Part shown: piece by piece, positions 1 through 45,669 of the stretch | Layout: each line of letters opens with the position of its first letter | Position numbering within the stretch: the first letter of the stretch is position 1 | From: a virus | DNA: 45,669 nt | IMG/VR virus record: IMGVR_UViG_3300042502_001458 | Span: 1 to 45,669 of that record | Strand: one strand, 5' to 3' | Position numbers and translations under genes: made by a program | Notes under the pieces: model-generated | Told to the model about the DNA's origin: nothing | What the model saw: only the letters and a program-made list of their open reading frames with translations | Database searches by the model: none

Positions 1-1
1 C

Positions 2-913
2 TCTACAGGCGTTCATCTTGACGGTGTAAAGGGTAGTGGTAAAACACTTTTGGCCAAAGTGTTGTCACATCTAGCACAAAAAGAAGGTATTGCATCTATC
101 GTCATCAACCAACCATTCTGTGGTGATGAATTTAATGCCTTTGTTCAGAGCATCAACGTACCAGCGATTCTGATCTTCGATGAGTTCGAAAAGGTTTATA
201 ACTGGGAGACTCAGAACAAAATTCTGACGTTGTTCGATGGCGTATATCCAACGAAGAAGCTTTTTGTTTTGACTACAAATGACTCTCATTCTGTATCATC
301 CTTTCTGAAAAACCGGCCAGGGCGTATCTACTATTCATTTAAGTTTGATACGCTTGATAAACAATTCATTGAAGAGTATTGTAATGACAACCTCATTGAC
401 AAGACGCAAACTGAATCAGTGCTCAAATATACGAGCATCTTTTCGTTCTTCAATTTTGACATGCTTGCCGCCGCTGTTGAAGAGATGAATCGCTATGGAG
501 AGTCTCTTCAGGAAGTACTTGAGTATCTCAACATCATTCCAGAAAATAAGGCCTCAGAGTCATACGTGATAAAGTTTGTGTATGGTGACTATGTTAAGGT
601 GCTAGAGAAGAACTACAAAGGATTTTCTCCGAATACTTTTGAATATGTCATCTACATCGAAGATGAATTGAAGGACCTGTTTACCAATAATAAGAAACTC
701 TATGAAAGCCTCGAAAGAAACTTTTGTGAGACCGTTGACGATAGTGATGGATCATATATTCAGTATGATCCTGGTAAGTTGGTAAGTTTTGATTCTACCG
801 CGAACGTCTTTACGTTCGCGATTGAACGCGGAGGGGTTGAAGCTAAACTCCTTGTTGAGAGAGTTACCAATAACCTTAACCTAGATCTTAAAAACTTTGG
901 AATGATGTTCTGA
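2..913 (+). CDS. AAA+ ATPase, 5'-truncated by the window edge
   Basis: The frame is open from the first bases of the window, so the true start lies upstream. The first visible residues hold a complete Walker A (GVKGSGKT, about bases 26-49). A Walker B follows (AILIFDEFEK), then a sensor-1-like stretch (LFVLTTND) and RPGR, which could supply an arginine finger. This order is typical of AAA+ ATPases of the clamp-loader/BCS1-like kind. Which substrate it remodels cannot be told. Codons near the 3' end form a perfect 9-bp hairpin (799-820). No N-terminal domain is visible. Confidence 0.85.
   Translation, partial: STGVHLDGVKGSGKTLLAKVLSHLAQKEGIASIVINQPFCGDEFNAFVQSINVPAILIFDEFEKVYNWETQNKILTLFDGVYPTKKLFVLTTNDSHSVSSFLKNRPGRIYYSFKFDTLDKQFIEEYCNDNLIDKTQTESVLKYTSIFSFFNFDMLAAAVEEMNRYGESLQEVLEYLNIIPENKASESYVIKFVYGDYVKVLEKNYKGFSPNTFEYVIYIEDELKDLFTNNKKLYESLERNFCETVDDSDGSYIQYDPGKLVSFDSTANVFTFAIERGGVEAKLLVERVTNNLNLDLKNFGMMF
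799..820 (+). other. Perfect 9-bp GC-rich hairpin inside the ATPase gene
   Basis: CGCGAACGT (799-807) pairs perfectly with ACGTTCGCG (812-820) around a CTTT loop. It lies within coding sequence about 90 bases before the stop and has no T-tract, so it is not a classical terminator. It may affect mRNA stability or be chance. Confidence 0.5.
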
Positions 914-950
914 TGCAACATGTTGTAAACAGACCACATGTTAACTTTTC

Positions 951-1115
951 ATGAAGTGTTGTGAAAATGGCAAGAAGCAAAGAACAAAGAGAATTCTCTA
1001 TGAAGGAATGTTTTCATTTGAAATACTCTTAACATATTGCGATGGATGTGGTATTGTAATACCAAGCAATACACTTATACTTGATGGAAAACTAAGAGAT
1101 GAGTTTAGACAATGA
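951..1115 (+). CDS. Small cysteine-rich protein, zinc-ribbon-like (54 aa)
   Basis: This 54-residue frame runs from ATG 951 to TGA 1113-1115 and fills the gap between the ATPase and the SLOG-like gene, overlapping the latter by 17 bases. It has a CC pair near the N-terminus and a CDGC motif around residue 35, suggesting a four-cysteine zinc site. The spacing and overlap fit the tight packing of the genome. I do not recognise a family. Confidence 0.55.
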   Translation: MKCCENGKKQRTKRILYEGMFSFEILLTYCDGCGIVIPSNTLILDGKLRDEFRQ

Positions 1116-1515
1116 CGAATTTAGAATTCTTGTTTGCGGCGGAAGAGAGTACGGATATCGAACCATCGCCGAAACGGGCAAGAAAGAAAAATACCAACCA
1201 GAAATCGACAACATCTGGCACACCCTTGATCTTGTTCGGATCGCAATCACTAGACCTATCGTTGTTATCGAAGGAGAACAAAGAGGCGCTGATCTCTTTG
1301 CTCGAGAGTGGGCAGAAGAAAATGGATTAGAAGTAAGGGGCTATCCAGCAGATTGGAAAACCTATGGAAAATCAGCAGGATTCATTCGAAATAAACAAAT
1401 GCTTGAAGACGGAAACCCTCATGCTGTAATTGCATTTCCAGGAGGACCTGGTACAAAAATGATGATTGATTTGGCACGAAAAGAGGGCATTCCAGTTCGT
1501 GTGATTTCTAATTGA
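1099..1515 (+). CDS. SLOG-superfamily protein, DUF2493/YspA-like
   Basis: The 138-residue product starts with FRILVCGGREYG, continues with VVIEGEQRGADLFA and ends with IAFPGGPGTKMMIDLA. This is the Rossmann-like SLOG arrangement of DUF2493 proteins, with a glycine-rich nucleotide-binding loop and a GG.GT motif. Such proteins are common in phages and are thought to bind nucleotide-derived ligands; no reaction is established. ATG 1099 is chosen because the core begins just after it. A second frame from 1112 is a shadow. Confidence 0.8.
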   Translation: MSLDNDEFRILVCGGREYGYRTIAETGKKEKYQPEIDNIWHTLDLVRIAITRPIVVIEGEQRGADLFAREWAEENGLEVRGYPADWKTYGKSAGFIRNKQMLEDGNPHAVIAFPGGPGTKMMIDLARKEGIPVRVISN

Positions 1516-1540
1516 CATATTACTCAAAGTGATATATATT
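1512..1540 (+). promoter_or_regulatory. Early sigma70-type promoter P1
   Basis: TTGACA (1512-1517) and TATATT (1535-1540) are 17 bases apart. The -35 overlaps the TGA stop of the SLOG-like gene. It drives the pair at 1568 and 1813. Confidence 0.8.
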
Positions 1541-1567
1541 CAAATCTAAATAATTAAGGGGTTGATG

Positions 1568-1816
1568 ATGAAATTTCCTGTCACGTGGGTATCGAATAAT
1601 ATTCCGATTAAAGAAGACGTTAATCGTATATTTTTAGAACTTGAACCCATCTTCGATAGGCTTAAAGAAGCCGAAGATCTTGTCTTTCATACGATGTTTA
1701 TTGGCAGCGATCACGGTGGGCCTATTGTTGTGGCATATGGTAAGGAAAATGATCCAAATATATATTTGGATTATCTCGATGACGTTACGTGGTTAACAGG
1801 AGATTATAACGAATGA
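1568..1816 (+). CDS. Hypothetical acidic protein (82 aa)
   Basis: I do not recognise this gene. TTG 1562, ATG 1565 and ATG 1568 are all in frame. ATG 1568 is preferred because AAGGGG (1556-1561) then sits six bases upstream. The product is acidic and looks soluble, with a helical middle (LELEPIFDRLKEAEDL) and a strand-rich end. It overlaps the next gene by ATGA, indicating translational coupling. Confidence 0.6.
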   Translation: MKFPVTWVSNNIPIKEDVNRIFLELEPIFDRLKEAEDLVFHTMFIGSDHGGPIVVAYGKENDPNIYLDYLDDVTWLTGDYNE

Positions 1817-2202
1817 GTCTAGAACTAGGATCAACAATTTACAGAGTAGAAGTTAAGCCATCCGGTTATGACCGCATAACCACTGTTATAGATGGAATTC
1901 AATGGCATAGATATATTACAGAAGGCACAATTTCGAGTATTCTAGAATATAGAATAATTGGAAGAATTCTTAAAGTAGTAGATGGTGAAGTAAGAATTAA
2001 TAACGCTAATGATAACGATACCATCAGCGAATATGATTTACTGGATATTTATATTTTGTCTGATGGTAAAGAAACTGCTTTTATTTACGATACTGAGATT
2101 GGGGACAGCGGCAACTCTTCTTCTAAGTTTTTTCTTACATTAGAAGAAGCGGAGATTTACAAGAATAAAATGATTGATAAAAATATAAAACGCTCGAGTT
2201 AA
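1813..2202 (+). CDS. Hypothetical protein (129 aa)
   Basis: Unrecognised. ATG 1813 overlaps the stop of the gene before. The sequence looks beta-rich (TIYRVEVKPSGYDRITTVIDG), with a C-terminal element KFFLTLEEAEIYKNKMID. This resembles the small KKAEEA-type ends seen on many phage proteins, such as the one at 11905. No catalytic motif is visible. Confidence 0.65.
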   Translation: MSLELGSTIYRVEVKPSGYDRITTVIDGIQWHRYITEGTISSILEYRIIGRILKVVDGEVRINNANDNDTISEYDLLDIYILSDGKETAFIYDTEIGDSGNSSSKFFLTLEEAEIYKNKMIDKNIKRSS

Positions 2203-2214
2203 TATTTTATAGTT

Positions 2215-2222
2215 TATAAATA
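2215..2222 (+). promoter_or_regulatory. T4-type late-promoter-like box TATAAATA
   Basis: An exact TATAAATA lies five bases before ATG 2227. If used, transcripts of the next gene would be almost leaderless, so the match may be accidental in AT-rich DNA. Confidence 0.3.
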
Positions 2223-2226
2223 AATC

Positions 2227-2469
2227 ATGAAGTATAAACTAGTTTACATAACCGTGCGCAATTTCGAGTATTCTCTTCGAATAGAAGAACGTATTCCATT
2301 GTGGAATCGCTTTTTCTTTTCGATGAAACCAAAGACATACGTGATAGATGGAGATGGTCACGGCTATTGGAAACAACGAGTATACTCACCACAACTACCG
2401 AATGATTTAATCGAATTTGCTGATGAGGCGGTATATCAATATGAGCATAGTATTCGTTTTCGGCAGTAA
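2227..2469 (+). CDS. Hypothetical protein (80 aa)
   Basis: Unrecognised 80-residue protein with an N-terminal strand pattern (MKYKLVYITVRNFEYSLRI), a hydrophobic-aromatic centre and an acidic helix near the end. It overlaps the following A1S_2505-like gene by 29 bases, which supports both as a coupled pair. It has no clear Shine-Dalgarno. Confidence 0.5.
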   Translation: MKYKLVYITVRNFEYSLRIEERIPLWNRFFFSMKPKTYVIDGDGHGYWKQRVYSPQLPNDLIEFADEAVYQYEHSIRFRQ

Positions 2470-2794
2470 TCTTGCTGGTCGCCACGGAAAAGGCGCTGCG
2501 CTATATGCTAAACAATTTTATGGTGCTATTTACGGTCAGGGTATTGGGCGGCAGGGGAATTCATATGCGATTCCAACGAAGGACTCAAATCTTAAGACTT
2601 TAAGTCTAGATGTGATCAATCATCACATCAGTGACTTTATTGCATATGCTAAATATAACTCGAAAGACACCTTTATGCTCACACCAATAGGAACTGGATT
2701 AGCTGGTTATTCTCGGGAGCAGATTTACTCTCTGCTAAAGCAGTTTGACGTACCGTCAAATGTCTTACTGACAAAGGAATGGTTAAACCTTTAA
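2441..2794 (+). CDS. A1S_2505-family phage protein
   Basis: From ATG 2441 the product begins MSIVFVFGSNLAGRHGKG and continues with GAIYGQGIGRQGNSYAIPTKD and TPIGTGLAGY. This is the conserved pattern of the small A1S_2505-type phage proteins. The glycine-rich loops resemble a macro-domain-like ligand site, though this is only a resemblance. The frame extends back to 2417, but the family begins at the FGSN strand. If it binds ADP-ribose derivatives it would fit the NAD+ theme; that is speculative. Confidence 0.75.
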   Translation: MSIVFVFGSNLAGRHGKGAALYAKQFYGAIYGQGIGRQGNSYAIPTKDSNLKTLSLDVINHHISDFIAYAKYNSKDTFMLTPIGTGLAGYSREQIYSLLKQFDVPSNVLLTKEWLNL

Positions 2795-2822
2795 GATCAA
2801 TAATACTAAAGACCTTATAGTC

Positions 2823-2850
2823 ATTATACTACAATTATAAATTATGTCAA
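2823..2850 (-). promoter_or_regulatory. Minus-strand sigma70-type promoter A
   Basis: Read on the minus strand, TTGACA (2850-2845) is followed after 16 bases by TATAAT (2828-2823) and then CTATAAGG. The same layout recurs at 41193-41220. It points back into the gene at 2441, antisense to it. No minus-strand coding region is evident. Confidence 0.55.
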
Positions 2851-2859
2851 GGAAATAAT

Positions 2860-3555
2860 ATGCAAAACAAAATGAAATCAATGGACATAATGGATTTGTT
2901 CCAACAAAAGAATAAGCAACAAGAACGTTACGTATCTCGTCCAGCAATTAATGTTCACGAGTTCTATTTGTGTGGTGAAATTGAGTCGGCTGACGAATAT
3001 ATTGAGTGGTTTGATATTATTCGCCATTCAAGTGAAAACGACGTTATTCGAATTTTCATCAATTCTTACGGCGGTGATCTTTTTACTGCTATTCAATTTA
3101 TGAGAGTCCTTAGCGAAACGAATGCAACTGTAATCGTGTCAGTCGAAGGTGCTTGCATGTCAGCTGCAACAATCATCTTCCTCTGTGCAGATCAGTTTGA
3201 GGTATCGGAACACTCTATGATAATGATACACAACTATTCTGGAGGCGTAACAGGCAAAGGCGGAGAAATGCTCGATCAGCTTCAACACGAGCGTGTCTGG
3301 TCAGAAAAGCTTCTTCGTAACGTATATGAAGGATTTCTTACCGAAGATGAAATCAAATCTGTTTTGAATAACAAAGACCTTTGGATGGATGGAGAAGAAG
3401 TCGTTAGGCGCCTTGAGGCGAAGAAGGCAAAAATTGAAACAGAAGAGAATGAAAAACTCAACGAGACAGATAGCGATGAAGATAAACAATCATTCGATAA
3501 TGCCGCTATTGAGGAAGTTAACGCGTTCCTGCGGGAAACTGGACATTATGAATAA
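2860..3555 (+). CDS. ClpP-like serine protease
   Basis: The 231-residue product has the ClpP fold signatures: INSYGGDLFTAIQFM, the serine nucleophile in GACMSAAT (S101), histidine in MIHNYSG (H124) and an aspartate in NNKDLW (D173), so a full triad is present. The C-terminal 50 residues are acidic and low in complexity. ClpP works as a ring with a Clp unfoldase; phage copies may instead process head proteins or act with host ClpX. The start is ATG 2860 behind AAGGA. Confidence 0.88.
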   Translation: MQNKMKSMDIMDLFQQKNKQQERYVSRPAINVHEFYLCGEIESADEYIEWFDIIRHSSENDVIRIFINSYGGDLFTAIQFMRVLSETNATVIVSVEGACMSAATIIFLCADQFEVSEHSMIMIHNYSGGVTGKGGEMLDQLQHERVWSEKLLRNVYEGFLTEDEIKSVLNNKDLWMDGEEVVRRLEAKKAKIETEENEKLNETDSDEDKQSFDNAAIEEVNAFLRETGHYE

Positions 3556-3561
3556 TGACTA

Positions 3562-3590
3562 TTGACATTGCCTGATGGTTTGATTATATC
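3562..3590 (+). promoter_or_regulatory. Early promoter P2
   Basis: TTGACA (3562-3567), 17-base spacer, TATATC (3585-3590), then the recurrent CTAACTAGTAAG. The 35 bases around it are nearly identical to P3, suggesting a recently copied promoter cassette. It drives the RNA ligase at 3619. Confidence 0.85.
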
Positions 3591-3618
3591 TAACTAGTAA
3601 GAAGACTAGAGGTATATC

Positions 3619-4263
3619 ATGACAAAATCATATGAAGAAAGCGTGAAATATCCGCGTACGTATCATTTGCCATGGTCTCTCGGTAAAACTGAAGATGATC
3701 GTACGATGAAAAGTGCTTCTGTGTTTGAAGGTCGTCGAGTAATCGTAACTCGTAAGATGGACGGTGAAAACTTCTCGGGTTATCAGACACACTGTCACGC
3801 TCGTTCGATTGATGGGCGCAATCACTATACTCGTGACTGGGCCAAGAATTACTGGATGCAGCGTGCGTCTGAACTTCCAACTGGTTGGCGTATCTGCGCA
3901 GAAAACCTGTATGCAGTACATTCGATCAAGTACGAAAACCTCGAAAGCTACTTGCTTGGTTTCAGCATTTGGAACAAAGATAACGAGTGTTTGAGCTGGG
4001 ATGAAACCGTTGAATGGTTTGCTCTTCTTGATATGAAAACAGTTCCGGTGTTGTATGATGGCATCTGGGATGAAGCTAAGATCAAATCGCTACACTCTGA
4101 AAGTGATAGTGCAAACCATGAAGGGTATGTCGTTCGTCTTGCAGATGTGTTTTCATACAAGAATTTCAAAGAAAGCGTTGCAAAGTTCGTGAGAGCAAAT
4201 CATGTTGCAACTAGCGAGCATTGGATGCAGGGCAACAATCACGAAACAAATGTTCTAGCATAA
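3619..4263 (+). CDS. RNA ligase, Rnl2-like, compact
   Basis: The product seals RNA by adenylating itself on a lysine. All nucleotidyltransferase motifs are visible: motif I RKMDGE (K46), motif III GWRICAENLYA (E95), motif IV HEGYVVR (168-173) and motif V VAKFVR (187-192). At 214 residues it is only the catalytic domain; T4 Rnl2 has about 334 with a C-terminal domain. Adenylated-nick repair is the family role, here probably tRNA or guide-RNA repair with the kinase at 4782. It has its own promoter P2. Confidence 0.88.
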   Translation: MTKSYEESVKYPRTYHLPWSLGKTEDDRTMKSASVFEGRRVIVTRKMDGENFSGYQTHCHARSIDGRNHYTRDWAKNYWMQRASELPTGWRICAENLYAVHSIKYENLESYLLGFSIWNKDNECLSWDETVEWFALLDMKTVPVLYDGIWDEAKIKSLHSESDSANHEGYVVRLADVFSYKNFKESVAKFVRANHVATSEHWMQGNNHETNVLA

Positions 4264-4276
4264 TTGTGCTAGAACA
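4251..4276 (+). other. 10-bp inverted repeat at the end of the RNA ligase gene
   Basis: TGTTCTAGCA (4251-4260) and TGCTAGAACA (4267-4276) flank a six-base loop that includes the stop codon. An A-rich rather than T-rich tract follows on the + strand, so it is a poor intrinsic terminator there. On the minus strand a T-rich stretch follows. Confidence 0.65.
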
Positions 4277-4286
4277 AAAATAACTA

Positions 4287-4315
4287 TTGACATTGCCTGA
4301 TGGCTGGATTATATC
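4287..4315 (+). promoter_or_regulatory. Early promoter P3
   Basis: TTGACA (4287-4292), 17 bases, TATATC (4310-4315). Its sequence is almost the same as P2 from the -35 to past the -10. It serves the genes from 4341 to 5695. Confidence 0.85.
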
Positions 4316-4340
4316 TAACTGGAGAGCAAAAGAGGTTATC

Positions 4341-4514
4341 ATGACAGTTCAAGAACTCATCAACAAACTTCTCGAAGAATGCGAAAACAACGAAAAAGAT
4401 CCAAAAACAACTCCTGTATATGTTGAAGATTCTAGTTTAGATGGTGGTCTTTTTACACCTCGGCTTGATTCTTTTGGTGGAAATGCATTCGAGTTTACGG
4501 TGGTGTTGAAATGA
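4341..4514 (+). CDS. Hypothetical acidic protein (57 aa)
   Basis: Unrecognised. ATG 4341 is chosen because the frame further upstream runs through promoter P3; AGAGG lies just before the start. The product begins with a helix (MTVQELINKLLEECENNEKDP) and ends with a strand (FEFTVVLK). This general layout is common in small phage proteins. It overlaps the next gene by ATGA. Confidence 0.6.
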   Translation: MTVQELINKLLEECENNEKDPKTTPVYVEDSSLDGGLFTPRLDSFGGNAFEFTVVLK

Positions 4515-4780
4515 AGTCCCTTACTGATGATCATCGCAAGAAGCTTCTCGAAGAAACCATTGAAAGGCTGAAAGCTGGCGAGGTTGTTGAAGTGAACGAT
4601 GCCAGCTTCTGTTCCTTTGATCTTTGTATCGGCGATTTTCGCAATATTGGTCTGGCCAAAAAGAACGTCTGGCGCACTGGTACAAATTGGACTTGGAATG
4701 GCCCTGGATCTATTCTTCTGAGCGGAGAAGTTGTTTCTTCCGGTCAAGAGTCGCAAGAAATTGATATGGATTGGAGCTAA
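4511..4780 (+). CDS. Hypothetical protein (89 aa)
   Basis: Unrecognised. The N-terminal third is a charged helix (HRKKLLEETIERLKAGEVVEV); the rest is tryptophan- and glycine-rich and looks beta. It sits between two genes with coupled starts and is one base from the kinase gene, so it probably belongs to the same transcript. No catalytic motif is seen. Confidence 0.65.
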   Translation: MKSLTDDHRKKLLEETIERLKAGEVVEVNDASFCSFDLCIGDFRNIGLAKKNVWRTGTNWTWNGPGSILLSGEVVSSGQESQEIDMDWS

Positions 4781-4781
4781 A

Positions 4782-5306
4782 ATGTCGAAAGTTGAAGTTC
4801 TTGTTGGTTTGCCTGGTTCTGGTAAATCGACCTTCGTAAACAACACGTTTGGGGACAATCCCGATGGTGTGTTTATTTACAGTACTGATAACTACATTGA
4901 GAATGTAGCATCTGCGCAAAGCAAAACTTATGACCAAATCTTCGGTGATATCATCAAAGAAGCAACTGAGAACATGAATAATTTTCTCACGTATGCTATT
5001 GAAGATAACCTTCATGTAGTTTGGGATCAGACCAACATGTCTTCGAAGAAGCGTAAAGGCATCTTGTCGAAGTTCCCGAAGTCGTACCGTAAGGTATGTT
5101 GGTGCGTTGCTCCTCCTCGTACTCCTGAAGAATGGGTCGAACTCGAACGGCGCCTTTCTTCTCGCGAAGGAAAGGCCATTCCTCATCACATCATCCAATC
5201 AATGGCGAATTCGTATGTCGAGCCTGAACTTGATGAAGGATTTGACTACATTTTTATCGTCGATTTGTTTGGCAACACTCTTACTGAGAAAGGTACTAAA
5301 TTGTGA
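4782..5306 (+). CDS. P-loop polynucleotide-kinase-like protein
   Basis: ATG 4782 gives a 174-residue P-loop protein with Walker A GLPGSGKST (residues 9-17), STDNYIE and WDQTNMSSKKRKG. These match the kinase domain of the T4 Pnk/zeta-toxin-like family, which phosphorylates 5'-OH ends of RNA or DNA. T4 Pnk also has a phosphatase domain; this protein does not. It lies just after the Rnl2-like ligase, the classical pairing for mending cut tRNAs, but the substrate is inferred. Confidence 0.8.
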   Translation: MSKVEVLVGLPGSGKSTFVNNTFGDNPDGVFIYSTDNYIENVASAQSKTYDQIFGDIIKEATENMNNFLTYAIEDNLHVVWDQTNMSSKKRKGILSKFPKSYRKVCWCVAPPRTPEEWVELERRLSSREGKAIPHHIIQSMANSYVEPELDEGFDYIFIVDLFGNTLTEKGTKL

Positions 5307-5695
5307 ACTCATTATCTTGGCTCCTATATTTTGCAGAAATTTCAACTAACATCAGCTCATTTGCGTTTGTTATGATGATTCTGTCTGCTATTGTTAGCGT
5401 ATCTTTAACACTTGCCATTATGACTTCCAATAAAAATGATATGCCAGATATGTTCGTAGAGAACGGCCCGCGCATTCGTAACATTGCGTCATGGGTGTTC
5501 CTTATCTCTACGCTTGGATTACTGTTTCCATCTCAAAATACCGTTTACCTGATCATCGCATCCGAAAGTGCTAGCACAATCGTTACAAGCGAATCTGGAC
5601 AAAAGATGATCAATGATATTCAGAACATTGTTTCTTTGAAACTCGATAATATCGCGGATGATCTAATAATCAAACCAAAACCAACAAACAATTAG
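5303..5695 (+). CDS. Membrane protein with two predicted segments (130 aa)
   Basis: GTG 5303 overlaps the TGA of the kinase gene. There is one hydrophobic segment around residues 20-42 (FAFVMMILSAIVSVSLTLAI) and another around 63-85. A polar tail rich in isoleucine and asparagine follows. It is probably an inner-membrane protein. I do not recognise a family; holin-like function would be a guess. Confidence 0.65.
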   Translation: MNSLSWLLYFAEISTNISSFAFVMMILSAIVSVSLTLAIMTSNKNDMPDMFVENGPRIRNIASWVFLISTLGLLFPSQNTVYLIIASESASTIVTSESGQKMINDIQNIVSLKLDNIADDLIIKPKPTNN

Positions 5696-5706
5696 CGGAG
5701 ATAAAC

Positions 5707-5889
5707 ATGAACTGGAACTGGAAAAATATACTCGCGCTAGCAGTTTTCGTGTTACCTATGGCGTATTGCGAAGCAATTAATGCAAAAGCATTAGCAGAAA
5801 TACGAATAGCTTGTATCTCAGCTGGAGGTGAGTGGAGAAACACATGGGGCGGTACATGCGTTTTTAACAATAAACAAAATAACAATTGA
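5707..5889 (+). CDS. Small secreted or membrane-anchored protein (60 aa)
   Basis: The N-terminus has a hydrophobic core after a basic start (NWKNILALAVFVLPMAYCEA), resembling a signal peptide. Two cysteines later in the chain (CISAGGEWRNTWGGTC) could form a disulfide in the periplasm. GGAG precedes the ATG. The stop codon overlaps the -35 of P4. No family recognised. Confidence 0.6.
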   Translation: MNWNWKNILALAVFVLPMAYCEAINAKALAEIRIACISAGGEWRNTWGGTCVFNNKQNNN

Positions 5890-5914
5890 CATCTTGTTGA
5901 ACGTATGATATAGA
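5886..5914 (+). promoter_or_regulatory. Early promoter P4 (pnuC operon)
   Basis: TTGACA (5886-5891), 17 bases, TATAGA (5909-5914). The expected start of transcription is about base 5921, exactly the first base of the hairpin element that follows. Confidence 0.8.
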
Positions 5915-5920
5915 AATAAA

Positions 5921-5966
5921 CAGAGTCCAGTGAGGACTCTGTAACAAGCAAAAGGAGTTTTTGCAC
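5921..5966 (+). promoter_or_regulatory. Two-hairpin leader element, copy 1 (candidate NAD+-linked riboswitch)
   Basis: Stem 1 is CAGAGTCC/GGACTCTG (5921-5928/5934-5941) with loop AGTGA. A linker containing TAACAA leads to stem 2, GCAAAA/TTTTGC (5948-5953/5959-5964), whose loop GGAGT holds the Shine-Dalgarno. pnuC starts three bases after stem 2. Copies 2 and 3 precede nadM-nudix and nadV with the same loops but different, compensating stems in copy 3. The position upstream of pnuC recalls the pnuC motif (NAD+-II riboswitch). I could not test the match. Confidence 0.75.
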
Positions 5967-6653
5967 ATGACTAAAAAATATATTTTTGAATCGCTTAGCA
6001 TCGCCGTATTTCTTACGGCGCTTAGTTATGTGATTGGCTTATACTTGGGTTGGATTACCGAACTTAACTGGCTTGAAGTCTTAGCTGTATTCACAAGTTA
6101 TAGTTGCACTTGGCTTTGCACCCGTCAAAGTCGTTGGAATTATCCAGTTGGTATCATGACAACCGCGCTATATTCTGTGTTATTTTATCAGTGGGGGATG
6201 TTAGCCCTATCTATATTTAACATTTATCTTGTGTTTAGCCTGATTTACGGCTGGTTCCGTTGGGGAAATGATAACGACACGAGACCAGTTACAACTATTC
6301 CTCTAGTTTGGTATAGTGGATACGCCGCACTTGGACTTGCAATTCTTGGGCTCTTCTTAGGTGCAAACGTAATGTTCAATCCGGAAGGAATTGGTGTGCT
6401 AAACCCAATCGATGTAGGTCTTGCCGTAGCTAGTGGTATTGCTCAGTTTATGCTTGACAACAAAAAGATTGAGACTTGGACAGTTTGGGCAGGTATTAAC
6501 ATTGTATCTATTCCATTCTTCTTGCATAGTGGTCTAACACTAGTTGCTTTTCAGTACGTATTTTTCCTCATCAATACTTTCATTGCCCGTAGAATGTGGA
6601 AGCATAGTATGCACAACAAATTCTATTCAAATGACCATGGTGCTGTAATATGA
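5967..6653 (+). CDS. pnuC: Nicotinamide riboside transporter PnuC
   Basis: The product has about seven hydrophobic segments and the PnuC hallmarks: the WITELNWLEVLAVFTSYS region, then QSRWNYPVGI, then SLIYGWFRWG. PnuC carries nicotinamide riboside across the inner membrane; a kinase traps it by phosphorylation. ATG 5967 (not TTG 5961) is used, nine bases after GGAG in the hairpin loop, matching copy 2. It overlaps the NadR-like gene by ATGA, the partner that would phosphorylate its cargo. Confidence 0.92.
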   Translation: MTKKYIFESLSIAVFLTALSYVIGLYLGWITELNWLEVLAVFTSYSCTWLCTRQSRWNYPVGIMTTALYSVLFYQWGMLALSIFNIYLVFSLIYGWFRWGNDNDTRPVTTIPLVWYSGYAALGLAILGLFLGANVMFNPEGIGVLNPIDVGLAVASGIAQFMLDNKKIETWTVWAGINIVSIPFFLHSGLTLVAFQYVFFLINTFIARRMWKHSMHNKFYSNDHGAVI

Positions 6654-7696
6654 TAAAAGTAATCACACTTATGACTGCTTTGGTTCCTACAATTGGACAT
6701 AAAGCTCTAGTTGAATTTTGTCGGCAATTAGCTTACATTAAAGGTGGTGAAGCTCATATTATTGTTGGTACTCAACCAAACGAACCCTTTATTCGAGAAC
6801 GAATTGAAGCTTTTATCAATGCGTTCCCGGAAACACAAGAGTTCAACATTCACAAATATCACAAACATGCACCACAAAGTCCAGAGGAAATGCCTGAAAG
6901 TTTTTGGGAATATTGGCGTGATGTTGTCATAAGCCTTGTTGGATCAGTCGGGCATGATGATATTTTTGTTGCGAGCGAACTCTATGGTATTGACATGGCT
7001 CGTATTCTTGGTTGTAAATTCATGCCATTTAATAGATATAGAGATATGTTGAATATTAAAGGCACTGCTGTTCGCAAAGACTTGCTAACACGATTTGCAG
7101 ATATTATGCCAGAATTTCAACCATATATTCGTAAGACTGTAACGCTCTTCGGACAGGAAAGCTGTGGAAAAACCACTATGGCTAAACGTCTTGCACGAGA
7201 CATGAACGGCACATTTGTTCCAGAATGGGCTCGTGAATATCTTGAAACTGTTGGTGTTGAAACAACCGACGATCGTATGTATGATATTGTGCACGGACAA
7301 GCAGCACTTCAAGGCGCTGCTGCAGGCGTTCAGAACAGGCCGTGGATTTTCCAAGACACCGACCTTTTAAGTACCATCGGTTACTATCATATCTATGGTG
7401 GTGCTATCCGTCAGCCAAAGGATCTACAAGATTGCCAATCGCTATTTGATCGCAGAAAATCGGATATGTATATTGTAATGAATGATCGCATTCCATTTGA
7501 AGAAGATCAACTACGCTATGGTGGTGACAAGCGCGAAAGCAGCAAACAGTTTTGGATCGATCTACTTGAAAAAAACAATTGTAAGTACTACGTTGTAAAA
7601 GAAACTGATCATGAAAAACAATTTGAAGAGATTCGAGTGTTTTTGCTTGAATGGTTTCACGAAGAAACTAGAATCATAAGCGAATATGAAAGATAA
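6650..7696 (+). CDS. nadR: NadR-like NMN adenylyltransferase / nicotinamide riboside kinase
   Basis: Two domains are visible. The N-terminal ~160 residues are nucleotidyltransferase-like (ALVPTIGHKALVEFC, IVGTQPNEP, NIKGTAVRKD); the first histidine of HxGH is threonine (TIGH), so adenylyl transfer may be weak. The second half is a P-loop ribosylnicotinamide kinase: Walker A FGQESCGKTT, WAREYLE, DTDLLSTIGYY. With PnuC, with which it is translationally coupled, it converts imported nicotinamide riboside to NMN. No DNA-binding domain as in enterobacterial NadR is present. Confidence 0.9.
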   Translation: MIKVITLMTALVPTIGHKALVEFCRQLAYIKGGEAHIIVGTQPNEPFIRERIEAFINAFPETQEFNIHKYHKHAPQSPEEMPESFWEYWRDVVISLVGSVGHDDIFVASELYGIDMARILGCKFMPFNRYRDMLNIKGTAVRKDLLTRFADIMPEFQPYIRKTVTLFGQESCGKTTMAKRLARDMNGTFVPEWAREYLETVGVETTDDRMYDIVHGQAALQGAAAGVQNRPWIFQDTDLLSTIGYYHIYGGAIRQPKDLQDCQSLFDRRKSDMYIVMNDRIPFEEDQLRYGGDKRESSKQFWIDLLEKNNCKYYVVKETDHEKQFEEIRVFLLEWFHEETRIISEYER

Positions 7697-7736
7697 GTAA
7701 AATAAATGTCATATTGATGTCGAAAGGGAATCACAA

Positions 7737-7880
7737 ATGGCCAAAAGGATCCTGATTGGTAACCACTTCTATCGCACTCGTCGTGGAAAGTTGGTTCAAA
7801 TCCCTGAGGAATGGGTGGGGCAAACGGTCCATCCACAGACTATCCGCAAAAGAAAATCTAAGAAAAAGGGCTACAAATAA
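7737..7880 (+). CDS. Small very basic protein (47 aa)
   Basis: ATG 7737 follows GAAAGGGA, and the frame ends at TAA 7878-7880 just before P5. The chain is strongly basic at the C-terminus (TIRKRKSKKKGYK), suggesting nucleic-acid or membrane binding. It lies between the two NAD+ operons. Family unknown. Confidence 0.6.
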   Translation: MAKRILIGNHFYRTRRGKLVQIPEEWVGQTVHPQTIRKRKSKKKGYK

Positions 7881-7888
7881 GATAGTGA

Positions 7889-7917
7889 TTGACATTTTCT
7901 TCATTATATGGTATAAA
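7889..7917 (+). promoter_or_regulatory. Early promoter P5 (nadM operon)
   Basis: TTGACA (7889-7894), 17 bases, TATAAA (7912-7917). Transcription should start about base 7924, the first base of the hairpin element, just as with P4. Confidence 0.82.
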
Positions 7918-7923
7918 TAAATT

Positions 7924-7968
7924 GAGTCCAGTGAGGACTCTAATAATAAGCAAAAGGAGTTTTTGCAC
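7924..7968 (+). promoter_or_regulatory. Two-hairpin leader element, copy 2 (candidate NAD+-linked riboswitch)
   Basis: Stem 1 GAGTCC/GGACTC (7924-7929/7935-7940) has loop AGTGA. The linker TAATAATAA leads to stem 2 GCAAAA/TTTTGC (7950-7955/7961-7966) with loop GGAGT. The GTG start of nadM-nudix is nine bases after GGAG, as in copy 1. Folding would hide the ribosome binding site, so an OFF switch when stem 2 is stabilised is the simplest model. Confidence 0.75.
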
Positions 7969-9012
7969 GTGAGAGATGCTTTAGTTTTCATCGGACGTTT
8001 CCAGCCCTTTCATAATGGGCACCGAGCGGTAATCGAAACCGCGCTTAAGCAAGCAAAAGAAGTAGTCGTTGTAGTCGGCTCTAGTTTTGCTGCTCGCAAT
8101 ATTCGAAACCCATTTACATTCGAAGAACGTAAGGCAATGATCGAAGCGGTATTCCCAGATGATCGGATTAAGATTGTTCCTGTCTCTGACTACCCATATG
8201 ACGATAACAAGTGGGTCAATGCGATCCAGAAGATCGTTGACCATACGGTTCCCTTGGCAAAAGATGTCGGACTGATTGGTCATTCCAAGGATAGCACCTC
8301 CTACTACCTAGAGATCTTTCCTCGCTGGAAGAATCATGTAGAAGTTGCTGATGTTTCTGGTATCGACGCAACTAATATTCGCAAGATGATGTTCGATACT
8401 GACATGCTAACATGTGCTGTTAGCAATGTTGAAAAAATTATGAATATGATGCCGGTTGATGCGTATAATGCAATGTGCAGAACAATTCTGTATCTCGGTC
8501 GCTCAGATGGTCCTTGGGAAACTCTTTGTTCAGAATACCAGATGGTTAAGAAGTATAAAGAAGCTTGGAAAGCTGCGCCGTTCCCTCCAACGTTTATGAC
8601 TGTCGATGCGGTAGTAGTTCAATCTGGTCATCTTCTTCTCGTGAAGCGGGGTGATATGCCCGGTAAAGGTCTCTTTGCTCTTCCCGGTGGTTTCCTTAAT
8701 CAAGATGAAACGATGCTAAATGGCGCCATTCGTGAGTTGAAGGAAGAAACCAAGATCAAGGTTCCGGTTCCTGTTCTCAAAGGATCGATCAAAGGTTCTA
8801 AAACCTTCGATGCGCCAAACCGTTCTGCTCGTGGTCGCACCATCACTCAGGCATTCTTCATTGATCTCGGCTTCGGCGATTTACCCAAGGTGAAAGGCTC
8901 TGACGATGCTGAGGAAGCATTTTGGATTCCATTCAATCAAGTGAAACAGGAGAAAATGTTTGAAGACCATGCCCATATCGTTTCACACTTTTTAGGCATT
9001 AGTTGGGAGTAG
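7969..9012 (+). CDS. nadM: Bifunctional NMN adenylyltransferase / Nudix hydrolase (NadM-Nudix)
   Basis: The N-terminal domain makes NAD+ from NMN and ATP. It has GRFQPFHNGH (HxGH, residues 15-18), NPFTFEERKAMI and the SGIDATNIRKMM motif. The C-terminal domain is a Nudix hydrolase with box GGFLNQDE...RELKEET (about 240-262), which in this fusion family acts on ADP-ribose. The start is GTG 7969, fixed by the hairpin-borne GGAG. Together with NadV it forms the nicotinamide-to-NAD+ route known as NARP2 in phages. Confidence 0.93.
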   Translation: MRDALVFIGRFQPFHNGHRAVIETALKQAKEVVVVVGSSFAARNIRNPFTFEERKAMIEAVFPDDRIKIVPVSDYPYDDNKWVNAIQKIVDHTVPLAKDVGLIGHSKDSTSYYLEIFPRWKNHVEVADVSGIDATNIRKMMFDTDMLTCAVSNVEKIMNMMPVDAYNAMCRTILYLGRSDGPWETLCSEYQMVKKYKEAWKAAPFPPTFMTVDAVVVQSGHLLLVKRGDMPGKGLFALPGGFLNQDETMLNGAIRELKEETKIKVPVPVLKGSIKGSKTFDAPNRSARGRTITQAFFIDLGFGDLPKVKGSDDAEEAFWIPFNQVKQEKMFEDHAHIVSHFLGISWE

Positions 9013-9020
9013 AATAAATT

Positions 9021-9308
9021 ATGAAAGTTATCAAAGATGGTAAACGCGGCCCAGGATGGGTGCGTAAATATATCTGTAATGGGCGGCACAATTCTGGTAA
9101 AGGGTGTGGTGCAACACTCTTAGTAACAAAGGAAGATCTTAGATATTTTCCCGGAGTTTACTCAGAAAGTTGGGGAGCAAAAGATCCTGCCGTATGTTTT
9201 AAATGCATCGCGTGCTCGAGCATTACTGATATTCCTAAGGATGAATGGCCTAATGACTACCAATCACTAGAACCATTTACTCATGAATGGTACAAGTCCT
9301 CTCAGTGA
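9021..9308 (+). CDS. Zinc-ribbon-like hypothetical protein (95 aa)
   Basis: Cysteines in YICNGRH...GCGAT and VCFKCIACSS suggest a zinc-binding ribbon. It lies between nadM-nudix and nadV in the same transcript, eight bases after the former. Its stop codon is part of the AGTGA loop of leader element copy 3, so ribosomes ending here would disturb that hairpin. Function unknown. Confidence 0.7.
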   Translation: MKVIKDGKRGPGWVRKYICNGRHNSGKGCGATLLVTKEDLRYFPGVYSESWGAKDPAVCFKCIACSSITDIPKDEWPNDYQSLEPFTHEWYKSSQ

Positions 9309-9338
9309 GAGAGGCACTAACAATAGAGGAGTTCTATT
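9298..9338 (+). promoter_or_regulatory. Two-hairpin leader element, copy 3 (before nadV)
   Basis: Stem 1 is CCTCTC/GAGAGG (9298-9303/9309-9314) with loop AGTGA. The linker CACTAAC leads to stem 2 AATAGA/TCTATT (9322-9327/9333-9338) with loop GGAGT. Loops equal those of copies 1 and 2, while both stems differ and still pair. This covariation is strong evidence for a selected RNA structure. The copy is intergenic inside an operon, so it can only act on translation or mRNA stability of nadV. Confidence 0.75.
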
Positions 9339-10790
9339 TTGAAAACTATACTACATCTACTTACAAGCATCATTCGAACTGACAGCTACAAATTATCGCA
9401 GTACGTTCAGTATCCAAAGGGTACCACTCATATTAGCTCATACATTGAAGCGCGAGGTGGAGAGCCAGAATCTGTATTCTTTGGTCTTCAGGCGTTTATG
9501 AAAGACTATATGACTACGCCAATCACTTCAAATGACGTCGACCGCGCTGAAAGAATTGTTCTTGCTCACGGATTACCGTTTAACCGTGAAGGATGGGATA
9601 TCATAGTTGATGAATACGATGGTATGCTTCCCGTTGAAATTAAAGCTGTTCCAGAAGGAACTGTTATGGGTACGAGCAACGTACAGGTTCAGGTGGTCAA
9701 CACTGATCCTCGCCTATTTTGGCTAACTTCATACCTTGAAACGGCAATGCTACGAGGTGTTTGGTATCCCTCGACTGTTGCAACAAAGTCGCGTAAGATG
9801 AAAAAACTCATTGCAAAGGCTCTTCACAAAACCTCAGATATTCCAGTCGAAGATCAAATTAACTTTAAGCTCCATGACTTTGGTGCGCGAGGTGCTTCTT
9901 CTACTGAAACTGCGGTGCTTGGAGGAATGGCTCATCTCGTTAACTTTATGGGTACTGACACCTTTGAAGCGCTTACAGGTGTTATGGAATACTACAACAC
10001 ATACGATGTAGTTGGGTTCTCTATTCCAGCATCTGAGCATTCAACGATTACTTCATGGGGTCGCGAAAACGAAGTTGTAGCATTTGAGAATATGATCGAT
10101 AAATTCGCTGATGAAGGCGAGATCTATGCATGCGTATCAGATAGTTATGACATCTATGCAGCTACTCGTGATCTGTGGGGTGATAAGCTAAAGGACAAGA
10201 TCATCGCAGCAGGAGGAACTCTTGTTGTACGACCAGATAGCGGTGATCCTCTTACGATGCCTATCGAAGTCATTGAAATTCTTATGGAAAAGTTTGGTTT
10301 CACTGTGAACACCAAGGGCTTTAAGGTTCTTCCTCCTTATATTCGAGTGATTCAAGGTGATGGCATCAATGAGACGAGTCTTCCAATCATCATTCAAAAT
10401 ATGATTGACAAGGGATTCTCACTTGATAACCTTGCCTTTGGTATGGGAGGAGGTCTCCTGCAAGCCTGGAACCGTGACACCTTGAAGTACGCAATGAAGG
10501 CTTCGGCCCGGCGGGATGAAACGGGCGTCTGGCATGATGTGTTCAAAGATCCAATCACCGATCATGGGAAAATCTCGAAGAAAGGTCGCCTTGGTCTTGT
10601 ATACGAATGTGGTCTTGGATCGTGTGGATACCGTACCGTTCCAGAAGATGTGGCTAATAAAAAGGGCAACGTCCTTCGAACAGTATATCGTAATGGAACA
10701 ATCTTCATAGAAGATACGTTCGATTATATTCGATTGAGGGCGAAGCTTCATGAGCACGAATATATTGACAATATCACAGATAGGTATTAA
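9339..10790 (+). CDS. nadV: Nicotinamide phosphoribosyltransferase NadV
   Basis: The 483-residue product joins nicotinamide to PRPP to give NMN. NAMPT signatures are present: TDSYKLSQYVQYP, SSYIEARGG, FGLQAFMKDY, FKLHDFGARGASS, GFSIPASEHST, VVRPDSGDP and FGMGGGLLQ. Its length is as usual for the family. TTG 9339 directly follows stem 2 of the leader element and is the only start that keeps the short N-terminus. It completes the two-step NadV-NadM salvage route. Confidence 0.95.
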   Translation: MKTILHLLTSIIRTDSYKLSQYVQYPKGTTHISSYIEARGGEPESVFFGLQAFMKDYMTTPITSNDVDRAERIVLAHGLPFNREGWDIIVDEYDGMLPVEIKAVPEGTVMGTSNVQVQVVNTDPRLFWLTSYLETAMLRGVWYPSTVATKSRKMKKLIAKALHKTSDIPVEDQINFKLHDFGARGASSTETAVLGGMAHLVNFMGTDTFEALTGVMEYYNTYDVVGFSIPASEHSTITSWGRENEVVAFENMIDKFADEGEIYACVSDSYDIYAATRDLWGDKLKDKIIAAGGTLVVRPDSGDPLTMPIEVIEILMEKFGFTVNTKGFKVLPPYIRVIQGDGINETSLPIIIQNMIDKGFSLDNLAFGMGGGLLQAWNRDTLKYAMKASARRDETGVWHDVFKDPITDHGKISKKGRLGLVYECGLGSCGYRTVPEDVANKKGNVLRTVYRNGTIFIEDTFDYIRLRAKLHEHEYIDNITDRY

Positions 10791-10839
10791 TATAATAACT
10801 GTCGATGAGACTAAGTGTGAGCGAAAAAGATAGGTAAAG

Positions 10840-11049
10840 ATGAATATTCATAGTGAGCCAGGAGTTGAGGTTACGTTCAGTGGTCGTAATGGATACGAAG
10901 CAGAACTGGCCAGAGCACAAACAATCTTCACCGTTGGCCAAGTGCTGACGGTGAAAGCCATCGAAGTTGGTGGTTGGAGTACGAGTGTGCAATTTGAAGA
11001 ATGCCCGAATAAGTGGTTTAATTCTGTTATGTTTGAAGACAAGGAATAA
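10840..11049 (+). CDS. Conserved phage hypothetical protein (69 aa)
   Basis: The pattern GVEVTFSGRNGYEAELARA...VGQVLTVKAIEVGGW...FNSVMFE is one I recognise from many small phage proteins of unknown function. It looks like a small beta-barrel. It is one base from the phosphoesterase gene and probably shares its transcript. Confidence 0.7.
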   Translation: MNIHSEPGVEVTFSGRNGYEAELARAQTIFTVGQVLTVKAIEVGGWSTSVQFEECPNKWFNSVMFEDKE

Positions 11050-11050
11050 A

Positions 11051-11614
11051 ATGAGTAATACGTGGGTGATATCTGATACACATTTCGGGCACGAAAACAT
11101 ACTAAATTTCATTGATTCTAGAAATGGGCTTAAAGTTCGTCCAAATTTTTCAAACGTTGATGAAATGGACGAATTCATGATCGATAATTGGAATTCTGTT
11201 GTAAAAGAAGGTGATAAAGTTTGGCATCTTGGTGATGTCATGATGGGCGACAAGATCAAGTTTGAAAAGAATTGGCGTAAACTGAATGGCAGCAAGCGTC
11301 TCTGTGTTGGTAATCATGATGATATCAAATACCTTTGCTCAGCCGGGATTTTCAAGTATATCGTTTTAGAGCGTAAGTTCAGAGAAGACGGTCTTCACCT
11401 TTCTCACGTACCCTTGCATTCATCACAGCACGAAATTGGTAAGCCGGGCTCTGGAAACTTTTTATGTAACGTTCATGGGCATATTCATGGCAATCCTACT
11501 CCAAATGGCAGATATATTAATGTTTCGGTTGAAGTCATTAACTACACGCCAGTTGCTTTGGAAGACCTTACCGCTCAGGCAAAAGTTTTACTTAAAACCT
11601 ACAATGATCAATGA
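11051..11614 (+). CDS. Calcineurin-like metallophosphoesterase
   Basis: ATG 11051 gives 187 residues with the two-metal motifs SDTHFGHE (D9, H11), HLGDVMMGD, GNHDD, HVPLH and VHGHIHG. Phage members cleave phosphodiesters; the substrate here is unknown and could be 2',3'-cyclic or cyclic nucleotides. A second, distinct member is encoded at 24492. Upstream in-frame residues overlapping the previous gene are ignored. Confidence 0.85.
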   Translation: MSNTWVISDTHFGHENILNFIDSRNGLKVRPNFSNVDEMDEFMIDNWNSVVKEGDKVWHLGDVMMGDKIKFEKNWRKLNGSKRLCVGNHDDIKYLCSAGIFKYIVLERKFREDGLHLSHVPLHSSQHEIGKPGSGNFLCNVHGHIHGNPTPNGRYINVSVEVINYTPVALEDLTAQAKVLLKTYNDQ

Positions 11615-11621
11615 AATATAG

Positions 11622-11650
11622 TTGACATTTTATTAATCATATGATATAAG
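11622..11650 (+). promoter_or_regulatory. Early promoter P6
   Basis: TTGACA (11622-11627), 17 bases, TATAAG (11645-11650). The -10 overlaps the AAGGAG (11648-11653) that would be the Shine-Dalgarno of the next gene, so P6 transcripts may be nearly leaderless. Confidence 0.75.
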
Positions 11651-11659
11651 GAGAACATA

Positions 11660-11902
11660 ATGGCAAAATTTGATCAAGGGGGCGGATGTCCATGTGGTCT
11701 TTACCGGGAATGCGACTGTGATATGTCAGAGGTGAGAAAACCAGTACCCTCTATCACATCAAAGACAAGCGATGAAGATGCCCAGCGTATTGCTCTAGTT
11801 TGGCGATTAAATGATGAACGCAATAGAAATATTGAACAAAAAAAGAAACGAATGCAAGAATTAGATGATATTGCTTGTATCTCTGAAGGAGAATGGAATT
11901 AA
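11660..11902 (+). CDS. Hypothetical protein (80 aa)
   Basis: The N-terminus has a cysteine cluster (CPCGLYRECDCD) that could bind a metal. The rest is a charged helix, probably coiled (RLNDERNRNIEQKKKRMQEL). Family unknown. Transcription from P6 would begin only a few bases before the ATG. Confidence 0.6.
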   Translation: MAKFDQGGGCPCGLYRECDCDMSEVRKPVPSITSKTSDEDAQRIALVWRLNDERNRNIEQKKKRMQELDDIACISEGEWN

Positions 11903-11904
11903 TA

Positions 11905-12045
11905 ATGTATTCCGGGTGTTGGGTTGAAAAAATGTCGAGGGGTGATTGGGCCATATGTTGGCCAGACGCGACTGTAATGGAACGCGGTTTTTCTTCAGCT
12001 AAGAAAGCCGAAGAAGCACTATCATATTATAGAAATAGAAAGTAA
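11905..12045 (+). CDS. Small hypothetical protein (46 aa)
   Basis: ATG 11905 follows the previous stop by two bases and the frame ends at TAA 12043-12045, filling the gap exactly. The C-terminus FSSAKKAEEALSYYRNRK is a repeated theme in small phage proteins. The N-terminal half is tryptophan-rich. Function unknown. Confidence 0.55.
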   Translation: MYSGCWVEKMSRGDWAICWPDATVMERGFSSAKKAEEALSYYRNRK

Positions 12046-12051
12046 AAAAAT

Positions 12052-12720
12052 ATGCGTGTTTATATTGGGAAATATCATAATCGTATCAGATGGCCACTTA
12101 GAGTACATGATTGGTATTTCAATAGGCGGTTTGGAGTTGATTACGATCACTGTGAAAAAGACTATAATATCTTTGATCGTGCCCTTATCAAAATTACAGA
12201 TGCTGCACAAGATCTGATTAACAAGTACATTAATAATCCGTGGATTGATAATCTTGAAAGAAAAATCAAAGTTCGAGTTGACTATTATGATGTGTGGTCG
12301 GCTGATCACACTCTGGCTTTGATCATTCATCCCGTTCTTCTTAAACTTAAAGAAGTCAAGCATGGTTCCCCCTTTGTTGATAACGAAGATGTTCCGGAAC
12401 ATCTTCGTAGCATTCAGGTTTCTGAAAGGGAAAATAAGTGGGATGTTGACGAGAACTATGAGGCTCGTTGGAATTGGGTCCTTGATGAAATGATCTGGGC
12501 CTTTGAACAATGTACTAAAGAAGATAATGGCGAAGATCAATTCTACTCTGGTGAAGTAGATTTGTTATTCGTTAAAGATGAAGAAACCGGCCTTTCACGA
12601 GTTATTGATGGACCAAAGAGCACATTTAAAATTGATAGTGAAGGAGAAAAGGCACACTATGCTCGTATTAAAAACGGACATAGATTGTTTGGAAAATACT
12701 ATTTTGGTTTGTGGGATTAA
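12052..12720 (+). CDS. Conserved large-phage protein of unknown function (222 aa)
   Basis: I recognise the pattern DYYDVWSADHTLALIIHPVL, KHGSPFVDNEDVPEHLR and WNWVLDEMIWAFEQ from many large phages. The family has no settled function. The central block is strongly conserved and polar. No membrane segment or nucleotide motif is seen. It lies seven bases from its upstream neighbour. Confidence 0.75.
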   Translation: MRVYIGKYHNRIRWPLRVHDWYFNRRFGVDYDHCEKDYNIFDRALIKITDAAQDLINKYINNPWIDNLERKIKVRVDYYDVWSADHTLALIIHPVLLKLKEVKHGSPFVDNEDVPEHLRSIQVSERENKWDVDENYEARWNWVLDEMIWAFEQCTKEDNGEDQFYSGEVDLLFVKDEETGLSRVIDGPKSTFKIDSEGEKAHYARIKNGHRLFGKYYFGLWD

Positions 12721-12732
12721 GGGAAAAGAAAG

Positions 12733-12954
12733 ATGATTGAATCAATCGCCTACATTATAATTGCGATGGTGATGTGTACTATGTTTTTTCTAATTTCGTT
12801 TGTAGTCGTTGCATTTGTGTTTTATCTTGTGAATATTGTAATTGGATTCGCAAAATCTCAAGAAGCGCTAGAAAAATATACATATTTAGTTGATGAAAAT
12901 GGAAACGATATCGTGCAAGATAATAGAGACATTAACACTACCTCTACTCAGTAA
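12733..12954 (+). CDS. Single-pass membrane protein (73 aa), paralogue 1
   Basis: Residues 5-38 are strongly hydrophobic and are followed by KYTYLVDENGNDIVQDN. The next gene has the same plan and a similar ending (KYRYILDERGNAIIVDEDG), suggesting tandem duplication. Both lie just before the SPFH gene and may be small partners of that membrane scaffold; this is inferred from position. Confidence 0.6.
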   Translation: MIESIAYIIIAMVMCTMFFLISFVVVAFVFYLVNIVIGFAKSQEALEKYTYLVDENGNDIVQDNRDINTTSTQ

Positions 12955-12997
12955 CAAAGGTAATGTTACTATACAAACACAATTGAAAGGATTACGA

Positions 12998-13192
12998 ATG
13001 TTTCTAACTGTTGTCGGTCTATTTGTTGTCTCTGCCATTCTAGCCGCAGGTGTATTTTTGTTTTTTTCGAAGGTTACGTTTAAGAAAACTCCAGAAAAGT
13101 ATAGGTATATTCTTGATGAAAGGGGCAACGCGATTATTGTTGATGAAGATGGCAGAATTCGAATCCTACCTAAGAACTCGAATGATGAATGA
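12998..13192 (+). CDS. Single-pass membrane protein (64 aa), paralogue 2
   Basis: ATG 12998 follows GAAAGGA. One hydrophobic segment (FLTVVGLFVVSAILAAGVFL) is followed by a cytoplasmic tail resembling that of the gene at 12733. In-frame sequence further upstream overlaps that gene and lacks a ribosome site. Confidence 0.6.
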   Translation: MFLTVVGLFVVSAILAAGVFLFFSKVTFKKTPEKYRYILDERGNAIIVDEDGRIRILPKNSNDE

Positions 13193-13217
13193 ATATAAAA
13201 TGAAGAAAGGAAAACAA

Positions 13218-14087
13218 ATGTCTAGAATTGTTATTGGAAGTATAGGTGCAGTCGTTGCTGGTATCGTAGCACTTACAGTACTCGGTGGATCTTGGTACAC
13301 CGTGGACTCTGGCGAACGCGGTGTTCTTCTACGTAATGGCGCCGTTGTTGGTACGGCTGATCCAGGTCTTGGTTTTAAGGTGCCTCTAATTGACTCTGTT
13401 CGTCGTATCAGCGTCCAGTCACAAGCCCGACCATATGCAGATATGCTTGCTTATTCGAAGGATCAACAAACTGCTGGTCTGACGCTATCGGTTAACTATA
13501 GGCTTCCTGTTGATCAGGTCGAGACAATATATACTAACTACGGCGGTGAAGAGGGTGTCCTAACGCGTTTACTTGATCGTCAAGTATTTGAAGAAACGAA
13601 GAACATCTTTGGTCGATTTAACGCAGTCACTGCAATCACTGAGCGCGAGCGTTTTGCCGCTGAAGTGCAGATGGCAATTCAGAAAGCTGTTATTGGTCCT
13701 ATTATCGTAGAGTCGGTTCAAATCGAAAACATTGACTTCTCCAACGCGTATGAGGACTCGATTGAAGCCCGTATGCTTGCAGAAGTCGAAGTCCAGAAGG
13801 TTCGTCAGAACGCTGAGCGCGAAAAGATTCAAGCAGAGATTGCAGTGATCCAAGCACAAGCCCAAGCTGACTCGAAACTTGCTCAAGCCAAAGCAGACGC
13901 AGAAGCGATCACTCTGCGTGGTAGCGCAGAAGCTGATGCGATTAAGGCAAAGGGTGCTGCCCTTCGTGATAACGCTGGCCTAATCGCCCTGACTCAAGCC
14001 GAGAAGTGGAATGGCGCATTGCCGACTACCATGGTGCCTGATTCGACTGTTCCATTCATGGACATGACTGCAAAGGTCGCCCAGTGA
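13218..14087 (+). CDS. SPFH/prohibitin-like membrane protein
   Basis: ATG 13218 opens a 289-residue protein with an N-terminal membrane anchor (IGSIGAVVAGIVALTVLGG) and the SPFH core (TVDSGERGVLLRNG, PGLGFKVPLIDSV, YRLPVDQVETIY). A long alanine/glutamate-rich coiled coil follows (about 190-265). SPFH proteins form rings on membranes; in T4 and host systems such proteins affect proteases and membrane integrity. An intrinsic terminator follows closely. Confidence 0.88.
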   Translation: MSRIVIGSIGAVVAGIVALTVLGGSWYTVDSGERGVLLRNGAVVGTADPGLGFKVPLIDSVRRISVQSQARPYADMLAYSKDQQTAGLTLSVNYRLPVDQVETIYTNYGGEEGVLTRLLDRQVFEETKNIFGRFNAVTAITERERFAAEVQMAIQKAVIGPIIVESVQIENIDFSNAYEDSIEARMLAEVEVQKVRQNAEREKIQAEIAVIQAQAQADSKLAQAKADAEAITLRGSAEADAIKAKGAALRDNAGLIALTQAEKWNGALPTTMVPDSTVPFMDMTAKVAQ

Positions 14088-14109
14088 TCACAAACTAAAT
14101 GTAGAAAAG

Positions 14110-14131
14110 GAGCGCTTCGGCGCTCTTTTTT
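14110..14131 (+). terminator. Intrinsic terminator after the SPFH gene
   Basis: GAGCGC and GCGCTC pair around a TTCG tetraloop (14110-14125) and are followed by six T residues. It is the clearest terminator in the window and directly precedes P7. Confidence 0.92.
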
Positions 14132-14132
14132 A

Positions 14133-14161
14133 TTGACATTCTCAGGAGATTTGTATACAAA
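14133..14161 (+). promoter_or_regulatory. Early promoter P7
   Basis: TTGACA (14133-14138) is followed by TATACA (14154-14159, 15-base spacing), overlapping TACAAA (17-base spacing). The -10 is weaker than in its siblings. Confidence 0.7.
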
Positions 14162-14191
14162 TAATCTAAAACAAGCAAGGAATAAAAGAAG

Positions 14192-14416
14192 ATGAACTAC
14201 AAATCGTTTGAAAACTTCGTACATAATTGTCGTAGTGGGTACTTGAACCCCTGGGACACGTTTTGTCTTTGGCTCTGTATTATGGGTATGAAACAGTGCA
14301 CTGAGAAAAAGACAAGTCTACGAAAATATTTAATGAATTGTCTTAAACCAGAAGGTTTCAACAAAAGGGACATTGGCGATATTGTCACGTATGTTGAACT
14401 CGATGGAAAAATCTGA
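14192..14416 (+). CDS. Hypothetical protein (74 aa), paralogue of 27039
   Basis: Unrecognised. The C-terminal block LRKYLMNCLKPEGFNKRDIGDI resembles LGKYVENCLRMEGFTIEGCNDI of the gene at 27039, so the two are probably distant duplicates. Cysteines in the middle are not arranged as a finger. Each copy is the first gene behind its own promoter. Confidence 0.6.
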   Translation: MNYKSFENFVHNCRSGYLNPWDTFCLWLCIMGMKQCTEKKTSLRKYLMNCLKPEGFNKRDIGDIVTYVELDGKI

Positions 14417-14439
14417 GTAATTACACGGAAAGTTTGAAA

Positions 14440-14889
14440 ATGAATTCAAAAAAAATTATAGACGCAATTGCTGCTGAACGACAAAAGTACGAAAAAAATG
14501 TTAAAGAATTGACTTTACAGCTTCGTGTTTTTCAACTAGAAGAACAGGTTAAAAAAGAAAAGGCTTATGAAAGCCGCAAAGAAAATCTTAACATTACTGG
14601 CAATTGGCTTAAAGAAAAACAAATCATTAGAATTGGAGATCTTGTTAAAGTCACCGGAAGCCGCGCTGGTCCATACCGGCAAATAGCAGCCATCTTAAAC
14701 GACAGAATAGTTGGTAATGTTGCTGTGCTTAAGCGTGAGAAAAAGCAAGATGGCACATATATACAATTTTGGTCCACTAAACATTTCAAAGTGACTGAGC
14801 AAGGTTTCAACAAAATTACGCACATTTTTCGATCAGGGAAGTTTGTTCCCGTAAAAGAATTGATGGAGAACAATCATAATAACCATTGA
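14440..14889 (+). CDS. Hypothetical protein with N-terminal coiled coil (149 aa)
   Basis: ATG 14440 lies seven bases after GGAAAG; the earlier in-frame TTG is less likely. Residues 5-50 form a charged coiled coil; the rest has an SH3/KOW-like start (IRIGDLVKVTGSRAGPYRQI), which may bind nucleic acid or protein. Family unknown. The stop codon overlaps the -35 of P8. Confidence 0.6.
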   Translation: MNSKKIIDAIAAERQKYEKNVKELTLQLRVFQLEEQVKKEKAYESRKENLNITGNWLKEKQIIRIGDLVKVTGSRAGPYRQIAAILNDRIVGNVAVLKREKKQDGTYIQFWSTKHFKVTEQGFNKITHIFRSGKFVPVKELMENNHNNH

Positions 14890-14914
14890 CATTTTGCTGA
14901 AAGTTGCTTATATC
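14886..14914 (+). promoter_or_regulatory. Early promoter P8
   Basis: TTGACA (14886-14891), 17 bases, TATATC (14909-14914), then the recurrent TGAATAGTAA. It probably drives the string of genes up to the DNA ligase. Confidence 0.83.
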
Positions 14915-14943
14915 TGAATAGTAAATCAGATTGGAGAATCACA

Positions 14944-15171
14944 GTGCTCTTAACAGAAGTAGAGTATGAGTTCCTTCGTGCTGGCCGTGTGCAAACAGTA
15001 CATGGTAATCGTGCAACATTGACAGTTTTTGGTGAAGGCCAAGATGCCCGATTCCTGATGAAAGGTCCTTCAGGTGAGCATACTTTGCTCGTCGAAGCAA
15101 CAAATCTTCATCGGTTGAATAGTCATTGGGTTGTGTTTGCAAACCACAGTCTTAACAGGATATCAGTATGA
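14944..15171 (+). CDS. Hypothetical protein (75 aa)
   Basis: GTG 14944 follows TTGGAG at a normal distance. The chain alternates short strands (ATLTVFGEGQDARFLMKGP) and looks like a small beta domain. No family recognised. It overlaps the next gene by ATGA. Confidence 0.55.
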   Translation: MLLTEVEYEFLRAGRVQTVHGNRATLTVFGEGQDARFLMKGPSGEHTLLVEATNLHRLNSHWVVFANHSLNRISV

Positions 15172-15524
15172 GAAAAAATCTTGGTAAGTTACTCGAACAA
15201 AAAACGAGTAACTATTTTCGTTGGAAAGAAAACATTGGTTGGACGAAACAGGTGGTCATTGAAGGTGATCATCCTGATTATAGTAACGCACTTCTGCCAC
15301 AGACCGTTATAGACTTGTGTTCTGGTGGTCAAGACGCAATGCGCATTTTTGCTGAAAAAAATGGCCATACGGGCTTAGATAGTGTTGCCTTCTTTATCGA
15401 ACCTGGCAAACACACTGTGTGGTGTGGCAGTGAAGGAGATGATTACGAGGTTGAAACCGATGTGTTTAGGTTGATCGCATATCAAACATGTAAAGTTGGA
15501 ATAAAGACAGAGATTGAGGTTTAA
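15168..15524 (+). CDS. Hypothetical protein (118 aa)
   Basis: Unrecognised. The N-terminus is basic (MRKNLGKLLEQKTSNYFRWK); the rest is mixed, with a GGQDAMRIFAEKNGH helix and a strand-rich end. Its start is coupled to the gene before it. Confidence 0.55.
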   Translation: MRKNLGKLLEQKTSNYFRWKENIGWTKQVVIEGDHPDYSNALLPQTVIDLCSGGQDAMRIFAEKNGHTGLDSVAFFIEPGKHTVWCGSEGDDYEVETDVFRLIAYQTCKVGIKTEIEV

Positions 15525-15525
15525 C

Positions 15526-15717
15526 ATGCCTGCAGATCCAAAGATGCTTGAAGCCTGGGTAGAACGGTTCTTTGACGTCAAAGAGAATATTGTTCACGCG
15601 CTTGAACAGGAACTTTATCGGCATGAAAGTAATCGGGATAGCAAATCTTATTATGAAGATTTGAAGGAAGCAATTGAAGTGATGTACATGCTAAAAGATA
15701 CGAAATACCAATACTAA
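15526..15717 (+). CDS. Hypothetical helical protein (63 aa)
   Basis: ATG 15526 is taken because GAGG lies just upstream and the previous stop precedes it by one base. The protein is almost wholly helical and charged (EAWVERFFDVKENIVHALEQ). Function unknown. Confidence 0.6.
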   Translation: MPADPKMLEAWVERFFDVKENIVHALEQELYRHESNRDSKSYYEDLKEAIEVMYMLKDTKYQY

Positions 15718-15739
15718 ATGCTGTGATATGGGAACAATC

Positions 15740-15850
15740 ATGGAAAAATGTAAAGCATATTTAGCGCTTATCATTTATATTGCTATTTGTTGGTTTCTAT
15801 CATCGTTCTTTCCAGAAATCTTCTTTGCTTTATTCGCTGCGAAAAAGTAG
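15740..15850 (+). CDS. Small single-pass membrane peptide (36 aa)
   Basis: ATG 15740 follows GGGAAC and the frame ends at TAG two bases before the next ATG. The chain is one hydrophobic segment (YLALIIYIAICWFLSSFFPE) with lysines at both ends. Tight packing between two genes supports it. Function unknown. Confidence 0.5.
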   Translation: MEKCKAYLALIIYIAICWFLSSFFPEIFFALFAAKK

Positions 15851-15852
15851 TC

Positions 15853-16377
15853 ATGGATATCCTTGAACATCTTCGCGCGCGGCACTTAAATACGAAGCTT
15901 CATACCGCTTGGGTAGATGAAGTCGAAGCTGTTGCAACCTTTCCTTTGTGGAATCTATCCGGTCAATTTACTGGATATCATCAATATCGACCAAGCGCGA
16001 GTAAAAAACCAGATAATAACCCTCGTGATAGTCGTTATTTCACTTGGAGAAAGGATAAGGTTGTAGGAATCTGGGGCCTTGAGTCTTGGAATCTTTCTAA
16101 TACTTTATTCGTTACGGAAGGTATTTTTGATGCGGCTCGGCTTACAAACATGGGCGCTGCAGCAGTTGCTACACTTTCAAATGAGGTTAGTCCTTCATTA
16201 GCGCGATGGCTTTGGATCGTTGGGCGGTCAAGACGAATTGTAACTGTTTGTGATGACGATGCAGCCGGTAAAAAACTGGCTAAGTATGGTCATACATTCC
16301 ATGTTGTAACTGGTTATCATGACATGGGTGAAGCCTCTGATTCATATGTTGAGAATTTTTTGAGGGAATATAAATGA
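15853..16377 (+). CDS. TOPRIM-domain protein, DnaG-primase-like
   Basis: The 174-residue product has the TOPRIM glutamate in LFVTEGIFDAARL and the DxD in VTVCDDDAAGKKLA. The upstream part (WNLSGQFTGYHQYRP...YFTW) resembles the region before TOPRIM in phage primases. It lacks a primase zinc finger and is short, so it may be a nuclease, a primase fragment or an accessory replication protein. It overlaps the zincin gene by ATGA. Confidence 0.75.
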   Translation: MDILEHLRARHLNTKLHTAWVDEVEAVATFPLWNLSGQFTGYHQYRPSASKKPDNNPRDSRYFTWRKDKVVGIWGLESWNLSNTLFVTEGIFDAARLTNMGAAAVATLSNEVSPSLARWLWIVGRSRRIVTVCDDDAAGKKLAKYGHTFHVVTGYHDMGEASDSYVENFLREYK

Positions 16378-16889
16378 GAATTCTTCTTCATAAGAATTTT
16401 TATAAGCTATATAGAAATAAGAAGCAACAAGAGCGTATAATCAACGCTATACATTTCTATATTGATGAACACAAAATGCGTCATTATAATTACACTCTTG
16501 AAATTTTATTTGATGAGAAGATATTTGCCCACGAAAGAACAATAGCACTTTTTTATTTAAACGAAAATAGGAAGAGAGGACATGTCGGACTCAGAAAAAA
16601 TCAAAAAAATGATGAATTGATCAATAGTATTTTTCATGAGATTACACACTTTCATCAATTTTTAAAAGGAGATTTGTATGACCATCGTCAAAAATATTTT
16701 TGGAGAGGAAAATCTTTTTCTAAAGTAAACACATCAACCGACTATGATACTTACTATAATTTTCCATGGGAAATAGAAGCTAGAGAAACAGCAACTGAAA
16801 CGCTTAAACTATTCAACAAAAAATACCCATTATCACTTTGGGACAAACTATGTAATCTTTGGAGTAAAATATATGATGAAAGTAATTGA
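16374..16889 (+). CDS. Zincin-like metallopeptidase (HExxH)
   Basis: FHEITHFHQFLKGD contains an HExxH zinc site, and NFPWEIEARETA further on could give the third ligand glutamate, as in gluzincins. Length (171 residues) and layout fit small phage putative metallopeptidases. The substrate is unknown. The last codons overlap the start of the DNA ligase. Confidence 0.65.
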   Translation: MRILLHKNFYKLYRNKKQQERIINAIHFYIDEHKMRHYNYTLEILFDEKIFAHERTIALFYLNENRKRGHVGLRKNQKNDELINSIFHEITHFHQFLKGDLYDHRQKYFWRGKSFSKVNTSTDYDTYYNFPWEIEARETATETLKLFNKKYPLSLWDKLCNLWSKIYDESN

Positions 16890-18009
16890 AACTGGCCCGG
16901 CGCTAATGAAGCGTGATAGTAAGAGTAAAATTCGAGTTTGGTTTGCTGAGATTGGCACTGATGGCGCATATTGGGGTTTGAGAACTATCGCAGGTCTAGA
17001 AGACGGTAAAAAGGTAACCTCAGAGTGGTCATATGTTGAAGAAAAGAACGTAGGCCGATCGAATGCTACAACTCTTGAAGAACAGGCTTTTGCCGAAATG
17101 GCTTCTGAGTATCAAAAGAAGCGTGATCGTGGATACTTCGACAATATCGATAATGTTGACACATTCGATAAGTTCAAACCTATGCTTGCCGAGAAATTCG
17201 AAGATGCTACTCTTGATTGGGATTGGAGTAGGGGCTATTATGTATATAGCCAACCGAAGCTAGATGGTATCAGGTGCATTGCTCGCAAAGACGGATTGTG
17301 GACTAGGTCTGGAAAGGAAATTATTTCAGTTCCTCATATTGTAGAGTCGTTGAAGACTTTCTTTGAAAAATTTCCGAATGTAATTGTCGACGGCGAGTTA
17401 TATAATCATGAATTGAAGGATGACTTTAATTCGATTACGTCGATGGTTCGTAAGACGAAACTAAAATCCGAAGATCTTCGAAAGTCAAAGGAACTTGTGC
17501 AATATCACGTGTATGATATGTACTTCATCGATGATAAGACAATACCATTCCGTAAGCGCGAACTTCTGCGTTGGCAAGTTGCGGATGAGTTCGTAAAGAT
17601 CGTGCCAACTATGCAGGTTAACGATCCTAGTTCTATTGATACGCTTTATGAAAGCTATCTTGAGCATGGATATGAAGGTCAGATGATCCGTATCGATACA
17701 CCATATGAGAACAAGCGGACCAAGAATCTGTTGAAACGTAAAGAGTTCTTAACAGATGAGTTTGAAGTCGTCCAGATGCTTGAAGGTCAAGGAAACTGGC
17801 AAGGTTGTGTTAAGCACTTCATTTTGAAACTAAACGACGAAAAGAACTTCCAAGCTGGAGTTCGTGGTACTATGGATGATCTTCGTGCGCTTCTTTTGAG
17901 CGCAAAGACTCCAGATTGGGTAACGCTTCGTTACTTTACTCCTACTCCCGATGGAGTACCGCGTTTTCCAGTCGTAATCGACTTTGGTTACGGGAAAAGA
18001 GAAGATTAA
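16873..18009 (+). CDS. ATP-dependent DNA ligase
   Basis: The nucleotidyltransferase motifs are clear: motif I QPKLDGIR (K129), motif III VDGELYNH, motif IV YEGQMIRID and motif V LLKRKEF. A C-terminal OB-like part follows. The first 80 residues look like a WGR-type domain (VWFAEIGTDGAYWGLRTIAGL), which binds nucleic acid in other proteins. It seals nicks with ATP during replication. ATG 16873 and 16876 are both possible. Confidence 0.9.
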   Translation: MMKVIETGPALMKRDSKSKIRVWFAEIGTDGAYWGLRTIAGLEDGKKVTSEWSYVEEKNVGRSNATTLEEQAFAEMASEYQKKRDRGYFDNIDNVDTFDKFKPMLAEKFEDATLDWDWSRGYYVYSQPKLDGIRCIARKDGLWTRSGKEIISVPHIVESLKTFFEKFPNVIVDGELYNHELKDDFNSITSMVRKTKLKSEDLRKSKELVQYHVYDMYFIDDKTIPFRKRELLRWQVADEFVKIVPTMQVNDPSSIDTLYESYLEHGYEGQMIRIDTPYENKRTKNLLKRKEFLTDEFEVVQMLEGQGNWQGCVKHFILKLNDEKNFQAGVRGTMDDLRALLLSAKTPDWVTLRYFTPTPDGVPRFPVVIDFGYGKRED

Positions 18010-18012
18010 CGG

Positions 18013-18041
18013 TTGACATTCTCACAAACATTGATTATATC
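18013..18041 (+). promoter_or_regulatory. Early promoter P9
   Basis: TTGACA (18013-18018), 17 bases, TATATC (18036-18041). It lies directly after the DNA ligase stop. Confidence 0.85.
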
Positions 18042-18070
18042 TATTCTAATTAAAGAAGAGGAATGTTACT

Positions 18071-18481
18071 ATGAAATTAGTAGTATGTTATACGCACGGC
18101 GGATATGAAGGCACATGGCATGAAAACCTCTGCGTAGAATATGAGTCTAAAGATCATTTTCTTGTAGCGTTTATTGACGCGTTTGATGAAATGATTAAGA
18201 CTCGGAAGTTGATATCAGCAGCTAAGCAAGCAGTAGCAGACGCGCGGGCCTCAAAGGACAACAAGAAAATTGAAACCGCGTTAGAAAAATTATCAGAAAC
18301 GCTTAAATCACATTCGGACGTATTATATGATGGCATCGTCGTAGATGGAATGACGTTTCCAAACTTTCAAGACTATGAGATGAATAATGGAGTATTCCTT
18401 ATTACGAATCTTCCAGACGTCTATGAACTTGAAGAGTGGTTCGAACTTAACCGTGCACATAAGGAACCAGTATGTTTGTAA
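18071..18481 (+). CDS. Hypothetical protein (136 aa)
   Basis: Unrecognised. A helical, lysine/alanine-rich middle (ISAAKQAVADARASKDNKKI) is flanked by strand-like ends. The C-terminal acidic part ends in VYELEEWFELNRAHKEP. It overlaps the next gene by ten bases. Confidence 0.6.
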   Translation: MKLVVCYTHGGYEGTWHENLCVEYESKDHFLVAFIDAFDEMIKTRKLISAAKQAVADARASKDNKKIETALEKLSETLKSHSDVLYDGIVVDGMTFPNFQDYEMNNGVFLITNLPDVYELEEWFELNRAHKEPVCL

Positions 18482-18672
18482 TGGAAGAATCGTTTGAGCC
18501 TACAAACGCGTTCGCGTGGGGCGCCGAGGCCTGGTCGAAGCGCGTAGGCTTAGATAACGCAAAGGTAGATGACGAGTTAGTACGATTTCTCGTATCGTTT
18601 GTACTGAAACTAGACGTGGAAATAAAGTGTCTCCAGAACCGACTTAACATTTTAGAAGGACGACCAGAATGA
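18472..18672 (+). CDS. Hypothetical protein (66 aa)
   Basis: ATG 18472 lies within the end of the previous gene; ATG 18481 is an alternative. The C-terminal half is a leucine-rich helix (FVLKLDVEIKCLQNRLNILEG), suggesting oligomerisation. Codons are somewhat richer in GC than in neighbouring genes. Function unknown. Confidence 0.55.
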   Translation: MFVMEESFEPTNAFAWGAEAWSKRVGLDNAKVDDELVRFLVSFVLKLDVEIKCLQNRLNILEGRPE

Positions 18673-18788
18673 GCGAACTCATCATCTACTACATTTTGCC
18701 GAATATTGTTCTGTTTGGCAGCATTTATGGTTTTTCAAAGTTCATTGAGTATGCAACATGGCAAATGATTTTGAAAAAATGCCGATAG
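18669..18788 (+). CDS. Small membrane peptide (39 aa)
   Basis: The ATG overlaps the previous stop and the frame runs into the start of the DUF7666 gene. It has one hydrophobic segment (IIYYILPNIVLFGSIYGF) and a basic end. Coupled overlaps on both sides support it. Function unknown. Confidence 0.45.
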   Translation: MSELIIYYILPNIVLFGSIYGFSKFIEYATWQMILKKCR

Positions 18789-19474
18789 ATAATTCAAATA
18801 TTGCCTGGTGCTTTACCGGTGATACACTGAGTGATGGCAAGCCAATTCCACTCATCAATCAAACGATTAAGTTTAGTGACAATATTCAGATATATAAATC
18901 AGGATACAATTGGTCTAAGTATCCAACAGATGCTCTCAGTCACGCTGGTTGTCATGATAACATCTATATGCTTCATAGAATATATTTCGGTGGTGAAATT
19001 ATAGAAAAATATAACGATGGTGTTTCATCTGAATTGACTATTCTTGCCACTATTGATGCTAGCCAGTTATTGTTAAGATACGCAGCTGATTTAGCGTTAT
19101 CTCTTTCACATCTATACGAAATACCCGATGTAGTCAAAGAGTATTTGACTACGTTAAACGCGTCTACATTAAAAATATCACATATAACTATTCAAAAATT
19201 ATATAATGATTTGAATATTTCTACAAACAGAAAAAATATATCAGATTTGGTAATTCTAAAGGCTATAGAAACAGCCTATAATTGTATTAGTCATGATAAA
19301 TTTACATGTGATAAAGCTCTTAACGTAAAAATGAGTTGTATAGATACACATAGACATATATCTATAATGAATGGTTACAAGATATTTGCGTCTAGGTACT
19401 ATAGAAATATTCCCAACACGTTTTTAGATTTTGATGAACGCACATATACCGCATTTAGTGTAAATGGCTATTGA
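18758..19474 (+). CDS. DUF7666-like protein
   Basis: WCFTGDTLSDGKPIPLINQT, ESG-like KSGYNWSKYPTDAL and HRIYFGGEIIEKYNDGVSSE match the pattern I know from DUF7666 phage and prophage proteins, followed by TILATIDASQLLLRYAADLAL. The last 100 residues are more divergent and AT-rich. Function is unknown. The stop codon overlaps the -35 of P10. Confidence 0.7.
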   Translation: MANDFEKMPIDNSNIAWCFTGDTLSDGKPIPLINQTIKFSDNIQIYKSGYNWSKYPTDALSHAGCHDNIYMLHRIYFGGEIIEKYNDGVSSELTILATIDASQLLLRYAADLALSLSHLYEIPDVVKEYLTTLNASTLKISHITIQKLYNDLNISTNRKNISDLVILKAIETAYNCISHDKFTCDKALNVKMSCIDTHRHISIMNGYKIFASRYYRNIPNTFLDFDERTYTAFSVNGY

Positions 19475-19499
19475 CATTCTTGTAAAGATATCATATATA
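19471..19499 (+). promoter_or_regulatory. Early promoter P10
   Basis: TTGACA (19471-19476), 17 bases, TATATA (19494-19499), then GAATAGTAAGAA. It drives the Rnl1-like ligase. Confidence 0.82.
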
Positions 19500-19527
19500 T
19501 GAATAGTAAGAATATGAAAGGCTTGCT

Positions 19528-20655
19528 ATGAACTATAAATTCCCTGAAATCCGTACAATCAATGACGTCCTTCCACACATCGAAGGACGCACAGAGTTCA
19601 TTGTCGCTGAGCGCGAAGGCTTTACAGTCGTCAACTATGTTGTAGCGTTTCCAGATACGTTTGCTATGACTGGACCTGATGATCTTAGCGGTGCGATTCG
19701 GCGTGAATGTCGCGGTCTCATTTTTGATGATCAAGGTAAAATCATGAGTCGCCCTTATCACAAGTTCTTCAATGTGAACGAGCGTGATGAGACACAAGCT
19801 CATGTTCTCGATCTGACGCAGCCTCATATCGTAATGGATAAACTTGATGGGTCGATGATTCGTCCTGTTCGGCAAAACGGTATCATTCGTCTTGCTACGA
19901 AGATGGGCATTACCGATGTTGCGCTCGAAGCTGAAAAACTGCTTACTGATAAACAATATGACTTTTTAGATCAAACAATGAATTGGAGCCTGACTCCGAT
20001 CTTCGAATATGTTTCGCCAACAAACAAAATTGTAGTTAACTATTCGGAGCCTAAATTGATTCTAACTGGCATTCGTGATAACGTACGAGGCACGTATAAT
20101 GATCTTCGAACCTTTGTAGGAGCTGTGCCGTTTGAAGTTGTAAAAACCAATTCCAGCATTCATGACTTCGGTGCTTATCTTGCCTTCAATCGGGGTGAGA
20201 CTGATCGTGAAGGTGACATCATCGCGTTTGCGGATGGTCATCGCTTGAAAGTAAAAAACGACTGGTATGTTCGTATTCACAAGACGAAAGACCTTGTTCG
20301 CGTCGATCGCAACGTTGTTGACCTGATCATTAACGAAGAACTTGACGATGTACGCAGTCTGCTTGATCAGGCTGATCTTGATCGTGTAAATGAAGTAGAA
20401 ACCAACTTTTGGAAAGACTTTGCCAACGTTGAAGATAGGTTGGCCGGTCTCATGTTGATCGCTCGGACTGTCTATGGTGGAGATAAGAAGCGAGTTGCGC
20501 TTGAACTTGTTCCAAATCTGCTCAAGAAAACTGATGCATCGTTCATCTTCAAAATGCTCGATGGTAAGCCTCTGCGCGATATGCTGATCGATCACGTGAG
20601 AAAATGTGTAGGTAATACTACTCGTTATGAAGAAATGGTAGAATGGATGAAATGA
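19528..20655 (+). CDS. RNA ligase, T4 Rnl1-like
   Basis: The 375-residue product has RRECRGLIFDDQGKIMSRPYHKFFN before the active site, motif I MDKLDGSM (K105), motif IIIa EYVSPTNKIVVNY, motif IV EGDIIAF and motif V KVKNDWYVRIHK. This is the Rnl1 family, which in T4 re-joins tRNA cut in the anticodon loop. The length equals that of T4 Rnl1 (374). It is one of three RNA ligases in this window. Confidence 0.92.
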   Translation: MNYKFPEIRTINDVLPHIEGRTEFIVAEREGFTVVNYVVAFPDTFAMTGPDDLSGAIRRECRGLIFDDQGKIMSRPYHKFFNVNERDETQAHVLDLTQPHIVMDKLDGSMIRPVRQNGIIRLATKMGITDVALEAEKLLTDKQYDFLDQTMNWSLTPIFEYVSPTNKIVVNYSEPKLILTGIRDNVRGTYNDLRTFVGAVPFEVVKTNSSIHDFGAYLAFNRGETDREGDIIAFADGHRLKVKNDWYVRIHKTKDLVRVDRNVVDLIINEELDDVRSLLDQADLDRVNEVETNFWKDFANVEDRLAGLMLIARTVYGGDKKRVALELVPNLLKKTDASFIFKMLDGKPLRDMLIDHVRKCVGNTTRYEEMVEWMK

Positions 20656-20780
20656 GAGAAATTTTCATGTTATTTGGTGGCCTAATTTCGGGCTTAATCA
20701 TTGTAGTTGCTATTCATAGCTCTAGGCAACTATACAAACGGAAAAACCTTCTATTGAGGAGTCAAGGTGATGGGCGTTAA
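20652..20780 (+). CDS. Small single-pass membrane protein (42 aa)
   Basis: The ATG overlaps the ligase stop and the end overlaps the next gene. One hydrophobic segment (MLFGGLISGLIIVVAIHSS) is followed by a basic tail (RQLYKRKNLLLR). Function unknown. Confidence 0.5.
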   Translation: MREIFMLFGGLISGLIIVVAIHSSRQLYKRKNLLLRSQGDGR

Positions 20781-21039
20781 AGATCTATTTCCAGCATTCA
20801 CATTGGTTTTGAATTACTGTAGGCCCAGTGAAAGCAATTGTTTGGTCTACAATGTTGAGGATTCAACTCCAAAGGAACCAAACCTTGTTATGCACTATGC
20901 AGAATTTAACGATGAAGATATGATTGGAGAATCTAAGATTTTCACCATCTCAAAGCAATGGGTGTTAGAAAACTTAGATTCTATTCTACAATCATTACCG
21001 TACACAGAAGAGGACGAAACATTACAACTGGTTATTTAA
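20770..21039 (+). CDS. Hypothetical protein (89 aa)
   Basis: ATG 20770 is preferred to GTG 20767; TTGAGGAGTCAA just upstream can fold with GGAG in the loop, loosely like the NAD+ leader elements but without the AGTGA hairpin. The product is acidic and mixed alpha/beta. Family unknown. Confidence 0.55.
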   Translation: MGVKDLFPAFTLVLNYCRPSESNCLVYNVEDSTPKEPNLVMHYAEFNDEDMIGESKIFTISKQWVLENLDSILQSLPYTEEDETLQLVI

Positions 21040-21203
21040 TCATTTTTCCTTTAACTGCGTCAGGAGATCTTAACACACAATCATACTCAAAAACATTTAG
21101 CTCTTATAAACAATGCATAGAGGCTTCTGAAGAAATGAAGCTTTATTTGAAAGATAAGCCAGAGGTTTTCGCGGTTCTCACAAACTGTAAAGCCGACATG
21201 TAA
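20958..21203 (+). CDS. Hypothetical protein (81 aa or shorter)
   Basis: The part after about base 21030 (IIFPLTASGDLNTQSYSKTF and on) lies beyond the previous gene and looks coding. The only ATG in frame, 20958, forces an 82-base overlap and has a weak ribosome site. A non-standard start near 21026 behind GAGGACGAAAC is possible. Function unknown. Confidence 0.4.
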   Translation: MGVRKLRFYSTIITVHRRGRNITTGYLIIFPLTASGDLNTQSYSKTFSSYKQCIEASEEMKLYLKDKPEVFAVLTNCKADM

Positions 21204-21212
21204 TTTTAGCTA

Positions 21213-21255
21213 TTGACATTACACTCATTGTAGATTATATTTTTTATAGTGTAAT
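21213..21255 (+). promoter_or_regulatory. Early promoter P11 with flanking dyad
   Basis: TTGACA (21213-21218), 17 bases, TATATT (21236-21241). ATTACACT (21218-21225) and AGTGTAAT (21248-21255) form an inverted repeat that brackets the -10 and likely start site, a plausible operator. Confidence 0.75.
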
Positions 21256-21267
21256 GAGAGGAATAAT

Positions 21268-22398
21268 ATGCGTAAACTTGTAAGTATTCAACGTGTTGAA
21301 GAAGTTAAAGACATCGAAAATGCGGATGCTATCCAAGCGTATCGTATTCTTGGTTGGTGGGTGGTTGACAAAAAGAATCAATATTCTGTCGGCGATAGCG
21401 TAATATATCTTGAAATAGATTCTTGGGTTCCAACCCACATAGCGCCGTTTCTTTCAAAGGGGCAAGAACCTCGTGAGTACAACGGAGTGAAAGGTGAACG
21501 TCTGCGTACGATTCGTCTTCGCGGACAGGTTTCCCAAGGATTATTGCTTTCTGTTGATATTCTTCCCGGGCCGTCTAGATATCTACCAGGCGGATATGTT
21601 CAATTTGGTGATTTCGAGCCTGTTCGTCTCTTTGATGAAGGAACAGATCTAACTGAAATTCTAGGCATTCAGAAGTGGGAGCCAACTCTACCTGCTCAAC
21701 TTCAGGGACAGGCAAAGGGAACGTTTCCGACTTCGCTCATTCCAAAGACAGATCAAGAGCGTATTCAAAACTGCTTTGGCGATATCCAAAAGAAGGCCAA
21801 GCGATTTGCTACCGAGAAAGTTTGGAACGCCGAGACTCAAACACTTGAAGAAAAGCCAGTCATTGTTCCAGATGACTTCGAAGAGCCTACATACGAAGTG
21901 ACGATGAAGCTCGATGGTTCAAGCTGTACGATCTTTCGCTGGGAAGGTGAGCTTCGCGTTTGTAGCCGAAACCTTGAACTCAAGATCAACGATGAGAACA
22001 AAGACAACACCTTTGTCGCAATGGCCATTAAGATTGGTGATCGTATCCCAGATGGATTTGCTTTTCAGGGCGAAATCATGGCGCCTGGCGTACAAGGGAA
22101 TCGCGAAGGGTTCACTGAAACTAAGTTCTTCGTCTTTGACATTTTTAGCATTCGTGATTTTGCTTACTTGGACCCGATTGCGCGACAGTTTGAATGTAAG
22201 CGGCTGGGCATTGATCATGTTCCGGTTCTAGGCATGAATTGGAAAGCACCCGAAAGTGTTGAAGAAGGCCTTGCTCTTGCAGAAGGCCCAAGCATCAATC
22301 ACAAGATCCGTGAAGGTCTGGTGTGGAAGTGCAACGAAGACCCAAGCTTTAGTTTCAAAACAATCTCAAACGAATGGTTGTTAAAACACGGAGACTAA
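21268..22398 (+). CDS. RNA ligase with N-terminal OB-like domain (Rnl5/DraRnl-like)
   Basis: The first ~150 residues look like the OB domain that precedes the catalytic part in Deinococcus-type RNA ligase (SIQRVEEVKDIENADAIQAY, VGDSVIYLEIDSWVP, LRGQVSQGLLL). The catalytic domain has motif I TMKLDGSS (K214), FQGEIMAPG, FFVFDIFSI, REGLVWK and a final SFKTIS. Members seal nicked RNA, including ends opposite DNA or with mixed strands. It is distinct from the two other ligases. Confidence 0.85.
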   Translation: MRKLVSIQRVEEVKDIENADAIQAYRILGWWVVDKKNQYSVGDSVIYLEIDSWVPTHIAPFLSKGQEPREYNGVKGERLRTIRLRGQVSQGLLLSVDILPGPSRYLPGGYVQFGDFEPVRLFDEGTDLTEILGIQKWEPTLPAQLQGQAKGTFPTSLIPKTDQERIQNCFGDIQKKAKRFATEKVWNAETQTLEEKPVIVPDDFEEPTYEVTMKLDGSSCTIFRWEGELRVCSRNLELKINDENKDNTFVAMAIKIGDRIPDGFAFQGEIMAPGVQGNREGFTETKFFVFDIFSIRDFAYLDPIARQFECKRLGIDHVPVLGMNWKAPESVEEGLALAEGPSINHKIREGLVWKCNEDPSFSFKTISNEWLLKHGD

Positions 22399-22399
22399 A

Positions 22400-22480
22400 A
22401 TGATTCATTTGCAAGCTTATGTGAAGAAGACGTGTGAAACGCTCCAACAAATAAATGGATATAATAATGTTCTTAGCTAG
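22400..22480 (+). CDS. Possible short peptide (26 aa)
   Basis: The frame from ATG 22400 to TAG 22480 begins right after the ligase stop, behind GGAG, and overlaps the next start. It is very short and carries no motif. It may act only to couple translation. Confidence 0.3.
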   Translation: MIHLQAYVKKTCETLQQINGYNNVLS

Positions 22481-22697
22481 ATACGATCGAAACATTGGAG
22501 ATGATCCAGTTATCGGTGACAGAGTTGAAACTTGTCACTTTGGACCAGCATATAAAGATGGTGAATTTACCGGAATCTTTGCTGGTTGGGCAAGTCAATC
22601 ATTGGGATCAGCTATCGTAATACTCGATAAACCTTTAAGCAGCACAGGTCAACTAGCACTTGTGGTTACTATAGCATGTTTGCGCAAAAGAAAGTGA
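22467..22697 (+). CDS. Hypothetical protein (76 aa)
   Basis: ATG 22467 gives MFLARYDRNIGDDPVIGDRV; ATG 22455 adds four residues. The chain looks like a small SH3-like beta protein (VIGDRVETCHFGP...GSAIVILDKP). Family unknown. Confidence 0.55.
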   Translation: MFLARYDRNIGDDPVIGDRVETCHFGPAYKDGEFTGIFAGWASQSLGSAIVILDKPLSSTGQLALVVTIACLRKRK

Positions 22698-22714
22698 GAC
22701 TTTGTTCTTTCCTA

Positions 22715-22748
22715 TTGACATTCTCCGTGAATATAGTTAAACTATATC
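22715..22748 (+). promoter_or_regulatory. Early promoter P12 with unusual spacing
   Basis: TTGACA (22715-22720) is 22 bases from the usual TATATC (22743-22748); TAAACT (22738-22743) is at 17. ATATAGTT and AACTATAT (22731-22747) form a dyad over the -10 region, suggesting an operator or a remodelled promoter. Confidence 0.6.
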
Positions 22749-22767
22749 TATAGCAAAGGAGATCAAA

Positions 22768-23301
22768 ATGACTGTTAATGCTTCTGATCGTAATGGCCTC
22801 GAGCTTACCCCAGCTGCAGACACAATGAATGCCTATCGTCTGACTGCCGTAAACATCCAAGCGAAAAAATTTGCAGCTTATGCTGCAGGTACTCGCAAAT
22901 CGAACTCAGAGTTCAACATGTTTGCGATTGGGTTTTACAGCGATCCTCGGGATGCTGCCCATGTTGCCCAACAGTTTGAAAAGAAGTACAGCAAACCCCA
23001 AGTCCGTGAAATGGTTGTCGATGGTACCTTTGCCGAGGTTGCCAAGGAGTTTCGGTCGAATATCGATATTCCTGAATGGGTTTATCCGGCTGAAGGTATG
23101 ACAATCGACGAAATGTTGAACACGACATACAAACGCAACTATGTTCTTACTGCTCGTGAAGCCCTTGTTGAGGCGATCAGTGTCTTCAAGAAGCCGGTAC
23201 CTTCTCTCAAGGATGCAGCGGTAATGATCAAAAGAGTAGAAGCTGCGGTGAAAGAAGGAATGACTCTTCGGGTAGCAGCAGCACAAGTGATTGGAGCGTA
23301 A
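22768..23301 (+). CDS. Hypothetical protein (177 aa)
   Basis: Unrecognised. The middle (FAIGFYSDPRDAAHVAQQFE) resembles AP2-like or integrase-arm DNA-binding modules only loosely. The C-terminus is helical with a possible helix-turn-helix (KEGMTLRVAAAQVIGA). It is expressed from its own promoter just before the alarmone hydrolase. Confidence 0.6.
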   Translation: MTVNASDRNGLELTPAADTMNAYRLTAVNIQAKKFAAYAAGTRKSNSEFNMFAIGFYSDPRDAAHVAQQFEKKYSKPQVREMVVDGTFAEVAKEFRSNIDIPEWVYPAEGMTIDEMLNTTYKRNYVLTAREALVEAISVFKKPVPSLKDAAVMIKRVEAAVKEGMTLRVAAAQVIGA

Positions 23302-23302
23302 A

Positions 23303-23761
23303 ATGAAAAAGGGCGAACTGCTTAGCAAAATGCTACTTTTGGCAACGAATGCTCACCACGGCCAATTTGATCGTGGTGGTATGCCATACGTTCTTCACGT
23401 ATTGAAGGTAATGCACTACACTAAGACTGATGATGAAGAACTTCAATGCATTGCCCTTGGCCACGATGTTATCGAAGATACAAACACCACTTATCAAGAT
23501 CTTCATAATGCAGGCTTTACTGACCGTATCATCGAAGGTATTCGTGCACTTACTAAGGTGCCGGGTCAAACTTACGACGAATATAAGGCCGGCGTCTTCG
23601 CGAACAAAGATGCGATGCAAGTCAAGCTCGCCGACCTTCGGCATAACACCGATGTGCGCCGGCTGAAGGGTGTATCTGAAAAGGATATCGCTCGAATGGA
23701 GAAATACCATCGGTTCTTTATCGAGATCACTGCAAAACTGAATCAGGATGAAGGCAAATGA
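23303..23761 (+). CDS. MESH1-like (p)ppGpp hydrolase (small alarmone hydrolase)
   Basis: The 152-residue HD-superfamily protein carries the RelA/SpoT hydrolase residues: H32 (LHVLKV), H54-D55 (LGHDVIEDT), E58-D59 and D111 (KLADLRHN). No synthetase or regulatory domain is present, so it matches the single-domain Mesh1 type that removes the 3'-pyrophosphate of ppGpp. A phage could use it to keep translation going during stringent response. Mesh1 proteins can also act on NADPH; the substrate here is inferred. Confidence 0.82.
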   Translation: MKKGELLSKMLLLATNAHHGQFDRGGMPYVLHVLKVMHYTKTDDEELQCIALGHDVIEDTNTTYQDLHNAGFTDRIIEGIRALTKVPGQTYDEYKAGVFANKDAMQVKLADLRHNTDVRRLKGVSEKDIARMEKYHRFFIEITAKLNQDEGK

Positions 23762-24009
23762 AACAGTATGGTCGCATAATGGCGTTTGCTGACGCGTTCC
23801 TAATTGTACTTTTCGCGTGGTTCATGCTTCTCATTTTTGTTGTCCCACTTTTTGCTGCGTTTATTGTATGGAAAGACACTTCTATTTTGTATCAAAGTAT
23901 GGAAATGTTTTTCATTCTAAAAATTGGTACACTCGTTGCATCTGTTGCTGCACTAGAGTTTACCTTTTCGAAGAAAGGCGAAGAGTACGCCAAAAAGTAC
24001 CTTAAATGA
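23758..24009 (+). CDS. Membrane protein with two segments (83 aa)
   Basis: The hydrophobic stretch at residues 10-40 (FLIVLFAWFMLLIFVVPLFA) and another at 52-70 mark an inner-membrane hairpin with a lysine-rich tail. It overlaps the hydrolase gene by ATGA. Function unknown; a holin-like role cannot be excluded. Confidence 0.6.
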   Translation: MKQYGRIMAFADAFLIVLFAWFMLLIFVVPLFAAFIVWKDTSILYQSMEMFFILKIGTLVASVAALEFTFSKKGEEYAKKYLK

Positions 24010-24028
24010 TTATGTTAGAGGAAAGACA

Positions 24029-24208
24029 ATGGAATTAGATCGATTTACCATAACAGATTTTGAAGGTAGTGTAGAACGCCTTATTGGAATTTTACGCAAG
24101 TTTCCAGAAGAAAGCCGTCTTGAGGTATCAGAAGAGATCTATCGCAATCCATATGGTGGCGTACCAGAGGTAGTAGATATTCTAGTTGTGAAGGGGCCAG
24201 AGAAATGA
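24029..24208 (+). CDS. Small acidic protein (59 aa)
   Basis: ATG 24029 follows AGAGGAAAG; the stop overlaps the next ATG. The sequence (ERLIGILRKFPEESRLEVSE, then VPEVVDILVVKGPEK) looks like a helix followed by a strand pair. Function unknown. Confidence 0.55.
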   Translation: MELDRFTITDFEGSVERLIGILRKFPEESRLEVSEEIYRNPYGGVPEVVDILVVKGPEK

Positions 24209-24420
24209 ATACTCGCGTTTGGTTTATGCAACAAAACGAATATGGACATGACGTTGATAAACTTATGGTCGATAATCCAACGATTATTCCAAGGATTGGT
24301 GAATTCGTAGATAGTGATGGTCCTGCTGGATGGGTGACCCATGTTCAATACAACTACGCAGAAAGAATTACAAGATTTGATGTGGTCATCAATATTACGC
24401 TTAAAGAATCACTTTCTTAG
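24205..24420 (+). CDS. Hypothetical protein (71 aa)
   Basis: Unrecognised small beta-rich protein (VWFMQQNEYGHDVDKLMV...FDVVINITLKE). It is coupled to the gene before. P13 follows. Confidence 0.55.
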   Translation: MNTRVWFMQQNEYGHDVDKLMVDNPTIIPRIGEFVDSDGPAGWVTHVQYNYAERITRFDVVINITLKESLS

Positions 24421-24432
24421 TGTTTATAGCCA

Positions 24433-24461
24433 TTGACATTCTATTGTCGGTTGATTATATC
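24433..24461 (+). promoter_or_regulatory. Early promoter P13
   Basis: TTGACA (24433-24438), 17 bases, TATATC (24456-24461), then TGACTAGTAAG, close to P2 and P22. Confidence 0.86.
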
Positions 24462-24491
24462 TGACTAGTAAGTAACACAGAGAGAACTACA

Positions 24492-25193
24492 ATGAAAACT
24501 CGATTGATCGGTGATATTCACGGCATGGTGTACGAATACAAAGCGTACGCCATCGACAACTTTGAAGGTCCGACAATCCAGGTTGGTGACTTTGGCGTAG
24601 GCTTTGGTCAAGGCGACTACTGGGTTGAGTCTGTAAACCAGTATCACAAGATGGGTGGCCATCGTTTCATTCGTGGAAACCATGATAACCCTTCTCTATG
24701 TAAAACTATGTTTGGATACATTCCCGATGGTCGCGTAGAAAATGATGTAATGTTCATTGGCGGCGCGTGGAGTATCGACAATCCGAATGCTCCTCCTGGT
24801 TGGCACAAGCGTACTGCTGGATATGATTGGTGGGATGATGAGGAGTGTACTGATGCACAGTTTGAAATATTTCGTGCAACGTATGCTGCTGTTCGACCCC
24901 GAGTCATGATCACGCACGACTGTCCGCATGAGATTGCAAGTCATATGTTTTGGGATACTGGCTTTTTGAAGGGTCCTCGACACAACACTCGTACCGGTGA
25001 TTTTCTTCAGTCGTTGCTGGAAATTCACCAGCCAGAGTTTCACTTTTTCGGGCACTGGCACAAGACAATGTCTTATCAATATGGCAATACTCTCTATCAG
25101 TGCATTGGCGAACTTGACTTCATTGATGTCGATCTTGGTGACTCTGATCAAATGAATGAAGCCATTATCGCTAAACATATGAGTGTACGGTGA
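24492..25193 (+). CDS. Calcineurin-like metallophosphoesterase (second)
   Basis: The 233-residue protein has LIGDIHGMVYEY, QVGDFGVGFGQ, FIRGNHDNPSL, MITHDCPHEI and FFGHWHKTM, the complete two-metal motif set. It is more like Ser/Thr-phosphatase-type or Ap4A-hydrolase-like phosphoesterases than the member at 11051. The substrate is unknown. It overlaps the NADAR gene by GTGA, so the two may act together. Confidence 0.85.
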   Translation: MKTRLIGDIHGMVYEYKAYAIDNFEGPTIQVGDFGVGFGQGDYWVESVNQYHKMGGHRFIRGNHDNPSLCKTMFGYIPDGRVENDVMFIGGAWSIDNPNAPPGWHKRTAGYDWWDDEECTDAQFEIFRATYAAVRPRVMITHDCPHEIASHMFWDTGFLKGPRHNTRTGDFLQSLLEIHQPEFHFFGHWHKTMSYQYGNTLYQCIGELDFIDVDLGDSDQMNEAIIAKHMSVR

Positions 25194-25615
25194 TTACATC
25201 ATTCACGGGTGAGTACTCTTTCTTATCTAATTTCTGGATTGGACAAATTAACGTGTTCGGCGGGATTTACCCTTCTGCCGAACACGCCTATCAGGCGTCA
25301 AAGGCGCTTACTCAGGATGACCACGATTTGATTGCGCGGACATCCACACCTGGCCAAGCAAAGAGAGCTGGAAAACTTGTAAAACTTTCACCAGATTGGG
25401 AGTTGGTTAAGATTCACGTTATGCGTGCGATTGTTCAAGCTAAGTTCGAACAGCATCCAGATCTTATGGATAAACTGATGAAGACTAGGCCATTGGAACT
25501 AATTGAAGGTAACACGTGGGGCGATAAGTTCTGGGGCCAGTGCCCTATCGGTAGTGGTAGAAATGAACTGGGTAAAATTTTAATGGCAATTCGAGACGAT
25601 ATCACGAGGATATAA
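25190..25615 (+). CDS. NADAR (YbiA-like) family protein
   Basis: FTGEYSFLSNFW, YPSAEHAYQASKA, and LIEGNTWGDKFWGQCPIGSGRNELGKILM span the whole NADAR/YbiA domain. Members cleave N-glycosidic bonds in riboflavin intermediates, and some remove ADP-ribose from guanine bases in nucleic acids. With the NAD+ genes it could reverse ADP-ribosylation by host toxins. The GTG start overlaps the previous stop. A 10-bp inverted repeat lies inside the gene (25252-25286). Confidence 0.88.
   Translation: MITSFTGEYSFLSNFWIGQINVFGGIYPSAEHAYQASKALTQDDHDLIARTSTPGQAKRAGKLVKLSPDWELVKIHVMRAIVQAKFEQHPDLMDKLMKTRPLELIEGNTWGDKFWGQCPIGSGRNELGKILMAIRDDITRI
25252..25286 (+). other. 10-bp inverted repeat inside the NADAR gene
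   Basis: CGTGTTCGGC (25252-25261) pairs perfectly with GCCGAACACG (25277-25286) across 15 bases, some 60 bases after the start codon. It would form a stable mRNA hairpin. Confidence 0.5.
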
Positions 25616-25617
25616 AG

Positions 25618-25803
25618 ATGAAACCACACTTCTGGGATTACTGTAGTCTCTGTGAGCACGATGTTGTTATTTGCGGTAAATGTGGTAACAACACATGCAA
25701 TGGCGGCCTGGGTATTGTCGATGGTAAAGAATGTGATGCCGGCGAATCAGCTTATAAGATGTATATTTCGCAAATAAAGGAAAAAATAAAGAATGAAAAT
25801 TGA
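25618..25803 (+). CDS. Small zinc-binding protein (61 aa)
   Basis: CSLCEHDVVICGKCGNNTC provides several CxxC pairs, a probable zinc ribbon. A charged helical tail follows. It overlaps the next gene by 11 bases. Function unknown. Confidence 0.6.
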   Translation: MKPHFWDYCSLCEHDVVICGKCGNNTCNGGLGIVDGKECDAGESAYKMYISQIKEKIKNEN

Positions 25804-26266
25804 AAGTATTGAAGTAATACCCATGAGTAAAGAAAGCAGATTCGAAGATGCTGAAGAGACTGCCTTTGTAACTCATAACATTACTACAGATTTTGAAACA
25901 TGGTTTAGCACTCAAGAAAGGCACAACAGACCTTACGATAAAGATACTATCAAATTTGCTAAGAAACAGCATGCATTTATGTTAGCTATAACAGCGATGT
26001 TTGGCACTTTAGTTTATGGTACTCGATCGATTCAGGTAGATTCTCTTGATGATGTAATTTTAAGCGGTCCCCTGTTTAGCGTGCATTCCACAGAAGTTTT
26101 TGATGAAGTTGAAGGAATTCCTGTTTTTCAACCATATATTGATCCATATACATTTGAAACAAAGATTGGTCTATCGTATCCTGAAAAGGGGATATACAGA
26201 AAGAAGGTATATAAAGTTGTTTACGGCGTTGTTCCGGTACTAAATGTAATTGACCCTGTTGCATAG
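25793..26266 (+). CDS. Hypothetical protein (157 aa)
   Basis: Unrecognised. Acidic N-terminal half, then strand-rich sequence (LVYGTRSIQVDSLDDVILSG). No catalytic motif is seen. The start at 25793 is supported by GGAAAAAATAAAG upstream, though weakly. Confidence 0.55.
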   Translation: MKIESIEVIPMSKESRFEDAEETAFVTHNITTDFETWFSTQERHNRPYDKDTIKFAKKQHAFMLAITAMFGTLVYGTRSIQVDSLDDVILSGPLFSVHSTEVFDEVEGIPVFQPYIDPYTFETKIGLSYPEKGIYRKKVYKVVYGVVPVLNVIDPVA

Positions 26267-26324
26267 AAAAGCACCGTCGACTTTGGGAGAAAGACAGAAG
26301 ATAGCTATAACGGATAGTGGAACA

Positions 26325-26660
26325 ATGAATTATATTCGTGCATACCAACCAGATAATTGGGTAGTGATCAAACTAACGGGTGACGACCCCCACTATCGTG
26401 TTCTTGCTGGTTGGTCAGGTGGATACACTACTGGCGATAGTTGGCGTATGAATAGTGGTATCACTCGAGTTGAACAGACAGAATATCTGTACCGCTTCTA
26501 TGGATCATCTGGTTCGTGTTATGAATGTTCAAAGCTTTCATACTGTCTTCGTGTGAACAACGCTCATATCTGGGCTCAACTACAGGATCGATACGGTAAT
26601 AAGGTAGAACTAATGCCTGAAGATACTGACTGGATGGTTATAGATTGGATCATCAAATAA
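26325..26660 (+). CDS. Conserved phage protein of unknown function (111 aa)
   Basis: The pattern NYIRAYQPDNWVVIKL, YRVLAGWSGGYTTGDSWRMNSGI and YGSSGSCYECSK recalls a widespread small phage family without known function. ATG 26325 is chosen; the frame stays open back to 26250 but that part has no such similarity. Paired cysteines suggest a metal site. Confidence 0.65.
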   Translation: MNYIRAYQPDNWVVIKLTGDDPHYRVLAGWSGGYTTGDSWRMNSGITRVEQTEYLYRFYGSSGSCYECSKLSYCLRVNNAHIWAQLQDRYGNKVELMPEDTDWMVIDWIIK

Positions 26661-26674
26661 TTTCACTTTACCGG

Positions 26675-26715
26675 TTGACATTCAGTTCAATGTGTTTATA
26701 TTGATTATGTAAACA
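26675..26715 (+). promoter_or_regulatory. Early promoter P14 with TGTTTA-N11-TAAACA operator-like dyad
   Basis: TTGACA (26675-26680), 16 bases, TATATT (26697-26702). TGTTTA (26693-26698) and TAAACA (26710-26715) straddle the -10 and start region. P16 carries the same dyad with the same 11-base gap. Confidence 0.75.
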
Positions 26716-26732
26716 CGAGAAAGGAAAATACG

Positions 26733-26972
26733 ATGGCACTGCACCTTGAATATTCGAATTACGCTGGACAAGAATGTGAATTTATCGCGCATGTCGGGGC
26801 GGGAAATATTCGCGACACCTTTGAGTTTGTATTTATTCACCGTGTTCAAGCTGATGGACATGAACTTGAAAAGATCAAGGAACAATTTTCAAACATTCGA
26901 ATGGCAACAAATAGGGTTATATCTTGGACTGGTGAAGACGCAATGTTTATCATTAAACATCTAAAGCTTTAA
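26733..26972 (+). CDS. Hypothetical protein (79 aa)
   Basis: Unrecognised, compact mixed alpha/beta protein (ECEFIAHVGAGNIRDTFEFV). It stands alone between two promoters and is controlled by the dyad-bearing P14. Confidence 0.6.
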   Translation: MALHLEYSNYAGQECEFIAHVGAGNIRDTFEFVFIHRVQADGHELEKIKEQFSNIRMATNRVISWTGEDAMFIIKHLKL

Positions 26973-26983
26973 TATTTCATTGG

Positions 26984-27012
26984 TTGACATTTCACTCAGG
27001 ATAGATTATATC
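26984..27012 (+). promoter_or_regulatory. Early promoter P15
   Basis: TTGACA (26984-26989), 17 bases, TATATC (27007-27012). It drives the gene at 27039 and, by read-through, the structured RNA after it. Confidence 0.85.
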
Positions 27013-27038
27013 TAAATAGTAATCAAAGGAGTAGTAAA

Positions 27039-27293
27039 ATGAGCATCACAGAAGTAGATCTCTCAGAAGTAGATCTCTCAACGTTTGCGAATTCGCTTGG
27101 TATGGGTTATGTTAAACCGTGGAAAGCAAACGGTATGATTTGGACGTTCACTCAAGCTCCAGGAATCGTTAAAGACCGTGAACGCCTTGGTAAGTATGTT
27201 GAAAACTGTCTGAGAATGGAAGGCTTTACCATAGAAGGGTGTAATGATATCGCGGATTACATCTTTAGGAAGGTAAAAACTATTGAGGAATAA
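27039..27293 (+). CDS. Hypothetical protein (84 aa), paralogue of 14192
   Basis: The C-terminal half resembles the gene at 14192 (NCLRMEGFTIEGCNDIADYI). A 15-base tandem duplication (27049-27063 and 27064-27078) repeats EVDLS near the N-terminus. The stop is followed by three bases and then the structured RNA, so the two probably share one transcript. Confidence 0.6.
   Translation: MSITEVDLSEVDLSTFANSLGMGYVKPWKANGMIWTFTQAPGIVKDRERLGKYVENCLRMEGFTIEGCNDIADYIFRKVKTIEE
27049..27078 (+). repeat. 15-bp perfect tandem duplication
   Basis: CAGAAGTAGATCTCT occurs twice back to back within the gene at 27039, adding five residues in frame. It is probably a slippage product. Confidence 0.85.
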
Positions 27294-27295
27294 CA

Positions 27296-27482
27296 AAGTT
27301 TCCTTTATGCAACACCTGTGGGGCAGGACCAAGACACGCGTGCCTTGGCAGAAAACCGCCATACAGCAGTGACAAAAGGCAAGACAGACTATCTTGCTAC
27401 AAATCCTGTGCTGGACTAGTCAACCAGTTAAATGCCGTCGAAGCTTTGGCTAACGGCTACAGGTGTTGCACCAAGGAAACTT
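27296..27482 (+). ncRNA. Unrecognised structured RNA with 22-bp closing stem
   Basis: The 320-base gap after the gene at 27039 has no frame of note. Instead AAGTTTCCTT (27296-27305) pairs with AAGGAAACTT (27473-27482), and TGCAACACCTGT (27308-27319) with ACAGGTGTTGCA (27459-27470), separated by a 2x2 internal loop. Inside, CAGGA/TCCTG (27324-27328/27404-27408) encloses hairpins CCAAG/CTTGG and GCAAGA/TCTTGC (27379-27397). CTGG/CCAG and GCCGT/ACGGC (27434-27457) form two more. It matches no RNA I know (not tRNA, tmRNA, RNase P or 6S). Orientation follows its neighbours and P15. Confidence 0.75.
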
Positions 27483-27559
27483 AAAAGGATAGCTTTACTA
27501 TTACACGAACCGCGATTGATATGTACATTGTTCAACAGCATAATGTTTAACTTTACTAG
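27483..27559 (+). other. Short AT-rich spacer after the structured RNA
   Basis: I see no coding frame, terminator or further strong hairpin between the structured RNA and P16. Confidence 0.5.
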
Positions 27560-27600
27560 TTGACATTCCTCTGAAAATGTTTATATTAATAAAGTAAACA
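27560..27600 (+). promoter_or_regulatory. Early promoter P16 with TGTTTA-N11-TAAACA operator-like dyad
   Basis: TTGACA (27560-27565), 16 bases, TATATT (27582-27587). TGTTTA (27578-27583) and TAAACA (27595-27600) repeat the arrangement of P14. The left arm lies before the start of transcription, so it works as DNA rather than RNA. Confidence 0.77.
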
Positions 27601-27613
27601 GAGGAAGAGAATC

Positions 27614-27802
27614 ATGAAAATCTATGTTTTGACTTCAGAAACTGTATATGATGCTACTGGCGAAATGATGGATGCAGGTGAAGTTATCGGCGTGTATTCT
27701 TCTTATGCACTGGCAGATTCTGGAATAGACGATGCAATGAAAGAGTCTTGCGGGTTTCGCCGTCGCAGCCAATACGACATCAAAGAATACGAGGTGGAAT
27801 AA
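27614..27802 (+). CDS. Hypothetical protein (62 aa)
   Basis: The chain begins like many small phage proteins with a strand and a DAGEVIGVYSSYALADSGID turn-helix. Function unknown. It is led by P16, and the next small gene starts one base after its stop codon. Confidence 0.6.
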   Translation: MKIYVLTSETVYDATGEMMDAGEVIGVYSSYALADSGIDDAMKESCGFRRRSQYDIKEYEVE

Positions 27803-27880
27803 ATGTTTGTTGGCTTTGCTTATATGGCAGGACTGTTAGTGGGTGCCCTGATAACAATAATCGTATATGAAAATTCGTGA
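27803..27880 (+). CDS. Tiny membrane peptide (25 aa)
   Basis: ATG 27803 lies one base after the previous stop behind GAGGTGG. The peptide is a single hydrophobic helix (FVGFAYMAGLLVGALITIIV). Position and composition support it, but it is very short. Confidence 0.45.
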   Translation: MFVGFAYMAGLLVGALITIIVYENS

Positions 27881-27885
27881 CATGA

Positions 27886-28218
27886 ATGATTGATTATACC
27901 AAAGTCGTGACTGACGCAGCCTATAGCGAGGCTCTGGTCTTGGCTCGCAAAGCCTATGAAGAAGCCGTAGCACCAGCCAAAAAGGTTTATGATGAGGTCC
28001 AGGCATTAGCCGAGAAAGTCTATAACGAATTGGAATCGATTGAGATGATGCTTGAGGCTGCTGACAAGGCCTATGGCGAGGTCCAGGCATCCGCACAAAG
28101 GGCTTATGATGAAACAATTACATCGGCCCGCATGGCATATCGCAAAGACAAGGTCCGCAGCCAGGAGGCTACTTTGGATGAACTGGCGCGACTTGGGCAG
28201 GAATTCGACAAGGGATGA
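27886..28218 (+). CDS. Hendecad-repeat coiled-coil protein (110 aa)
   Basis: The sequence is built of about seven 11-residue units of the form (A/V)Y-x-E-x4-A-x-K, e.g. AYEEAVAPAKK and VYDEVQALAEK. Such hendecads form long coiled coils. Its codons are clearly richer in G and C than those of its neighbours, suggesting recent acquisition, perhaps from the host or a temperate phage. Function unknown. Confidence 0.7.
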   Translation: MIDYTKVVTDAAYSEALVLARKAYEEAVAPAKKVYDEVQALAEKVYNELESIEMMLEAADKAYGEVQASAQRAYDETITSARMAYRKDKVRSQEATLDELARLGQEFDKG

Positions 28219-28307
28219 GCTTTGTCGCCAACCCCCTCGTGATCGTCTTGGACGCCAATGTACTAAACGTAGAATGAATATAGACTGCTATAGAAAGAAA
28301 TGAAAAG

Positions 28308-28724
28308 ATGATTCCAACACTCTACTGCCTCATGCGTGAGGATCTTCAAGACCTAAATCCCGGTAAAGCCATGGCGCAGGCGATGCATGCTCAAGCCGAC
28401 TTCGATGCTTGGGTTGAAAGGCTCGAACCAGATAACATTTTGTTGAGTTACGTTAACGTATGGAAAGAAGATCGTTCGTTTGGGCGAACTCTTGTTGTAA
28501 GTGTGACTCTTGAGCAAATCAAACATTTCGTATGTGATATCGCGCTTTTCCAGAGGATAGGGCCGCGCACTTCTGGTATTACGGTAGATCCTACCTATCC
28601 TTGGCGGAACTTTTATGGTAAGGTGTTTTTGACAAACGAAATCACGTGTGCTTGGGCATTTGCATGTGACGCAACACCTCAAGCACAAATCGATTGGTTG
28701 AAAAGTCAGTCTCTGCATCAATAA
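28308..28724 (+). CDS. Peptidyl-tRNA hydrolase Pth2-like protein
   Basis: YCLMREDLQDLNPGKAMAQAMHA matches the N-terminal Pth2 signature (lysine and alanine-rich helix after the first strand), and the later VVSVTLEQIKHF fits the second part. Pth2 frees tRNAs from stalled peptidyl-tRNA. The insert WRNFYGKVFLTNEITCAWAF is typical of phage versions only. Activity is inferred; it would suit the tRNA-care theme. Confidence 0.65.
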   Translation: MIPTLYCLMREDLQDLNPGKAMAQAMHAQADFDAWVERLEPDNILLSYVNVWKEDRSFGRTLVVSVTLEQIKHFVCDIALFQRIGPRTSGITVDPTYPWRNFYGKVFLTNEITCAWAFACDATPQAQIDWLKSQSLHQ

Positions 28725-28743
28725 TCAAAGTAAAGGAATGAAA

Positions 28744-29175
28744 ATGAAACTAATCCACGCAATTCTTGCAACCGGTCTAGTGATGCTAACAGCCGCATCA
28801 TCGTGTAGTCCAGCCGCCGATGTCGCTTCGCGAAATCTTTCAGTTGCTGCAGACAACTTTGAAGTGCCTCGGCGCATTTCAGTAGTAAACGGTATCACTG
28901 ACAATATCTCGATGGTAATGGAAGGTTATTGCTCACTTGGCAACAGTGATACAGGAACACGCATTTCTATTACATGTAAGACTGGGCCAAATGAATATGT
29001 TAAGAATTTTCTTGACAAGTCAGATAACGTATACGTGCTCACTGAGCAACTTGGTTCAGTGAACGCATCTGAGTTCCATTATCGTACAGTGTTCCGCCCA
29101 CAGTCGCTTATTCCAGATGTTGACTTCCAAGGGAATACAAACGAACTATTGAACAATCAGAATACGAATGGTTAA
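28744..29175 (+). CDS. Beta-sandwich lipoprotein
   Basis: A signal peptide (KLIHAILATGLVMLTA) ends in a lipobox (AASSC). The mature part, VASRNLSVAADNFEVPRRIS, then EGYCSLGN, CKTGPNEY and RPQSLIPDVDF, is the pattern of the phage beta-sandwich lipoprotein family. It should sit in the cell envelope, possibly in superinfection exclusion. ATG 28744 is six bases from AAAGGA; 28738 overlaps it. Confidence 0.8.
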   Translation: MKLIHAILATGLVMLTAASSCSPAADVASRNLSVAADNFEVPRRISVVNGITDNISMVMEGYCSLGNSDTGTRISITCKTGPNEYVKNFLDKSDNVYVLTEQLGSVNASEFHYRTVFRPQSLIPDVDFQGNTNELLNNQNTNG

Positions 29176-29196
29176 TCTGTAAAGGTTTAAGGCACC

Positions 29197-29397
29197 ATGA
29201 AAATCTTTGCTATTCTTGTTTTCGTTTTCATATCAGCATGCGCTCAACTTGTTTCTGGACGTCAAGCTCAGCTTGATGCTGAAGAAGATTTTCATTCAAG
29301 CGAGATATATCTGGAAGATATTTACGCAAAATATGATTCAGAATACGCAGATGATTGCTTCTACTACGAAGATTTGGTTTGTGAATTCGAGCAATAA
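29197..29397 (+). CDS. Small lipoprotein (66 aa)
   Basis: A hydrophobic leader (IFAILVFVFISAC) ends in a probable lipobox cysteine. The mature chain is highly acidic (DAEEDFHSSEIYLEDIYAKY). It directly follows the beta-sandwich lipoprotein, and the two may be partners. P17 follows. Confidence 0.65.
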   Translation: MKIFAILVFVFISACAQLVSGRQAQLDAEEDFHSSEIYLEDIYAKYDSEYADDCFYYEDLVCEFEQ

Positions 29398-29400
29398 CAG

Positions 29401-29433
29401 TTGACATTGTCAAAGAATAGTTTATACTGATTC
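29401..29433 (+). promoter_or_regulatory. Early promoter P17
   Basis: TTGACA (29401-29406), 16 bases, TATACT (29423-29428). AGAAT (29414-29418) and ATTCT (29429-29433) flank the -10 as a short dyad. It drives the CCA-adding enzyme. Confidence 0.8.
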
Positions 29434-29453
29434 TTATGGAAAAGGTAAACAAT

Positions 29454-30698
29454 ATGCGAATGTTTCTCGTTGGCGGCTTTGTCCGTGATAATCAAATGGG
29501 CATGATGCCCCAAGATCGCGATTACGTGGTCACCGGTGTGACCGAAACTGCCTTTATGGCAGCAAAACCATTCCATGAAAGTTTCGAAAAGGTTGGCGCT
29601 GAGTTTCCGGTTTATCTGGATACTCAGGGTAATGAATGGGCTCTGGCTCGTAAAGAGCGTAAGAGCGGTACTGGCTACCATGGCTTCGAAGTTGAATTCG
29701 GTCCAGAAGTAACAATTGAAGAAGATCTGAGCCGGCGCGATCTGACGATTAACGCAATGGCGATTGAAATCTTTGAAGATGCCAAAACTCGCATCGTCAA
29801 TGTCATCGATCCGTTCAATGGCCAAGAAGATCTAAGGAATAAAGTGCTGCGACATACATCTGATGCGTTTCAGGAAGACCCAGTTCGTGTTCTGCGGTTG
29901 GCTCGTTTTCGTGCGCGCTTTGGCCCCGACTGGGTAGTTGCACCAGAGACTATTGCGCTGGTTTCTCAAATGGCAAAGAAGGGTGTTCTGAATGAGCTGA
30001 CTGCAGAGAGGGTTTGGAAAGAACTGAGCCGCGCTCTCATGGAACCTCACGCTCGTCTGTTTTTTGACACGCTGCTGGAAACTGACGCCTTGCACGTGAT
30101 CTTCCCTGAAATCTATCGCCTGAAGACGGCGATGGAAGCCCGGCGCTGGCATCCAGAAGGTGATGCATATGAACACACCATGCTGGTTCTGACTCAGGCA
30201 GTTGTGAACAACTACGATTTGGAAACCCGAGTCGCTGCGCTGGTTCATGACTTTGGTAAGGGTCTAACTCCTCGTGATAAGATGCCAAGCCACTATGGTC
30301 ATGAAATTACTGGCGTGAAAGTTGTTGAAGACTTCAGCAATCGTCTGCGCATCCCGTCGAAAACACGGGAACGAGTGATGAAGACTACGCGTTTTCATAT
30401 GCACATGCATAAGCTGGATCAAATGAATCCAAAAACGTTTGTACACATGTTCATGGATATGGGCGCAGCAAACGATCCAGAAGTAGTTGGACTGCTGCAT
30501 CGAGTTGGTATCGTCGACGAACGCGGTAGACTGGGTAGCGAAAATGCTCCGGTTGAACATCTGACTCGTGTTCTGGATCTGTTTAACGCATTTCGTGGTG
30601 TTAAGTTTACTGATGTTTTTCCAAATGGCGAAACAAATGTAAACAAAATCAAAGATGGCCTGCTTCGGGCTCGCGTTCAGGCGGTAAAGACTGCCTGA
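29454..30698 (+). CDS. cca: CCA-adding tRNA nucleotidyltransferase with HD domain
   Basis: MRMFLVGGFVRDNQMG, the catalytic DxD in QDRDYVV, RRDLTINAM, DPVRVLRLARFRARF and an HD phosphohydrolase part (EGDAYEHTMLVL, LVHDFGKG) give the full order of a gammaproteobacterial-type Cca of about 410 residues. It restores the 3'-CCA of tRNAs without a template. ATG 29454 lies eight bases from GGAAAAGG; ATG 29436 would fall at the expected transcript start. Its codons are less AT-rich than those around it. Confidence 0.93.
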   Translation: MRMFLVGGFVRDNQMGMMPQDRDYVVTGVTETAFMAAKPFHESFEKVGAEFPVYLDTQGNEWALARKERKSGTGYHGFEVEFGPEVTIEEDLSRRDLTINAMAIEIFEDAKTRIVNVIDPFNGQEDLRNKVLRHTSDAFQEDPVRVLRLARFRARFGPDWVVAPETIALVSQMAKKGVLNELTAERVWKELSRALMEPHARLFFDTLLETDALHVIFPEIYRLKTAMEARRWHPEGDAYEHTMLVLTQAVVNNYDLETRVAALVHDFGKGLTPRDKMPSHYGHEITGVKVVEDFSNRLRIPSKTRERVMKTTRFHMHMHKLDQMNPKTFVHMFMDMGAANDPEVVGLLHRVGIVDERGRLGSENAPVEHLTRVLDLFNAFRGVKFTDVFPNGETNVNKIKDGLLRARVQAVKTA

Positions 30699-30746
30699 GC
30701 CTTAAGTGTAAGAAGAATAGAGATTGGGCGTTGGAGACTGCAGGTC

Positions 30747-30754
30747 TATAAATA
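30747..30754 (+). promoter_or_regulatory. T4-type late-promoter-like box TATAAATA
   Basis: An exact TATAAATA is followed by a normal leader with TTGGAG before ATG 30778. The downstream protein has a capsid-targeting-like N-terminus, consistent with late expression. Confidence 0.65.
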
Positions 30755-30777
30755 AAAGAAACCATTGGAGTAATATC

Positions 30778-31395
30778 ATGCTTTCTTTTAGTGATTTTCT
30801 TTCTGAAAATTATAAAAACTTGATAGGACCGGCATCTATTCCTCAAAGGGAAAAATGGGCCGATCAAGCATGGGAAATGCTACAAAAATCATATGCTCCA
30901 ATTGGAGGTATCAAGGGTTCCGGCTTTGAAAACAAAGAAGCAATGGTTAAAGATATACCATTCTGGAAACTTTACTTGAAGAATGATAAGGTTATTGCAG
31001 CGGTGTTCTATAAGGATAAGGGTGGCAGAAAATCTGTTGCTGTTGCTACCGACGGTTCAGATCTTGGAAAGAAAATTATTGGCAATGTCTTCAAATCATC
31101 TTTAGGTGTTAGTTATAGTGAAAAGTCTGGGCCAGCATTAGCTACAATAATGAAGAGTGTGCCTTGGGACGAACTCAAACGCTTTATGATGACTCCTGAA
31201 CAAGTCGAAAAAACTACAGGAGAAAAAATTGTTCTCGTTTCAAAATATGGTGTAGAAAAACTAGATGCCAAAGATAGATTTACTTACGACAAATTTCCAC
31301 AATTGAAACCATATTTCTATATGAGAGATATTGGAGGAAGTATGCATCTAAAGGTTTCTATGGGAACTCCAAATTTAACCATATTTTCTCGTTGA
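30778..31395 (+). CDS. Putative capsid-packaged protein (205 aa)
   Basis: The N-terminus MLSFSDFLSE resembles the T4 capsid targeting sequence (T4 IPIII begins MKTYQEFIAE), which sends proteins into the head and is cut after the glutamate. The rest is unrecognised, with a strand-rich region (LYLKNDKVIAAVFYKDKGGR) slightly like acetyltransferase folds. A TATAAATA box lies upstream. The role inside the host is unknown. Confidence 0.65.
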   Translation: MLSFSDFLSENYKNLIGPASIPQREKWADQAWEMLQKSYAPIGGIKGSGFENKEAMVKDIPFWKLYLKNDKVIAAVFYKDKGGRKSVAVATDGSDLGKKIIGNVFKSSLGVSYSEKSGPALATIMKSVPWDELKRFMMTPEQVEKTTGEKIVLVSKYGVEKLDAKDRFTYDKFPQLKPYFYMRDIGGSMHLKVSMGTPNLTIFSR

Positions 31396-31420
31396 CATTT
31401 ACATAGATATAGTATATACT
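31392..31420 (+). promoter_or_regulatory. Early promoter P18
   Basis: TTGACA (31392-31397), 17 bases, TATACT (31415-31420), overlapping the previous stop. GATATAG and CTATATC flank the -10 as an inverted repeat (about 31406-31431). Confidence 0.8.
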
Positions 31421-31441
31421 AATGCTATATCGAGGAGTCTA

Positions 31442-32050
31442 ATGCTATACGTTTATCTTCATGGCTTTAATTCTGCCTTCAATCCAGAAGCGAATAAAGT
31501 ACGATCTCTATCTTCTCTAGGAGAAGTAACAGGTATTACATACGATACATTTGCATCATATGATGAAATTTTTTCGCATATTACGTCTAAAGTACCAAAT
31601 AATATCATAGATGATATTACATTTGTGGGTACCTCATTAGGGGGTTTCTGGGCAGCGCAGATGGGAAAGCACTACGGTTGTCCTTCTATTATCATCAATC
31701 CGTGTTATGATCCAAATTTTATGCTTAGTCGCTATGAAGGTTTTGAAATGAAAAACTATTATGGTGATGTGTGTAATGTCCTTACGCAAGAAGTAATAGA
31801 TTCGTATAAATCCAAACACATTTGTGGGCATGATAAAACTTACAAATATTTGCCATTAGTTCTATTGGATATGGGTGATGAGGTTATTAATTCGAGAGAA
31901 ACTGTACTGACTCTAAATGAATTTCCAATGCGGTGCTTTAAAAACGGCAGTCATCGCTTCGATCACATCGAAGAATCGATTCAGTATATCCGCGAATACT
32001 TGAATCATTGCGGGTATGTTGAACACCTCAATACGAGTTTAGCTAAATGA
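31442..32050 (+). CDS. YqiA/YcfP-like alpha/beta hydrolase
   Basis: LYVYLHGFNSA, the nucleophile elbow GTSLGGFWA (S65), LLDMGDEVI with the acid, and GSHRFDHIEE with the histidine make up a full catalytic triad of the YqiA/UPF0227 esterase type. Natural substrates of this family are not settled. It has its own promoter. Confidence 0.82.
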   Translation: MLYVYLHGFNSAFNPEANKVRSLSSLGEVTGITYDTFASYDEIFSHITSKVPNNIIDDITFVGTSLGGFWAAQMGKHYGCPSIIINPCYDPNFMLSRYEGFEMKNYYGDVCNVLTQEVIDSYKSKHICGHDKTYKYLPLVLLDMGDEVINSRETVLTLNEFPMRCFKNGSHRFDHIEESIQYIREYLNHCGYVEHLNTSLAK

Positions 32051-32106
32051 TATATCAAAATTTATTAAGCAAAAAATGTAGAATAAATCTTTTCATGATG
32101 TAATTG

Positions 32107-32138
32107 TTTATTGTCTTCCCAGATAAATAGACAATAAA
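32107..32138 (+). other. 10-bp hairpin enclosing a late-promoter-like box
   Basis: TTTATTGTCT (32107-32116) and AGACAATAAA (32129-32138) pair perfectly; the loop and right edge hold GATAAATA (32122-32129). It ends six bases before GGAGAG of the next gene. Confidence 0.65.
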
Positions 32139-32154
32139 TCCATGGAGAGAAAAA

Positions 32155-32412
32155 TTGAAAGTGATAATAGTCTATTTCACAAGAATAGGTATTGCCTTAT
32201 CAGTACTTTTGAACGTTATACTTGGCGGACCAAGCAATCAAACTTTCAGTGCAAGAAATTATGCTCGAAAAAGATTAGGGAAACCCAATCTTGTTTGGCT
32301 GATAGACAGAATATATTTCTGGGAGAAAGATCATAGTTTATTGAGTTGGTTATACTGGATAATACGTAAAGACGTAATTCATGAAATGAGTAAGGAGAAA
32401 AAAGATGGCTAA
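32155..32412 (+). CDS. Conserved phage membrane-associated protein (85 aa)
   Basis: The order VYFTRIGIALSVLLNVILGG, SNQTFSARNYARKR, GKPNLVWLIDRIYFWEKDH and SWLYWIIRKD is familiar from many phage proteins of unknown role. It has one N-terminal hydrophobic segment. TTG 32155 behind GGAGAG is the likely start. Confidence 0.7.
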   Translation: MKVIIVYFTRIGIALSVLLNVILGGPSNQTFSARNYARKRLGKPNLVWLIDRIYFWEKDHSLLSWLYWIIRKDVIHEMSKEKKDG

Positions 32413-32695
32413 AGGTAAAGGTGGAGGATCAAAGGGTTACATTTCACAAGGCAAAAACAGCAATGTTAATGCTAAGATTTGTAATGCTCGGCGCACCGAA
32501 TATCTTCAATCCGGGGATAGACTGCTAAATCAAATGGCTGCTCTTAAAGCGGGTAAAGACGTTGTAATCACAATTGCAAATCCAAATAAAGAGCAAACCA
32601 ACAAGCGATTCATCAAGGTTCGTCTGTCTGGTAAAGATTACGTCCAACGTATGAAGGACAACTCGCGCATCCATAAGAAAGCTGATACCGAATGA
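32405..32695 (+). CDS. Hypothetical basic protein (96 aa)
   Basis: Glycine/lysine-rich N-terminus (MAKGKGGGSKGYISQGKNSN) followed by a helix and strand pair. The basic charge suggests nucleic-acid contact. I have seen similar small phage proteins, but no function is known. It overlaps both neighbours. Confidence 0.6.
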   Translation: MAKGKGGGSKGYISQGKNSNVNAKICNARRTEYLQSGDRLLNQMAALKAGKDVVITIANPNKEQTNKRFIKVRLSGKDYVQRMKDNSRIHKKADTE

Positions 32696-32955
32696 TCGAG
32701 ATTTATGGCACAACTACGTGTGTCTATTGCAAAAACGCGGTCAAAATGGCGCAGGACAGAAATCTCAAATATGTTTATCATAATATGGATGTCGATATTG
32801 AATACTACGATGAACTGAAAGCGCGGAAGCCAGACTTCAAGACTGTTCCACAAATTTGGTGGGATGGTCGATATATCGGTAGTTCCACCGATCTTGCAAC
32901 TGAAATTGAAAACACTCTTATAGGATATGGTGATGGAAAAGTCTCGCGTTATTGA
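32692..32955 (+). CDS. grx: Glutaredoxin
   Basis: The active site CVYC (C10, C13) follows the first strand, and TVPQIWWDGRYIGSSTDL holds the cis-proline and glutathione-binding loop. The length (87) is normal. It probably reduces ribonucleotide reductase or other thiols with glutathione, as T4 NrdC does. It overlaps the genes on both sides. Confidence 0.9.
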   Translation: MIEIYGTTTCVYCKNAVKMAQDRNLKYVYHNMDVDIEYYDELKARKPDFKTVPQIWWDGRYIGSSTDLATEIENTLIGYGDGKVSRY

Positions 32956-33199
32956 ACTTCTTAAGAATGAAGTAATTGATATTGAATTTGTGAAAAAGGA
33001 TGGCACAATTCGTGCTATGACATGTACACTGAAACAAGATCGTCTGCCTAAACAAGTAGACCTTGAGCAACACATTCAAGAAAAAGAAAAGGTTGTTAAC
33101 GAGGAATTTCTTGCCGTGTTTGACACTATCAATCAAGGCTGGAGAAGTTTCAGGTGGAATAGTCTTAAGAACGTGAATGGACAAGAGTTTGCATCCTAA
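32933..33199 (+). CDS. DUF2693-like SH3-barrel protein (88 aa)
   Basis: FVKKDGTIRAMTCTLKQDRLP and FDTINQGWRSFRWNSL match the small SH3 beta-barrel (DUF2693-type) phage proteins. ATG 32933 is seven bases from AGGA; ATG 32927 would overlap it. Function unknown. It overlaps the glycosyltransferase start. Confidence 0.72.
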   Translation: MEKSRVIELLKNEVIDIEFVKKDGTIRAMTCTLKQDRLPKQVDLEQHIQEKEKVVNEEFLAVFDTINQGWRSFRWNSLKNVNGQEFAS

Positions 33200-34121
33200 T
33201 CAAGCGCGGGGTGGAACTGAGCTCATGGCGGATCGGATTAATACCCTTCCTCCAGAGTTGCTTTCACAGTTTCAAATCATTCATTCGCGAGTACGCGAAT
33301 TAGATCCTACTAAGAAAAGAATATTAGTCCTCCATGACCTTCCTGGTGATCCAGAAGTAGAACATCTGAAAAATGGTGGATGGGCTAAGTTTGATACACT
33401 CGTGTTTGTCAGTCACTGGCAACAACATATGTATAACGCGTATTTAGGTGTACCATACGGCACAGGTGTAGTAATGCAGAACGCGATTACACCGTTTGTT
33501 CATCCAGATGAAGCATGGCGATATTGGCCGCAAGATGATTCAAATCAAGACGATGTTATTCGTCTAATGTATTTTTCGACACCACATCGTGGTCTTGAAT
33601 TGCTTTTGCCGTCGTACGATAAGCTATATAAAAGGTACGGTGACAAAATTGAATTGAACGTCTTCTCTTCGTTTGATCTCTATGGATGGAACGTTCGTGA
33701 TGAACCATACATGGGTTTGTTCGAAAAATTGAAAGCACATCCTGGTATCAACTATTCAAAATCAGTTTCAAATGAAGTGATTCGCGCAGAACTGGATCGA
33801 TCGCACATCTTAGCGTATCCATCGATTTGGCAAGAGACGTCATGTTTAGTACTTATTGAAGCGATGTGCGCGGGGCTAACGTGTGTTCACTCGTCTCTTG
33901 GTGCTCTTCCTGAAACAGCCATGGGTCATACGTATATGTATGACTATACAGAAGATACTGTAGACCACATCGAGAGGTTCACCAGTACACTCGAAGATGC
34001 CATTGAAGACGTATCTAATGGGATAACAATGACAAACGAGAGAAAAGATTTCCTGAATGAGTGCTATTCTTGGAATAATCGTAGTTTAGAGTGGCAAAGC
34101 CTGTTGACATCTCTTTTGTGA
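33177..34121 (+). CDS. Glycosyltransferase, GT4-like
   Basis: NQARGGTELMADRI, LVFVSHWQQHMYNAYLGV and YPSIWQETSCLVLIEAMCAG give the N-terminal acceptor side and the C-terminal E-x7-E donor motif of GT-B (family 4) enzymes. It transfers a sugar from a nucleotide-sugar, perhaps to phage DNA, a virion protein or the host surface; the target is not visible. Confidence 0.82.
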   Translation: MDKSLHPNQARGGTELMADRINTLPPELLSQFQIIHSRVRELDPTKKRILVLHDLPGDPEVEHLKNGGWAKFDTLVFVSHWQQHMYNAYLGVPYGTGVVMQNAITPFVHPDEAWRYWPQDDSNQDDVIRLMYFSTPHRGLELLLPSYDKLYKRYGDKIELNVFSSFDLYGWNVRDEPYMGLFEKLKAHPGINYSKSVSNEVIRAELDRSHILAYPSIWQETSCLVLIEAMCAGLTCVHSSLGALPETAMGHTYMYDYTEDTVDHIERFTSTLEDAIEDVSNGITMTNERKDFLNECYSWNNRSLEWQSLLTSLL

Positions 34122-34132
34122 TAGTATATACT
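34104..34132 (+). promoter_or_regulatory. Early promoter P19
   Basis: TTGACA (34104-34109), 17 bases, TATACT (34127-34132). The -35 is inside the last codons of the glycosyltransferase. Confidence 0.8.
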
Positions 34133-34154
34133 AACATCTGAAGGAGAAAATCAC

Positions 34155-35351
34155 ATGGCATCACTCAAGTCGATTTCAGCGAAAAAGAAAAAGCCTGAGG
34201 CGAAGAAAGTACCGCAGCGAAAGTCCAGTGCGGCAAAAATCTTGGAAGAAAGACACATCGGTGAAGAAATCACCAACTGGATCGGAATTGAAGATTCAGA
34301 GAAGGCTGTTGCTCAGAATCTTCGGCACTATGGTTACTTTTACGATCACAAAGATGCATTCAAATGGGCACAAGTTTGGGTGAAAAAGAACCGGTCTTCT
34401 GACTATGCAAATTTCTGCGAGTCTCCGGATTGGCGAGTTAATACTACTCTTGGTGGCCTTTGTAAAATGCTCTCTGATGGTGCAGAATTTACTCAGGCCC
34501 GCATGGCTTGGATTAATAGTGGTATTGATCAGGTTGTAGAAGCTGGGAAAGCCATTCGCGAAGTAGCTAACAATACTCCAACAGTTAGTGTGAAAACTAC
34601 AACGAATACACTTTCCGAAAAGGCCGGTGATTTCATCGCTAATGTTGAAGATATGATCGATTTGTATTACGAGAAAAAGCACGAAGGGTTCGATGCTGAA
34701 AACTATTCCGTGTTTAATGAACTTAAAAAGATCTCCGCGCCGAAACCTCTTGCACAGAGAGTGCACGACTATTATAAACCACTTTTTGATGAAGTTGAAG
34801 AGTTGGTAGTAAAGAAGACCGAAGATCTTGTTGAAGGCTATCGTCATCTTAAGACCGTAAAGGACAAGAAAGATTATCTTGCCTTTATCAAAAATATCAT
34901 TGATGATTGTTCGAAATATTTGAACGCTGCCACAGCTGCAGCTGTTCGAAAGCCGCGGCAAGCTCGTGTAAAAAAGAAAATTCCGGTTGAGAAACTCGTA
35001 GAAAAAGTCAAGTTCCAAAAGGAAAGTTCTGAATTCAAACTTACCTCAGTTGATCCAGTTAACATCATTGGTTCGACTGAAGTGTATCTATTCAACACTA
35101 AATATCGCTTTCTAGTTCAACTGATTGCTGCTTCAGTAGAAGGTTTTTCAATCAAGGGAACGACTATCACAAACATTCGCGAAAACGGGTCTCTGCGGAA
35201 AACGCTTCGTAAACCAGAAGATACCCTCACTGAAGTTGGAAAAGCCACAAAGGCTCGTGTTGGAAAACTGTTTATCGATATTAATACCAAATCAAACGTT
35301 GCTAACGGTCGCCTGAACGAAGACACTATTATCGTAAAGGTGTATCGATGA
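34155..35351 (+). CDS. Conserved large-phage protein of unknown function (398 aa)
   Basis: The start is very basic (KSISAKKKKPEAKKVPQRKS), suggesting nucleic-acid binding. FKWAQVWVKKN, WRVNTTLGGLCKMLSDG and a second basic linker (RKPRQARVKKKIPVEKL) precede a beta-rich C-terminal domain. Proteins of this make-up are found in T4-like phages of marine and soil alphaproteobacteria. Function unknown; its place before RNase H suggests replication or genome handling. Confidence 0.7.
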   Translation: MASLKSISAKKKKPEAKKVPQRKSSAAKILEERHIGEEITNWIGIEDSEKAVAQNLRHYGYFYDHKDAFKWAQVWVKKNRSSDYANFCESPDWRVNTTLGGLCKMLSDGAEFTQARMAWINSGIDQVVEAGKAIREVANNTPTVSVKTTTNTLSEKAGDFIANVEDMIDLYYEKKHEGFDAENYSVFNELKKISAPKPLAQRVHDYYKPLFDEVEELVVKKTEDLVEGYRHLKTVKDKKDYLAFIKNIIDDCSKYLNAATAAAVRKPRQARVKKKIPVEKLVEKVKFQKESSEFKLTSVDPVNIIGSTEVYLFNTKYRFLVQLIAASVEGFSIKGTTITNIRENGSLRKTLRKPEDTLTEVGKATKARVGKLFIDINTKSNVANGRLNEDTIIVKVYR

Positions 35352-35385
35352 GTCATGTTTATAAAATAGTCAATAGGAGTAAAGT

Positions 35386-36240
35386 ATGGCTATCCTCGTA
35401 GATTTAAATCAGGTGATGATTTCGAATCTAATGGCACAAATTGGCAATCATCAAAACGCTGAAGTAGATGAAAGTATGATTCGCCATATGGTTCTGAACT
35501 CAATTCGGTTCAATCGTACAAAATTCAAAAATGAATTTGGCGAGTTGATAATCTGCGCAGATGATAAGAACTATTGGCGTAGATCAAAGTTTGAATATTA
35601 CAAAGCTGCGCGGCGTAAACACCGCGAGGAATCAGAGCTCAATTGGACTTCAATTTTTAATGCATTGAACAAAATTAAACAAGAATTAAAAGACGTCTTT
35701 CCTTACAAAGTTATTCAAGTCGACGGCTGTGAAGCAGATGACATTATCGCAACTATTACCCATAAGGAAGGAAGAGAACTTAACACTGGAGAAAAAGTAC
35801 TCATCCTATCTGGCGATAAAGACTACATTCAACTTCATAAATATGCAAACGTTAAGCAGTACAATCCAGTAATGAAGAAGTGGGTTGTGCACTCAAACCC
35901 AGAACAGTATTTGATTGAACATATCATTAAAGGTGATATTGGCGATGGTGTTCCAAATATTCTTTCTCCAGACAATTCGTTTGTTATGAATATTCGGCAA
36001 AAACCTGTTACAAAGAAAAGACTTGAAGAATTTGCTAACATTGATAAAATGAATGCAGAAGTGCAGCGTAATTATGCACGAAATAAAATGCTTATTGATC
36101 TTTCACAGGTTCCAGATCACCTTAAAGAAAAGATCTTAGAAGAATACAATAGTGAAAATACTAAAGATCGGTCACAACTGCTAGGTTTCTTTATGAAAAA
36201 CCGCCTTAGGCTTCTTACGGAATCAATTGGAGAGTTTTGA
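35386..36240 (+). CDS. rnh: Phage RNase H / 5'-3' exonuclease (T4 Rnh-like)
   Basis: FEN-1-type acidic residues are visible in MAILVDLNQ, ICADDKNYWR, DGCEADDIIA and LSGDKDYIQLHKY, followed by IIKGDIGDGVPNI, the helix-hairpin-helix metal region. T4 RNase H removes RNA primers of Okazaki fragments. The length (284) is close to T4 Rnh (305). Confidence 0.88.
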   Translation: MAILVDLNQVMISNLMAQIGNHQNAEVDESMIRHMVLNSIRFNRTKFKNEFGELIICADDKNYWRRSKFEYYKAARRKHREESELNWTSIFNALNKIKQELKDVFPYKVIQVDGCEADDIIATITHKEGRELNTGEKVLILSGDKDYIQLHKYANVKQYNPVMKKWVVHSNPEQYLIEHIIKGDIGDGVPNILSPDNSFVMNIRQKPVTKKRLEEFANIDKMNAEVQRNYARNKMLIDLSQVPDHLKEKILEEYNSENTKDRSQLLGFFMKNRLRLLTESIGEF

Positions 36241-36245
36241 TAGAG

Positions 36246-36341
36246 TTGTTATTCTATATAAATAATCATGAATGGAATACAATGTTAGAGAGTATAGCTT
36301 TCACCTGTTCCATTACATGATTCTATCATACAGAATAACAA
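36246..36341 (+). ncRNA. Long imperfect hairpin between rnh and the DUF6433 gene
   Basis: TTGTTATTCT (36246-36255) pairs with AGAATAACAA (36332-36341); after an internal loop AATCATG (36264-36270) pairs with CATGATT (36316-36322), and AATGGAA (36271-36277) with TTCCATT (36308-36314) past a one-base bulge. In all about 24 base pairs. It may be a 3' end or leader structure; a TATAAATA (36257-36264) lies in the left arm. It has no T-tract. Confidence 0.6.
36257..36264 (+). promoter_or_regulatory. T4-type late-promoter-like box TATAAATA
   Basis: An exact late box 120 bases before the DUF6433 gene. If used, transcription would start near 36275 inside the hairpin, leaving its outer 10-bp stem untranscribed. 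Confidence 0.55.
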
Positions 36342-36363
36342 TCAAACACATCAAAACAGCTTT

Positions 36364-36377
36364 CTACACCGGTGTAG
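36364..36377 (+). promoter_or_regulatory. Perfect 14-bp palindrome before the DUF6433 gene
   Basis: CTACACCGGTGTAG is self-complementary and ends nine bases before ATG 36387, where a Shine-Dalgarno would lie. It could bind a dimeric regulator or fold into a hairpin that affects translation. Confidence 0.6.
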
Positions 36378-36386
36378 TTAAAGCGC

Positions 36387-36878
36387 ATGGAGAAAATATT
36401 GGCAACAATTTCATTATCAGAGATATTTAATAAGGCTACTCAATTACCAACCAAACAGGAACAAATAGAATGGCTTAAACAACATAATGGTGAGGCACTT
36501 CGAGCGCTCATTACCGTAATGTACGATAAGAAAAACTTTAAGTGGAATATTCCATCACACTCAATTCCCCCGTATACGCCATCAGTTCAAATTGAATCAC
36601 ACGGTATGTTATATCGTCAGTCACGAAAGTTAAGATATTTCATTGAAGGTTATGATGGTGATAATTTAACTCAGTATCGAAGAGAAATGCTTTTCATCGA
36701 AATGCTTGAATCAATAGACAAAGATGATGCAATATTCATGGAAAAGGTGTTATTGCAAGAGCCCCCTAAAGAATTGCCAATCGATGTAATCAATGAGGCA
36801 CTCGGATTAAACATCACAACTGAAGCCGAAGTAAAACCAGAAACAAAGAAGAGAGGGCGGAAGCCGAAAAATGTCTAA
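36387..36878 (+). CDS. DUF6433 protein
   Basis: ISLSEIFNKATQLPTKQEQI, ALRALITVMYD, PYTPSVQIE, LYRQSRKLRYFIEGYDGDN and REMLFIEMLESIDKDDA follow the DUF6433 pattern of T4-like phages, whose role is unknown. A lysine/arginine tail (TKKRGRKPKN), like an AT-hook, ends the protein. It overlaps the next gene. Confidence 0.78.
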   Translation: MEKILATISLSEIFNKATQLPTKQEQIEWLKQHNGEALRALITVMYDKKNFKWNIPSHSIPPYTPSVQIESHGMLYRQSRKLRYFIEGYDGDNLTQYRREMLFIEMLESIDKDDAIFMEKVLLQEPPKELPIDVINEALGLNITTEAEVKPETKKRGRKPKNV

Positions 36879-37041
36879 AGGCAAACGTTATACCAAGCGT
36901 TTTGGAGAATGGGATGATGATGATTATCTTTCACATAAGAAAGATAATAAAAGGTATGACCTAAAAAAAGAATGGGTCAAAGAACAACGTGAGCAAAAGG
37001 CAAAGCAAAAAAATAGTTTTTTTGATTCGCACGATACATAG
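36871..37041 (+). CDS. Small charged protein (56 aa)
   Basis: ATG 36871 lies in the end of the DUF6433 gene and the frame ends at TAG 37041, filling the gap. The chain is extremely charged (KRYTKRFGEWDDDDYLSHKK, then KEWVKEQREQKAKQK) and likely helical or disordered. Function unknown. Confidence 0.6.
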   Translation: MSKGKRYTKRFGEWDDDDYLSHKKDNKRYDLKKEWVKEQREQKAKQKNSFFDSHDT

Positions 37042-37055
37042 TTATAAAGGCTACA

Positions 37056-37640
37056 ATGAAAATTAATGAAAAGATTATCCTCGTTGATGCTGATGGGGTT
37101 CTATTAGACTGGTTTCATTCCTTCTCTTATTGGATGGCTAGTCATGGGTATACTATCATAGAGAATGATGAGTATAGAATTGACAAAACATTTGGTATAA
37201 CTAGAGCAGAAGCAAACGCTTTGGCTAAACATTTTAACGAAAGTGCGTGGATAGAGTTTATTCCTCCATTTAGAGATGCAATTAAATACGTACGAAAATT
37301 ACATGAAGAACATGGTTATATATTTCATTGTATTACATCATTAAGTTCAGACGTATATGCAGGAGATTTGAGAAGAAAAAATATACATAATCTTTTTGGT
37401 CCAACCGCTTTCGAAAAAATTACTTGTCTTGATACTGGTGCAGATAAAGACGAAGCTCTTCTTCCATATAAAGATAGCGGATGCTTCTTTTTAGAAGATA
37501 AAGAAGAAAACGCATTAGCAGGTGCTAAACTAGGATTGAACTCAATACTAATAGCACATGGTCATAATCATAAATTTAAACACAATGATATACCTAGAGT
37601 TGAAACTTGGAGAGAGATCTATGAAATGATCGTTAAATAA
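37056..37640 (+). CDS. HAD-like hydrolase
   Basis: ILVDADGVLLDWF carries the DxD nucleophile motif I, CITSLSS fits motif II, and FLEDKEENALAGAKLGLNSI gives the late acidic motif. It is of the 5'-nucleotidase or 3'-phosphatase kind. It could provide the phosphatase step that the kinase at 4782 lacks, but that is only a possibility. Confidence 0.78.
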   Translation: MKINEKIILVDADGVLLDWFHSFSYWMASHGYTIIENDEYRIDKTFGITRAEANALAKHFNESAWIEFIPPFRDAIKYVRKLHEEHGYIFHCITSLSSDVYAGDLRRKNIHNLFGPTAFEKITCLDTGADKDEALLPYKDSGCFFLEDKEENALAGAKLGLNSILIAHGHNHKFKHNDIPRVETWREIYEMIVK

Positions 37641-37692
37641 TTCAAATCGTATATCTTCATTCATGAGTTGAATAAATACTTATGATGGCAAC

Positions 37693-37720
37693 AAGGGTCC
37701 CATTGGGGCCCTTTTCTTTT
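37693..37720 (+). terminator. Intrinsic terminator
   Basis: AAGGGTCCC and GGGGCCCTT pair (one T-G pair) around a three-base loop, followed by TTTTCTTTT. It separates the HAD gene from the FmdB-like gene. Confidence 0.85.
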
Positions 37721-37732
37721 GGAGGTATACTA

Positions 37733-37966
37733 ATGCCGAATTATAGTTTTCGAAAGAAAACAACAGGAGAAATTTATGATGAATTTCTCACAATTGATGA
37801 AAGACAAAAATTTCTCAATGAAAATCCAGAGTATGAACAGGTTTTAACCGCACCAGCTTTATGCGATCCTGTTAGAGTAGGAGTAAGAAGAATAGATAGC
37901 AACTTTAATGACGTTCTTATTAAAGCTAAGTCTGCACACTTGCACTCAAATATCAACACCTTTTAA
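37733..37966 (+). CDS. FmdB-like phage protein (77 aa)
   Basis: MPNYSFRKKTTGEIYDEFLTIDERQKFLNENP resembles the FmdB-type regulatory proteins common in T4-like phages, which lack the zinc cysteines here. ATG 37733 follows GGAGG; in-frame sequence further upstream runs through the terminator. Function unknown. Confidence 0.72.
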   Translation: MPNYSFRKKTTGEIYDEFLTIDERQKFLNENPEYEQVLTAPALCDPVRVGVRRIDSNFNDVLIKAKSAHLHSNINTF

Positions 37967-37977
37967 AAGGACGAATA

Positions 37978-38730
37978 ATGTCTTTTCAACAACCAAAACA
38001 AAGAATAACAAGACGTGAGAAAAGAATTCTTAAGCAAGGATCTATTGAAGAAACAAAAAATCCGAAAGTCTTTTCAATAGAAAATACTGTAAAACCAATT
38101 ACCAACAATCAGTCTATTGCGTTCAATCACTGGAACAATGGTAATAATTTAATGCTTCACGGTATAGCCGGAACAGGTAAAACATTCTTAGGACTTTATT
38201 TTGCAATAAGTGAAGTACTTAAACAAAATTCTCCATATAAAAAAGTCTATATAGTACGATCAACAGTTTCAGCTCGAGATCAGGGATTTTTGCCAGGATC
38301 AATTCGAGAAAAAGCAAGAGTATTTGAAGCCCCGTATGTTCCTATTTGTTCAAAGTTTTTTGGCAGAGGCGATGCTTATGATATCTTAAAGGGGAAGGGT
38401 ACAGTAGAGTTTATCACCACGTCATATCTAAGAGGTGAAACCTTTGATAATTGTATTTTGTTAGTTGATGAAATTCAAAATATGAGTGACGGCGAATTGC
38501 ATACGGTCATGACACGTGTTGGTGAATCTTGTAGAATAATTTTCTGTGGAGATGTTAGACAAGATGATCTTACATCTGAACGCAAAAAAGAAACTTCTGG
38601 ATTACGCGATTTTATGAAAATTATTCGTAAGATGAAAGAGTTTGAATTTGTTGAATTTGAAATTGAAGATATTGTTCGGAGTGCATTAGTTCGTTCATAT
38701 ATTATTGAACGAAATAAACTAGGACTATAA
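37978..38730 (+). CDS. phoH: PhoH-like ATPase
   Basis: Walker A GIAGTGKT (62-69), RSTVSARDQGFLPG, TTSYLRGETF, Walker B CILLVDEIQNM and FCGDVRQDDL give the entire PhoH/RecD-like pattern. The protein hydrolyses ATP, probably on RNA or DNA; its biological role in phages is unsettled, though it is common in marine phages. Confidence 0.92.
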   Translation: MSFQQPKQRITRREKRILKQGSIEETKNPKVFSIENTVKPITNNQSIAFNHWNNGNNLMLHGIAGTGKTFLGLYFAISEVLKQNSPYKKVYIVRSTVSARDQGFLPGSIREKARVFEAPYVPICSKFFGRGDAYDILKGKGTVEFITTSYLRGETFDNCILLVDEIQNMSDGELHTVMTRVGESCRIIFCGDVRQDDLTSERKKETSGLRDFMKIIRKMKEFEFVEFEIEDIVRSALVRSYIIERNKLGL

Positions 38731-38732
38731 AT

Positions 38733-38912
38733 ATGGTAGAGATAACTGCATTGTCTAGAATCAAATTAGATAAAGACGGTGAACCATATATAGAGTTTAA
38801 TAAGAGACTCGTTGAACAATTAGAGTGGTCAAATAGGGCATTACTCGAATGGGAGATCGTTGGAAATATGGCAGTCATAAGGAAAAAAGAAAATGCCGGC
38901 AGTACTACGTGA
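38733..38912 (+). CDS. Small hypothetical protein (59 aa)
   Basis: ATG 38733 follows the phoH stop by two bases and the frame overlaps the PAAR gene by 20 bases. The chain is mixed (KDGEPYIEFNKRLVEQLEWS). Function unknown. Confidence 0.55.
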   Translation: MVEITALSRIKLDKDGEPYIEFNKRLVEQLEWSNRALLEWEIVGNMAVIRKKENAGSTT

Positions 38913-39201
38913 AACAGATTTGCATATAGGACACGCTGCGCCCTGTGCCCCGTTTCACCGTACGCAATATAATGCCACACACAACGAAACTGTATACATA
39001 GATGGGTTATTGGCAATAGTATATGGTGACTTTACTGCATGCGGAGATCCAACAGTTGGAAAGTCTTCTACAGTATTTGTGAATGATCTAGGTGTACATA
39101 GAGAAGGTGATAGTACTGCTGGCCATGGCACTGATCCTTGTGGATCAGACTGGGTTCCAAATGCTGGGGGCCCTACATCAAGTAGTGTTTATGCAGGGTA
39201 A
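38893..39201 (+). CDS. PAAR-domain spike tip protein
   Basis: LHIGHAAPCAPFHRTQYNAT, VYIDGLLAIVYGD and FVNDLGVHREGDSTAGHGT with C-terminal glycine/serine form a PAAR-type fold, in which histidines and a cysteine bind one metal. It would cap the central baseplate spike and pierce the outer membrane, as T4 gp5.4 does. Confidence 0.85.
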   Translation: MPAVLRETDLHIGHAAPCAPFHRTQYNATHNETVYIDGLLAIVYGDFTACGDPTVGKSSTVFVNDLGVHREGDSTAGHGTDPCGSDWVPNAGGPTSSSVYAG

Positions 39202-39206
39202 ACTAA

Positions 39207-39557
39207 ATGCCTGCCAACTACACATACCAAGACGCGATTGATTTACTTGTAGCTGAATATAATGGCGCAAATAATAAGTCAACTAAATTAGAATTGATTG
39301 CTGACTTAGCTGCATTAAGAATAGGTAACCCTAACTATAGCGTTTTACTTGGACTAATAGGTAGAGAAACAGATGTTGATGTTGATGATGCATTAATTCA
39401 ACAAACATTTATATTCGTTAATGTATTAGCTCAGGAACAAATTAAATTATTCGAATATTGTGAACCAGATTATATCACAAATAATCCGGGGTATGATGGC
39501 GATACTTATAAATCCTACGTTGGTATGTATTATAGCCCACTTGGAGAAATAACATAA
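39207..39557 (+). CDS. Probable virion-associated protein (116 aa)
   Basis: Unrecognised acidic helical protein (YQDAIDLLVAEYNGANNKST, then LFEYCEPDYI). It lies between the spike tip and a tail-type protein and shares coupled ends, so a baseplate or tail role is likely from context only. Confidence 0.55.
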   Translation: MPANYTYQDAIDLLVAEYNGANNKSTKLELIADLAALRIGNPNYSVLLGLIGRETDVDVDDALIQQTFIFVNVLAQEQIKLFEYCEPDYITNNPGYDGDTYKSYVGMYYSPLGEIT

Positions 39558-40000
39558 TGCCAACACGGGATTCTCTAACTCTCAGAGCATCAAAAGGATC
39601 TGGTCTCTCATTTGGTGAGATGGACAGTAATTTTACTACACTTGCAGATGCGATTGATGCTGGAGGAGGTGGTACTCCAGTTAATATATATGAAACTACA
39701 ACTGTTGCATCAACTTCGCAAACACAAGTAGCAGCATTCAATGCATCAACATTTCGTTCAGGAAAATTGATAGTTCAGGTACATGATACTGTAACTGGTG
39801 AAGTACAAATATCGGAGCTTTTAGTCGTGCACGACGGATCAGTAGCTTCTTCGACTGAATACGGTGTAGTTTATTCTGGATCAACTTCTCTTGTTTTATT
39901 TGATGTAGATATTGTTTCAAATAACGTTCGATTATTAGCAACAAGATCAACGTCAAACTCAACACAATATAAGACGTCAAAGGTGCTAATAACAACATGA
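39557..40000 (+). CDS. Tail-fibre-like structural protein (147 aa)
   Basis: SLTLRASKGSGLSFGEMDSNFTTLADAI has the GLSFGEMDSNF motif common near the N-termini of phage tail fibre and collar proteins. A repetitive serine/threonine/valine beta domain follows (VASTSQTQVAAFNASTFRSG). It is short for a fibre and may be a fibre tip or a small decoration protein. Confidence 0.68.
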   Translation: MPTRDSLTLRASKGSGLSFGEMDSNFTTLADAIDAGGGGTPVNIYETTTVASTSQTQVAAFNASTFRSGKLIVQVHDTVTGEVQISELLVVHDGSVASSTEYGVVYSGSTSLVLFDVDIVSNNVRLLATRSTSNSTQYKTSKVLITT

Positions 40001-40503
40001 AAAGTTTCAAGATTTTCATAGAAGAAAAACGTTTTACTACAAAGTACATAGCTGTGCAATATGATGAAGCAACTCAAAAGAAACTTCGCGAATGGGCAAT
40101 CAAAAATGGATTCGATCTAACTCAAGACTATGACGGTAATAACCAAGATGCGAAAGACTTCGATTTTCATACAACCATATTCTATAGCACGAGCGAACAT
40201 GATATCAAAAACGAAATACTTCAAATAAATAGATCGAGAACAGCAAAAGTAGTTGACATTGAGATGCTTGGAGTTAATAATAACATACCCGTCTTGAAGA
40301 TTGAATCAAACGACATCCTGAAGATAAGACGTTATTACGAAGCAGAATACGATATGAAAGACGCGTGGCCAGAATATAAGCCTCATATATCTTTATCATA
40401 TTCGAAAAATATTATAGACACCAGCAAAATGAAATTGCCAACATTTCTTCTCACGTTTGATACGATCAAAATCGCAGATGGTAAACCAAAGGATTCCGAA
40501 TGA
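39997..40503 (+). CDS. 2H phosphoesterase with capsid-targeting-like N-terminus
   Basis: Two H-x-T/S motifs are present: FHTTIFYS (H58, T60) and PHISLSY (H130, S132), the catalytic pair of 2H phosphoesterases, which open cyclic phosphates or 2'-5' linkages. Anti-CBASS Acb1 proteins belong to this superfamily. The N-terminus MKSFKIFIEE closely matches the T4 capsid targeting sequence, so the enzyme may be packed in the head and injected. A role in RNA repair is the alternative. Confidence 0.75.
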   Translation: MKSFKIFIEEKRFTTKYIAVQYDEATQKKLREWAIKNGFDLTQDYDGNNQDAKDFDFHTTIFYSTSEHDIKNEILQINRSRTAKVVDIEMLGVNNNIPVLKIESNDILKIRRYYEAEYDMKDAWPEYKPHISLSYSKNIIDTSKMKLPTFLLTFDTIKIADGKPKDSE

Positions 40504-41171
40504 ACTTTCATCATGTAGACCATGGCATCGTGTTAGAAACGCTCGGTTGTGATACTACTCCAACTGGGCGTTTTTATTTTCCATCAAGCGGTGAAAAATA
40601 CCCATCAGTTACAACAGTACTAGGAATACAAGACAAGTCCGGACTCGAAGAATGGAAAAGGCGAGTCGGTGAGGAAGAAGCAAAGAAGATTAGCACTCAG
40701 GCAGCGAATCGCGGTTCAGACGTACATCTTGTAGCTGAGAACTATCTCAATAATGTTGTTGACTATGGCAAAGGCCGTATGCCAATTAACGTTATGACTT
40801 TCAACACGATTAAATCAATACTTGATGAGAGAGTAAATAATATCTACTTTCAGGAAGCGCCGTTATACTCGCGAAAGATTAAGACTGCAGGACGTGTTGA
40901 CTTGATCGCAGAGTTTGATGGTAAACTATCAATCATCGACTTCAAGACGTCAAGAAAGCCAAAGAAGGCAGAGTGGATCACAAGCTATTTCTTACAGGAA
41001 TCATTCTATGCTGCAGCTTTCTATGAACTTACTCAGATACCAATTAAGCAAATTGTTACTCTTATCATGGTAGATGATTCTAAACCTCAAGTCTTTATTG
41101 ATCAACCTTTAAAGTGGCTTCCATCCTTTCTGGAATTAAGGAATCAATATAAACTATTACATGGAATCTAA
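40500..41171 (+). CDS. PD-(D/E)XK exonuclease
   Basis: YPSVTTVLGIQDKSGLEEWK, NRGSDVHLVAENYL, GRVDLIAEFDGKLSIIDFKT and SYFLQESFYAAAFYELT give the RecB-like nuclease core, including the D...D-x-K site. It resembles the MGME1-like exonuclease of T4-like marine phages. It probably processes DNA ends in recombination or host DNA breakdown. Confidence 0.85.
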   Translation: MNFHHVDHGIVLETLGCDTTPTGRFYFPSSGEKYPSVTTVLGIQDKSGLEEWKRRVGEEEAKKISTQAANRGSDVHLVAENYLNNVVDYGKGRMPINVMTFNTIKSILDERVNNIYFQEAPLYSRKIKTAGRVDLIAEFDGKLSIIDFKTSRKPKKAEWITSYFLQESFYAAAFYELTQIPIKQIVTLIMVDDSKPQVFIDQPLKWLPSFLELRNQYKLLHGI

Positions 41172-41192
41172 TTATTCTAGAACCTTATAGGT

Positions 41193-41220
41193 ATTATACT
41201 ACTGCTGGAGAAAATGTCAA
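41193..41220 (-). promoter_or_regulatory. Minus-strand sigma70-type promoter B
   Basis: On the minus strand TTGACA (41220-41215), 16 bases, TATAAT (41198-41193), then CTATAAGG. The pattern and spacing equal promoter A at 2823-2850. It points into the exonuclease gene and is back to back with P20. Confidence 0.55.
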
Positions 41221-41253
41221 GGTAAAAAAGTTAGGTAAAATGTATTTTGTTGG

Positions 41254-41282
41254 TTGACATTTACGGCAATTAATTGTATAAG
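41254..41282 (+). promoter_or_regulatory. Early promoter P20
   Basis: TTGACA (41254-41259), 17 bases, TATAAG (41277-41282). Confidence 0.8.
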
Positions 41283-41308
41283 TGATATATCGTATACAGA
41301 GAAAAAAG

Positions 41309-41929
41309 ATGAACATATCAGAACAAATCTCCACGATTGAAGCAGAACTTGAATCTCTGCGTAAAAAATACAAAAAAATGGGTAGTGTTATCACTAACAA
41401 AGTGAAAAAACACGATAAATTGCTCACAGAGTTGAATAAAGATAATCTTGATAATCCTGAATGGCTGATTCGTAATCCAGCGATGCCTGGAGCTTACGAT
41501 GGCCTAAAGCGCATGATTAACCGCCTCTATGGCGGCGAATTTAATGGTCCTCATTATGAGGGTTATATTTATGATGATAACTATGTGCCAATTCAGGTAA
41601 ATTTCAGTTTCTGGTTGAAAGACTATGATAAAGAAATCTCACAAGATCTTCTTAAAAAGAACTGTGACCATTTTGTAGAGAACATTTTACCGTTCTTGTC
41701 AGCAGTCACTAGTATTAGCAGTCGCTATAGTGAAAAATTTACTAAAATGAAGGTTGTTCCCATTAGGTTCAACAGCGAAGATACTGGTCTCGATTACCTT
41801 GGATATGAACCGATTGAAGGTTCGTGGTATCATTTCTCACAACGCTGGGGTAAGACCAACACCGAAACTAAATTTAAAGACTGGGATGAAGCGTTCAACT
41901 TTGCTTACAATTATACAAACAATCTTTAG
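41309..41929 (+). CDS. Hypothetical protein (206 aa)
   Basis: ATG 41309 is used because the upstream in-frame GTG lies in the -10 of P20. An N-terminal coiled coil (ISEQISTIEAELESLRKKYK) precedes a mixed domain with several aromatic residues (YEGYIYDDNYVPIQVNFSF). No family recognised. Confidence 0.65.
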   Translation: MNISEQISTIEAELESLRKKYKKMGSVITNKVKKHDKLLTELNKDNLDNPEWLIRNPAMPGAYDGLKRMINRLYGGEFNGPHYEGYIYDDNYVPIQVNFSFWLKDYDKEISQDLLKKNCDHFVENILPFLSAVTSISSRYSEKFTKMKVVPIRFNSEDTGLDYLGYEPIEGSWYHFSQRWGKTNTETKFKDWDEAFNFAYNYTNNL

Positions 41930-41949
41930 CAAGTTTTCAGTTTTGTCTA

Positions 41950-41977
41950 TTGACATCTTCATGAGAATGATTATATC
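41950..41977 (+). promoter_or_regulatory. Early promoter P21
   Basis: TTGACA (41950-41955), 16 bases, TATATC (41972-41977). Confidence 0.83.
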
Positions 41978-42006
41978 TATATAATAAGCAACAGAAAGGC
42001 TATTCT

Positions 42007-42201
42007 ATGACCTTCGAAAAAGCTATCTTCACTCTTTCTTTTGGCATGTCAGAAATGGCTAAGACTCATAAGAATGATACAATCAGTAATGCTCTTGCTT
42101 CTCTCTCTGATCGCCTGACTCGTATTCACGATAAGGTTGCACTAGCTAAACTTAGCCAAATCGATCGCGATCTCATTTCGTACTACCACTCACACAAGTG
42201 A
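42007..42201 (+). CDS. Hypothetical helical protein (64 aa)
   Basis: Unrecognised, fully helical small protein (FEKAIFTLSFGMSEMAKTHK, then IHDKVALAKLSQIDRDLI). It is coupled to the next gene by GTGA. Confidence 0.6.
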   Translation: MTFEKAIFTLSFGMSEMAKTHKNDTISNALASLSDRLTRIHDKVALAKLSQIDRDLISYYHSHK

Positions 42202-42398
42202 CCATCTTCCAACATCATAAAATCAACACAAATGGTAGCTGGATTGTGGGAACAGTCTGGCCATTTCGTGATTGTCAAGTTGAAATGTTTGATACTGGTT
42301 TTAGTTGTACTTGTAAGAAGCGACCAATTTCTAAGTGTAATCATATCAAGTCAGTTGAACTCGGCCTTTTAGGCGTTAGTCAGGAATATCATAAATGA
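42198..42398 (+). CDS. SWIM-zinc-finger-like small protein (66 aa)
   Basis: CTCKKRPISKCNHIKSVELGL fits the CxC...CxH SWIM zinc motif, which binds DNA or proteins. GTG 42198 overlaps the previous stop. The upstream strands (GSWIVGTVWPFRDCQVEMF) are usual before SWIM fingers. Function unknown. Confidence 0.68.
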   Translation: MTIFQHHKINTNGSWIVGTVWPFRDCQVEMFDTGFSCTCKKRPISKCNHIKSVELGLLGVSQEYHK

Positions 42399-42431
42399 AC
42401 TTTTGATAAGCATGTTGTAAATACATGATTT

Positions 42432-42439
42432 TATAAATA
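42432..42439 (+). promoter_or_regulatory. T4-type late-promoter-like box TATAAATA
   Basis: Exact box 20 bases before ATG 42459, followed by AAGGAG. It would give the endonuclease-like gene late expression. Confidence 0.6.
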
Positions 42440-42458
42440 GTTGTGAAGGAGATTCATC

Positions 42459-43130
42459 ATGATTATTTGCGCAATTTGCAAAAAAGAATTTAAGAACATA
42501 AATGGTTTAGCTAAACACATTACAAATCATAGTATTTCAAAGCAGGAATACTATGATTTGTATATTACGTCAGTAAGCTCAACGTGTGTATGTGGTAAAA
42601 ATAAAAAGTTTCGTAATTTAGGGGAAGGATATCGTACGTATTGTTCGCCAAAGTGTAGATCTGCACACATTGAACCAACTAAGTATTGGCAAGGTAAAAC
42701 ACAATCACAGGAACTTATTGATAAACGCCGTAATACTATGTTAACAAGATATGGTGTATCTAACGGGTATCTGACTAAGCATAGTATCGCCGAAAAATAC
42801 AAAGGTTTTGTTTGTAGATCTAAATATGAAAAGCTTTTTGTAGATTTTGCTGAGGCATACGGGCATACTCTCAGTGTACCAGACAGAATATTGTATACGT
42901 ATGAAGGCACATCTAGGCATTATTATCCAGACTTTTGTATTGATGAGCTTGATCTGATCGTTGAGATCAAAAGCGATTGGACTTGGAAGCAAAATTTAGA
43001 TCTAAATATATCAAAAATGGTATGTACAATTCAGCAAGGCTATAATATAGTCTTCATAGATGAAGAACACGGGGTGCATGACCCCAAACTTTGGGATGAA
43101 TTAGATGAATATCTTCGTACTTTCGAATAA
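42459..43130 (+). CDS. Putative homing endonuclease (zinc finger plus PD-(D/E)XK-like domain)
   Basis: The N-terminus has a C2H2-like finger (CAICKKEFKNINGLAKHITNH) and a CxC...C-x3-C cluster. A middle part (RRNTMLTRYGVSN) is typical of homing-enzyme linkers. The C-terminus has HYYPDFCIDELDLIVEIKSDW, a nuclease core like that of Vsr/EDxHD-type free-standing homing endonucleases. It stands alone with a late-type promoter, as mobile endonuclease genes in T4-like phages do. Confidence 0.75.
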   Translation: MIICAICKKEFKNINGLAKHITNHSISKQEYYDLYITSVSSTCVCGKNKKFRNLGEGYRTYCSPKCRSAHIEPTKYWQGKTQSQELIDKRRNTMLTRYGVSNGYLTKHSIAEKYKGFVCRSKYEKLFVDFAEAYGHTLSVPDRILYTYEGTSRHYYPDFCIDELDLIVEIKSDWTWKQNLDLNISKMVCTIQQGYNIVFIDEEHGVHDPKLWDELDEYLRTFE

Positions 43131-43662
43131 TCCTGTAGAAGCGGCACAGATGCAATGCAATGCTCACGTGGTGAAAATGATTGTCGAGTCTGCTCAGATG
43201 CTATCGACAGCACATCGTATGCTCGACGGCGTTCTTAAGCGTGCTCCGTCTAAGTCTGGTAAAACAATGTCTAAGCACTGGACGCTACCAAATGATCGCG
43301 AAGGCGTATTGTATAAAGCAGTCCATATGTCGCATCCTTGCACCGTTTGGACGATGCAGTCGAATAGTAATTACATTTGGCATTGGACTCATTTTGCTGC
43401 TCTATGCGATGAATACACTTATCGGTACGGCAAAGTTCATGCGACTGATAAGCTACTCCGCAAGAAACTCAAAGAACTTCCAAATAACATTCCAATTGGT
43501 CCTCTTACACAGCAACCATTGGCTATGAAAGCAAATCCGGAGTGCATGCATCCAGACGATCCTGTTCGTTCTTATCGTGAATTCTATCAGACTAAGCAAA
43601 CGCGATTCAAAATGGTTTGGACTAAGCGAGAAATCCCAGAATGGTTTAAGGTGTTAAAATGA
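43105..43662 (+). CDS. Conserved phage protein of unknown function (185 aa)
   Basis: MNIFVLSNNPVEAAQMQCNAHVVKMIVESAQML, with WTMQSNSNYIWHWTHFAALCDEY, is a pattern shared by many phage genomes. The function is not known; conserved histidines and tryptophans hint at an enzyme. It overlaps the endonuclease gene by 26 bases and the next gene by ATGA. Confidence 0.72.
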   Translation: MNIFVLSNNPVEAAQMQCNAHVVKMIVESAQMLSTAHRMLDGVLKRAPSKSGKTMSKHWTLPNDREGVLYKAVHMSHPCTVWTMQSNSNYIWHWTHFAALCDEYTYRYGKVHATDKLLRKKLKELPNNIPIGPLTQQPLAMKANPECMHPDDPVRSYREFYQTKQTRFKMVWTKREIPEWFKVLK

Positions 43663-43862
43663 TTGGTTTAGAAAAATTTGGTATTACAGAAGAGGACATC
43701 TATCAGTATCGCCAAGATACTGGTGTCGACATGCATGAGGCCCTCAAACACTTTGAGAATATATGTCGTTTCAATCAGAAAGATGAAATGATTAGGCTTA
43801 TCGAATCTGGTACACTCGAAGATATTTTGAAAATCGTGAAAATTTTGGTTGATGACTATTGA
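43659..43862 (+). CDS. Hypothetical helical protein (67 aa)
   Basis: Unrecognised acidic helical protein (FGITEEDIYQYRQDTGVDMH...TLEDILKIVKILVDDY). Its stop overlaps the -35 of P22. It is the last AT-rich gene before the GC-rich cassette. Confidence 0.6.
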   Translation: MIGLEKFGITEEDIYQYRQDTGVDMHEALKHFENICRFNQKDEMIRLIESGTLEDILKIVKILVDDY

Positions 43863-43887
43863 CATTCATTGTTGAATTGTATATATC
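43859..43887 (+). promoter_or_regulatory. Early promoter P22
   Basis: TTGACA (43859-43864), 17 bases, TATATC (43882-43887), then CTAACTAGTAAGG as in P2 and P13. It is the only phage-type promoter seen for the GC-rich cassette. Confidence 0.86.
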
Positions 43888-43919
43888 TAACTAGTAAGGT
43901 AACAGAAAGAGAATCAATC

Positions 43920-44240
43920 ATGCAGTTTGAAATCAAAAACCGCTTTACTGGAGCGGTGTAATTCACCGCAGAAATCGACTGCGCCGCCGACACTAGCGCG
44001 GCGGTAAAAATTGGCTTAGCTGTAAAGTGGGCCGTGACCACGAAGGCGGACCTGTGCGGGGCAAACCTGAGCAAGGCGGACCTTCGCGGGGCAGACCTTA
44101 GCTGGGCGGACCTGAGCGCGGTTGACCTGAGCTTGGCGGACCTGAGCAAGGCGGACCTTCGCGGGACAGACCTGAGCGGGACGGGCGATATCTTCGAGGT
44201 GCCGTTGGGGCCGCAAAACGGAGGGAAGGCGAATGAGTGA
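43920..44240 (+). pseudogene. Pentapeptide-repeat gene interrupted by an in-frame TAA
   Basis: ATG 43920 begins FEIKNRFTGAV and then meets TAA at 43959-43961; the same frame goes on with FTAEIDCAADTSAAVKIGLA and the repeats ADLCG-ANLSK-ADLRG-ADLSW-ADLSA. Related genes that I recall from Rhodobacterales prophages read GAVQFTAEI, so a glutamine codon has become a stop. GTG 44034 could restart translation and give only the repeat helix (68 residues). The frame is GC-rich except at its first codons. Confidence 0.75.
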
Positions 44241-44898
44241 TGATCTGGTGAAGCGGCTGCGTGATGGCCTTATCCGTCCCTACATAATAGGCCCCGAAGA
44301 CCTGTGTGATGCCGCAGACCGCATCGAAGCCCTGACGGAGCAACTGGAAGACGCATACGCCCGTGGGTTTTGTGCGGGGCAGCGGGCGCTGAAAGATGCC
44401 GGTGAATTTGTGACCATTGACAGCCCTGAAATCCGCGACCGCATTGAAGCCCTGACGGCAGAGTTGGACCGGGTGCGCGATAAGTACGAAGCCAAAGACG
44501 GCATGGACGGCGCGGTTGTATATGCGATCCGTCGGCTTTTGAATGAAGCCAATGTTCCGCTTGCCGCTTTCATTGACGACCATGTTCTCAACGCGATTAT
44601 CCAGCGCAATGTGGCCGAGGCAGAGACCCGGATGACAATGGCCGAACTTGCCGATTGGACGGCCCGCGCCGAGGCCGCAGAGAAAAAGCTGCAAGAAATG
44701 CAGGCCCACATTGACCATGCCGATGCTTACCACAAGGCAATGCTGGCCGCAGAGGCATACAACGCGAGGCTGCTGAATGACTTGAAGGTTATCAGCCAGT
44801 TTCAGGCAACCAAGTCATGCACTGCGAATATCTATTCCATTTGGAAAATGACCGAACGCGCCCGCGCCGCCCTCAACCCCGGAAAGGCTGACACATGA
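44233..44898 (+). CDS. Prophage-type coiled-coil protein (221 aa)
   Basis: The start MSDDLVKRLRDG, the repeated RIEALT units and the alanine/glutamate-rich helix (ARAEAAEKKLQEMQAHID) are like Ead/Ea22-type proteins of temperate phages. Codons are GC-rich, unlike the rest of the window. It overlaps the genes on both sides. Function unknown. Confidence 0.7.
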   Translation: MSDDLVKRLRDGLIRPYIIGPEDLCDAADRIEALTEQLEDAYARGFCAGQRALKDAGEFVTIDSPEIRDRIEALTAELDRVRDKYEAKDGMDGAVVYAIRRLLNEANVPLAAFIDDHVLNAIIQRNVAEAETRMTMAELADWTARAEAAEKKLQEMQAHIDHADAYHKAMLAAEAYNARLLNDLKVISQFQATKSCTANIYSIWKMTERARAALNPGKADT

Positions 44899-45476
44899 CT
44901 GATGATCTGGTGAAGCAGTGGGACAACTATGTTGAAATCGCAGGCGGCATCATGGGGGAAGCCGAAGAACTAGCGCAGAATATGCGCGACCGCATCGAAG
45001 CCCTGACGGCAGAGCGTGACCGGGCGATTGACGATGCAAGAGATAACGCGGAGTACGTCGATCTTGTTTCTCTATACCGCGCCGAACGTGACGAATACAA
45101 GCGCAGTGCCGCCCATTCCGAAGATGTGGTGAGGGCGGCAAGGGTGGAGATTGAACGGCTGAAACAAGAGGTGGATCAATTCCGGCGGTTCAACGATGGG
45201 TTGCAAGACGCGATGCTGGCCGCAGAGGCAGACAACGCGCGGCTGCGGGCCGAACTCACAAAAGCCGCAGACTCGCTTGATTGGGCTGATGCTCACTTGG
45301 AAGATGCTGGCGTTGTCAGTTTCAATGTCCGCTACGGCGCGAGAGACGCCCGTGCCGCACTGAAAAAACAGCAGCCCGCCGATAGGATGATCTGCGACTT
45401 CGGCGATGGGCTGACACTGGACGAAACCGCTGGCGATTTCTTTGCCACCCCGCCGAAGGACAACAGCCATGAGTGA
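44895..45476 (+). CDS. Prophage-type coiled-coil protein (193 aa), relative of the gene before
   Basis: It shares with its upstream neighbour the start DDLVK, RDRIEALTAERDRA and the MLAAEADNARLRAEL block, so the two are duplicates or modular relatives. Mostly coiled coil with a short C-terminal globular tail (MICDFGDGLTLDETAGDFF). GC-rich. Function unknown. Confidence 0.7.
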   Translation: MTDDLVKQWDNYVEIAGGIMGEAEELAQNMRDRIEALTAERDRAIDDARDNAEYVDLVSLYRAERDEYKRSAAHSEDVVRAARVEIERLKQEVDQFRRFNDGLQDAMLAAEADNARLRAELTKAADSLDWADAHLEDAGVVSFNVRYGARDARAALKKQQPADRMICDFGDGLTLDETAGDFFATPPKDNSHE

Positions 45477-45669
45477 AGCACCAGCAACGTCTTGGGCGAT
45501 TTGGGCATGGCAGGCATACAAGGACGGTCGGCTTGTCGATGCTCCGGCCCTTCCCGCCGTGCAGCCCGACGCCGCTGCGATACGGGAAGCGGCGCTGGTA
45601 AAGGCGCTGGACGCGGCATTTCCAATCGTTCGCAAAGCATCTGTCGTGGCTAAAATGGACGCCGTGAAC
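45469..45669 (+). CDS. GC-rich hypothetical protein, 3'-truncated by the window edge
   Basis: The frame from ATG 45469 is open to the window end (67 codons): MSEAPATSWAIWAWQAYKDG, then an alanine-rich helix. The ATG overlaps the previous gene by eight bases. It belongs to the same cassette. No family can be assigned. Confidence 0.6.
   Translation, partial: MSEAPATSWAIWAWQAYKDGRLVDAPALPAVQPDAAAIREAALVKALDAAFPIVRKASVVAKMDAVN

Follow-up and report, generated by a model that had tools for sequence, protein, structure and literature searches.

Three genes of NAD+ supply in the phage sequence IMGVR_UViG_3300042502_001458 (45,669 nt, analysed as a whole and hereafter termed the window) carry similar short structures over their start regions, which raises the question of whether these are RNA control elements and what signal they might read. 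The window contains three two-hairpin RNA elements of about 43 nt each, over the ribosome binding sites of pnuC, nadM-nudix and nadV; folding and a stem-loop scan placed all three where the initial annotation had described two hairpins upstream of these genes. The features of the region are the following:

5886..5914, + strand: sigma-70-like promoter before copy 1 (TTGACA, 17-nt spacer, TATAGA; predicted +1 about 5921), read from the sequence
5920-5942, + strand: copy 1, hairpin 1, 9 bp, loop AGTGA at 5929-5933 (folding and stem-loop scan; covariance model 44.9 bits)
5948-5964, + strand: copy 1, hairpin 2, 6 bp, loop GGAGT, the Shine-Dalgarno sequence (SD), at 5954-5958 (folding and stem-loop scan)
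5967..6653, + strand: pnuC, nicotinamide riboside/NMN transporter (Pfam PF04973, E 3.5e-33)
6650..7696, + strand: NadR-like NMN adenylyltransferase/kinase (phrog_3462, E 8.9e-55; Pfam AAA_28)
7889..7917, + strand: promoter before copy 2 (TTGACA, 17-nt spacer, TATAAA; predicted +1 about 7924), which also includes TATAAATA, read from the sequence
7924-7940, + strand: copy 2, hairpin 1, 6 bp, loop AGTGA at 7930-7934 (folding and stem-loop scan)
7950-7966, + strand: copy 2, hairpin 2, 6 bp, loop GGAGT (SD) at 7956-7960 (folding and stem-loop scan)
7969..9012, + strand: nadM-nudix, bifunctional NMN adenylyltransferase / Nudix hydrolase (Pfam PF01467 and PF00293)
9298-9314, + strand: copy 3, hairpin 1, 6 bp, loop AGTGA at 9304-9308 (folding and stem-loop scan)
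9322-9338, + strand: copy 3, hairpin 2, 6 bp, loop GGAGT (SD) at 9328-9332 (folding and stem-loop scan)
9339..10790, + strand: nadV, nicotinamide phosphoribosyltransferase, TTG start (Pfam PF04095 and PF18127)

RNA folding recovered exactly these hairpins (z = -4.6, -2.4 and -1.8 for copies 1, 2 and 3), and the covariance model matched both hairpins together with 50.9 bits in copy 2 and 40.6 bits in copy 3. In the window, a scan for either loop on a stem of at least 6 bp matched only the three known places. TTGACA is perfect in both promoters and copies 1 and 2 start at the predicted +1, as annotated initially, by reading of the sequence; the promoter scan accepts only a -10 element that ends in T and lists neither of the two. 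The start of the NadR-like gene overlaps the stop of pnuC, so that the two genes are probably coupled.

The copies had been annotated as covarying. Within the window this comes from copy 3 alone, whose stem differs and still pairs, since copies 1 and 2 hardly differ in sequence and show no covariation between them. The strong covariation evidence is in the relatives of the window elements, not in the window itself. A covariance model was built and phages and bacteria were searched, as had been suggested, yielding 121 accepted hits; together with pattern scans, 118 distinct copies were found. The initial annotation had named a lack of more such copies beside NAD+ genes as a refutation, and this check did not refute it. 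A loose pattern, ATAGAS...AAAGGAGTTTT, gave mostly noise among the matches listed, and a tighter one was used in its place. All accepted hits precede nadM, nadV, pnuC, nadE or three recurring small phage gene families. Strong hits in whole-contig scans lay in NAD-gene clusters without exception (37/37), and a gene-blind DNA pattern scan with both stems of at least 5 bp placed 41 of 42 matches before nadM, nadV or a recurring small family.

The copies are located on phage contigs, in the cultured phages DSS3P8, MD18, RcXuper and Synechococcus B23, and at a single Thalassospira locus that looks mobile; carriers include Ruegeria, Phaeobacter, Rhodobacter and Synechococcus phages. Of the initial reading, nadM and nadV as targets and carriage by phages were supported. 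In a Thalassospira genome that lacks NadV the element precedes nadE (NAD synthase) as well, so that two routes to NAD+ carry it. The Thalassospira locus includes NadM. It holds the only structured match of three in a pattern scan of genome contigs, and the only copy among 29 genomes of the genus. A covariance model scan of 399 relatives of Thalassospira returned no match, which shows little because the strict filters scored few candidates and missed the known copy itself.

Paired cells amount to 97.1% in the 118 distinct copies versus 56.6% in shuffles, double-change cells to 584 versus 157, and the covariation score to 0.997 versus 0.192, with at most 0.116 when partners were slid. Both-side changes occur at every position of helix 1 and at five of the six positions of helix 2, and when all pairs of columns are ranked by weighted mutual information, the first ten are true helix pairs. 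The first MAFFT alignment (A1) was gapped inside stem 1 and was dropped; in the ungapped, unfitted alignment used instead (subset A2), structure and covariation were unchanged. Loop 1 has the consensus A-(U/G/A)-N-G-A with three invariant bases; AGTGA, annotated as invariant, is so in the window copies but not across the family. Loop 2 is GGAGU, with GGA invariant and a closing A-U pair in 118/118 copies; its GGAG, annotated as the ribosome binding site, is the SD in copies 1-3 and throughout the family, its first G usually 10-14 nt from the start codon. Hairpin 2 is weak (median -3.0 kcal/mol), which fits a bistable switch.

With the SD inside a conserved loop and NAD genes as targets, the element is very probably an RNA for NAD-specific translational control. 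The three window sites are members of one widespread family of short mRNA elements acting in cis, which would join phage NAD+ supply genes in one regulon by control of their translation. Hairpin 1, whose stem is free in sequence, would offer its conserved U-turn-like loop as recognition site, followed by a flexible A-rich linker and by the weak hairpin 2, which presents the SD as its loop a few bases 5' of the start codon. When NAD+ is sufficient, a signal read via loop 1, and probably loop 2 too, would stabilise hairpin 2 and keep the 30S subunit from binding; at low NAD+ this hairpin would open and the transporter and enzymes would be produced. Structure, covariation, conserved loops, the place over the SD and the specificity for NAD genes are shown by the data; repression, its direction and the ligand are what we infer here. 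The signal would most likely be a directly bound metabolite, NAD+ first and next nicotinamide, NMN or NR, and the element would therefore be a new riboswitch class. The whole proposal, a phage NAD+-regulon OFF switch at the SD that binds an NAD+-type metabolite directly as a new class, appears almost evenly poised between true and false, and direct sensing by the element RNA is not quite an even prospect. A plausible but tentative formulation is a new, very small class of NAD+-sensing riboswitch that is spread for the most part by phages, has the SD as one of the two dissimilar hairpin loops that make up its sensor, and tunes NAD+ rebuilding to need. As in riboswitches in general, the conserved, covarying structure is in the 5' leader, where it occupies the expression platform of genes with linked metabolic roles.

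The initial annotation had suggested kinship with the NAD+-II riboswitch (pnuC motif; Panchapakesan et al. 2021, PMC7749635; structures in PMC10085692). Both lie at the SD of pnuC in the NAD+ pathway, with translational OFF control proposed, but NAD+-II, which was discovered in the pnuC leaders of Streptococcus, folds as a pseudoknot (P1, P1a and a long-range PK using the SD), whereas the phage element has two separate hairpins with the SD in a hairpin loop, is carried by phages and also targets nadM, nadV and nadE. An upstream strand for SD pairing was seen as exact CTCC in only 5/118 copies, with no long-range covariation, the SD being flanked by a covarying local stem instead. The window and eleven relatives were scanned against Rfam, at the gathering threshold and at E up to 10, with no relevant match among models that may not include NAD+-II. 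With these results, the lack of covariation between hairpins and another helix order, the kinship was not upheld. NAD+-I (nadA motif) shares a two-part build and translational OFF control of NAD+ genes, but it occurs only in Acidobacteria (PMC7749635), and its two tandem domains resemble each other (PMC10085692). Guanidine-II (mini-ykkC, PMC5486947) likewise has two small stem-loops with short conserved loops and a variable linker near the SD; its two like ACGR loops kiss through C-G pairs, whereas the unlike loops of the phage element cannot, and its genes are others.

The strongest alternative, a possible though rather doubtful one, is a protein operator, in which the hairpin of loop 1 would be bound by NadM-Nudix, or by an RNA-binding host factor of very high conservation, so that hairpin 2 stays shut over the SD, a feedback control like that of T4 gp43, gp32, RegA and ribosomal proteins. 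A short hairpin whose 5-nt loop is conserved while its stem may vary is typical of protein operators, and position 2 of loop 1 is coupled to its closing pair only. In related jumbo phages the architecture persists but loop 1 is another (GNNGTA), which resembles co-divergence of operator and protein and counts against a riboswitch. So do the small unpaired conserved core (only about 10 nt) for an NAD+-discriminating aptamer and, unlike most riboswitches, the near-absence from bacterial chromosomes in limited searches. Mutual information over the 118 copies detected no Watson-Crick or covarying contact, pseudoknot or loop-loop pairing between the hairpins, so that no folded pocket is predicted, a further point against a riboswitch. 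At E up to 0.01, NadM was found in all but one of 15 contigs, in one of the 14 only by a weak match, as well as in the Thalassospira locus, which keeps an RNA-binding NadM among the candidates; however, phage NadM has two enzyme domains only (Pfam) and also occurs in phages without the element. A host factor would need conservation from alphaproteobacteria to cyanobacteria. The T4/RB69 autogenous operators (gp43, gp32, RegA; PMC3014915, PMC535899) are likewise phage mRNA structures at the SD whose recognition blocks translation, but they bind known replication proteins or RegA, whereas the phage element has NAD+ genes as sole targets and no common phage regulator was found. Only NadM and NadV, and no third protein, are common to six element-bearing genomes (BLASTP E<1e-3), and NadV was rejected as universal regulator because it is absent from the element-bearing Thalassospira genome. 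On these grounds a direct NAD+/nicotinamide-type riboswitch is slightly favoured.

It is improbable that the element is a general translation or RNA-stability device (a hairpin that stabilises the 5' end, together with an SD held in structure, or a GGAG site for a nuclease of the RegB type) without metabolite or pathway specificity. Some copies start at a likely +1, and BUCT608 has hairpin 2 alone, with GGAG in its loop, before both nadM and nadV, as Miro has before nadV. T4 RegB cuts at GGAG. PMC9409239 is devoted to RegB, which the review PMC3014915 also treats. Such a device would, however, occur elsewhere, whereas whole-genome scans place the element in NAD-gene clusters only; stability alone needs no invariant bases, of which loop 1 has three, and nadV copies are often mid-operon. 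DNA operators for an NAD-responsive repressor such as NrtR, NiaR or NadR are very unlikely: the hairpins are palindromic as DNA and the genes are typical targets, but the covariation pattern contradicts this reading, the stems varying freely with pairing kept where a DNA-binding protein needs conserved arms, and the sites are sense-strand, at the SD and often inside operons 3' of any promoter. Chance hairpins or recent duplications, which the near identity of copies 1 and 2 might suggest, are refuted by stem divergence among copies and genomes and by 183 full-strength matches against 0.67 expected from a Markov model of the loci set, which is partly pattern-fetched and includes redundant loci.

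A literature search, mainly of open-access articles, returned no published description of the element. Phages rebuild NAD+ to counter NAD+-depleting immune systems (review PMC9503650, whose text makes no mention of a riboswitch or UTR). If the proposal is true, phage NAD+ synthesis is regulated by need, and NAD+ rebuilding tuned in this way would serve as a counter to NAD+-depleting defence. Common regulation would link the uncharacterised phage protein families phrog_1843, phrog_33851 and phrog_12218 to NAD+ metabolism. The element would join the NAD+ riboswitches as a third class, or else be a new form of feedback between enzyme and RNA, and would offer a defined, testable switch in cultured phages.

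The three two-hairpin elements that the initial annotation placed before pnuC, nadM-nudix and nadV were confirmed by sequence and folding, the minimum-energy structure of each being exactly the two hairpins:

5920-5964: copy 1, two hairpins with loops AGTGA and GGAGT, before pnuC
7924-7966: copy 2, two hairpins with loops AGTGA and GGAGT, before nadM-nudix
9298-9338: copy 3, two hairpins with loops AGTGA and GGAGT, before nadV

No AGTGA or GGAGT loop on a stem of at least 6 bp was found elsewhere in the window, which is an IMG/VR virus record of 45,669 bases. Inside the window it is copy 3 that provides the covariation, as the first two copies hardly differ. Loop 1 of copy 3 contains the TGA stop of ORF 9021-9308, upstream of nadV, so ribosomes ending this ORF would melt hairpin 1. 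Just 5' of copy 2, at 7912-7919, stands TATAAATA. This string matches the core of T4-type late promoters exactly, and it also precedes the nadM elements of several relatives. The NadR-like gene (6650-7696) is probably controlled via pnuC translation, because its start overlaps the pnuC stop and it has no element of its own.

Viral contigs with relatives were gathered by protein searches using nadM, nadV and pnuC. A stem-and-loop script detected the same architecture before these genes, with quite different stem sequences and, in the first relatives, loop 1 as AGTGA, AGAGA, ATAGA, AAAGA or AGCGA. A covariance model built from eleven ungapped copies (alignment A2) was run over 75 sources; refined with 62 copies and run on 86 sources, it gave 121 matches at E up to 0.02, 118 of them distinct. 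Further covarying copies beside NAD+ genes in other phages, on which the initial reading depended, were thus recovered.

In the 118-copy alignment, fitted to the model, 97.1% of cells were paired (56.6% in shuffles), 584 were changed on both sides (157 in shuffles) and the covariation score was 0.997 (0.192 in shuffles), being lost when partners were slid. All pairs of helix 1, and all but one of the six in helix 2, showed double-sided changes. The unfitted, ungapped control A2 gave the same structure (RNAalifold) and the same covariation excess. Over all column pairs, the ten highest mutual-information values were helix pairs, and next came signals between the second base of loop 1 and the pair that closes it (G-AUAGA-C or C-AGNGA-G); no pair linked the two hairpins, and a pseudoknot or kissing interaction is therefore unsupported.

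The consensus of loop 1 is A-(U/G/A)-N-G-A, in which the A, G and A at positions 1, 4 and 5 never vary. Loop 2 reads GGAGU; its GGA is invariant, and an A-U pair closes the loop in each of the 118 copies. Between the hairpins runs a variable, A-rich linker. Hairpin 2 has little stability (median -3.0 kcal/mol), and the start codon lies mostly 10-14 nt from the first G of the Shine-Dalgarno (SD) sequence. The covarying structure holds the SD in a hairpin loop, together with a second, recognition hairpin.

NAD+ supply genes, together with a small number of recurring families of unknown function, were the only genes found downstream of the element. The script assigned 119 of the 121 matches to nadV (56), nadM (53), pnuC (3), nadE (1) and the small families phrog_33851 (3), phrog_12218 (2) and phrog_1843 (1); the other two precede another pnuC (Pfam) and a truncated protein, by eye akin to the phrog_1843 one. 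A gene-blind DNA pattern was scanned against 2.9 million viral contigs. Of the 42 hits whose two stems both reach 5 bp, 41 precede nadM, nadV, or phrog_33851 or phrog_1843 relatives (judged from the products), and one does not. Full-strength sites numbered 183, redundant loci included, against 0.67 predicted by a Markov model of the same loci. Since loci were partly gathered through the same genes and patterns, specificity is more fairly judged by scanning the whole records of the first set: behind 33 loci, 37 matches at E < 1e-3 all lay at NAD gene clusters, and 18 of the 33 loci matched at E up to 1. In the second set of 26 contigs, each chosen because it already contained a copy, the matches at E up to 0.1 numbered 40.

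At locus L008 the element (5229-5270) precedes a 213-aa phrog_1843 gene ('GWHSDGF' motif), L246 carrying the same family by eye, which suggests an NAD-linked role. At L013 (2362-2405), L202 and L311 it precedes phrog_33851 proteins of about 120 aa (motif GEDPNC.LGGHH); the L013 gene adjoins pnuC. For this family too a link to NAD is suggested. At L376 (1501-1545) the gene that follows the element encodes a phrog_12218 protein of 108 aa, and nadM lies a few hundred bases further on.

Among cultured phages, clear matches were present in DSS3P8, Synechococcus B23, Phaeobacter MD18 and Rhodobacter RcXuper, and divergent yet recognisable copies in LucasX and BUCT-ZZ01; BUCT608 and Miro keep hairpin 2 alone, and the element was absent from Lacusarx, Bajun, phiM12, S13 and Cp1R7A-A1. 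In Salmonella Munch, Erwinia SNUABM_12 and Xanthomonas XaC1, one or more NAD genes are preceded by a structure of this layout whose loop 1 reads GNNGTA, possibly a sister class; hairpin 1 hexaloops at these jumbo-phage loci (L236, L244 and L418; SNUABM_12, XaC1 and Munch) are GATGTA, GTTGTA or GAAGTA. The sole structured match in the bacterial collection was Thalassospira xianhensis, where nadM-nudix, the element and nadE are followed by genes assigned by eye as pncB-like (nicotinate phosphoribosyltransferase) and pncA-like (nicotinamidase):

L319, 4098-7031: Thalassospira xianhensis island
L417, 995-3144: Thalassospira xianhensis island

This locus is probably mobile, as its neighbours include genes reading like DNA methylases and the element was not found in 28 other genomes of the genus.

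Translation would be repressed when NAD+ is plentiful. NAD+ or nicotinamide is the likeliest signal, because the element occurs on the amidated route (nadV) as well as on the deamidated one (nadE). Only NadM and NadV were common to six element-bearing genomes (BLASTP E<1e-3), some of them fragments, a comparison that short or very divergent proteins would escape. As NadV was not found in Thalassospira, this leaves direct sensing, a moonlighting NadM or a very conserved host factor. Direct metabolite sensing by the element is slightly favoured, at not quite an even chance; a protein regulator, NadM or such a host factor, is a somewhat less probable reading, for which T4-type operators are the nearest model (PMC3014915). 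Guanidine-II is nearest in layout, but its loops are alike and kiss (PMC5486947), unlike those of the element. The proposed kinship with NAD+-II, a pnuC riboswitch that comprises P1, P1a and an SD-covering pseudoknot (PMC7749635, PMC10085692), was not supported, that pseudoknot not being found in the element.

In scans of the window and eleven relatives no Rfam family matched the element, and no published description was found among the open-access papers searched; it is apparently undescribed. The element is real and reaches far beyond the window, and its regulatory class, taken apart from any particular sensor, is well supported.
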